A stretch of 39,480 nt of DNA, taken from an uncultured Bacteroidota bacterium (lineage in GTDB: Bacteria > Bacteroidota > Bacteroidia > UKL13-3). The notes beneath the pieces were generated by a model. It saw only the letters and a program-made list of their open reading frames with translations. It was not told the DNA's origin and made no database searches. Shown here in pieces: positions 1 through 39,480 of the stretch. A program made the translations under genes and the position numbers. The stretch spans positions 5,001 to 44,480 of the forward strand of contig CAISCU010000032.1 in NCBI GenBank assembly GCA_903883965.1, in the 5' to 3' direction. The first letter of the stretch is position 1, and the number at the start of each line of letters is the position of its first letter.

Positions 1-911
1 TATATATAGGAATGATTCGATGCACTACCGGTATATTCTCCATAATTATTGGGCAAAACTGAATCTTCAATATTAGGAATGGTATAGTCTTGAATATGGC
101 AGTGTTCTATTTTATTCATGTATTGGCCTCCTATTTTTATGGTTCCCAATTCACCTATAACTGTAATACTGCTTTCAAAATTGGCATTCCAAATAGCAGT
201 TGAGTATTGGAATGTACCAATACCTTCCTTTAAAAACTTAAATTTTATGAGGCCAGAATCTTCAAATTCAGATAGACTATAGGGGTTGAACTTGTAAAAT
301 GAGGCGACTATTTCATGGATATCTCCAAACAACCAATACATTATGTCTATGAAATGGGAGAATTGTGTAAACAAAGGACCTCCGTCCATTAGTTTAGTTC
401 CCCTCCACGATCCTTTTGTGTAATACCGATTATCTCTATTCCAGTAACAATTGATTTGAACCAAATGAATCTTCCCTAGCTTATTGTCATCAATCAAAGA
501 TTTCATCCACAATACTGATGGAGAAAAGCGATTTTGCTTTACTACAAATATTTTGCGCTTGAATAAATCAGCTAATTGTATCAATTCTTTTCCTTCTTCA
601 GAGGTAAGACAAAATGGCTTTTCAACCAATACATCAAATCCACATTTCAATGCAATTGCAGTATATTTAGCGTGCAAACCATTAGGAAGACAAACAGCAA
701 TAACATCTGTTTGGACAGATGCTTCTAAAAAATCAGAAAAAGAATAAAAAACAGGCACCAAATGTCCATATTGCTCCTGAGCCAATTTAAAATTATCAAA
801 ATTGCTTTCAACAATTGCAGATAACTCACAAAAAGAGTGCGCAATTATCTCTTGAACATGTCGCTTACCAATATGTCCAAATCCCAACACACAAAAAAAC
901 TTACTTTTCAA
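1..911 (-). CDS. Gfo/Idh/MocA-family sugar oxidoreductase, 3' end cut by window
   Basis: NAD(P)-dependent oxidoreductase acting on a sugar or nucleotide sugar in the cytoplasm. The frame is open from position 911 to the window edge, giving about 303 residues of a family that usually has 320-350. The N-terminus has the Rossmann loop GFGHIGKRHV (about residues 10-19). The family EKP motif lies at residues 97-99, and the metal/substrate-side segment GGPLFTQFSHFID ends around His186-Asp190. The first usable start is TTG at 911, because an in-frame stop lies just upstream at 921-923 and there is no ATG before the Rossmann loop. The segment around KGSWRGTKLMDGG resembles the WbpB/WlbA type that oxidises UDP-GlcNAc uronic acid at C3. 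That substrate is an inference: the partner aminotransferase and acetyltransferase are not in the window. It is transcribed divergently from the export genes, and the locus probably continues to the left. Confidence 0.85.
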   Translation of the reverse strand, partial: MKSKFFCVLGFGHIGKRHVQEIIAHSFCELSAIVESNFDNFKLAQEQYGHLVPVFYSFSDFLEASVQTDVIAVCLPNGLHAKYTAIALKCGFDVLVEKPFCLTSEEGKELIQLADLFKRKIFVVKQNRFSPSVLWMKSLIDDNKLGKIHLVQINCYWNRDNRYYTKGSWRGTKLMDGGPLFTQFSHFIDIMYWLFGDIHEIVASFYKFNPYSLSEFEDSGLIKFKFLKEGIGTFQYSTAIWNANFESSITVIGELGTIKIGGQYMNKIEHCHIQDYTIPNIEDSVLPNNYGEYTGSASNHSYI

Positions 912-975
912 ATTTGTATTTTATAGTTTAAGGTGAATACGCTTTTACTTTGAAAACAAAGCCTACAAAGATATT

Positions 976-987
976 ATTAGCTTTGAA
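976..987 (+). promoter_or_regulatory. Putative -7 element upstream of polysaccharide export operon
   Basis: TAGCTTTG at 978-985 matches the Bacteroidota -7 consensus TAnnTTTG. A TTTG at 949-952 could be the -33 element, but the 25-base spacing is longer than the usual 19-23. The surrounding 12 bases ATTAGCTTTGAA recur exactly upstream of the other sugar operon (9632-9643, minus strand). The 168-bp gap 912-1079 also serves the divergent oxidoreductase gene. Confidence 0.35.
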
Positions 988-1079
988 TATTCCATTGAAA
1001 ACATATATTTGCAAGTAGTAGAAAAGTGCATAAATTTATTAAATTTTAACACTTTCTGACGATTAATCAACCAAATCTA

Positions 1080-1928
1080 ATGAAAAATAATAAGCAATAC
1101 TTTGATTTGAATTCAACTATTAAAAATGGTGTTTTGTTTATACTGCTATCTGTTTTAATTACCAGCTGTATAGGGAATAAAAAATACCTTTACCTTCAAA
1201 GTAAGTTAACTCAAGATACTTCAAAAATAGAAAGCATCAAATCAAATTTTGTGGAATACCGCTTGAAACCAGGCGATATTTTATACATAAGAATGGTTAC
1301 AGAAGATGAAAAAATGAATGTAGTGTTTAACCCTTTATTTGGAGGTAACATGAACATGCAAATGATGTCTCAAGGTGGTTCTGGAACTCCATTTTATTTA
1401 ATGGGATATTCATTAGATACAGAGGGCAACCTAGCACTTCCATACATTGGCAAAATGAACCTCAAAGGTAAAACAGTAGAAGAAGCAAAAACACTAATGT
1501 ACAACGAAGGTGCAAAATATTTTAAAAACTTCTTTTTACAAGTTAAGTTAGCCGAGTTTAGATTTAGCATACTTGGAGCAGTTAATAGACCTGGTCAATT
1601 CTTTTTCATGGTAAATCATTTAAATATTTTTGAAGCACTGGCTATGGCTGGAGATGTTAATGAAATAGCAATGCGTACCAAACTTACACTGATTCGAGAA
1701 GAAAATGGAGAAAACAAACTCATTCCTATAGATTTAACCGATAAGAACATTATAAAGTCAGACTATTACTTTATTCAACCAAATGACATTTTATATGTAC
1801 AACCTGTAAAATCTCGTTCAATAGGCAACTTGAGTAACTTCCAAAGTTCAATCAATGCTGTATTGCCGTTATTAAGTACATTCTTATTGGTATTAAATAC
1901 TTACATCATATTGAACAACCTTAAATAA
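1080..1928 (+). CDS. Wza-like polysaccharide export outer-membrane lipoprotein
   Basis: Outer-membrane polysaccharide export protein (Wza/BexD/GumB family, 282 aa) that forms the secretion channel for capsule or exopolysaccharide. A hydrophobic leader ends in a lipobox at Cys30 (LITSC), predicting a lipoprotein. The Poly_export core follows (VEYRLKPGDILYI, about residues 58-70). After it comes an SLBB-type domain in which FSILGAVNRPGQFF is typical. A C-terminal hydrophobic stretch (about 262-281) is in the position of the membrane-spanning helix of Wza. The insertion rich in Met, Gly and Gln around residues 85-105 (NPLFGGNMNMQMMSQGG) is unusual, although Bacteroidota homologues vary there. 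The stop overlaps the next start by one base (TAATG), so it is translationally coupled to the Wzc-like kinase, its normal partner. Confidence 0.92.
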   Translation: MKNNKQYFDLNSTIKNGVLFILLSVLITSCIGNKKYLYLQSKLTQDTSKIESIKSNFVEYRLKPGDILYIRMVTEDEKMNVVFNPLFGGNMNMQMMSQGGSGTPFYLMGYSLDTEGNLALPYIGKMNLKGKTVEEAKTLMYNEGAKYFKNFFLQVKLAEFRFSILGAVNRPGQFFFMVNHLNIFEALAMAGDVNEIAMRTKLTLIREENGENKLIPIDLTDKNIIKSDYYFIQPNDILYVQPVKSRSIGNLSNFQSSINAVLPLLSTFLLVLNTYIILNNLK

Positions 1929-4444
1929 TGAAAGAAGCAATGACTAACAAACAAGATTTTAAGGAATTTACCCCAATAAATTCTAATGATACAAGTAAAA
2001 ATTTCAAAACACTCATAGGCAAATTTTTAGGTTACTTACCCTATTATATTCTTTCAATTGTATTAAGCTTTTTAATTGCATTCTTGGTGAATAGATATTC
2101 ATCAGAGAAATATCTAGTAAAAGGTTACTTTTTAATCAAAGAAAAAGGTGGACGAAACAGTTTTGAAGGGATGGATAATTTCATTCAAGGCTTACAATTG
2201 TTAAATACCAGTAAGAATGTAGAGAATGAAATTCAATTGATGAGCTCAAGAATGGTAACTAATGAAACCATTCAAAACTGTGATTTCAATATTGATTATT
2301 TTTTAAGAGGTCAAATTAAAAAAATTGATTTATACCCGAATAGTCCATTTACAGTATTGGTGGATTCTGGTCATGTTCAAACTTATGGAGTTTCATATTT
2401 AATTAAATTCATCAATGAAGGTGAATTCAACATCTATGTAAAAGAAGCAAAACCAATTGTATTGGATCCAAGAACACAAACATTGTACAATGTACCATTT
2501 GTTCTGAAAGAAGGTAAATATAAAATTGGTGAACTTGTTAAAGGAAACAGTTATGCATTTAGAATTTATATTACCCTACCCGAATCTATTAAATATGGAG
2601 AGGAATATGCTTTTGTATTTAATTCTAAAAAGTCTCTGGTAAATAAATATGCAGGCTCTTTCAAAATCAAGCCTATTAATAAACAAACCAGCGTTGTTGA
2701 AATTTTCAAAGAAGGTTTGTGGCCAGAAAAAGATATAAAATTTATCAATACCTTAATGGAAACATACATTCAGAAAGGTTTGTATGACAAGAATCAAATA
2801 TCTACCAACACCATTTCTTTCATTGATAAATATTTAGTTTCTATTACTGATTCATTGCAATTTTTTGAAGATAGGCTTCAAAATTTTAGGATTCAAAATA
2901 AATTGGTTGATATCAGTATTCAAGGTAAAAACTTGATGGAAAACCTTTATGATTTAGAAAAGAAAAAAGCTGAAGAGGAAATTAAACTCAAATATTATGC
3001 CTATTTAAATGAGTATTTACACAAGAACAAAGACCTTGATAAACTAGCGGCTCCAAGTATTATGGGTATACCAGACCCCTTGTTGAATCAGTTGGTTGCA
3101 AAATTGGTTCAATTGTATGCCGAAAAACTCATTTTGACACAAAGCATGGAAAGAATCAATCCAGCTTTATTAGAAAAAGACAAATCAATTGAATTGATTA
3201 AAGCAACAATCTTAGAAAACATCAAAAACATACAGAATAATTCTAAGATTTTAATTGCAGATATTGGTTCTAGAATCAATGGTTTTGAAGGTCAGGTTTC
3301 TACCCTTCCTGAAAAAGAACAAAAGCTATTGAACATTGAAAGAAAATACAAACTGAACGACAAACTTTTAACTTATTTATTAGAAAAGAAAGCAGAGGCC
3401 GGAATTGCAGGTGCAGCTAACATTTCTGATAATAAAATAGTAGACAATGCAGTAGTGATCATGAAAACATCTCCTAAAACAGGAATGAATTATTTGTTTT
3501 CAATTATTTTTGGTTTGGTTATACCATTGGTAATCATCTTTTTCATTGAATTTTTTGACAACAGAATTAACAACCACAGTATTTTACAATCTGTAACCTC
3601 AATTCCTATAGTAGGTAACATACCGCATAACAATAAAAAATCAACATTGGTTATTGCTAATCATCCAAAAGCAGCTGTTTCTGAAAGTTTTAGGAACTTG
3701 AGATCTAATATGAATTTCATTACCAAAAATAAATCAGGATGCAATACAATTTTGGTTACTTCTACAGTATCAGGAGAAGGAAAAACCTTTATTAGCATGA
3801 ACTTGGCATCGGTTTTAGCTATTGGTGGATTTAAAACATTGTTGATTGGTGTCGATTTAAGAAAGCCTAAAATTTTCCAAGATTTTAAATTGGACAACCA
3901 CATAGGTTTAACCAACTACTTAATTGGAAAAGTGGGCAAAAAAGACATCATTCAAAATACATTAACTCCAAACTTAAGTATTATAACTGCTGGACCTACT
4001 CCTCCAAACCCTTCTGAGTTAATTATGTCAGACGAGTTTAAAAACTTAATTGCTGAACTCAAATCTGATTTTGATTTTATAGTATTAGATACCCCTCCTA
4101 TTGGATTGGTTGCAGATGGTTTGGATTTAATGCCTCATACCGATATTATTTTGTACGTGGTACGTCAAAGAATCAGTAGAAAAAACTACCTAAACATGAT
4201 CAATGACATTTACAGTCAAGAACAAGAGAAAAATGTTGGTTTGGTGTTTAACGATATCAACTTTGCAAATGTATACGGATACGGATATGGCTCATATGGT
4301 TACGGATATGGCAATAACTACGGCTACGGATATGGTTATGGATATGGTTATGGTTACGGATATGGTTACGGATATGGATACGGTAACTATGGCGAAATAG
4401 AACAAGAGAAAAAACCTGGTTGGAAAAGGTTCCTAGGTATATAA
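1928..4444 (+). CDS. Wzc-like polysaccharide co-polymerase / BY-type tyrosine kinase
   Basis: Inner-membrane protein of 838 aa controlling polysaccharide chain length and export (Wzc/ExoP/GumC family). Transmembrane helix 1 spans about 37-55. A large periplasmic Wzz/GNVR part with coiled coil (about 290-470) follows, then helix 2 at about 522-545. The cytosolic BY-kinase domain has Walker A SGEGKT with Lys619, Walker A' GVDLRKPK with Asp643, and Walker B VLDTPP with Asp721. In this family a tyrosine-rich C-terminus is the autophosphorylation site. Here residues 783-821 hold 18 tyrosines in almost perfect Tyr-Gly alternation, far more regular than the usual scattered cluster. A short basic tail (KKPGWKRFLGI) follows. 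It is cotranscribed with the Wza-like gene and ends at a strong terminator. Some GumC-type homologues lack kinase activity, but all three nucleotide motifs are intact here. Confidence 0.94.
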   Translation: MKEAMTNKQDFKEFTPINSNDTSKNFKTLIGKFLGYLPYYILSIVLSFLIAFLVNRYSSEKYLVKGYFLIKEKGGRNSFEGMDNFIQGLQLLNTSKNVENEIQLMSSRMVTNETIQNCDFNIDYFLRGQIKKIDLYPNSPFTVLVDSGHVQTYGVSYLIKFINEGEFNIYVKEAKPIVLDPRTQTLYNVPFVLKEGKYKIGELVKGNSYAFRIYITLPESIKYGEEYAFVFNSKKSLVNKYAGSFKIKPINKQTSVVEIFKEGLWPEKDIKFINTLMETYIQKGLYDKNQISTNTISFIDKYLVSITDSLQFFEDRLQNFRIQNKLVDISIQGKNLMENLYDLEKKKAEEEIKLKYYAYLNEYLHKNKDLDKLAAPSIMGIPDPLLNQLVAKLVQLYAEKLILTQSMERINPALLEKDKSIELIKATILENIKNIQNNSKILIADIGSRINGFEGQVSTLPEKEQKLLNIERKYKLNDKLLTYLLEKKAEAGIAGAANISDNKIVDNAVVIMKTSPKTGMNYLFSIIFGLVIPLVIIFFIEFFDNRINNHSILQSVTSIPIVGNIPHNNKKSTLVIANHPKAAVSESFRNLRSNMNFITKNKSGCNTILVTSTVSGEGKTFISMNLASVLAIGGFKTLLIGVDLRKPKIFQDFKLDNHIGLTNYLIGKVGKKDIIQNTLTPNLSIITAGPTPPNPSELIMSDEFKNLIAELKSDFDFIVLDTPPIGLVADGLDLMPHTDIILYVVRQRISRKNYLNMINDIYSQEQEKNVGLVFNDINFANVYGYGYGSYGYGYGNNYGYGYGYGYGYGYGYGYGYGYGNYGEIEQEKKPGWKRFLGI
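4274..4390 (+). repeat. In-frame hexanucleotide Tyr-Gly codon repeat
   Basis: Tandem units of the form TAY-GGN encode the Tyr-Gly tail of the kinase. There are six tyrosine codons before an Asn-Asn interruption and twelve after it. The units alternate TAT/TAC and GGT/GGA/GGC, so the protein repeat is more exact than the DNA repeat. This points to selection on the protein, although 6-base slippage could still change the copy number without shifting frame. Confidence 0.9.
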
Positions 4445-4476
4445 AAAAAAGAGCACCAATTGGTGCTCTTTTTTTT
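4443..4476. terminator. Perfectly palindromic bidirectional intrinsic terminator
   Basis: Eight A, the stem GAGCACC, loop AATT, the stem GGTGCTC and eight T make a fully symmetric hairpin with U-tracts on both strands. It lies between the kinase stop (4444) and the stop of the convergent glycosyltransferase gene (4489), so it can end both transcripts. Confidence 0.92.
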
Positions 4477-4488
4477 GCAGCTAATTAG

Positions 4489-5421
4489 CTAGCTGATGAA
4501 TTTCCATTTTAGCTTCCAGTAAATTAAACTGAAAACAGCTATTAAGCCAATAAATACATACCAAGGAACTTGTTGATTGAGTAATAAAAAATTAATTGCC
4601 AACTGCAACAACGCATAAATGAGGGCGATTTGAATATGCGAAAATTTAGCTTCATTGGTTAAATATTGATATAAATGTTGGCGATGTGCTTTAAATATAT
4701 TTTCACGCTTAGTTATTCTATACATCAGGGTATAAATGGTATCTATTCCATAAATAAGGAGTAAACCAATGAGTGTGAAATTAGTTGTTTCAATGATTCT
4801 AACTATCATAAAATAAACAATCAACAAAGACATCGCAATACTCCCTACATCACCAGCAAATACTAAAGCTACCTTACGGATATTAAAAAATGAAAACACC
4901 ACTACGGATAGTACAATATAGTATTGAAGTGTTTGAATGGATTCATTGGTTTCTGTTAATAACAACGGAATTAATATAGACAATGAGTACAATGCTGTTA
5001 TGCCGTTGATTCCATCCATAAAATTGTAGGCATTTAAAATGCCAATAAATACAATCAAGGCAAGAACCAAATAAATAGGTGAAACCAGCTCAAATAAATC
5101 CAATTGATAAAAAACCAATAACATTGAGGCCAGATGAAATATGAATCTAATTTTATTTGAAAGAGACTTCACATCATCCAAAAAACTGATAAAACCAGCC
5201 ATAAAAACAGCTAGAATTAAAAATGGAAATTGAAATTGATGAATAAGAAAAAAAAGAAATGTTGCAATGACAAATACAAGTCCTCCGCCTCTAATGGTTG
5301 GGATTTGATGAGAACTTCTTTCGTTGGGTAAATCAACAATTTTGTAATGTTGTGAAACTTTAATGTAAGTGAACTCAATAGCAAATAATACTATTGTCAA
5401 AAGTATAAGTTCTATAATCAT
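4489..5421 (-). CDS. WbpL/WecA-like undecaprenyl-phosphate HexNAc-1-P transferase (MraY family)
   Basis: Polytopic membrane enzyme (310 aa, glycosyltransferase family 4/MraY superfamily) that moves a sugar-1-phosphate from a UDP-sugar to undecaprenyl phosphate, starting a lipid-linked repeat unit. Diagnostic motifs are present in order: DLPNERSSHQ (30-39) followed by TIRGGG, the metal-binding LDD (81-83), NFMDG (133-137), GDVGS (190-194), and a basic HRQHLYQYL cytosolic loop near residue 245. Roughly ten hydrophobic helices are visible. The ATGA start overlaps the stop of the upstream reductase gene by four bases. That pairing matches the WbpV/WbpK-WbpL arrangement of O-antigen loci, suggesting a QuiNAc- or FucNAc-type substrate; the substrate itself is inference. 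Confidence 0.93.
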   Translation of the reverse strand: MIIELILLTIVLFAIEFTYIKVSQHYKIVDLPNERSSHQIPTIRGGGLVFVIATFLFFLIHQFQFPFLILAVFMAGFISFLDDVKSLSNKIRFIFHLASMLLVFYQLDLFELVSPIYLVLALIVFIGILNAYNFMDGINGITALYSLSILIPLLLTETNESIQTLQYYIVLSVVVFSFFNIRKVALVFAGDVGSIAMSLLIVYFMIVRIIETTNFTLIGLLLIYGIDTIYTLMYRITKRENIFKAHRQHLYQYLTNEAKFSHIQIALIYALLQLAINFLLLNQQVPWYVFIGLIAVFSLIYWKLKWKFIS

Positions 5422-6377
5422 GGTAATTTTTTAAATGAATTGATAGTTGTTTTTAAGCCCTCTCTTGTTGTAATGGGCAATTGAACACCTAGTGCTTGAA
5501 GTACTTTATGGTTACTCACTTGATAGCTTTCAACCAATTTATTGAGTTGTTCTGTTCCAATTGGTAAATGCATGCAGTCGAATAAATGAAATAAGAATCG
5601 AACTCCATTTTGGGGGATATTTAACTTGATAATTTTTTTGTGATTTGATTCTGCTATGAGGTCAATTAAATCATTTGTACTTACTGATTCATTATCTGCT
5701 AAGTGGTAAACACCTGATGGAATATTACTGCCTAGTATTTTCCCAATTAAAAAAACCATATTAAAAATACTCAAATAAGAGCGTTTGTTCTGAAATGCTG
5801 CCAAAGGATATGGTATTCCTTTATTTGTAAAGTTGACCAATAAATTTAAATTGCCTTTATTACCTGGACCATGAATCATGCAGGGTCTCAGTATATAATA
5901 TTTTTTTTCAGTTGTTGGATGTGCTTCTAAATAGCCGGCATATAAAAATTCAATTGATTGTTCAGCAGCCAATTTAGACCTACCATAAGCTGTTTGGGGA
6001 TTTGGAATACACTCTTCCGTTAATACTGATTCTACATGATCGGCAGCAGCTTTTACAGAACTGATATAAATAAATTGTTTTGCATTTGAAGCCAAAAAAC
6101 GCTTAAATAACAGAGTGGTTAAATGGGTATTTACTTCAAAATACACCTGCTCATTGGTGGTATTTTTTGTATCATGAGCCATTCCTGCTAAATGAATATA
6201 GTTAGTTACTTCAGGTAATTCTCCTGCTTTAATTTGATCCCAACTGAGTGCATTTGATTCAGTTATAGTTCTATTTAACTCTAGAATTTGATCAGACGGA
6301 AATTTAGCTTGTAAATAAGCTTTTAAGTGCTTACCTACAAAGCCCGTAGTTCCTGATATCAAAGTTGTTGTATTCAC
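5418..6377 (-). CDS. NAD-dependent epimerase/dehydratase, probable 4-keto-sugar reductase (WbpV/WbpK-like)
   Basis: Extended short-chain dehydrogenase of 319 aa acting on a nucleotide sugar. The nucleotide-binding loop GTTGFVG is at residues 9-15. The catalytic set is visible as Ser106/Ser107, Tyr131 and Lys135 (YGRSK). With the WbpM-type 4,6-dehydratase at 9933 and the WbpL-like transferase immediately downstream, the likely job is reduction of UDP-4-keto-6-deoxy-HexNAc. Reduction of the Gmd product is the main alternative, because no other GDP-4-keto-6-deoxymannose reductase is in the window. The start is GTG at 6377, two bases after the stop of the glycosyltransferase gene upstream; there is no better ATG before the Rossmann motif. 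Confidence 0.85.
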   Translation of the reverse strand: MNTTTLISGTTGFVGKHLKAYLQAKFPSDQILELNRTITESNALSWDQIKAGELPEVTNYIHLAGMAHDTKNTTNEQVYFEVNTHLTTLLFKRFLASNAKQFIYISSVKAAADHVESVLTEECIPNPQTAYGRSKLAAEQSIEFLYAGYLEAHPTTEKKYYILRPCMIHGPGNKGNLNLLVNFTNKGIPYPLAAFQNKRSYLSIFNMVFLIGKILGSNIPSGVYHLADNESVSTNDLIDLIAESNHKKIIKLNIPQNGVRFLFHLFDCMHLPIGTEQLNKLVESYQVSNHKVLQALGVQLPITTREGLKTTINSFKKLP

Positions 6378-6379
6378 AG

Positions 6380-7132
6380 TTATGTAGTTATAATGCTTGT
6401 TTTAAACTGATTTAATTTAGTTAAAAACCTTAATAAAACAATCCATTTATTTGTTTTGATGTGGTGAGTTTTTAATGCCCTAATGATTTCAATTGTTTTG
6501 GTATAATAACTAAAAAAACCATTGTTACTTTTACCTCCTGTTTGCATATTTACCGTTAAAATTGGGACGTATTGAATTACAAAATCAAAACTAAAGAGCC
6601 GAATTAAGTATTCAAAATCGGCAGCTATTTCATAATTTTCTATAAAGTAACCAACCTGTTCATAGCATTTTTTTTTACAATAAAAACCAGGATGTGGTGG
6701 CATTAATCCTTTCTTAAAATCAGTTGGAGACCATTTTTGTGGATTGATGTACCTGACTCTTTTATTGTCTTTTACAAAACATACATCAGTGTATAATGCA
6801 TCTAACAAATGATCTTGGTAAAAATAACTGGCAATATTTGCCAGAACTTGATTGTTTTCGAAATAATCTCCCGCATGAAGAAATCCGACTATTTCTCCAG
6901 TGGCAGCCTTCAAACCTTTGTTCAATGCCTCGTACATAGAACGGTCATCTTCACTTTTTAGACATGAAATTTGTTGTTGGTATTTACTTAAAATTGACTG
7001 TGTTTGATCTGTAGAATTTCCATCTATGACTATGTATTCAATATTGTCATACGTTTGATTTAAAACAGATAAAACTGTTTTCTCAATAAATGCATCTGCA
7101 TTTTTACAAACAGTAATGATTGAGATTTTCAA
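6380..7132 (-). CDS. Family 2 glycosyltransferase
   Basis: GT-A fold glycosyltransferase of 250 aa, of the WfgS/colanic-acid type, adding one sugar to a growing repeat unit at the cytoplasmic face. The N-terminal strand KISIITVCKNADAFIEKTV and VIDGNSTDQT (Asp37 nearby) form the nucleotide-sugar site. SEDDRSMYEALNKGLKAATG is the family signature for this clade. The DxD-equivalent segment reads FLHAGDYF with Asp89. The start is TTG at 7132: no ATG lies in frame before the conserved first strand. It sits between gmd and the 4-reductase in a tight minus-strand operon. Donor and acceptor cannot be read from sequence. Confidence 0.9.
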   Translation of the reverse strand: MKISIITVCKNADAFIEKTVLSVLNQTYDNIEYIVIDGNSTDQTQSILSKYQQQISCLKSEDDRSMYEALNKGLKAATGEIVGFLHAGDYFENNQVLANIASYFYQDHLLDALYTDVCFVKDNKRVRYINPQKWSPTDFKKGLMPPHPGFYCKKKCYEQVGYFIENYEIAADFEYLIRLFSFDFVIQYVPILTVNMQTGGKSNNGFFSYYTKTIEIIRALKTHHIKTNKWIVLLRFLTKLNQFKTSIITT

Positions 7133-7155
7133 GGATGCAAATGAATCAGTTAATA

Positions 7156-8295
7156 TTACTCGTTTTGGTTGAAAATGGTATGTCCAGCGTCAAATAAGAA
7201 CTTTTCCTTTTGCATTAATTTAACATCTGACAAAACCATGTCTTCTACCAAAGATTTTAAATTGTATTTGGGTTTCCAATTCAATTGCTGTTGTGCTTTT
7301 GATGCATCTCCAACCAATAAATCTACTTCTGTTGGTCTAAAATAACGCGGGTCTACAGCAATGATTTCATCACCTATTTTTAATGTACAATCATGAATTC
7401 CTAATTTTACCAGTTTGTCTTTGTCTATAGATGAAACAGCTCCAGTTTCGGCAATCAACGAACCACTAAATTCCAAATTGATACCAATTTCTGAGAATAC
7501 CATTTTTACAAAATCTCTAATGGTTGTAGTAATGCCGGTAGCTATAACAAAGTCGGCAGGTTCTTCTTGCTGTAGCATCAAATACATGGCTTCAACATAA
7601 TCTTTTGCATGCCCCCAATCTCTTTGAGCATTGAGATTGCCTAAAAAAAGCTGCTGTTGCATTCCTAAAACAATCTTAGCGGCTGCTCTCGTTATTTTTC
7701 TTGTAACAAAAGTTTCTCCCCTAACCGGACTCTCATGGTTAAATAAAATACCATTACAAGCAAACATTTGATATGCCTCTCTGTAATTTACCGTAATCCA
7801 ATAGGCATATAATTTGGCTACTGCATAAGGTGATCTTGGATAAAAAGGAGTTGATTCTGATTGAGGAACTGCTTGAACCAAACCATACAATTCAGATGTT
7901 GAAGCCTGATAAATTTTGGTTTTTTTACTGAGCCCCAATAATCTGACAGCCTCTAATATTCTTAATGTTCCAATACCGTCGGCATTGGCTGTATATTCTG
8001 GTGTTTCAAAACTCACATGTACATGGCTCATTGCAGCCAGATTGTATATTTCATCTGGTTGTACTTCTTGTATGATTCTAATTAAATTGGTAGAGTCTGT
8101 TAAATCTCCAAAATGCAATTTAAAATGAATATTTTTTTCGTGTGGATCTTGGTATAAATGATCTATTCGATCTGTATTAAATAGAGAACTTCTTCTTTTG
8201 ATTCCATGAACTTCATACCCTTTAGATAACAAAAGTTCTGCTAAATAAGACCCATCTTGTCCGGTAACACCGGTTATCAATGCAATTTTTGACAT
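7156..8295 (-). CDS. gmd: GDP-mannose 4,6-dehydratase
   Basis: Converts GDP-D-mannose to GDP-4-keto-6-deoxy-D-mannose, the branch point to GDP-fucose, GDP-rhamnose and perosamine. The 379-aa protein has the NADP-binding loop GVTGQDG at 9-15 and GIKRRSS at 31-37, which fits the Gmd cofactor pocket. The active-site residues Thr133 and Glu135 (STSELYG), Tyr157 and Lys161 ([10 protein letters not shown]) are all present, as is the family segment [16 protein letters not shown]. Length and motifs are typical. It lies 13 bp downstream of the nucleotide-sugar dehydrogenase gene in the same operon. No fcl or perosamine synthase gene follows, so the final sugar is not settled here. Confidence 0.96.
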
Positions 8296-8308
8296 TTTTT
8301 ATAAATTA

Positions 8309-9574
8309 CTACAACCTACCATCAACCATGTTTTTGGGAAGTACAGACTTTACGTCATACAACACTGCATTGGGATTCATGATTGATTTAAAGTCAAATA
8401 AATGAAACTCTTTGTGTGAAACCGCATGAATCACCGCATCATACTTTGACAATTCAGCTTGCGGTTTTAAATTTAATCCATATTCGTGCACCACTTCATT
8501 GGCGTCAGCTTGCGGGTCAAATACGTCTACTTCCAATTCGAATTCTCGCAATTCTTGTATGACATCAATCACTTTGGAGTTTCTAAGATCAGGGCAATTT
8601 TCTTTGAAAGTGATTCCCATTACCAATACTTTAGAACCTTTGATGGTTAAATTTTTATGAATCATTAATTTGACAACTTTATTGGCTATGAATTCACCCA
8701 TATTGTCGTTGATTCTTCTACCAGAATGAATAACCTCAGGGTAATAACCTAGGGATTCAGCCTTAGTTGTCAAATAATATGGATCTACTGAGATACAATG
8801 ACCTCCTACCAATCCTGGTTTAAACGGTAAAAAATTAAATTTTGTTCCTGCTGCTTCTAGTACTTCAGTTGTATCTATTTGCATTCGATCAAAAATGAGT
8901 GCCAACTCATTCACAAATGAAATATTTAAATCTCTCTGACAGTTTTCTATGACTTTAGCAGCTTCTGCAACTTTGATACTTGGAGCTAAATAAGTACCCG
9001 CCTTAATGATATGATTGTAAAGAGCATCAACCTCTTCGGCTATTTGTGGATTTGATCCTGATGTGATTTTTTTAATTTTTGTTAATGTTCTTTCTTTGTC
9101 TCCTGGAACAATTCTTTCTGGTGAATAGCCACAATAAAAATCAGTATTGAATTTTAAACCACTTCCCTTTTCTAAAACAGGAACACATTCTTCTTCTGTA
9201 CACCCTGGAAAAACTGTTGATTCATAAATAACAATATCTCCTTTTTTCAAGACCGATGCTACTGTTTTACTTGCAGAAATAAGCGGGTGTAAATCTGGTT
9301 TGTTGTTTTTATCAATGGGAGTAGGAACAGTTACAATAAATATATGAGCAGCTTTTAAATCATTGACTTGATGCGTTAATTTTAATTGAGTAGCAGCAAG
9401 CAATTCAGACTTTTCAGTTTCTAGGGTTCTATCAAAACCTTCCTTTAGTTCTTTGATGCGGTTTTCATAGATATCAAATCCAATGGTATCAGTTATTTTT
9501 CCAAACTCTACTGCAAGTGGTAATCCAACGTAACCCAGTCCTATAATTGCAATTGTTTTTTCATTTTTTACCAT
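8309..9574 (-). CDS. UDP-HexNAc 6-dehydrogenase (WbpO/TviB-type nucleotide-sugar dehydrogenase)
   Basis: NAD-dependent four-electron oxidation of a UDP-N-acetylhexosamine to its uronic acid. The 421-aa protein has the three-domain layout of the UDP-glucose/GDP-mannose dehydrogenase family. The Rossmann loop GLGYVGLPLA is at 12-21. The thiohemiacetal-forming Cys260 sits in GLVGGHCISVDPYYL, and KVAEAAKVIENCQRD occupies residues 201-215. Overall wording is closest to WbpO/TviB (GalNAc uronate) rather than Ugd, but GlcNAc or ManNAc substrates are not excluded. It is the first gene of the minus-strand sugar operon, preceded by a promoter-like element at 9632-9643. Confidence 0.92.
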   Translation of the reverse strand: MVKNEKTIAIIGLGYVGLPLAVEFGKITDTIGFDIYENRIKELKEGFDRTLETEKSELLAATQLKLTHQVNDLKAAHIFIVTVPTPIDKNNKPDLHPLISASKTVASVLKKGDIVIYESTVFPGCTEEECVPVLEKGSGLKFNTDFYCGYSPERIVPGDKERTLTKIKKITSGSNPQIAEEVDALYNHIIKAGTYLAPSIKVAEAAKVIENCQRDLNISFVNELALIFDRMQIDTTEVLEAAGTKFNFLPFKPGLVGGHCISVDPYYLTTKAESLGYYPEVIHSGRRINDNMGEFIANKVVKLMIHKNLTIKGSKVLVMGITFKENCPDLRNSKVIDVIQELREFELEVDVFDPQADANEVVHEYGLNLKPQAELSKYDAVIHAVSHKEFHLFDFKSIMNPNAVLYDVKSVLPKNMVDGRL

Positions 9575-9631
9575 ATTCTTAAAATTTAAAACTAAAATTT
9601 CAGGACCTTTTTTTGACCCTAAATAATAGCT

Positions 9632-9643
9632 TTCAAAGCTAAT
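9632..9643 (-). promoter_or_regulatory. Putative -7 element of the minus-strand sugar operon
   Basis: On the minus strand the sequence ATTAGCTTTGAA contains TAGCTTTG, a match to TAnnTTTG, and is identical over 12 bases to the element before the export operon at 976-987. No clear TTTG lies 19-23 bases upstream, so activator dependence or a chance match remain possible. The element overlaps an inverted repeat centred at 9634. Confidence 0.35.
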
Positions 9644-9849
9644 AAAAAGTTCTGTTTTTTTAAATAGTTTTTGAGCATTAAAAACAAAGGTTTAATACTC
9701 TGAAAATATGAAGATTAAACAAATCATTCACTATTTGTTTTCAATAGTTAAAAGTATTTTAAAAGATATAAAATGCAATAAAAGTTACTGCAATTTAACC
9801 TGTAAAACATCCATTATTCTGACAAATTAATTAAACCAAATACTTTATT

Positions 9850-9882
9850 TTTGACATATTCTAGTTGGGATACTTATATTTG
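9850..9882 (+). promoter_or_regulatory. Bacteroidota-type promoter for the 4,6-dehydratase gene
   Basis: TTTG at 9850-9853 and TATATTTG at 9875-9882 are separated by 21 bases, a good match to the TTTG-N19..21-TAnnTTTG consensus. The predicted start near 9888 leaves about 45 bases of leader before the ATG at 9933. Confidence 0.65.
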
Positions 9883-9932
9883 AATTTTAAATTTCGAAGA
9901 ATAAATAGTAGTTTGCTATCTTCAATCATTCA

Positions 9933-11861
9933 ATGGAATTCCTTAAATTCATATTTACAAAATCGAGTAAAATCCCAAGATGGATTATTTTCTTATTTGA
10001 CATCTCGCTTTGTATCATTGGGTACATACTCTCATTGTTTACTCGATTTAGTTTTTATCCTGTAGCAGACGTTTCTACTCAAATAGTTTTAGCCTTAAGG
10101 GTTTTACCATTGTATATTTTAATCAAAGGTTTTACAATTGGCTATTTCCGCCTACATACCTTTATTATCAGACATACTAGTGTTCAAGACGGGCTTCGGA
10201 TTTTTTATGCCATGTCTACCTCTAGTTTATTGATTTTATTAGCTGATTTCTTTCTGAATATAGCTTTTGGTTCAACTATTACTTTTTTCCCTAAATCTAT
10301 CATATTAATTGATTTCTGCCTTTCAATTTTCTTCTTATCAGCATTTCGTGTTTTTATCAAACTACTTTATATCAGAATCATTGCAAATAACAATTCACAA
10401 ACCATCAATTACGCAATTTATGGTGCGGGAGAATCAGGACTGACTACTAAAAGAAAACTAGAAATGGAGAGCAGAGGAGCCGGAAAAGTAGTCTTATTCT
10501 TTGACGATAGCTCCAATAAATACCGTAAAATGTTAGACGGAGTGAAAATAGTAGACGGTAACAGTCAATTTGAAGAAACCATAAAAAAACACAATATTGA
10601 AAATTTAATCATCGCAATTCCATCTATTACCAAATCAAAAAAACAAGAATTGGCTGAGAAGTGTTTGGCACTGAATATCAATGTAAAAACAATCCCTCCA
10701 ATTGAGAAATGGATCAATGGTGAATTGAGTTTCAATCAAATCAAAGCCATTAAAATTGAAGATTTAATTGAACGCGAAATCATAGAGTTAGACATCACCC
10801 AAATCAACAAACAACTCAACAATAAAGTTGTCATGGTAACTGGTGCTGCTGGTTCTATAGGTTCTGAATTGGTGGTTCAAATTTTAAAATTTAGACCTAA
10901 AAAGGTAATTTGTTTAGATAAATCAGAAGTGAGGTTATATGATTTGGAAGCTCAACTGAAAGTACAAGTTAAAGGAGAACAAAGTCTGTCAATTGAAATA
11001 GTTTTGGCTGATATTACAAATTATGCAAGATTAAAAAGCCTTTTTGAACAATACAGACCTGAAATCATCTATCATGCTGCAGCATACAAACATGTTCCTT
11101 TAATGGAGGAAAACCCAAGTGAAGCTGTATGGGTAAATGTAAAAGGTACCAAGACCCTTGCAGATACTGCGGTAGAGTTTGGTGTCAGTAAATTTGTAAT
11201 GGTAAGTACAGACAAGGCTGTCAACCCTACAAATGTGATGGGAGCTAGTAAGAGAATTGCAGAAATTTATGTTCAATCTTTGTTCAATGAAATCAAAGAC
11301 AAAGGAAAAAACACTCAATTTATAACAACCCGTTTTGGGAATGTATTGGGATCTAGTGGTTCTGTTATTCCTAGATTTAGAAAACAAATTGAAGAAGGCG
11401 GCCCTATTACAGTGACACACCCAGATATTACTAGGTATTTTATGACAATTCCAGAAGCCAGTCAATTGGTTTTAGAAGCGGGCCACATGGGACAAGGTGG
11501 TGAAATTTTTATCTTTGATATGGGGAATTCTACCAAAATCATTGATTTAGCAAAAAAAATGGTAAAACTTTCTGGTTTAACTTTAGGCAAGGACATTCAA
11601 ATAGTTTATACTGGATTAAGACCCGGTGAAAAAATTTACGAAGAACTGCTCAATGATGGAGAAAACACGTTGCCTACTCATCACCATAAAATCATGATTG
11701 GTAAAGTGAGACAATATCACTTTGAGACAGTTTCGGAACATGTCAATGAATTGATTGCACTTTATGAGAATCAGAATATGATGGAAATTGTTTCAAAAAT
11801 GAAAACAATTGTTCCTGAATTTAAGAGTAAGAACTCCATTTATGAACAATTAGACCAATAA
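9933..11861 (+). CDS. Membrane-bound UDP-HexNAc 4,6-dehydratase (WbpM/PglF/CapD-like)
   Basis: Catalyses 4,6-dehydration of UDP-GlcNAc-type sugars to the 4-keto-6-deoxy intermediate. The 642-aa protein has four N-terminal membrane helices (about residues 20-150), a CoA-binding-like Rossmann domain starting YGAGESG (about 168), and the catalytic SDR domain with GAAGSIG at 304-310. The catalytic triad is Ser425, Met436 and Lys440 (NVMGASK): Met replaces the usual SDR Tyr, as in the characterised WbpM/PglF group. HAAAYKHVPLMEENP and TRFGNVLGSSGSVIPRF are further family signatures. It is a single-gene unit with its own promoter, facing away from the sugar operon, and would feed the reductase at 5418. 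ATG 9933 is followed directly by the first helix region. Confidence 0.94.
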   Translation: MEFLKFIFTKSSKIPRWIIFLFDISLCIIGYILSLFTRFSFYPVADVSTQIVLALRVLPLYILIKGFTIGYFRLHTFIIRHTSVQDGLRIFYAMSTSSLLILLADFFLNIAFGSTITFFPKSIILIDFCLSIFFLSAFRVFIKLLYIRIIANNNSQTINYAIYGAGESGLTTKRKLEMESRGAGKVVLFFDDSSNKYRKMLDGVKIVDGNSQFEETIKKHNIENLIIAIPSITKSKKQELAEKCLALNINVKTIPPIEKWINGELSFNQIKAIKIEDLIEREIIELDITQINKQLNNKVVMVTGAAGSIGSELVVQILKFRPKKVICLDKSEVRLYDLEAQLKVQVKGEQSLSIEIVLADITNYARLKSLFEQYRPEIIYHAAAYKHVPLMEENPSEAVWVNVKGTKTLADTAVEFGVSKFVMVSTDKAVNPTNVMGASKRIAEIYVQSLFNEIKDKGKNTQFITTRFGNVLGSSGSVIPRFRKQIEEGGPITVTHPDITRYFMTIPEASQLVLEAGHMGQGGEIFIFDMGNSTKIIDLAKKMVKLSGLTLGKDIQIVYTGLRPGEKIYEELLNDGENTLPTHHHKIMIGKVRQYHFETVSEHVNELIALYENQNMMEIVSKMKTIVPEFKSKNSIYEQLDQ

Positions 11862-12009
11862 ATACCGCTATTCTTGTACTAAATATTGTACCCATTCATT
11901 TTTTTGAATTGAAGCTCTTGGTAATTACCACTCAACTAATCTCCTAAAAAACAAATATTTAAATCTACTCTACGCTACAACTCGGCTTTGAATTTGAATT
12001 TTAGAAAGT

Positions 12010-12029
12010 ATCTAAATAGATTTTTTTTT
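12010..12029 (+). terminator. Weak terminator-like palindrome before the act operon
   Basis: ATCTAAATAGAT (12010-12021) is followed by an eight-T tract. The stem is only five AT-rich pairs, so termination would be weak. The rest of the 294-bp gap 11862-12155 shows no gene. The palindrome CAAAGCTTTG (12112-12121) lies about 35 bp before the actA start but lacks a properly spaced -33 element. Confidence 0.3.
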
Positions 12030-12155
12030 ACACAAGGCTTTTAGCAAAAAGAATTCATATTATATTCGCAGCAGTGTTCCAAATTGTCTGAGTTAAATCG
12101 TTACTATTTGACAAAGCTTTGACAGAACTCAAACTAACAGAAAATCATTATATAA

Positions 12156-13448
12156 ATGAAGATTTATCGATTACTCGCATTTGTTGTTATTTTTGTTTTC
12201 TCACTGAATTCAGTTTTGGCAGATGCCACTGAAGGAGAAAAAATTTTTAAAGCCAATTGTACGGCTTGCCATGCTATCAACGATAAAATTGTTGGTCCAG
12301 CACTAAAGGATGTTCACAAAAGAAGAAATCCTGAATGGTTATTGAAATGGATTAAAAATTCTCAAGCACTTATTAAATCAGGTGATGCCACTGCCGTTGC
12401 TTTGTATAAAGAAAACAACGAGTCGGTAATGACCTCTTTTGAACAATTGAGTGATGCTGAAATTAAATCTATCATTGAATACGTTCAAAAAGAAAGTGAA
12501 CAGCCTGCACAAACTGCTGCAACTGCAAGTGTAAGTGGTACTGGAACAGGCAAATCTGAAGCAAGTTCTAATTCTGGTAGCTTTTACAATCAAACCACAT
12601 TCTTTGCTTTGATAGTAATGACTTTCATATTATTGGTGTTGTTGTTCATCATTAATAAAGTTAAAAAAGTAGTTGATGAATTGCATGCTCAAAAATTCCC
12701 TGCAACTGAAGGTAGTTCTGAAGAGACAGTAGTTTCTTGGAAACAAAATAAAGCGAGCTTTAGGTATAAATTATTCGTAAAACACCCAGTTGTAGGTACA
12801 TTGGTTGTATCGTTGGTATTTATGTTGGTATTTGGATTGTATGGTTTTGATTACGGCAATAAATACATTGGGGTTCAAAAAGGTTATGCTCCTGAACAAC
12901 CAATTAAATACTCTCATGAATTGCATGCAGGTACCTATAAAATAAATTGTTTGTATTGTCACAATGGTGCCGATAAAGGCAAACAAGCCTCAATTCCTTC
13001 GCCAAGTACTTGTATGAACTGTCACATGCATGTTCAAGCAAAAGAAAAGTACAATGGTTCAGTATCTCCTGAAATTCAAAAAATATACAATGCAGTTGGT
13101 TGGGATGCTGAAAAAAGAGCATACGACCCAAGCAAAGAAAAAACCCCAATTAAATGGGTTCGTATACACAACTTGCCTGATCATGCCTATTTTAACCATG
13201 CACAACACGTAAAAATTGGTAAAGTTGAATGTCAAGCATGTCATGGACCGATTGAAAAAATGCCTGTGGTTTCACAACAAAGAAGTTTACAAATGGGATG
13301 GTGTATCAATTGTCACCGCGAAGCCAAAGTGGACGTAGCAAACAACAGTTACTATGAAAAATTACATGCTAAATTAAAATTAGATGGAAAAAGCATGGTA
13401 ACAGTAGCTCAAAACGGTGGTTTAGAGTGTGGAAAATGCCACTATTAA
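12156..13448 (+). CDS. actA: Alternative complex III subunit ActA, multihaem cytochrome c with N-terminal monohaem domain
   Basis: Periplasmic electron-transfer subunit of the quinol:cytochrome c oxidoreductase ACIII (430 aa). A signal peptide ends near residue 22. A small cytochrome c domain follows, with C35-x2-C38-H39 and a likely Met ligand in SVMTSFEQLSD (about residue 91). Two hydrophobic helices lie at about 148-168 and 212-230. The C-terminal part carries five CxxCH motifs (CLYCH, CMNCH, CQACH, CINCH, CGKCH), which is the classical pentahaem ActA. That makes six predicted c-type haems in one chain. It is the first gene of actABCDEF, 39 bp before actB. ActA described from Rhodothermus is pentahaem; I believe N-terminal fusions occur in other Bacteroidota, but cannot check here. 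Confidence 0.93.
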   Translation: MKIYRLLAFVVIFVFSLNSVLADATEGEKIFKANCTACHAINDKIVGPALKDVHKRRNPEWLLKWIKNSQALIKSGDATAVALYKENNESVMTSFEQLSDAEIKSIIEYVQKESEQPAQTAATASVSGTGTGKSEASSNSGSFYNQTTFFALIVMTFILLVLLFIINKVKKVVDELHAQKFPATEGSSEETVVSWKQNKASFRYKLFVKHPVVGTLVVSLVFMLVFGLYGFDYGNKYIGVQKGYAPEQPIKYSHELHAGTYKINCLYCHNGADKGKQASIPSPSTCMNCHMHVQAKEKYNGSVSPEIQKIYNAVGWDAEKRAYDPSKEKTPIKWVRIHNLPDHAYFNHAQHVKIGKVECQACHGPIEKMPVVSQQRSLQMGWCINCHREAKVDVANNSYYEKLHAKLKLDGKSMVTVAQNGGLECGKCHY

Positions 13449-13487
13449 TCAGTTTCATAGACCAATTTAAAACGAAAATTAATTTCA

Positions 13488-16400
13488 ATGGAAAATAAAA
13501 ATAATTACTGGAAAGGTATTGAGGAGTTAAACAAGGATCCTCAGTTTTTACAGCATAAAAGAAATGAATTTGCTGAAGGAATTCCTTTAGATGATGTTTT
13601 TTCAGAAGAAGATGGCGGATTAAATGCCAACAGACGTGACTTTTTAAAATATTTTGGATTTGGAATTTCAGCAGTTGCATTAGCTGCTTGTAACAAAACT
13701 CCAATTAAAAATGCAATTCCTTACATTGTAAAACCTGAGAACATCACTCCAGGTATACCTAATTACTATGCGAGTACTTGTAATGCTTGTGCCGCTAACT
13801 GTAGTATTTTAGTTAAGACAAGAGAAGGAAGGCCAATTAAAATTGAAGGTAACAACGACTCTCCTGTATTTAAAGGGGCTGTTTGTGCAACTGGACAAGG
13901 TGCTTTATTAGGTTTATATGACAACGATAGGTTTCATGCACCACAAATTGCTGGCGCAGAATCTACATGGGAAGCGATTGATGCTGAAATTAAAAACGCA
14001 TTGAGCTCAGCTGCTAACATTCGTTTAGTCACTAAAACCACCAATAGTCCATCTGGTAAAAAAGCTATTGCTGAATTCACTGCAAAATACCCTTCTACCA
14101 AACATATCCAATTTGAAGCATTTTCATTGGGTTCTATTGCTGAATCTAACCAAATTGCATTTGGTAAAAATGTGATTCCAGGTTACCGTTTTGATTTGGC
14201 TAAAGTGATCGTTTCTTTTGGTGCAGATTTCTTAGGTACTTGGATCTCTCCTACTGAATATACTAAACAATGGTCTTCAAACAGAACTCCAGAGAAAAAA
14301 GGAATGAGCCGTCATATTCAGTTTGAATCTCACCTTTCTTTGACTGGTTCTAATGCTGATGTGCGCTATCCAATTAAACCATCTTCTGAAGGTGTATATT
14401 TGATTAGTTTATACAACAAAGTTGCTGCATTAGCTGGAGCTCCATCATTAGGGAATATGCCTACTGTAGAATTGCCATTGAACATGATTGAAATTACTGC
14501 CAAAGAATTATGGGCAGCTAAAGGTGCTTCATTGGTTGTTTCTGGATCAAACAATTTAGACCATCAATTACTGGTAAATGCTATTAATAGTTTATTGAAT
14601 AATATAGGTTCTACTGTTGATTTAGATAATTACAGTAACCAACATTTTAGCAACGACGCTGCTTTTGAAACTTTGGTGAGTGATTTGAATTCAGGTTCAG
14701 TAGATACTGTTATTTTCTGGGATGTAAATCCAGTTTATGCATACTACAATTCAACTAAACTGGTTGAAGGAATTAAAAAAGCTAAAACAACCATCAGCTC
14801 TAATAGCAGTTTAGACGAAACATCTGAATTGTGTAAATACCATGTACCAGCAAATCATTTCTTGGAATCATGGAATGACAATGAGCCTAAAGCTGGTTAT
14901 TTTGCATTGACTCAACCAACCATTTCTCCTGTTTTCAATACCAGACAAATGGAAGAAAGTTTATTGAGATGGGCAGATAACAATACTGCTTACTACGATT
15001 ATATCCGTTCTAATTGGAAAGGTGTATTGAGTAACGAAGCTGGTTTTGAAGATGCATGGATTAAGAGTTTACATGATGGATTTTACATGTTACCAGCTAA
15101 AACAGCTACTGCTGCAAAAGCTAATTTAGATTTGAGCTCAACAGTAAATACTGCTTATAGTTTGTATACCGCTTCAAAAACCAATTTAGAAGTTAGACTT
15201 TATTCAAAAGTTGGTGTAAGAGATGGTTCACATGCAAATAATCCTTGGTTACAAGAATTACCGGATCCAATTAGTAAAGTAACTTGGGACAACTATGCCA
15301 ACATTAGCAAAGCAACTGCTGATTCAATAGGAGTAAAAGACGGTGACTTGATTCACATCAGTTCTAAAGCAGGTAAAATCGAATCTATTCCTGTATTGGT
15401 TCAACCTGGTCAGCCTAACAATACCATTGCAATTGCAGTAGGTTATGGCCGTACTTCTGGAGGAAGAGTAGCAAAAAATGTAGGTAAAAATGTTTACCAA
15501 TTGGCTGCATTCATGAATAAATCAGTTCAATTCAGCAATGCTTCAATTACAATTGAAAAAGCTGAAGGAAACTACGAGTTGGCTCAAACCCAAACTCACC
15601 ATACCATTGAAGGAAGAGCTTTGATTAAAGAAGCATCATTAAATGAATATTTAAAAGATGCAAAAGCTGGTAACCATGACCACCATGCTATTTTAAAAGA
15701 AAATGGCAACTTATTAACCTTGTGGGGTGAACATGACAGCAAAGGACACAAATGGACTATGGCTGTAGATTTAAATAAATGTACTGGTTGTGGTGCCTGT
15801 GTAGTTGCTTGTAATGCTGAAAACAATGTTCCAGTTGTTGGAAGAGCTGAGGTATTGAAGCGCAGAGAAATGCATTGGATCAGAATTGACCGCTACTACC
15901 GTTTCAGAAACAAAGAAAATAACAACATTAGCAAAGAGAAAGAATACAACAATCCTGAAACAGGTGTTGATTTCGAAAATGTAAGTGTCGTTCACCAACC
16001 ATTGATGTGTCAACATTGCGGACACGCACCATGTGAAACTGTATGTCCTGTATTGGCTACTGTTCATAGCAGTGAAGGCTTAAACCACATGGCATACAAC
16101 CGTTGCGTAGGTACCCGTTATTGCGCAAATAACTGTCCTTATAAAGTGCGTCGTTTCAACTGGTTCAAATACCGCGAAAACGACCAATTTGATTTCAATT
16201 TCAACAACGATCTTGGAAGAATGGTAATTAACCCTGATGTTACTGTAAGGTCTAGAGGGGTAATGGAAAAATGTTCTTTCTGTGTTCAAAGAATTCAAGC
16301 TGGTAAATTAACAGCTAAATTAGAAAACAGAACCATTAAAGACGGCGATGTAAAAACTGCTTGTCAACAAACATGTCCTGCAGATGCGATTGTTTTCGGA

Positions 16401-16613
16401 GACATCCACGATCCAGAAAGTAATGTTGCCAAACATTTCCAAAATGAAAGAGGTTTCTTCTTATTGGATGAATACAATGTTCAACCATCTGTGACTTATT
16501 TAACAAAAATTAGAAATGTAGATGAAAATTTGGTTGCTGAAGAACACCATGCAGCAAAACACAAAAATGAAGCTACTCAAGAATCACATCAACATTCAGA
16601 ATCAAAATCATAA
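13488..16613 (+). CDS. actB: Alternative complex III subunit ActB, molybdopterin-oxidoreductase-like and ferredoxin-like iron-sulfur protein
   Basis: Periplasm-side iron-sulfur subunit (1041 aa) that carries electrons from the quinol site toward the haems. The N-terminus has a twin-arginine-type motif (Arg49-Arg50, RRDFLKYFGF) followed by a lipobox-like LAAC with Cys68. The molybdopterin-oxidoreductase-like half retains Cys98, Cys101, Cys105 and Cys133. The C-terminal ferredoxin-like half has four clusters: C765/768/771/775, C841/844/849/853, C873/879/883 and C929/932/959/963. In the third set Thr876 replaces the second Cys, as expected for the single [3Fe-4S] centre of ACIII. The very C-terminus is rich in His, Lys and Glu. 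It is spaced 20 bp from actC. The molybdopterin-like half is not expected to bind molybdenum in this family. Confidence 0.96.
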   Translation: MENKNNYWKGIEELNKDPQFLQHKRNEFAEGIPLDDVFSEEDGGLNANRRDFLKYFGFGISAVALAACNKTPIKNAIPYIVKPENITPGIPNYYASTCNACAANCSILVKTREGRPIKIEGNNDSPVFKGAVCATGQGALLGLYDNDRFHAPQIAGAESTWEAIDAEIKNALSSAANIRLVTKTTNSPSGKKAIAEFTAKYPSTKHIQFEAFSLGSIAESNQIAFGKNVIPGYRFDLAKVIVSFGADFLGTWISPTEYTKQWSSNRTPEKKGMSRHIQFESHLSLTGSNADVRYPIKPSSEGVYLISLYNKVAALAGAPSLGNMPTVELPLNMIEITAKELWAAKGASLVVSGSNNLDHQLLVNAINSLLNNIGSTVDLDNYSNQHFSNDAAFETLVSDLNSGSVDTVIFWDVNPVYAYYNSTKLVEGIKKAKTTISSNSSLDETSELCKYHVPANHFLESWNDNEPKAGYFALTQPTISPVFNTRQMEESLLRWADNNTAYYDYIRSNWKGVLSNEAGFEDAWIKSLHDGFYMLPAKTATAAKANLDLSSTVNTAYSLYTASKTNLEVRLYSKVGVRDGSHANNPWLQELPDPISKVTWDNYANISKATADSIGVKDGDLIHISSKAGKIESIPVLVQPGQPNNTIAIAVGYGRTSGGRVAKNVGKNVYQLAAFMNKSVQFSNASITIEKAEGNYELAQTQTHHTIEGRALIKEASLNEYLKDAKAGNHDHHAILKENGNLLTLWGEHDSKGHKWTMAVDLNKCTGCGACVVACNAENNVPVVGRAEVLKRREMHWIRIDRYYRFRNKENNNISKEKEYNNPETGVDFENVSVVHQPLMCQHCGHAPCETVCPVLATVHSSEGLNHMAYNRCVGTRYCANNCPYKVRRFNWFKYRENDQFDFNFNNDLGRMVINPDVTVRSRGVMEKCSFCVQRIQAGKLTAKLENRTIKDGDVKTACQQTCPADAIVFGDIHDPESNVAKHFQNERGFFLLDEYNVQPSVTYLTKIRNVDENLVAEEHHAAKHKNEATQESHQHSESKS

Positions 16614-16633
16614 TCAGAAAACTGCACTAGCAC

Positions 16634-18028
16634 ATGTCATACGAATCACCAATTAGAGACCAATTAGTAACCGGTGGCAAAACATACCGTGATGTAACAC
16701 GTGATGTAACAAGACCACTAGAAAACGCACCATCAAAAAGTTGGTGGATTGGATTTAGCATTTCAACTTTGGTTTTAGCCCTTTGGATTGGCGCCACTAC
16801 CTACACAGTATTTGTAGGTTTAGGAGCCTGGGGATTAAATAAAACAGTTGGATGGGCATTTGATATTACCAACTTCGTATTTTGGGTAGGTATTGGTCAT
16901 GCCGGAACATTGATTTCCGCTGTATTGTTATTGTTCCGTCAGAAATGGCGTATGTCTATTAATAGATCGGCAGAAGCAATGACCATCTTTGCTGTAATTT
17001 GTGCAGCATCCTTCATTTTATCACACATGGGAAGACCTTGGGTTGCTTATTGGCCTATTCCACTTCCAAATGCATTTGGTACATTATGGGTAAACTTTAA
17101 TTCACCATTGGTTTGGGACGTATTTGCAATCTCAACTTATTTCTCAGTTTCTTTGGTATTCTGGTACATTGGTTTAATTCCTGATATTGCTACAGTAAGA
17201 GATAGAGCTGTATCAAAAGCTAGAAAATTCTGGTATGGATTTTTTGCAATGGGTTGGAATGGTTCAACCAAAACTTGGCACAGATATGAAGTAATCAGTT
17301 TAATATTAGCTGGTATTTCAACCCCACTTGTATTGTCTGTACACTCAATTGTATCTATGGACTTTGCAACCTCATTGGTACCAGGATGGCATACTACCAT
17401 CTTCCCTCCTTACTTTGTTGCAGGAGCAATTTTCTCTGGTTTTGGAATGGTATTAACCTTGTTAATCATTGCCCGTGAGGTAATGAATTACAAAGATTAT
17501 ATTACAGAGGCTCATTTAGACGCTATGACAAAAATTGTAATGGTAACAGGTACAATGGTTGGTATGGCTTATATAACTGAATTCTTTGTAGCGGCATATT
17601 CTGGTGTTGAATATGAGCAATATGCATTTTTAAACAGAGCTTTCGGACCATACTGGTGGGCTTATTGGACTATGATGACCTGTAACTTAGTTGCACCTCA
17701 AGTGTTTTGGTTCAAATGGGCAAGAACAACACCATGGTTCATCTTTATTATGTCAATTATTGTGAACATAGGTATGTGGTTTGAACGTTTCGTAATTATC
17801 GTTACTTCATTACACAGAGACTTTTTACCTTCGAGCTGGGCAATGTATACACCTACTATTACAGAGGTAAGTATATTAATTGGTTCTTTTGGTTTGTTCT
17901 TCTTCTTGTACTTCTTGTTCTGTAAGTTTTTACCTACAATCAATATGGCTGAAGTAAAAAGTATCATTCCTACCCACCATGAAGACCATGGACATAACCA
18001 TGTGAAAGGAGAAAATCATGCAAACTAA
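16634..18028 (+). CDS. actC: Alternative complex III subunit ActC, NrfD/PsrC-like quinol-binding membrane protein
   Basis: Integral membrane subunit of 464 aa with about ten helices, belonging to the NrfD/PsrC family, and the principal site of menaquinol oxidation in ACIII. The N-terminal [18 protein letters not shown] precedes the first helix, which is typical of ActC. Charged and aromatic residues within helices (for example [20 protein letters not shown] and [14 protein letters not shown]) mark the family. The C-terminal tail is His-rich (HHEDHGHNH). Its last 11 bases overlap actD, indicating coupled translation. Confidence 0.95.
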
Positions 18029-18542
18029 TAAATATATTTTAGGGGTTTATGACAACCCAGATAAGATTTATTCAACAACCAAAAAATTAATCAACAAAGG
18101 TTATAAGGTTGATGATGTCTATTCACCATTTGCCATTCACGGTATGGATCGCTTACTAGGAATTAAAAGATCAAACTTAACAGTAGCGGCATTCTTATTT
18201 GCTATGACTGGTTTAACTTTGGCTGTAACCTTCCAAGTTTATGTGTCTAAAATTGATTGGCCCATGATTATTGGTGGCAAACCTAATTTGCATATCCCAA
18301 CTTATATTCCAATTACTTTTGAATTGAGTATTTTGTTCACTGCTTTTGGTATGGTTACTTGCTTTTTTATTGTAAACAGAATGTTTTGGGGTAAAAATGC
18401 AGATATCATCGACCCAAGAGTTACGGATGATTTGTTTGTGGTATCTATTCAAATTCAAGAAAATAAAACTGACATTCAAGCTTTGAACCAAATTTTGGTT
18501 GAAAACGGAGCTTTAGAAGTTAGAGAAAGGATCAAAGACTAA
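18018..18542 (+). CDS. actD: Alternative complex III subunit ActD (DUF3341)
   Basis: Small membrane subunit (174 aa) of ACIII. It has a cytosolic N-terminal domain ([20 protein letters not shown]), two membrane helices at about 54-75 and 98-122, and a soluble C-terminal region resembling a degenerate ferredoxin-like fold. [19 protein letters not shown] (about residues 36-54) is the conserved DUF3341 segment. No cofactor motif is present, as expected for ActD, whose role is structural. It overlaps actC by 11 bases and actE by one base (TAATG). Confidence 0.94.
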
Positions 18543-19165
18543 TGTTTAACGTTAAAAATATATTCAGAGGTGTAATGGCTTCAGCGATTGCACTAACAGT
18601 TTTCAGTTCTTGCAGTTCTGGTGGAGACAATCCAGGTTACGAATATGCACCTAACATGTATCATGGTTTTGGATACGAGCCGCTTTCGCAAAAAGCTGAA
18701 GAGCCAAACACTATCAATGCACACGGCATGAACATGCGTGAGCCTGTTAAAAAAACAATAGCAAGAGGTCAATCTGATTTTGCAAAATATGAATTCACCG
18801 TAAGCAATGCTTCATATGAATCAGCAACAAGTTTAAAAAATCCAATTCCATTTAGCAAAACAGTATTGGCAGAAGGAAATACTTTGTACAATATCAATTG
18901 TACTCCTTGCCATGGAGACAATGGATTGGGAGACGGAACTATTGTAGCAGCTGGAAAATTCCCTCCTCCTCCAAGTTACAATTCTGATAGAATTAAAACT
19001 ACACCTGATGGTAAACTATTTTATTCAATCCGTTACGGAAAGAATTTAATGGGTGCTTATGGTACAGTATTGACTCCTAAACAAATTTGGAAAGTTGTTC
19101 ATTACATTAGGTCTATTAGTGGACCTTACAAAGGAACAACCACATCAGCTACAGCATCTAAATAA
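18542..19165 (+). CDS. actE: Alternative complex III subunit ActE, monohaem cytochrome c lipoprotein
   Basis: Periplasmic monohaem cytochrome c (207 aa), likely the exit point for electrons from ACIII. The signal peptide ends in a lipobox (FSSC, Cys24), so it is anchored as a lipoprotein. The ActE-specific segment YEYAPNMYHGFGYEPLSQ follows. The haem site is C120-x2-C123-H124 and the sixth ligand is probably Met170 (GKNLMGAYG). It starts one base inside actD and lies 21 bp before actF. Confidence 0.95.
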   Translation: MFNVKNIFRGVMASAIALTVFSSCSSGGDNPGYEYAPNMYHGFGYEPLSQKAEEPNTINAHGMNMREPVKKTIARGQSDFAKYEFTVSNASYESATSLKNPIPFSKTVLAEGNTLYNINCTPCHGDNGLGDGTIVAAGKFPPPPSYNSDRIKTTPDGKLFYSIRYGKNLMGAYGTVLTPKQIWKVVHYIRSISGPYKGTTTSATASK

Positions 19166-19186
19166 CGAATCAGTAAAAAAAAGAAA

Positions 19187-20494
19187 ATGGAACACGCAGA
19201 AGTTCATATTAAAGAAGAGAAATTTGAAATTTCTTCAGGTAATAAAAAATGGGCCTTCGGTCTGATGATTGTTGGATTTTTATTAGCCGTAATCGGATAC
19301 TTTACATACCATCCTCATATTGAAGGTTTGAATGAGCATGATTTGCATCATTTAACACAAAAACGTTTATGGAGCAATTTACTCGTAAATGGTTATTTCT
19401 TTTTCATCGTTTCTATTTGTGCTGCAGCATTCATTGCTATTTCACAAATTGCAAATGCAGGTTGGTACGTTGCCATTAGAAGAATTCCTGAAGCAATGAG
19501 TGAATACACGTTAATAGGTGGACCTATTTTGGTGATTGTAAGTTTGTTTGCTTTGCCTATATTATATCATTGGGCACATGAAGGAATCATGAACCCAGAA
19601 TCAGCCAATTTTGATGCAATTTTAGCTGGAAAAAGCTGGTATTTGAATGTACCTTTCTTTTATGTAAGAATGGTATTATTTATGTCGTTTTGGATGTTTT
19701 GTGCACACATGTTTCGCAAATATTCTAGAAAAGAAGATTTAGAAGGTGGAATGACCAATTATACCAAAACCTATGCATTGTCGGCAACTTTTACAGTAAT
19801 TTTTGGTTTTACATTCTCTATGTTTTCATGGGATCAAATGATGAGTATTGATGCACATTGGTATTCAACCATATTCTCAATTTATAATTTTGCTACTGGT
19901 TGGGTTAGTGCATTGACCATCATGTATTTGTTTACACATTACTTAAGAAGCAAAGGTCTTTTAAACATTGCTACAGATGAACACCAACATGATTTAGGTA
20001 AATTCATGTTTGCATTCTCTGTGTTCTGGACTTATATGTTTACAGCACAGTTTTTATTGATTTGGTATGCAAATATTCCTGAAGAAGTTGCATATTACAA
20101 AGAAAGATTATTTGGTAGCTACCAATTCTTATTCTTCTTTATATTGGTATTGAATTTCTGTGTACCATTCTTCATTTTCATGAGAAGAGATTGGAAAAGA
20201 AGCAGAAAAGTTGGTTATATTGTTGGTGCAGCCTTGTTACTTGGACATTGGTTAGATGTATACTTAATGGTTATGCCAGGCAGTATGAACTTAGCTACCC
20301 TTCCTACTGCTGAAAACCCAGGAGGTATTATTAAAGTTCCTTTCCAAGGTTTTGGCATCATGGAAATTGGCTTCTTGTGTTTGTTTGCTGGTTTGTTCTT
20401 ATGGATGACATTAAAAGCATTAACCAAAGCTAACTTATACCCTACCAAGCATCCATACATCATGGAAAGCGCTTTACACGATGTAGGTGTATAA
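19187..20494 (+). CDS. actF: Alternative complex III subunit ActF, second NrfD-like membrane protein
   Basis: Polytopic membrane subunit (435 aa, about ten helices), homologous to ActC and positioned next to it in ACIII. The soluble N-terminus (about 1-20) leads into helix 1 (WAFGLMIVGFLLAVIGY). Conserved family stretches include WDQMMSIDAHWYSTIFSIYN and GHWLDVYLMVMPG. It is the last gene of the operon: a terminator follows within 20 bp and no cytochrome oxidase genes come after it, unlike many act clusters. Confidence 0.95.
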   Translation: MEHAEVHIKEEKFEISSGNKKWAFGLMIVGFLLAVIGYFTYHPHIEGLNEHDLHHLTQKRLWSNLLVNGYFFFIVSICAAAFIAISQIANAGWYVAIRRIPEAMSEYTLIGGPILVIVSLFALPILYHWAHEGIMNPESANFDAILAGKSWYLNVPFFYVRMVLFMSFWMFCAHMFRKYSRKEDLEGGMTNYTKTYALSATFTVIFGFTFSMFSWDQMMSIDAHWYSTIFSIYNFATGWVSALTIMYLFTHYLRSKGLLNIATDEHQHDLGKFMFAFSVFWTYMFTAQFLLIWYANIPEEVAYYKERLFGSYQFLFFFILVLNFCVPFFIFMRRDWKRSRKVGYIVGAALLLGHWLDVYLMVMPGSMNLATLPTAENPGGIIKVPFQGFGIMEIGFLCLFAGLFLWMTLKALTKANLYPTKHPYIMESALHDVGV

Positions 20495-20512
20495 ACTATT
20501 CAAATATTGAAC

Positions 20513-20543
20513 AAAAAAGGCTGCCAAATGGTAGCCTTTTTTT
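20513..20543. terminator. Bidirectional terminator after act operon
   Basis: GGCTGCCA and TGGTAGCC pair around a short AT loop with one G-U pair, flanked by six A on the left and seven T on the right. The stem ends actF transcription and, read in reverse, folB. Confidence 0.88.
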
Positions 20544-20561
20544 GTTTAATTGAATTTCAAA

Positions 20562-20921
20562 TTAACAATCTTGAATCAATTCAACAGCAACATTGGCCTT
20601 GTCGAATAATTGCATAGGGTCAACTTTTACAATTTCTACTTTTATTTGAAACAAGTCTTGAAATTGATTGTTGATTTGACTTAAAATAGATTGTGCAACT
20701 GTTTCTATTAAAGGTCTGGGAATTGCCATTTGCTCTTTGGTAATTGCTAACAACAATTCATAATTTACCATTTGTTCTAAATTGTTCAAAGGAGTTTGGT
20801 CTTGAAATTTTTGAGTTACTTCAATGTTTACAATAAATGGTCCCCCATTTTGTAATTCTTGTGCATATATACCATGATATGCCTTGCAATGGAAGTCTTT
20901 TAATTTTGTAATCAATCTCAT
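20562..20921 (-). CDS. folB: Dihydroneopterin aldolase
   Basis: Folate pathway enzyme converting 7,8-dihydroneopterin to 6-hydroxymethyl-7,8-dihydropterin and glycolaldehyde. With the ATG at 20921 the protein is 119 aa, the normal FolB size. The open frame extends to an earlier start at 20984, which would add 21 residues not found in the family. FHCKAYHGIYAQE (about 10-22, Glu22), the pterin-anchoring Glu73 in PLIETVA, and Lys99 near the end of the last strand (VEIVKVDP) fit the active site. It is a single-gene unit, convergent with the act operon and divergent from the acyl-CoA dehydrogenase gene. Confidence 0.88.
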   Translation of the reverse strand: MRLITKLKDFHCKAYHGIYAQELQNGGPFIVNIEVTQKFQDQTPLNNLEQMVNYELLLAITKEQMAIPRPLIETVAQSILSQINNQFQDLFQIKVEIVKVDPMQLFDKANVAVELIQDC

Positions 20922-21009
20922 TTGAATGCTTTTTAACTTACACAAAAAAGCTAAATTCGTACCATTAAAAAAAGTATGATTCACAAAGACATACTATAAA
21001 ACAACTCTT

Positions 21010-22224
21010 ATGACTACAGAAAATACATTTACCAAAGCCAACAAGCAAGATGCTTACCAACATCACGACTATTATTTAATGGACGAATTGTTAACTGAGG
21101 AACATTTGTTAATTAGAAATACTGTTAGGGATTGGGTAAAAAAAGAAATCTCTCCAATTATTGAAGATTGTGCTCAAAAGGCAGCATTTCCACATCACTT
21201 AATTAGAGGATTGGGAGAAGCTGGAGCATTTGGTCCACAATTACCTGCAGCCTATGGTTGCGGTGGAATGGATTACATTACCTATGGCATAATCATGCAA
21301 GAATTGGAAAGATGTGATTCAGGCATTCGTTCTACTGCATCTGTGCAAGGCAGTTTGGTGATGTACCCCATTTATAAATTTGGTTCCGAAGAACAAAAGC
21401 TCAAATACTTACCCAAATTAGCTACTGGTGAAATGATGGGTTGTTTTGGTTTAACAGAACCTGATCATGGGTCAAACCCAGCTGGTATGGTTACAAATTT
21501 TAAAGATGCTGGAGATGGCAAACATGTCATTTTAAATGGTGCAAAAATGTGGATTAGCAATGCCCCTTTTGCTGATATTGCAGTGGTTTGGGCTAAAAAC
21601 GAATTAGGTAAAATAAAAGGGATTGTGGTTGAAAGAGGCATGGAAGGCTTTACAACTCCTGAAACACATAACAAATGGAGTTTAAGAGCAAGTGCCACCG
21701 GTGAATTGGTATTTAACGATGTAAAGGTTCCCGTTGAAAATATTCTTCCTGGAGTTGAAGGCTTAAAAGGACCTTTGACCTGTTTGAATTCTGCCAGATT
21801 TGGCATTAGCTGGGGAGCCATTGGTGCAGCATTGGATTGTTATGATACTGCATTGAGATATGCCAAAGAAAGAAACCAATTTGGAAAGCCTATTGCGGGT
21901 TTTCAATTGCAACAAAAGAAATTGGCTGAAATGATTACAGAAATCACCAAAGCCCAACTATTGACTTGGAGATTAGGTGTATTGATGAACGAAGGAAGAG
22001 CTACACCTGCTCAAATTTCAATGGCTAAAAGAAACAATGTGGCCATGGCATGTTCTATAGCACGTGAAGCCCGTCAAATGTTAGGAGGAATGGGAATTAC
22101 AGGAGAATACTCAATTATGAGACACATGATGAATTTAGAAAGTGTAATTACCTATGAGGGTACTCATGACATTCATTTATTGATTACAGGAATGGATGTG
22201 ACTGGAGAAAATGCTTTTAGTTAA
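21010..22224 (+). CDS. gcdH: Glutaryl-CoA dehydrogenase-like acyl-CoA dehydrogenase
   Basis: FAD-dependent acyl-CoA dehydrogenase of 404 aa. The catalytic base is Glu383 in TYEGTHDIHLLI. The segment SGIRSTASVQGSLVMYPI contains Arg107, equivalent to the arginine that binds the glutaryl carboxylate in glutaryl-CoA dehydrogenase. FAD-site motifs CFGLTEPDHGSNP and KMWISNAPFAD, and the C-terminal QMLGGMGITGEYSIMRH, are typical. The expected reaction is oxidative decarboxylation of glutaryl-CoA to crotonyl-CoA in lysine/tryptophan breakdown. No other genes of that route are adjacent, so the specificity rests on these residues. It may be cotranscribed with the mutase gene 24 bp downstream. Confidence 0.85.
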   Translation: MTTENTFTKANKQDAYQHHDYYLMDELLTEEHLLIRNTVRDWVKKEISPIIEDCAQKAAFPHHLIRGLGEAGAFGPQLPAAYGCGGMDYITYGIIMQELERCDSGIRSTASVQGSLVMYPIYKFGSEEQKLKYLPKLATGEMMGCFGLTEPDHGSNPAGMVTNFKDAGDGKHVILNGAKMWISNAPFADIAVVWAKNELGKIKGIVVERGMEGFTTPETHNKWSLRASATGELVFNDVKVPVENILPGVEGLKGPLTCLNSARFGISWGAIGAALDCYDTALRYAKERNQFGKPIAGFQLQQKKLAEMITEITKAQLLTWRLGVLMNEGRATPAQISMAKRNNVAMACSIAREARQMLGGMGITGEYSIMRHMMNLESVITYEGTHDIHLLITGMDVTGENAFS

Positions 22225-22248
22225 AATTTGAATTAATATTAAAACAAG

Positions 22249-23655
22249 ATGATTGAAATTAAGTTTGGCACAGATGGTTGGAGAGGCATTATTGCAGATG
22301 AATTTACTGTAGAAAATGTAAAACGAGTAGCTGAAGGTACTGCCAACTATATCAAAGCAAATTTCCCAACTAATTTAAGTGTAGTAATTGGGCATGATTG
22401 CAGATTTGCGGGCGAAATGTTTGCCGAAACCACTGCTAAAATCATGTGTGCCAACGGAATCAAAGTGAAAATGGCCAAAGGTTTTGTATCTACACCTATG
22501 GTCAGTTTAGGAGCTGTCAAATTCAATGCATCATTAGGTATCATTATTACAGCCAGTCACAATCCTGCAAGTTACAGTGGTTATAAATTGAAAGCGCATT
22601 ATGGTGGGCCTTCAAGCCCAGCTGTTATTGATGCTGTAGAAAAAGCCATTCCAAATTCAATTGTGAATACTGCATTGAAAAGCATTAAAGAATTGACAGA
22701 AGCGGGTTTAATTGAATATGTTGATTTAGAAAGTTTATACATCAATGAAATAGAAACTCATTTTGATTTGGATTTAATAAAAAAATCAGGATTAGAGTTT
22801 GCCTATGATGCCATGTATGGTGCAGGACAAGAAGTGATGAGGAAATTATTTCCAGAAATTACCTTGTTACATTGCGAACACAATCCTGGATTTGACGGCC
22901 AAGCACCAGAACCCATTCATAAAAACTTGACCGAGTTTAGCGAGTTGATTCGCATTAGTGAAGAGATTGATTGTGGTTTGGTAACAGATGGAGATGCTGA
23001 CAGAATTGGATTGTATAACAAGGCTGGTAAGTTTGTAGACTCACACCATATTATTTTGTTATTGGTTCATTACCTCCATAAATACAAAAACATGGACGGT
23101 AAAATAATTACAACTTTTAGTGCTACTTCTAAAATTACTGCATTGGCAAAAGCCTATGGCTTAGACATTGAAATTACTAAAATTGGGTTCAAATACATTT
23201 GCGAAAAAATGGTCACCGAAAATGTATTGGTAGGTGGTGAAGAAAGTGGTGGAATTGCTATTAAAGGATTTATTCCAGAAAGAGATGGCATTTGGATTGG
23301 ATTGACACTTTGGGAATTCATGGCCAAAACAGGTAAAAGTTTAGACCAATTGATTCAAGAAGTTTATGACATAGTTGGTAGTTTTGCGATGGGCAGAATT
23401 GATTTACACATCACTGAAGCAATTAAACAGCGTGTATTGAGTGATTGTAAAAATGGCACATATACACAATTTGGATCTTATAAAATTGAAAAAACAGAAG
23501 ATTTAGATGGCTTTAAATTCCATTTAGGCAACGGAGAATGGGTGATGATTCGAGCAAGTGGCACTGAACCTGTTTTAAGGGTGTACAGTGAAAGCGCAAC
23601 AGAAGAGAAGGCAAATGACATCTTGCTTGCATGTAAAGCGCGTATATTGGCTTAA
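22249..23655 (+). CDS. Phosphoglucomutase/phosphomannomutase family protein
   Basis: Alpha-D-phosphohexomutase (468 aa) interconverting hexose 1- and 6-phosphates. The four signature loops are complete: phosphoserine Ser103 in TASHNPASYSG, the metal loop DGDADR at 247-252, the sugar loop GGEESGG at 329-335 and the phosphate loop RASGTEP at 435-441. The subgroup (N-terminal KFGTDGWRGIIADEF) is of mixed specificity, so glucose, mannose or glucosamine phosphate cannot be decided from sequence. A mannose activity would supply GDP-mannose for Gmd. Its stop codon shares the tetranucleotide TTAA with the stop of the convergent lipid kinase gene. Confidence 0.92.
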   Translation: MIEIKFGTDGWRGIIADEFTVENVKRVAEGTANYIKANFPTNLSVVIGHDCRFAGEMFAETTAKIMCANGIKVKMAKGFVSTPMVSLGAVKFNASLGIIITASHNPASYSGYKLKAHYGGPSSPAVIDAVEKAIPNSIVNTALKSIKELTEAGLIEYVDLESLYINEIETHFDLDLIKKSGLEFAYDAMYGAGQEVMRKLFPEITLLHCEHNPGFDGQAPEPIHKNLTEFSELIRISEEIDCGLVTDGDADRIGLYNKAGKFVDSHHIILLLVHYLHKYKNMDGKIITTFSATSKITALAKAYGLDIEITKIGFKYICEKMVTENVLVGGEESGGIAIKGFIPERDGIWIGLTLWEFMAKTGKSLDQLIQEVYDIVGSFAMGRIDLHITEAIKQRVLSDCKNGTYTQFGSYKIEKTEDLDGFKFHLGNGEWVMIRASGTEPVLRVYSESATEEKANDILLACKARILA

Positions 23656-24533
23656 GGCACTATCATTTGAACATGCCCTTGAAGTAAATTCACTTTAAAA
23701 TGAGTTCCTTGTTGGAGTTCTCCATCCAAGTGAATAGAAAAAGGTTGAATAGCGCTCATTTCACAACTGTTAATTTGTTGGTAGTTTACCATTTTTAAGT
23801 TCAAATGCCATCCCCTATCCATAATGGGCAACAAAAGCAATCTTTTCCATTTAGTGATTGGCTGAATGGCTATAAATTCTAATAAGCCATCATTTGATTT
23901 AGCTCTAGGAGCAACTTTGAATCCTCCACCATATGTTCTGCCGTTGGCTATAGTTAACATAAAAAGCGGGCGTTGAATGAGCGGTTCATTGTTTATTTTC
24001 AATGAAATGACTTGCTCATTGTAGTGAAATAAATTCAACAATACATCTATCAAGTATCCGAGTTTACCAGTCATTCGTTTTTTAGCGCTATTGGTTTGAA
24101 CAACGGCAGCATCAAAACCAAAGCCAATTCCATTGATAAAATAATGCTGATTGCATTTACCTATATCAATGTTTTGAATGTGCATTTTTTGAACCAATAA
24201 TTCTAGGAGTTGAATGGTTTTTAATTGACCATACAGGTGTGAATAGAAATCATTACCAGTACCACCTTTAATCAATAAAATTGGACATGGTATAGGGAAA
24301 TACTGGTTGAGCATATAATTGAGCGTACCATCACCTCCAATGAGAACCAAACAATCATATTGTTCAATTGCTGTGATAGAGGATGTAGTTTGAATGGTAT
24401 GGCGAATACCTTGCTTTTTAAAATAGTCTACAACAAGCTTAACTTCCTTTTGAGCTCTCCCCTTTCCTGCCAATGGATTATACACCACCAAGCAATGAAA
24501 ATTTATGAAATTATTTATGGCTTCTGTTTTCAC
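23652..24533 (-). CDS. Diacylglycerol/lipid kinase family protein (YegS/DgkB-like)
   Basis: ATP-dependent lipid kinase of the DAGK catalytic family (293 aa), probably phosphorylating diacylglycerol or a related lipid. YNPLAGKGRAQKE (about 18-30), LIGGDGTLNYMLN (about 69-81) and IKGGTGNDF (about 88-96) form the nucleotide site. A second domain contains NGIGFGFDAAVV and GRTYGGGFKVAPRAKSNDG. The start is GTG at 24533, lying 23 bases inside the small lipoprotein gene, so translation is likely coupled. The exact lipid substrate is unknown. Confidence 0.88.
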   Translation of the reverse strand: MKTEAINNFINFHCLVVYNPLAGKGRAQKEVKLVVDYFKKQGIRHTIQTTSSITAIEQYDCLVLIGGDGTLNYMLNQYFPIPCPILLIKGGTGNDFYSHLYGQLKTIQLLELLVQKMHIQNIDIGKCNQHYFINGIGFGFDAAVVQTNSAKKRMTGKLGYLIDVLLNLFHYNEQVISLKINNEPLIQRPLFMLTIANGRTYGGGFKVAPRAKSNDGLLEFIAIQPITKWKRLLLLPIMDRGWHLNLKMVNYQQINSCEMSAIQPFSIHLDGELQQGTHFKVNLLQGHVQMIVP

Positions 24534-24684
24534 GAATAGAGTCTATAACAGCCTTCAATGAATCTATTCTTGGAGTCATCAATGGCTTTGGATGTTGCTT
24601 TTCTGATTGTATAGGTCCCTTACAAGCCATACAATTAATAGTGATCAATAACAACACGCTTTGTAAGAATGGTTTTATTTTCAT
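24511..24684 (-). CDS. Small predicted lipoprotein (57 aa), function unknown
   Basis: An ATG-started frame of 58 codons on the minus strand. It encodes a basic leader (MKIKPF), a hydrophobic core (LLLITINCMA) and a likely lipobox Cys21 followed by Lys-Gly, then a polar, charged tail that could form a helix (RIDSLKAVIDSIRENRSHK). The gene overlaps the 3' end of the T9SS-cargo gene by 50 bases and the 5' end of the lipid kinase gene by 23 bases. It bridges them as a continuous operon and explains what would otherwise be a 101-bp gap. I do not recognise the family. Support comes from the signal sequence, the overlaps and uninterrupted reading; no homologue could be checked. Confidence 0.62.
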   Translation of the reverse strand: MKIKPFLQSVLLLITINCMACKGPIQSEKQHPKPLMTPRIDSLKAVIDSIRENRSHK

Positions 24685-26485
24685 GCATCAATTGTATTAG
24701 ATAGTTTCCATTCTGAATGCTATTGGTTTCTATTCGCAATTCATTTAACCCAGATTTAGCCAATTCTTTGTTTAAGACAATTGATTTGCCATCCATTGAA
24801 ATGAGCCTAATTTCTACCAATTGTGATGAAGGCATTTCAAATTCTAATGTAAAAACAGAAGTGACTGGGTTTGGAAACAGATTGGTTCTAGAAATGCTTA
24901 CTTGTTTAGGAATATGCAACAAAGGATCTTGATTTTGTACTTTACCTATCCAAGCTCTGTTGTCTTTACTAGTTGTTCCATAAGAACTTGCAAGCCAACA
25001 CACACCCAATTCGTTGTATTTGGATTGAATACCTGAATAATCGCCCCAACGTTGAACTGTATCTGCAATTAATGAAATAACTGATTCTCCTTGTTTCACA
25101 AAAACTGGAGCACTTACATTGAAATTTCTATCTAAATAAACCACAGAAGTTCCTGGAAAATGCTTCTTGGAACTGTGAGAAAATGCTATCATACTGCTGT
25201 GGTCACCGTTAGATCCTGCACCAGCATAGGCTATACTTGGGTAACCAATGTCTAAAGAATCAAAAGAAATCAATTGACCTGATGCCTTAGGGTTAGCTTC
25301 CCAAGTATTTTCAATTCTTCCTAAATAAATAGCAGGATTATACAATGCCGTATCAATGGAATTGCCAACATACAGAATTTCGCCATTCACCAGCATTGCA
25401 CTTAATACTCGAGCATCATTTGTTTGGAGTTTTTTTCCATTGGGTTGATATGCATTTGGTGGCAAACCATAGGCACAATTGCTCTTTAAAACCCTTGTAG
25501 TTAGCTTGGCAGCGCCTGATTCAATGGTATTGTCGATATAATGAAGAAAAACAGTATCGTTGCTCAAATCACCTGGCCTATGCGATACAAAAAACATTCC
25601 GGGTGTTTGCAATTGGTAATTATTTTTAACCGGACAAATACTCCAAACTGAAGCACCATTGTAAGTGATTTTATTGTAATTCTTTGTTTGTAAACTATCT
25701 GCGTTGTAACCGTTTAATTTATTGATTTGCCAGATATAGGATTCTAGAAAACCATTTTGCCAAGAAGTACTGTCTTTGAGTCTATTGACTGTTATAAACA
25801 ATTCATTTTTATTGATAGATACAATTGGATAATCACTCCAACTATTGTCTGAAGTAATATTCCCTGGAATGGTGTAAAAATTCCACTTCAATTGAGGGTC
25901 ATTGGTTTGTGAGAATCCTACAACAATTCGAGTATCTATACTTGTTGAGCCTTGTAAAAAAACCAAAATAAAACGATCTGCTTCAGGATCATATATTACT
26001 CTAGGATCAAAAGTTCTATTTAATGGGCCTAAAGCTGTTGCAATAGCAGCCAACGTTCTTCCATATAATTCTTTACCTGCATCGCTGTAAACTCGAATAT
26101 TTTGATTGACCGCACTGAGAATTTTACCGCCATTTGAAATGGCCATATCGTTGTCATTAGGAGTTGACATGACCAAATTCCCCATGAAATTTGTACCAAC
26201 AACTGGGCTTATTGCTTGAGAACTTGTTTTATTTAACAGAATTGCATGTTGTTTTTGCATTCTGCGTTCATCTAAATACTGCTTTTTAATTTTTTTATCT
26301 GTTAAAGGAGCAGGAGCCAATGAAATAATTTTGGTTTCTGGCAAATCTGGAATTGTATTCAAGTCTATTGATTTGATTAAAGGGAACTTTAACAACAAAC
26401 CATTATCGGAAGATTGTGCTAGTATTTGTAAGGATGTGCAAACAGCAAATAAAAAGAGTAACTGATTAACAAGAAATTTATACAT
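24635..26485 (-). CDS. Secreted protein with type IX secretion C-terminal sorting domain
   Basis: A 616-aa exported protein. A Sec signal peptide spans about residues 1-23 (cleavage after LQILAQ is plausible). The last 80 or so residues are a type A T9SS sorting domain: NLFPNPVTSVFTLEFEMPS, then SMDGKSIV and a C-terminal Lys/Arg-rich strand (LTKRVVIDHY). The middle part has repeated aromatic beta-strand segments (for example VIYDPEADRFILVFLQGS, QRWGDYSGIQ and GVCWLASSYG) suggestive of a beta-propeller. No catalytic motif is recognised. It should be moved across the outer membrane by the T9SS, of which PorT is encoded at 29737. It leads the operon with the small lipoprotein and the lipid kinase. 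Confidence 0.85.
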   Translation of the reverse strand: MYKFLVNQLLFLFAVCTSLQILAQSSDNGLLLKFPLIKSIDLNTIPDLPETKIISLAPAPLTDKKIKKQYLDERRMQKQHAILLNKTSSQAISPVVGTNFMGNLVMSTPNDNDMAISNGGKILSAVNQNIRVYSDAGKELYGRTLAAIATALGPLNRTFDPRVIYDPEADRFILVFLQGSTSIDTRIVVGFSQTNDPQLKWNFYTIPGNITSDNSWSDYPIVSINKNELFITVNRLKDSTSWQNGFLESYIWQINKLNGYNADSLQTKNYNKITYNGASVWSICPVKNNYQLQTPGMFFVSHRPGDLSNDTVFLHYIDNTIESGAAKLTTRVLKSNCAYGLPPNAYQPNGKKLQTNDARVLSAMLVNGEILYVGNSIDTALYNPAIYLGRIENTWEANPKASGQLISFDSLDIGYPSIAYAGAGSNGDHSSMIAFSHSSKKHFPGTSVVYLDRNFNVSAPVFVKQGESVISLIADTVQRWGDYSGIQSKYNELGVCWLASSYGTTSKDNRAWIGKVQNQDPLLHIPKQVSISRTNLFPNPVTSVFTLEFEMPSSQLVEIRLISMDGKSIVLNKELAKSGLNELRIETNSIQNGNYLIQLMHENKTILTKRVVIDHY

Positions 26486-26523
26486 GTCAGCAAATTACTA
26501 AATGAGCATAAAGAAACAAACAG

Positions 26524-27408
26524 CTATTTATTGTTTTGTTCCAATCTATTTTTTACAATAGGATAACTAAATACCGCCATAAATAGCATGAGTGCGCCTA
26601 TATAAAACTGAAAAGACATGTATTCAGATGCACCAAAGATTATAAGAGACAATAAAACCCCATAAATTGGTTCCAAATTATTGGTTACTATTACAGTTAT
26701 TGCATCTATTTTCTTCAAGATTTCTACACTCCAAGTAAATGCAAGAGTTGTACAAACTACAGACAATACCATCAAGTAAGCCATATTCTCTATGGAAGGC
26801 AAAGCAACAAAATCAACAATTGAATGCGTGTCAATCATTGAAATGATACTGATAAATAACAAGGCCCCTAAAAACTCATAAAACGCAATTTGAACCGCAT
26901 GAAATTTTTGAATCAAGTTACCATTGTAAACCCCAAATAAAGCCCCAGTAAATGCTGCCAATATGCCGTATATAATACCTTTTAAATAAAATTGTTCGGC
27001 ATAACTGATAACACATAAACCAAGCAAAATAAATAGTCCATAAACCACATCAATTGAAATGATTTTCTTCTTTAATAAAATGGGTTGAACCAAACTCGCA
27101 CACAAGGTTAAGGTACTAAAACCCATCATAGCCACTGATACATTCGAAACTTTAATGGCATGGTAAAAAAAATACCAATGAAGCCCTACAACAACTCCCC
27201 AAGCTAAAAGAGGCAATACTTGTTTCCATTTCAATAGAAGTGGAATGCCTTTAAATGTTGAATAAAGTAATAAACTCAAAATAGCAATAACCAATCGCCA
27301 CCAAACCAATTCTAAAGCTGGTAAAGTAATCAATTTACCCAAAACAGGAGTCAAACCCCAAAGGAAAACTATGACATGAAGTGCAAGAAATGTTTTGTTA
27401 AATTTCAA
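26524..27408 (-). CDS. EamA/DMT-family transporter
   Basis: Inner-membrane transporter of 294 aa with ten predicted helices arranged as two five-helix EamA repeats. The first begins at FLWGLTPVLGKLI and the second near GIIYGILAAFTGALFGVYN. Substrates in this superfamily include amino acids, metabolites and drugs and cannot be inferred here. The start is TTG at 27408, placed directly after the stop of the LptF/G-like gene with no gap. No in-frame ATG exists before the first helices, so the TTG start is well supported. Confidence 0.87.
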   Translation of the reverse strand: MKFNKTFLALHVIVFLWGLTPVLGKLITLPALELVWWRLVIAILSLLLYSTFKGIPLLLKWKQVLPLLAWGVVVGLHWYFFYHAIKVSNVSVAMMGFSTLTLCASLVQPILLKKKIISIDVVYGLFILLGLCVISYAEQFYLKGIIYGILAAFTGALFGVYNGNLIQKFHAVQIAFYEFLGALLFISIISMIDTHSIVDFVALPSIENMAYLMVLSVVCTTLAFTWSVEILKKIDAITVIVTNNLEPIYGVLLSLIIFGASEYMSFQFYIGALMLFMAVFSYPIVKNRLEQNNK

Positions 27409-28515
27409 TTATTTAGGAGCTCTTTTTAACAAAATCAGTGCAACAAAAAAGAATACAATACTTGGAATCCAGACAGCAACCCAAGGCACCATTACTCCAG
27501 TATTTCCCATGGTATTGAATATTTGAATAAACAGCAAATAAGCAAATGTGATAATGATACCAATACCCAAATGAAATCCGGTGCCACCTCTATTTTTAGC
27601 CGATGAAACAGCTACAGCCAATAAGGTTAATACAAAAAAAGATACTGGAACAATGGTTCGTTTGTACAATTCTACTTTGTATTTACCCACTTTAGGATTT
27701 CCTTTTTCTGTTTCTTTCCTGATATATTCATTGAGTTCAGGATTGGTCATTGATGACACATAATTGGTTTTCACTACAAATTCGTCTGGGCTAATGTTCA
27801 ATGTGGTATCCATACGTAATCCTTTCACCAAAAATTCTTGTTGGTTATTGAAAAGACGTCTGACATATCCTTCAAAAGTCCAACAACTTTTTTCTTTGTT
27901 CCAGATTAACCTATTGGCAAAAGTTCTTTCTACCAATTTACCATCTCTAAAGGCTTCTAAAGTAAAATTGAAACCAACACTATCTTTGTAATTAAAAGAT
28001 TCCATGTGGATGATATTGTTGTCATCTAACATGTTAAAAATATTGTTGTTTTGGGTTTGCACATGGTCATGAATCCATTCATCTTCAAATTTCAACCTGT
28101 ATTTGTCACAGATTGGAAGAATTTGTGTATTCAACACTAAGAAAACAATAAACAGCACCGCTGAACCCATTAAATAGGGTTTTAAGAATCGGGGATATTG
28201 CAAACCACTGTTTAAAATGGCTATGATTTCAGTGTTTTGCGCCAATTTTGAATTAAAAAACAAAGTACTCAGGAACACAAAAACAGAACTAAACAAACCC
28301 ATAAAATAGGGTATGAAATAAATATAATAATCAAAAATCAATACCGACAAGGGTGGCTTCTTTTTGATAAAATCATCTATTTTTTCGCTGATATCAATAA
28401 AGATGGCAATAAGTGTAAATAACAAAACCGCATAAAAAAAAGTGGTCAGGTACTTTTTAAGAATATAGCGGTCTATGATTCCCAATTGAAAATATGTTTG
28501 CAGTTTGTTTTTCAT
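27409..28515 (-). CDS. LptF/LptG-family permease
   Basis: Inner-membrane component of the LptB2FG transporter that extracts lipopolysaccharide from the inner membrane (YjgP/YjgQ family). From the ATG at 28515 it has 368 aa. There are three N-terminal helices (first at YLTTFFYAVLLFTLIAIFID), a periplasmic beta-jellyroll region (about 150-270) and three C-terminal helices. IIDRYILKKYL at the N-terminus is the typical amphipathic start of LptG/LptF. The open frame runs up to a TTG at 28545, but the added ten residues do not fit the family. It is divergent from tgt and coupled to the EamA gene downstream. F versus G identity is not resolved. Confidence 0.88.
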   Translation of the reverse strand: MKNKLQTYFQLGIIDRYILKKYLTTFFYAVLLFTLIAIFIDISEKIDDFIKKKPPLSVLIFDYYIYFIPYFMGLFSSVFVFLSTLFFNSKLAQNTEIIAILNSGLQYPRFLKPYLMGSAVLFIVFLVLNTQILPICDKYRLKFEDEWIHDHVQTQNNNIFNMLDDNNIIHMESFNYKDSVGFNFTLEAFRDGKLVERTFANRLIWNKEKSCWTFEGYVRRLFNNQQEFLVKGLRMDTTLNISPDEFVVKTNYVSSMTNPELNEYIRKETEKGNPKVGKYKVELYKRTIVPVSFFVLTLLAVAVSSAKNRGGTGFHLGIGIIITFAYLLFIQIFNTMGNTGVMVPWVAVWIPSIVFFFVALILLKRAPK

Positions 28516-28579
28516 TAATTCTGTTGCAAAATAATAAACATTCAACGATTGGTTCGCATTTTAATGAACTTTCAGCAAG

Positions 28580-28610
28580 TTTGCGCATCTAAGGGTTATT
28601 GATACCTTTG
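28580..28610 (+). promoter_or_regulatory. Consensus promoter of tgt, nearly leaderless
   Basis: TTTG at 28580-28583 and TACCTTTG at 28603-28610 are separated by 19 bases, an exact fit to the Bacteroidota consensus. The ATG at 28617 lies only six bases after the -7 element, so transcription would begin at or next to the start codon. This also argues against the upstream TTG at 28599. Confidence 0.7.
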
Positions 28611-28616
28611 TTGCAT

Positions 28617-29735
28617 ATGAAATTTTCGTTAGTAGCAAAAGATAAAAATAGCAATGCCCGTGCTGGTATTATAGAAACTTCAAGAGGTCCTATACAAACA
28701 CCTATATTTATGCCTGTTGGTACTCAAGCTACAGTCAAATCAGTTAGTCAGGCTGATTTGCTTGAACGCATTAAGGCGCAAATTATTTTGGCTAATACCT
28801 ACCATGTGTATCTCAGGCCTGGCATGGAGGTAATTCAAAAAGCTGGGGGCGTTCACCAATTTATGAATTGGCACAAACCTATGTTAACTGATAGCGGGGG
28901 CTACCAGGTTTTTAGTTTGAGTAGTATTAGAAAAATAACAGAAGAAGGCGTTTCGTTTAGGTCACATTTAGATGGCAGTAAATTATTTTTATCGCCTGTA
29001 GATGCTACTGATATTCAAAGAACCATTGGTGCTGATATTTTTATGGCTTTTGATGAATGTCCACCCTATCCTTGCGACAAACAATATGCAGAAAAATCAA
29101 TGAAATTAACACACCGTTGGCTAAGCAAATGTGTGAATAGATTCAATGAAACCAGCCCTTTGTATGGGCATGAGCAAAGTTTATTCCCTATTGTACAAGG
29201 ATCAGTTTTCAAAGACTTGAGAATTGAGTCTGCCAAATATGTTGCAGACCAAGGAATGGATGGCAATGCAATTGGTGGTTTGAGTGTTGGAGAACCCGCT
29301 GAACAAATGTATGAGATGACCAGTTTGGTGTGCGATATTTTACCCAAGGACAAACCCCGCTATTTGATGGGTGTAGGAACTCCTGAAAATATTTTAGAAG
29401 GTATTGCATTAGGTGTAGACATGTTTGACTGTGTGATGCCAACTAGAAATGCCAGACATGGATTTATTTTTACATCTGAAGGCATAGTGAATATTAAAAA
29501 CGAAAAATGGAAATTGGATTTTAGTCCATTAGACCCCGTTTTTACTCCGGAATATTCTAAGGCATATGTGAAACACCTCATTAAATGTAACGAAATGTTA
29601 GGTGCTACAATTGCTAGTATTCAGAATTTAAGTTTTTATGTTTGGTTGAGTCAAGAAGCCAGAAAACACATCATAGCAGGCGATTTTAGCACCTGGAAAA
29701 AAGAAATTTTAGAAAAAACAATGAGAAGACTCTAG
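28617..29735 (+). CDS. tgt: Queuine/preQ1 tRNA-guanine transglycosylase
   Basis: Exchanges guanine 34 of Asp, Asn, His and Tyr tRNAs for preQ1 on the way to queuosine. From ATG 28617 the protein has 372 aa. The substrate-base pocket includes Asp92 in MLTDSGGYQVF, and the nucleophile is Asp271 in MFDCVMPTRNARHGF. GGLSVGEP and YLMGVGTPENILEG are family signatures. The C-terminal zinc site is missing: where enterobacterial Tgt has a CxCxxC motif this protein reads DPVFTPEYSKAYVKHL (from Asp306), and the fourth ligand His is Gln336 (SIQNL). A TTG six codons upstream lies within the promoter and is rejected as the start. Confidence 0.95.
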   Translation: MKFSLVAKDKNSNARAGIIETSRGPIQTPIFMPVGTQATVKSVSQADLLERIKAQIILANTYHVYLRPGMEVIQKAGGVHQFMNWHKPMLTDSGGYQVFSLSSIRKITEEGVSFRSHLDGSKLFLSPVDATDIQRTIGADIFMAFDECPPYPCDKQYAEKSMKLTHRWLSKCVNRFNETSPLYGHEQSLFPIVQGSVFKDLRIESAKYVADQGMDGNAIGGLSVGEPAEQMYEMTSLVCDILPKDKPRYLMGVGTPENILEGIALGVDMFDCVMPTRNARHGFIFTSEGIVNIKNEKWKLDFSPLDPVFTPEYSKAYVKHLIKCNEMLGATIASIQNLSFYVWLSQEARKHIIAGDFSTWKKEILEKTMRRL

Positions 29736-29736
29736 C

Positions 29737-30432
29737 CTATTCAAAATGGAATGAAATCTGTATCATTTGAGGCGCAATTCTATCTATATAATTGGTAAAA
29801 ATATAGCCGTCTTTGTACAAGGCATTACCCAGTGTTTGACAGGCTTTGATTTCAGGAGAAAACTTGAAATATTCAAAATAAAAATCCACTCCTACCCCAG
29901 CTTCCCAGCCGTAAGTCCAGGGAACTAAAGATACTACAGGGTCTTCAATGCCTCTATTTTTAGTAACAGTTGACGCAAAATCATAACTCAATCTCCCACC
30001 GCCCAAAACATACAAACGGGTATTTTTTCTCCTAGCAGATTTGTATTTTAATAACAAAGAAGCATCACAGTATGCCGATTCTACTTTTACAATCTTTTTC
30101 GAGTTGGGGAAATCGTATTGTATATTGCGCTGCACAAATGAAATAACTGGCGCCAATAATCTCAAATCAAGCCTATCTCCCAAGTGTAAATTCGTAACCA
30201 CGCCCAAGCCAATTCCAGGAAAACTTTTGGTTGTGAGTTGCATCAAGGTGTCTGCAGGCAACATGTCTGATTTGGTATCAAGGTAAGCCCTTCCAATATT
30301 GGTTGAAAGTGTAAAACCAAAGTGAACAATTCTGTTATCGTATTGCTCTAAATTGGGCTGAGCATATGCTGCAACCGAAAGCAATATGAAACCAAGAATG
30401 AATCTTATTTTTCTGCAATATATAGCGTACAC
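29737..30432 (-). CDS. porT: Type IX secretion system outer-membrane protein PorT
   Basis: Outer-membrane beta-barrel protein (231 aa) needed for T9SS secretion and, in many relatives, gliding. A signal peptide ([14 protein letters not shown]) is followed by alternating beta strands. The wording [46 protein letters not shown] and [15 protein letters not shown]-like segments is that of PorT/SprT. Position directly after ubiE is, to my knowledge, common in Bacteroidota. The start is GTG at 30432, overlapping ubiE by 28 bases; later starts would destroy the signal peptide. The terminal Phe (ISFHFE) suits a barrel C-terminus. Confidence 0.85.
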
Positions 30433-31136
30433 GTTCCGAATGTTAAAGGTTGAACATCAATATTCTTGAATCCGCAAGCTACTAAAATACTCGAAAATTC
30501 CGAACCCTCCGGAAAATATTGAACAGATTCAGGCAGGTAAGTATAAGCATTGGCACTTTTAGAAAGTAAGTTTCCTAAAAAAGGCAAAATGTATTTAAAA
30601 TAGAATCCGAACAATTGCTTAAACAAAAAACCTCTTGGCTTAGAAAACTCAAGCACTGCCAATTTACCACCAGGTTTCAACACCCGATTCATTTCTTGAA
30701 GACCTTTATTTAAGTTTTGGAAATTTCTTACTCCAAAAGCAACCGTTATGGCATCAAATCTATTAGGTTCAAATGGCAGGTTTTCGCTGTCACCTTTAAC
30801 CATTTGAATTTTATTTTCTAAACCCAATTGCTTAATTTTTTGAGAACCTACAGCCAACATTTGTTCAGACAAATCTAAGCCAATAATTGAGTCTGGCTGA
30901 ATTCTTTTCATGGCTTCTATTGCTAAATCGGCTGTTCCAGTTGCAACATCTAAAATTTGCTTCGGGTTGCCTTTGGCAATGGCTTGAATGGCTTTTTTAC
31001 GCCAACCTTTGTCTATTCCTAAAGATAAAAATCTGTTTAAAAAATCGTATTTAGGTGCAATGTCATCAAACATGTCTTCAACCTGTTCCTTCTTAGAACG
31101 AGCAGATGTTTGATCTGGTTTAATTTCTTTACTCAT
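30405..31136 (-). CDS. ubiE: Demethylmenaquinone methyltransferase UbiE/MenG
   Basis: SAM-dependent C-methyltransferase for the last step of menaquinone synthesis, 243 aa. The SAM site reads [16 protein letters not shown] (about 60-75) with [12 protein letters not shown] next. The family signatures [20 protein letters not shown] and [14 protein letters not shown] follow. Menaquinone made here is the likely electron donor of the ACIII complex encoded at 12156-20494. Its ATG overlaps engB by eight bases, and its 3' end overlaps porT by 28 bases, so the three form one operon. Confidence 0.95.
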
Positions 31137-31809
31137 TATCTGTTGCTATTTCAGTTTGAGGATTGTTTGTTTTTATTACTTTACTTGAAATACCCGCGTC
31201 TTTTCTGGCTTTCCAGAATTGATCATTGATACTACCTACATAATTTAACAATTCTTTTCTGCCTGTTTGGTCATGAGAAGAAGTTCTAATCATATCAGGT
31301 AATTGTTCCCAATCAAGCAGCAAGGTTTCGCAAAACTGTGCAATATTTTTTTCTGCAGCTTCTGGCTTAAGCTTGTCTAACTTGGTAAAAACAATACAAA
31401 ATGGAATGGAATTTTGACCAAGAAAATTGATAAAACTTAAATCGTTGAGTTGAGGTTCAATTCTTGAGTCAACCAAAACAAACACACAGGCCAATACTTC
31501 TCTTTTTTGGAGATAATTTGACAATGCATTACTCCATTCATGCCTTTTCTCTTTGCTTCTTTTTGCAAATCCATAACCAGGTAAATCAACAATGAACCAA
31601 TTGTCATTAACCATAAAGTAGTTCATACTTACTGTTTTACCAGGGGTAGACGAAGTTCTTGCCAATTCCTTCTTTTTACATAACATGTTAATCAGCGACG
31701 ATTTTCCCACATTGCTTCGGCCAATAAAAGCATATTCAGGGAATATGGCTTTGGGGCATTCTTTTAAGCCAGCAGCACTCATCTTAAAAACGGCAGATTT
31801 TACTTCCAT
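31129..31809 (-). CDS. engB: Ribosome-biogenesis GTPase EngB (YsxC/YihA)
   Basis: Essential GTPase acting in large ribosomal subunit assembly, 226 aa. The G motifs are clear: G1 GRSNVGKS at 30-37, G2 Thr in STPGKT, G3 [11 protein letters not shown] and G4 TKLDK. The C-terminal extension after about residue 200 (rich in Lys, Thr and Asn) is somewhat longer than in E. coli YihA. It is the first gene of engB-ubiE-porT and is divergent from the methyltransferase gene. Confidence 0.95.
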
Positions 31810-31873
31810 AATGCAATATTAAGGGAATTGTTGGATTTGGGTATTGAAACGCAGAAATAATTCGGAATACAAG

Positions 31874-31907
31874 TTGGCTGATATTGCCCTTTTCTGAGCT
31901 ATATTTG
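31874..31907 (+). promoter_or_regulatory. Putative promoter of the zinc-ribbon methyltransferase gene, nearly leaderless
   Basis: TTG at 31874-31876 and TATATTTG at 31900-31907 are 23 bases apart, at the upper limit of usual spacing. The start ATG at 31916 is only eight bases after the -7 element, so the transcript would have almost no leader. Confidence 0.45.
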
Positions 31908-31915
31908 AACATCAA

Positions 31916-32671
31916 ATGCACTTCTATTCATTTATACCAACTGTATTTACCAAAGGGAATCAATGCCATTGTAATATTTGTGGAATGAATGCTAAGTTTT
32001 TTCTGAAACGAGGACATGACTTTTCAGTAATCAAAGATTTAGAAATTATTGGTGCTGGTAAACGCAATGTAGATTGTCTCAAATGTGGTTCATCTGACAG
32101 AGACCGTTTAATAGTGGCATATTTTGAAAAAGAATACCTAAAAAGCGATTTAGCTAATAAACAATTACTCCATGTTGCACCTGAAAAGGCTTTGTCTGAA
32201 TATTTTCAAAACAAATGCAATATGATGGTGACTGCAGCTGATGCTAAAATAGGATATGCCCAATTCTTATATGGGAGCAAGGTTATTAAAGCAGATTTGT
32301 GTGAACTCCCTTTCCAATCAAATGCTTTTGATTTTGTGATTGCAAACCATGTGCTTGAACATGTGCCAGATGCACAAAAAGCAATCAGTGAAATTCAACG
32401 GGTTTTAAAACCAAATGGCATTGCAATTACACAAGTTCCACTCTCCCAAAAAATAAAAAACACAATTGAATCATTGCCCAATTGGGGAATAAAGGAAAAA
32501 AAGAAACAATTGGGACAGGCTGATCACCAAAGGCTTTTCGGCAATGATTTTGAGTCTTTATTGGAACAATCGGGCTTACGACCTGATTTTTGGCATCACC
32601 CAATTTCAGCTGATATGAAGCAACTTGGATTGAACCCAAAAGAGGCCTTGTTAAAATCTATCAAATTATAA
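31916..32671 (+). CDS. Zinc-ribbon-containing class I SAM-dependent methyltransferase
   Basis: Predicted methyltransferase of 251 aa; substrate unknown. An N-terminal zinc-ribbon-like module has C19-x2-C22 (with Cys17 nearby) and C54-x2-C57. A Methyltransf_11-type Rossmann domain follows. Motif I reads LLHVAPEKALSEYF instead of the usual glycine-rich loop, motif II is around ADAKIGYAQ, and the later strand is DFVIANHVLEHVPD with KPNGIAITQVPL. This combination resembles poorly characterised methyltransferases found near glycan genes; whether it modifies sugars is inference. It is followed four bases later by aroE, which suggests cotranscription. ATG 31916 is the only start before the cysteine module. 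Confidence 0.83.
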   Translation: MHFYSFIPTVFTKGNQCHCNICGMNAKFFLKRGHDFSVIKDLEIIGAGKRNVDCLKCGSSDRDRLIVAYFEKEYLKSDLANKQLLHVAPEKALSEYFQNKCNMMVTAADAKIGYAQFLYGSKVIKADLCELPFQSNAFDFVIANHVLEHVPDAQKAISEIQRVLKPNGIAITQVPLSQKIKNTIESLPNWGIKEKKKQLGQADHQRLFGNDFESLLEQSGLRPDFWHHPISADMKQLGLNPKEALLKSIKL

Positions 32672-32675
32672 AAAC

Positions 32676-33434
32676 ATGCATCTCGGCTTAATAGGATTTC
32701 CACTCAAAAATACTTTTTCAAAAAACTATTTTGAATCAAAATTCAGTCAATTGCATTTAACAGATGCTACTTATGTTAATTTTTCTATTGAATTGGTTGA
32801 ATTGTTTCCAACATTATTGAACAGTCATCCTGAATTGAATGGCTTGAATGTAACCATTCCATTCAAAGAAAAAATTTTCCAATATTTAGATGAAGTGAAC
32901 CCAACAGCTGCAGAAATTGGGGCGGTTAATTGCATTCAATTCATTAAAAAAGAAACACGTACAAAACTCATTGGACACAATACCGATGCCTTCGGTTTTG
33001 AACAATCATTGAAACATTGGCTGCCTGATTCAATGCCCAAATCAGCGATGGTTTTTGGCAACGGAGGGGCAGCAAAAGCGGTGGTATATGTTTTAAAAAA
33101 ATTAGGGTTCAGTATACAACTGGTAGGAAGAAACGCTGATCCTTTGAACCAAAAAATCTGCTATACCGATTTAAACAAAAGTCATTTTGAAAAGCATTTT
33201 TTATTGGTGAATTGTTCGCCCATTGGAATGAGCCCTAATGACAAAGAATTGCTACCAATTCCATATGAATTCATAGATGATCAACATTGTTGTTACGATT
33301 TAATTTATTTACCTGAAAAAACGCCATTTTTAGAGAAGAGTGCATTACAAGGAGCACAAATAAAAAACGGACTTGAAATGCTACATTTACAAGCAGACAA
33401 AGCGTTTGAGATTTGGCAATCAGAAACAGTTTAA
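32676..33434 (+). CDS. aroE: Shikimate dehydrogenase
   Basis: Reduces 3-dehydroshikimate to shikimate with NADPH, in the aromatic amino-acid pathway. The 252-aa length is slightly short but normal for Bacteroidota. The shikimate site includes Ser15 (TFSKNYF) and the catalytic pair Lys64 (NVTIPFKEK) and Asp104 (GHNTDAFGF). The cofactor loop is VFGNGGAAKAV (about 127-137). The C-terminal NGLEMLHLQADKAFEIW is a family signature. The stop codon overlaps the convergent rnhB stop through a shared TTAA. Confidence 0.95.
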   Translation: MHLGLIGFPLKNTFSKNYFESKFSQLHLTDATYVNFSIELVELFPTLLNSHPELNGLNVTIPFKEKIFQYLDEVNPTAAEIGAVNCIQFIKKETRTKLIGHNTDAFGFEQSLKHWLPDSMPKSAMVFGNGGAAKAVVYVLKKLGFSIQLVGRNADPLNQKICYTDLNKSHFEKHFLLVNCSPIGMSPNDKELLPIPYEFIDDQHCCYDLIYLPEKTPFLEKSALQGAQIKNGLEMLHLQADKAFEIWQSETV

Positions 33435-34030
33435 AACAAACTCATTTGTTCTGGTAACAGCCTAAAACTCATTCGATGCAAAGGGGTTGGACCATATTTT
33501 TGAATGGCCTCACGGTGAGCCTTTGTAGGATAACCTTTGTTTTGATTCCATGCATATTGCGGAAAGTTTAAATGGGCATTTTCCATCCACTCATCACGGT
33601 AGGTTTTTGCTAAAATTGAAGCTGCAGCAATACTCTGAAATTTGGCATCACCTTTTACTATACATTCATGGGCATAAGTTGCCAAAGGATAAAACCGATT
33701 GCCATCAATGAGCAAAAGTTCTGGTTTTATTTTCAAGCCTAAAACTGCATTGTGCATGCTGTAAATACTGGCTTTGAGTATGTTAATTTTATCAATTTCT
33801 TTGTTGTCTAATTGAGCAACTGACCATGCCAATGCCTTGCTTTCAATTTCTATTCTAAGTGCGTTTCTGGTTGATTCTGTTATTTTTTTACTGTCATTTA
33901 AACCTGCAATCGGCTGTTGAGGGTCTAATATAACTGCCGCTGCAAAAACGGGTCCTGCCAAGCAGCCCCTTCCGGCTTCATCACATCCTGCTTCAATTTT
34001 ATGTTGGTCAAAAAAAGGTTTGAGCATCAT
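33431..34030 (-). CDS. rnhB: Ribonuclease HII
   Basis: Endonuclease that removes ribonucleotides and RNA from DNA hybrids, about 199 aa. The active-site acidic residues lie in GCDEAGRGCLAGPV (Asp and Glu near residues 17-18 of this start) and LLIDGN (third Asp). NDSKKIT and SIAAASILAKTYRDEWM are conserved. The frame opens with TTG-ATG-ATG immediately after the stop of the GT9 gene; I take the first ATG (34030). It is translationally close-coupled to the GT9 gene upstream. Confidence 0.95.
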   Translation of the reverse strand: MMLKPFFDQHKIEAGCDEAGRGCLAGPVFAAAVILDPQQPIAGLNDSKKITESTRNALRIEIESKALAWSVAQLDNKEIDKINILKASIYSMHNAVLGLKIKPELLLIDGNRFYPLATYAHECIVKGDAKFQSIAAASILAKTYRDEWMENAHLNFPQYAWNQNKGYPTKAHREAIQKYGPTPLHRMSFRLLPEQMSLF

Positions 34031-34033
34031 CAA

Positions 34034-35074
34034 TTAGTTGAATGAGTCTATCACAGATTTAATTTTATCTTGAACTTCAAGCAAGGTTATCAAGTCCATA
34101 CAAGTTTGATGAGGACTTACACATTTTACTTGATTGCAGGGGTTACAAGCCAAAACATGGTGTACATAAGCCGTTTTTTTTCCTATCGGATAAAACACAT
34201 TTGGTTCACCAGGCCCAAATAATCCAACAGTAGGTATTTCAGAAACTGATGCTATAGACAAAGGGCCACTTTCGTTGCCCACAAATAATTTTGCATTGGA
34301 CATCAATGCAGCTAAAAATGTTAAGTCACCTATACCTGCTGCAGATATGAATTTATTAGACCCAAGTACCATGATTGATTCAATGATTGCTGTTTCACTT
34401 TTATCACCAATAAAAACAACTTTTACATTGAACTCGGCAATGAGCCAATCTGCTAAAGCTGCAAAATAGTGTGGCTTCCACCTGCGTAAAGCCTTTCTGG
34501 CTCCAGGATGAATTAACACGTAATCTTGAATTTGCTGAGTTTTTAAAAAATGTTGAACAGCTAGTTGGGCATTATCGCCTACTGTTAATATTGGAAAATG
34601 TTGCGCAGGCTTTGACTCAAATAAGGGTTCAACTATTTGTTGATTGGTAACTATTTCGTGAGGATGCCCTCCCAATAATTTATTTTTATACCGAATGGTT
34701 GCTCGGTCTAATCGAACGGTCGGTTTTGAAAAAAAAGCTTTCAAAATGGTTTTAAAATTCCCTCTTAATTCAACCCAAAGATCTATATGAGCAGGAATCG
34801 CATTGAGCTCATGTATGGTTTGATGAACTGCAGGATGGTTGAGTAACAAACTTCCGGCAAAAGGTTTACAGTAAACAGTAATGTGCGCAGTAGGATATTT
34901 TTCTTTGAGTAGATCAAAAACATGCAGCGAATAACAGAGGTCTCCTATTTCGTCTAGCTTAACAACTAAAATTGTGGCTGGGCTTAGGTCAAGCAGGTTT
35001 TTGCCCCGATTTGTGAATCGAGTCAATAACATAGATAGCCCATAAACCAACTTTTCCTTTAAGTTAAATTGCAT
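34034..35074 (-). CDS. Family 9 glycosyltransferase (heptosyltransferase-like)
   Basis: GT-B glycosyltransferase of 346 aa, of the ADP-heptose:LPS heptosyltransferase family, probably working on the lipopolysaccharide core. The N-terminal VVKLDEIGDLCYSLHVF, the central VLIHPGARKALRRWKPHYFA and the C-terminal donor site NESGPLSIASVSEIPTVGLF with GPGEPNVFYPIG are the family's hallmarks. A Cys-rich stretch (ACNPCNQVKC) near the end is common in the group. It is divergent from the flippase gene over a 91-bp gap with no clear consensus promoter. Confidence 0.9.
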   Translation of the reverse strand: MQFNLKEKLVYGLSMLLTRFTNRGKNLLDLSPATILVVKLDEIGDLCYSLHVFDLLKEKYPTAHITVYCKPFAGSLLLNHPAVHQTIHELNAIPAHIDLWVELRGNFKTILKAFFSKPTVRLDRATIRYKNKLLGGHPHEIVTNQQIVEPLFESKPAQHFPILTVGDNAQLAVQHFLKTQQIQDYVLIHPGARKALRRWKPHYFAALADWLIAEFNVKVVFIGDKSETAIIESIMVLGSNKFISAAGIGDLTFLAALMSNAKLFVGNESGPLSIASVSEIPTVGLFGPGEPNVFYPIGKKTAYVHHVLACNPCNQVKCVSPHQTCMDLITLLEVQDKIKSVIDSFN

Positions 35075-35165
35075 TTTTTAAATTAATCAGGCGTACAATG
35101 ATACAAATTGTTTTGAATGAATTAATTTCCCACCAAGATTCAGATTCCATATAGCTCTCATCCGC

Positions 35166-36623
35166 ATGAAAAAGCACTTTATTAGTAATTTAATACTTTT
35201 AGTAACAGTTAATTTACTGATAAAACCCTTTTGGATATTAGGGGTAGAGCGAAACATTCAACTCACATTGGGCTATGAACAATATGGCATTTATGCTGGG
35301 TTAATGGCATTTTCATTTTTATTGGTTACCCTTTTAGATATGGGCATCAATACTTATGCAGCTTCTACCGTTGCTAAATCACCCTTACTTTTAAAAACTG
35401 AATTCATTCCACTCACCCTGTTTAAAGTTTTTACGGCTGTTGTTTACATAGGACTAACTTATTTTTTAGCTAAACTTTTTAACTATGAAGGCTGGCGAAT
35501 TCAACTCCTATTATGGATTGGTTTGAACCAAGTCCTCTCCTATTTTTTTACTTTTTTTAGGAGCTTAATTGGAGGCTTACAATTATACAAAACAGATTCT
35601 TTGCTCTCTGTTGCTGATCGCTCAATGATGGTATTGTTATGTGGTTTCTTATTGTGGGGAAACTATACCGCTGTTACGTTAAATTTATTTATTGGCGCAC
35701 AAACCATTGCATACCTGGTAGCAATTGTTTCTGGCAGCTTGGTTTTGATTCCACATTTAAAAGGATTGCAATTCAAAGTGTTTACCGGTCAAATTAAACA
35801 TGTAATTAAAAAAACCTTGCCCTATGCACTGCTATCTTTGGTGATGACACTTTATACCCGTTTAGACGCAGTCTTGATCAAACAATTATTGGTTGATGGA
35901 GATGTCCAAAATGGAATTTACGCCTCTTCATACCGCTTATTAGATGCATGTAACATGATGGTTGCCATGGTAAGTATGCTCCTTTTACCCATGTTTTCAA
36001 AAATGATTGCAGATAAACAGCATCCTGAGAGTTTGGTAGAATTGGCAAGTGCAGTAATGATTGTTCCAGCTACTGTTATTGCATTTGGAGCATTCTTTTA
36101 CAAACAAGCTTTAATGAAAAGTATGTTTCCAGCCTCCTCTGAACAAGCCTATGAAGTATTTGGATGGATTATTCTGAGTTTTATACCAATGTCTATGATG
36201 TATATTTATGGTACATTACTTACAGCCAATGCCAATTTAAAAACTTTGATAAAATATGCATCCATTGGATTGGTCATCAATATTTTACTCAATTTAATTT
36301 TAATACCATCCTACAAAGCACTAGGCGCAGCTATTGCAACCTTATCTACTCAAGCTTTTATAGGCTTTAGCAATTTTATTGCTGCCAAAAAGGTACTCAA
36401 CCTGCAATTCTCGCCATACTTTTCAAAAAGATTTTTCGTTAGCATTGCATTCATCTTTGTTTGCTGTTTAATGACAAGTATTTTTATAAAAAACTGGGTT
36501 TGGGGCGTGTTACTCATCGGTACACTTTCAATTGTAGTTACTTTTACAAGCAAATTACTCTCATTAGGGTCTATAGCAGCTTTGCTGCCATTACAAGCAG
36601 ATAAAATCAAAGACAATCAATAG
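35166..36623 (+). CDS. Wzx-like oligosaccharide flippase
   Basis: Inner-membrane protein of 485 aa with 12-14 predicted helices from the polysaccharide-transport (MOP/PST) superfamily. It translocates undecaprenyl-linked repeat units to the periplasmic face. Family features include the N-terminal helix followed by LGYEQYGIYAGLMAFSFLL, and LVDGDVQNGIYASSYRLLDA in the second half. Substrate specificity cannot be read. It starts a plus-strand trio with the Wzz-like and Wzy-like genes, forming a classic Wzx/Wzy-dependent assembly unit. Confidence 0.88.
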   Translation: MKKHFISNLILLVTVNLLIKPFWILGVERNIQLTLGYEQYGIYAGLMAFSFLLVTLLDMGINTYAASTVAKSPLLLKTEFIPLTLFKVFTAVVYIGLTYFLAKLFNYEGWRIQLLLWIGLNQVLSYFFTFFRSLIGGLQLYKTDSLLSVADRSMMVLLCGFLLWGNYTAVTLNLFIGAQTIAYLVAIVSGSLVLIPHLKGLQFKVFTGQIKHVIKKTLPYALLSLVMTLYTRLDAVLIKQLLVDGDVQNGIYASSYRLLDACNMMVAMVSMLLLPMFSKMIADKQHPESLVELASAVMIVPATVIAFGAFFYKQALMKSMFPASSEQAYEVFGWIILSFIPMSMMYIYGTLLTANANLKTLIKYASIGLVINILLNLILIPSYKALGAAIATLSTQAFIGFSNFIAAKKVLNLQFSPYFSKRFFVSIAFIFVCCLMTSIFIKNWVWGVLLIGTLSIVVTFTSKLLSLGSIAALLPLQADKIKDNQ

Positions 36624-36644
36624 ATTTTTATATTTTCGCATTTC

Positions 36645-37658
36645 ATGACAAACAAAAACAAAAAGCAATATTATTTTGAATTGATAGATGTGATTGCATT
36701 TATCATACACTGGAGAAAACAATTGTTGTTGTTGTGCGGCAGCTCCGCTATTTTGGCAATTATAATATCTAGCCCGCTGATTATCAAGCCAAAATACAAA
36801 TCAACAGCTGTATTTTATCCATCAACCAACAACTCAATTTCCAATGCTTTGTTATCAGATTCAAGAACCAGTAAAAAAGACCCATTGGAATTTGGAGAAC
36901 AGGTTGCAGCCCAACAATATGTTCAAATATTAGAATCAGATGCTTTAAAAAACAGGGTTATTCAGCATTTTAATTTGGTTACACATTACCAAATTGACCC
37001 CAACGACAAAGAAATCAACTACAAAGTTGGCAAAGAATATGCAAAAAACATTTCTGCAAAAAAAACTCCTTATGCCTCAATAGAAGTTAACGTATTGGAT
37101 ATTGATCCACAATTGGCTGCAGCAATTGCAAACGGCATCGTAAGTATTTTAGACAGTGTTAAAACAGAAGTTCAAAAAACAGTTGCTTTACAAGCACTGA
37201 CCATTATTGAAACAGAATACAACCGCAAAGTAGATGAAATCAACAATATCAAATTGCGCATGAAAGAAATAGGCGAAAAAGGCGTTTATTCATTTGAAGA
37301 GCAATCTAAAGCCATAACAGAATTAATTGGTAAAACAGGAATAAACGAGTATGTGACCAAACAACAAAAAGCACTTTCTGAATACGGCGCTGAAAACATG
37401 TATTTAGCTGGTAACCTAGAACTTCAGGTTGAACAACTCAACGAACTCAAAAAGAAATTTGACCAAGCTAAAATTGATGTAGATGCCCATTTAAGCAATG
37501 TATTTATTTTACAAAATGCCAGCCCTGCCGAAAGAAAAACCTATCCTATTCGCTGGATGATTGTTTTGGGTGCTGTCATTGGAACCTTTGTATTGAGTTG
37601 TATTGTGCTCATTTTTATTGAGAAATTCAAACACAAAAAAATTGCTTTCGTTGATTAA
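36645..37658 (+). CDS. Wzz-like chain-length determinant protein (no kinase domain)
   Basis: Polysaccharide co-polymerase of 337 aa anchored by two helices (about 24-44 and 303-325) with a periplasmic coiled-coil region between. YYFELIDVIAFIIHWRKQLL before the first helix and the short C-terminal Lys-rich tail (EKFKHKK) are typical of Wzz-type proteins. No ATP-binding kinase domain is attached, in contrast to the 838-aa protein at 1928. Being sandwiched between flippase and polymerase suggests control of O-antigen-like chain length. It is 21 bp downstream of the flippase gene and overlaps the next gene. Confidence 0.88.
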   Translation: MTNKNKKQYYFELIDVIAFIIHWRKQLLLLCGSSAILAIIISSPLIIKPKYKSTAVFYPSTNNSISNALLSDSRTSKKDPLEFGEQVAAQQYVQILESDALKNRVIQHFNLVTHYQIDPNDKEINYKVGKEYAKNISAKKTPYASIEVNVLDIDPQLAAAIANGIVSILDSVKTEVQKTVALQALTIIETEYNRKVDEINNIKLRMKEIGEKGVYSFEEQSKAITELIGKTGINEYVTKQQKALSEYGAENMYLAGNLELQVEQLNELKKKFDQAKIDVDAHLSNVFILQNASPAERKTYPIRWMIVLGAVIGTFVLSCIVLIFIEKFKHKKIAFVD

Positions 37659-39096
37659 AAAACTACTAAAGAACAAACAACAACAGCTCTTTACATGGGT
37701 TGGTTTGTTTATCTTATTTAATACGCTCGCAATAGCATTTGAAATTTATTGGATTTGCTTCATACCCATTGCAATTGGGTTTGGGCTTGTTGCAACTTTT
37801 AAACTTGATTTAGTACTCCTGTTTATTGTAGCCATGGTGCCTTTGTCTATTAATATTGAAGACATTGGCTTGGGTTTAGGAATCAGTTTACCAGATGAGC
37901 CCTTGATTATTGTTTTATTTTTACTGGTTATTTACAAATTCATTATTGACGGAGAATATGATTTTAGGGTACTGAAGCACCCCATCACAATTGCTATTTT
38001 TATCAATACACTTTGGATTTTTATCACTTGTTTAACCAGCATGGAAGTGTTGGTTTCTTTTAAGTTTTTATTGTCAAGAATTTGGTATATCGTGTTGTTT
38101 TATTTGTTAGGAGTAGTGTTATTTAAAAACTTCAAGCACATGTTTAACTTTTTGTGGGCATACATGATTCCTTTGGCTGCTGTCATTGTATTTACTTTGA
38201 TCAAACACAGTGAAGACAATTTTTCACAAATCAGCTCATTCGAAATTATGGCACCATTTTACATAGCTCATGGTATTTATGCAGCTGCCATTGCATTTTT
38301 TATTCCACTTTTGGCATGTTACCTTTTGTTTGGTTACAGAATGCAGTTGAGTTTGCATATAGTTCTGATTTCACTGTTTTTATTGGTATTGTTTTCTGCA
38401 GGTGTGGCTTTTTCATTTACCAGAGCTGCATGGTTGAGTATAGCCGTAGCAATAGGATTTAGCTTGTTGTTGTTTTTGAGGGTAAGACTTTGGCAATTGC
38501 TCTTGATTGCCGGTATAGGAGTGGTTTTTGTGTTGGTTAATTTTGACGATATTTTTTACCAATTGTATCAAAATAAACAGAATTCAGCCGATGGATTTGA
38601 AAAACACCTTGAATCGGTATCAAATGTAAGAAATGACGTTTCCAATTTAGAAAGAGTAAACCGTTGGATGGCAGCTATCAATATGAATAAGGCAAAACCA
38701 GTTATGGGATTTGGCCCAGGCGCCTTTTCATTTACTTATGCCCCCTACCAAGATCCAGAATTTAAAACGCCTATTACAACAGCTTTTGGTGACCAAGGAC
38801 ATGCGCATAGTGAATTTTTAAACCCTCTGGCAGAGAGTGGTTGGTTGGGATTGATTACTTTTGTAGCCGTGTTATTGGTGGTATTTAGGGTAGGCATGCG
38901 GCTTGTATACAAAGCAAGTTCTATGAATGTTAGAATTTATGCCGCAGCCATTTTACTTGGCTTGGTTACTTATTTTACCCATGGATTCTTAAACAATTAC
39001 AGCGAACAAGATAAAATTGCGGTATTGATTTGGGGAGCTTTTGCCATGATTTGTGCTATGGATTTATACCACAATCCGAAGGAGGAATTAGAATAA
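37642..39096 (+). CDS. Wzy/WaaL-like O-antigen polymerase or ligase
   Basis: Polytopic membrane protein of about 484 aa with 10-12 helices and the large periplasmic loop of the O-antigen ligase/Wzy_C family. The signature is GFGPGAFSFTYAPY followed by GHAHSEFLNPLAESGWLGL near residue 395, with a probable catalytic or binding Arg at SFTRAAW. Polymerase versus ligase cannot be decided by motif; placement after Wzx and Wzz favours polymerase. There is no ATG near the 5' end. The frame opens at TTG 37603, which would overlap the Wzz gene by 56 bases, but TTG at 37642 or 37651 gives a short overlap and the helix begins soon after. I list 37642 and regard the start as uncertain. Confidence 0.82.
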   Translation: MLSLIKKLLKNKQQQLFTWVGLFILFNTLAIAFEIYWICFIPIAIGFGLVATFKLDLVLLFIVAMVPLSINIEDIGLGLGISLPDEPLIIVLFLLVIYKFIIDGEYDFRVLKHPITIAIFINTLWIFITCLTSMEVLVSFKFLLSRIWYIVLFYLLGVVLFKNFKHMFNFLWAYMIPLAAVIVFTLIKHSEDNFSQISSFEIMAPFYIAHGIYAAAIAFFIPLLACYLLFGYRMQLSLHIVLISLFLLVLFSAGVAFSFTRAAWLSIAVAIGFSLLLFLRVRLWQLLLIAGIGVVFVLVNFDDIFYQLYQNKQNSADGFEKHLESVSNVRNDVSNLERVNRWMAAINMNKAKPVMGFGPGAFSFTYAPYQDPEFKTPITTAFGDQGHAHSEFLNPLAESGWLGLITFVAVLLVVFRVGMRLVYKASSMNVRIYAAAILLGLVTYFTHGFLNNYSEQDKIAVLIWGAFAMICAMDLYHNPKEELE

Positions 39097-39143
39097 GTGA
39101 TTCTATTTTAAATTTTCTACAATCAAACACCTGTATTTTAAAC

Positions 39144-39160
39144 CAACTCCGTAGGAGTTG
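39144..39160. repeat. CTCC/GGAG palindrome, copy 1
   Basis: CAACTCC, loop GTA, GGAGTTG gives a perfect 7-bp stem. The CTCC-n-GGAG core recurs at 39191-39208 with different flanking pairs, as in REP-like families common in Bacteroidota intergenic DNA. Confidence 0.65.
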
Positions 39161-39190
39161 AATACTACTAAAAACAATAAAAAGGCCATC

Positions 39191-39208
39191 ACACTCCATT
39201 AGGAGTGT
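39191..39208. repeat. CTCC/GGAG palindrome, copy 2
   Basis: ACACTCC, loop ATTA, GGAGTGT gives a perfect 7-bp stem. Relative to copy 1 the stem pair A-T next to the core becomes C-G-compatible through matched changes on both arms. Confidence 0.62.
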
Positions 39209-39250
39209 TATATAATGGAAGAATCGAACCCTAATTTTGTTAAGTCAGGT

Positions 39251-39265
39251 GGCTGAGCGGCAGCC
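39251..39265. repeat. GGCTG/CAGCC hairpin element
   Basis: GGCTG, loop AGCGG, CAGCC forms a 5-bp GC-rich stem in an otherwise AT-rich region, followed by GAAGCC. The wider phrase (39249-39271) resembles GAGCGG-type repeats I associate with Bacteroidota intergenic regions; this cannot be confirmed here. Confidence 0.5.
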
Positions 39266-39369
39266 GAAGCCTAATTGTATTTGAGATAATTCTTCCGTGA
39301 ATGGTCGCTTGCGAGTATTTTTTGATTCTCACTTTTTTCTTAATAAAAAAGGCACCCAAATTTTAATAT

Positions 39370-39480
39370 CCTGATAAGCTCTGCTTCATCAGGGAAAAAT
39401 CCTGACAAACTAGTTTCGTCAGGGCAAGACCTGCGCCAATCGGCTTAAAATATTTTATGCTGATAGGCAAAGCCTCGTCA
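39370..39480. repeat. Tandem covarying hairpins with a conserved bulged C (three units, last cut by window)
   Basis: Unit 1 (39370-39393) pairs CCTGAT with ATCAGG and AAGC with GCTT, leaving C39387 bulged. Unit 2 (39401-39423) pairs CCTGAC with GTCAGG and AAAC with GTTT, leaving C39417 bulged. Unit 3 (39460-39480, truncated) pairs TGAT with GTCA (one G-T) and AGGC with GCCT, leaving C39476 bulged. Stem differences between units are compensated on both arms, and the bulge is in the same place each time. This argues for a structured nucleic acid rather than a simple sequence repeat. Confidence 0.75.

Follow-up and report, generated by a model that had tools for sequence, protein, structure and literature searches.

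Small repeats inserted in genes include the Rickettsia palindromic elements and the cyanobacterial STRR repeats, the latter being found in RNase P RNA as well. Both are likened here by description to a hairpin of Bacteroidota, from which they differ in sequence and in host. Rickettsia palindromic elements are also named in the consulted excerpt of PMC3733652. Published work ties REP elements to RAYT transposases and the CGTC types to no known mover. The GTAG REPs of that excerpt, with the REPINs and BIMEs of the REP/RAYT system, resemble the Bacteroidota hairpin as 20-40 bp imperfect intergenic palindromes that occur in clusters and tandem runs with paired changes between subfamilies, and some of them carry bulges or lie inside other palindromes; the Bacteroidota hairpin differs in having neither a GTAG/GTGG foot nor a flanking RAYT. 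CGTC REPs, to which the same excerpt assigns no known transposase and which it reports in Bacteroidetes too, are alike in host and in having no known mover, whereas their unpaired CGTC end, 8-9 bp stem and 4-5 base loop contrast with the C that is bulged and the GTC that is paired in the stem here. The atypical structures of TnpA-Y1 subclass 2.6, as far as the excerpt of PMC6006769 describes them, are likewise Bacteroidetes hairpins with copies elsewhere in the genome, but they flank their own gene, while none of the Y1 genes examined here is flanked by the hairpin; the two are compared by description and may be identical. Repetitive hairpin-forming elements of sponge mitochondria (PMC2800124, in part) are also small hairpins invading intergenic DNA, yet they are mitochondrial, belong to unrelated hosts, and are likened by description rather than by sequence. 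A literature search with four hairpin sequence strings returned no such repeat by title among the matches listed. The hairpin is most likely a REP-like element outside the GTAG and CGTC families, and no described family was matched here.

The window analysed is a stretch of 39,480 nucleotides from an uncultured Bacteroidota bacterium (G000:C32:5001-44480), the right edge of which is the contig end. Within its last 110 bases lie two complete hairpins and a truncated third. BLAST with the last 141 bases found 19 places in the genome, many of them close to contig ends. No plasmid matched the window end, and no Rfam family was found within the window. The features of this region are as follows.

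37603..39096, + strand: O-antigen ligase gene (Wzy_C), upstream of the repeat
39145..39159, + strand: AACTCCGTAGGAGTT, a hairpin of the second family, adjacent to the mosaic repeat
39191..39208, + strand: partner hairpin ACACTCCATTAGGAGTGT
39251..39271, + strand: third hairpin family GGCTGAGCGGCAGCCGAAGCC
39330..39357, + strand: backbone hairpin CACTTTTTTCTTAATAAAAAAGGCACCC, in the left part of the aligned mosaic repeat
39365..39425, + strand: site A insert of the mosaic repeat, absent from the genome's own copy C41 and from two copies of the sister species G003 that cover the site
39370..39393, + strand: hairpin unit 1, CC TGAT-AAGC-TCT-GCTT-C-ATCA GG, with a bulged C; the CTGAT..ATCAG part is 39371-39392
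39401..39423, + strand: hairpin unit 2, CC TGAC-AAAC-TA-GTTT-C-GTCA GG; the CTGAC..GTCAG part is 39402-39422
39426..39451, + strand: AAGACCTGCGCCAATCGGCTTAAAAT, conserved backbone from site A to site B
39460..39480, + strand: hairpin unit 3, site B type, CTGAT-AGGC-AAA-GCCT-C-GTCA, cut by the contig end

A first-pass annotation of this edge had read three units of one CCTGAY architecture, each with a loop of 2-3 bases. Units 1 and 2, placed 31 bp apart, follow that architecture; unit 3 begins with GCTGA at a distance of 37 bp from unit 2, its junction in the window is T.G, and its complete form in six other copies is CTGAC AGGC AAA GCCT C GTCAG with a C-G junction. The shorter of the two loop lengths has to be given up: since two bases are too few to close a loop, DNA parameters predict for the AAAC/GTTT unit a 3-bp inner stem with a 4-base loop. 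Under RNA parameters, unit 2 on the + strand retains its outer stem only. Folded as RNA or as DNA, the units score better than shuffled sequence, with z of about -3 to -5.6.

The hairpin belongs to a multi-copy family. The family pattern with a free inner stem had 44 exact matches in the 2.5-Mb genome and none when reversed, which sets the family apart from chance. The units are imperfect palindromes in the 20-40 bp range, with many copies between genes. Many copies sit downstream of genes as read by eye; two of the 44, on contig C6, adjoin a tRNA outside the mosaic repeat. A census with bulge and junction left free gave 42 units in 13 of the genome's own loci, and the bulge was a single C in 42/42, as the annotation had noted for its three units. 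The junction pair was T-A in 25 units, C-G in 15, C.A in one and T.G in one. Inner pair 2 was A-T in 36 and G-C in 6, inner pair 3 was G-C and A-T in 21 each, and pairs 1 (A-T) and 4 (C-G) were invariant. The junction and inner pairs 2 and 3 thus vary in step with two exceptions among the 42 units. The other copies, the pairing and the bulged C that the annotation proposed to seek genome-wide are all present, and its central idea, a structure kept by compensatory change and spread through the genome, is supported by the exact matches, the mosaic-copy alignment and the census. Since the copies are related by duplication and fall into 10 haplotypes, the 42 units represent few events. The period of tandem units is 30 or 31 bp here, and 31 bp in a distant Bacteroidales MAG. 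In a separate observation, two hairpins of similar architecture separate the genome's own tRNA-Arg(CCT) from the partial 3' copy that comes after it (L094:4981-5119).

The units occupy three fixed sites, named A, B and C, of a larger intergenic mosaic repeat whose module order is fixed. Twenty-one copies, drawn from three genomes of a single genus (the one under study, G001 and G003), were aligned, and the three sites are filled in differing combinations across them. Copies with and without the inserts occur: the genome's own C41 has no hairpin at any of the three sites, and three copies from the sister species G003 are hairpin-free at every site covered, one of them (C42) beginning after site A. 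The backbone exists in the sister species free of hairpins, which makes gain the more economical explanation, and the hairpins look gained at the mosaic sites. In copies C50b and C21, CAATG flanks the site-C insert on both sides. Beside the repeat, the outer stems of the ACTCC-type hairpins (window 39145-39208) and of the GAGCGG type (39251-39271) seem by eye to change in step between copies. A gene-cassette array between mosaic copies was considered and rejected by eye, as ordinary genes intervene. A gene that we take, from its first residues, to be cas9-like has a mosaic copy immediately upstream, and the next gene is presumably cas1-like (L129:1109-6448).

In other genomes, a scan of 84,980 species with the pattern CTGAYAARC-N2-4-GYTTCRTCAGG matched at least 80 stretches, and 50 of the 80 matches listed are Bacteroidota by title. 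Among the matches listed, all four inner pairs form in 60/62 Bacteroidota hairpins versus 19/31 in the remaining 30 stretches, and the junction pair forms in 51/62 versus 18/31; the figures outside Bacteroidota are nearer to what the scan pattern allows by chance. Counts per genome reached 21 (G457, which has 31-bp tandem arrays) and 19 (G439), with none in reversed controls. The relative G001, 79% complete, has nine hairpins, and a nested hairpin copy was found in G002. One class genome (G064; L096-L100) has a related unit, CTGAT-AGAC-GGA-GTCT-C-GTCAG, in six copies that lie among other palindromes. In 395 class genomes, with the genome under study left out, the core GACAAGC..GCTT(N)GTC carried C at 13 sites, T at 11, G at 7 and A at none, and six sites were bulge-free; this is a hand count of single-base bulges from the match list, two-base ones being left aside. 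Conservation of the C bulge was therefore not seen in these class genomes at large, and once the retrieval pattern is left out, hairpins show no general C-bulge excess, bar a few GAC..GTC members. Reversed-control matches in the 395 genomes were of the same order as core matches, so most class genomes are at background only and the family is patchy. Among viral contigs one stretch matched, and it looks coding by eye.

Look-alikes were found in the loops of RNA genes. Seven partial tRNA copies in five genomes (two each in L174 and L178, one each in L192, L194 and L216) carry the hairpin in their D-loop, directly behind GG(T), and these copies adjoin intact tRNAs; L217 and L234 hold the corresponding 3' side of the D-arm. 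In several of them a second hairpin, ATGCTGAC..GTCAGCAT, comes after the first, so that the two form a pair. At L178:1438-1980, the anticodon loop of partial tRNA copies also bears a hairpin of the CCCGATAATCGGG type, as if several kinds enter tRNA loops. Insertion into the D-loop as a common feature was rejected, as the D-loop pattern had one match in the 395 class genomes and that match is without tRNA context. The RNase P RNA of G453 has the CTGAY hairpin as its P3 helix. P3 could be read by eye in 24 of 29 RNase P loci, with CTGAC or CTGAT in 6/24 and a bulged C in 2/24, rates that are biased by a set picked for genomes carrying the hairpin or relatives of the genome under study.

The annotation had offered a REP-associated tyrosine transposase as one possible recogniser of the structure, and this suggestion is not supported. 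The search for Y1_Tnp genes covered the genome itself, 97 relatives and 15 genomes with the hairpin, and none of the 41 loci scanned, with about 1.5 kb on each side and subclasses pooled, carries the CTGAY hairpin. The genome has a single Y1_Tnp protein, with no second match at E 0.001:

L023:1411-1857, - strand: own Y1_Tnp gene, 148 aa, with a subclass 1.2-like motif

Its motifs DHIH and YINRQEEHH (Y---Q--HH) fit subclass 1.2 of PMC6006769, a subclass that the excerpt of that paper describes as generally without typical structures. Several AACTCCTARCGGAGTT (AACTCC) hairpins nevertheless lie upstream of this gene at about L023:2180-2500; they are unrelated to the CTGAY hairpin. As Y1 genes are present in 79/97 relatives, the mere presence of one is uninformative. 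The CTGAY units have no GTAG-type foot: GTRG or GGAS lies within 8 nt of either end in 2/42 units, and the usual foot is AT(C/G).

The explanation preferred here, given roughly an even chance of being right, is that a mobile REP-like hairpin was put into three sites of the mosaic repeat, multiplied in tandem and was spread by recombination with that repeat. The core CTGAY-ARRC-loop-GYYT-C-RTCAG would have entered an older, intergenic mosaic repeat at three fixed positions; inserted hairpins would then multiply with the 30-31 bp period and be carried with the repeat through recombination. Movement may take place as a folded single strand, on the lagging strand or in a cruciform, through an enzyme that would recognise the bulged C. 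The loops of other hairpins, namely tRNA arms, terminators, RNase P P3 and the hairpin's own loop, would be preferred, and the host would need no function from the element beyond an occasional use as a 3'-end hairpin. What was observed is a multi-copy family with an invariant C bulge, paired changes and a tandem period, and the presence of the insert in some copies and not in others; that single hairpins move, that the bulged C is recognised and that loops are targeted is inferred. Against the mobile hairpin stands the search of 15 hairpin-bearing genomes and 41 Y1 loci, which linked no enzyme to it. The background-level core matches in the 395 class genomes, their single D-loop match lacking tRNA context and the want of a general C-bulge excess outside the family also count against it; tandem slippage with gene conversion could give the spread inside the mosaic repeat, and the partial tRNA copies may be decaying tandem duplicates. 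A wider proposal, which is possible but rather doubtful, is that patchy selfish hairpins of Bacteroidota enter the loops of tRNA D-arms, RNase P P3, terminators and their own kind via a non-RAYT enzyme, with the bulged C as the mark and a duplicate tRNA keeping the host alive.

Passive expansion is a tentative alternative with a minor share of the probability: after one origin in the mosaic repeat, slippage, recombination and gene conversion would have multiplied the hairpin with no transposing enzyme, the look-alikes being old homology or convergence. The regular tandem spacing, the fixed sites with haplotypes common to several copies, and the absence of a linked enzyme at the 41 Y1 loci all agree with such a process. 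Against it, the hairpin's presence in other Bacteroidota, within tRNA D-loops, terminators and an RNase P helix, calls for spread between contexts.

A function in RNA is somewhat less probable still. The units would be transcribed hairpins of 3' ends or of processing, the bulged C a contact for a protein or an RNase, and selection would keep pairing and bulge. The position of many copies downstream of genes agrees with this, as do a T-run of at least four within 12 nt after 13/62 Bacteroidota hairpins, among the species-scan matches listed, and the ATTTTT that comes after unit 2 on the - strand, which gives a terminator-like site there. In the genome under study, on the other hand, a T4 run follows 0/42 units on the + side and 11/42 on the - side; the lack of an Rfam family within the window, the varying number of units and the sister-species copies without hairpins speak against it as well. 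Movement as a classical REP, whether by a RAYT or in trans by the Y1 protein that the genome encodes, is improbable, for although the hairpins are short imperfect intergenic palindromes with a bulge in many copies and one Y1_Tnp gene is present, the hairpin is missing from all 41 Y1 loci, the GTAG-type foot is wanting, the Y---Q--HH motif belongs to a subclass reported without typical structures in the excerpt of PMC6006769, and G001 has its nine hairpins with no detected Y1, albeit in an assembly only 79% complete.

The hairpin with its fixed bulge, the hairpin-free copies of the sister species and the look-alikes in loops of RNA genes together offer a concrete system in which to test the way small palindromes move and any targeting of folded single strands. 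They also advise caution, in that terminator-like hairpins and hairpins in tRNA fragments of Bacteroidota may be repeat insertions.
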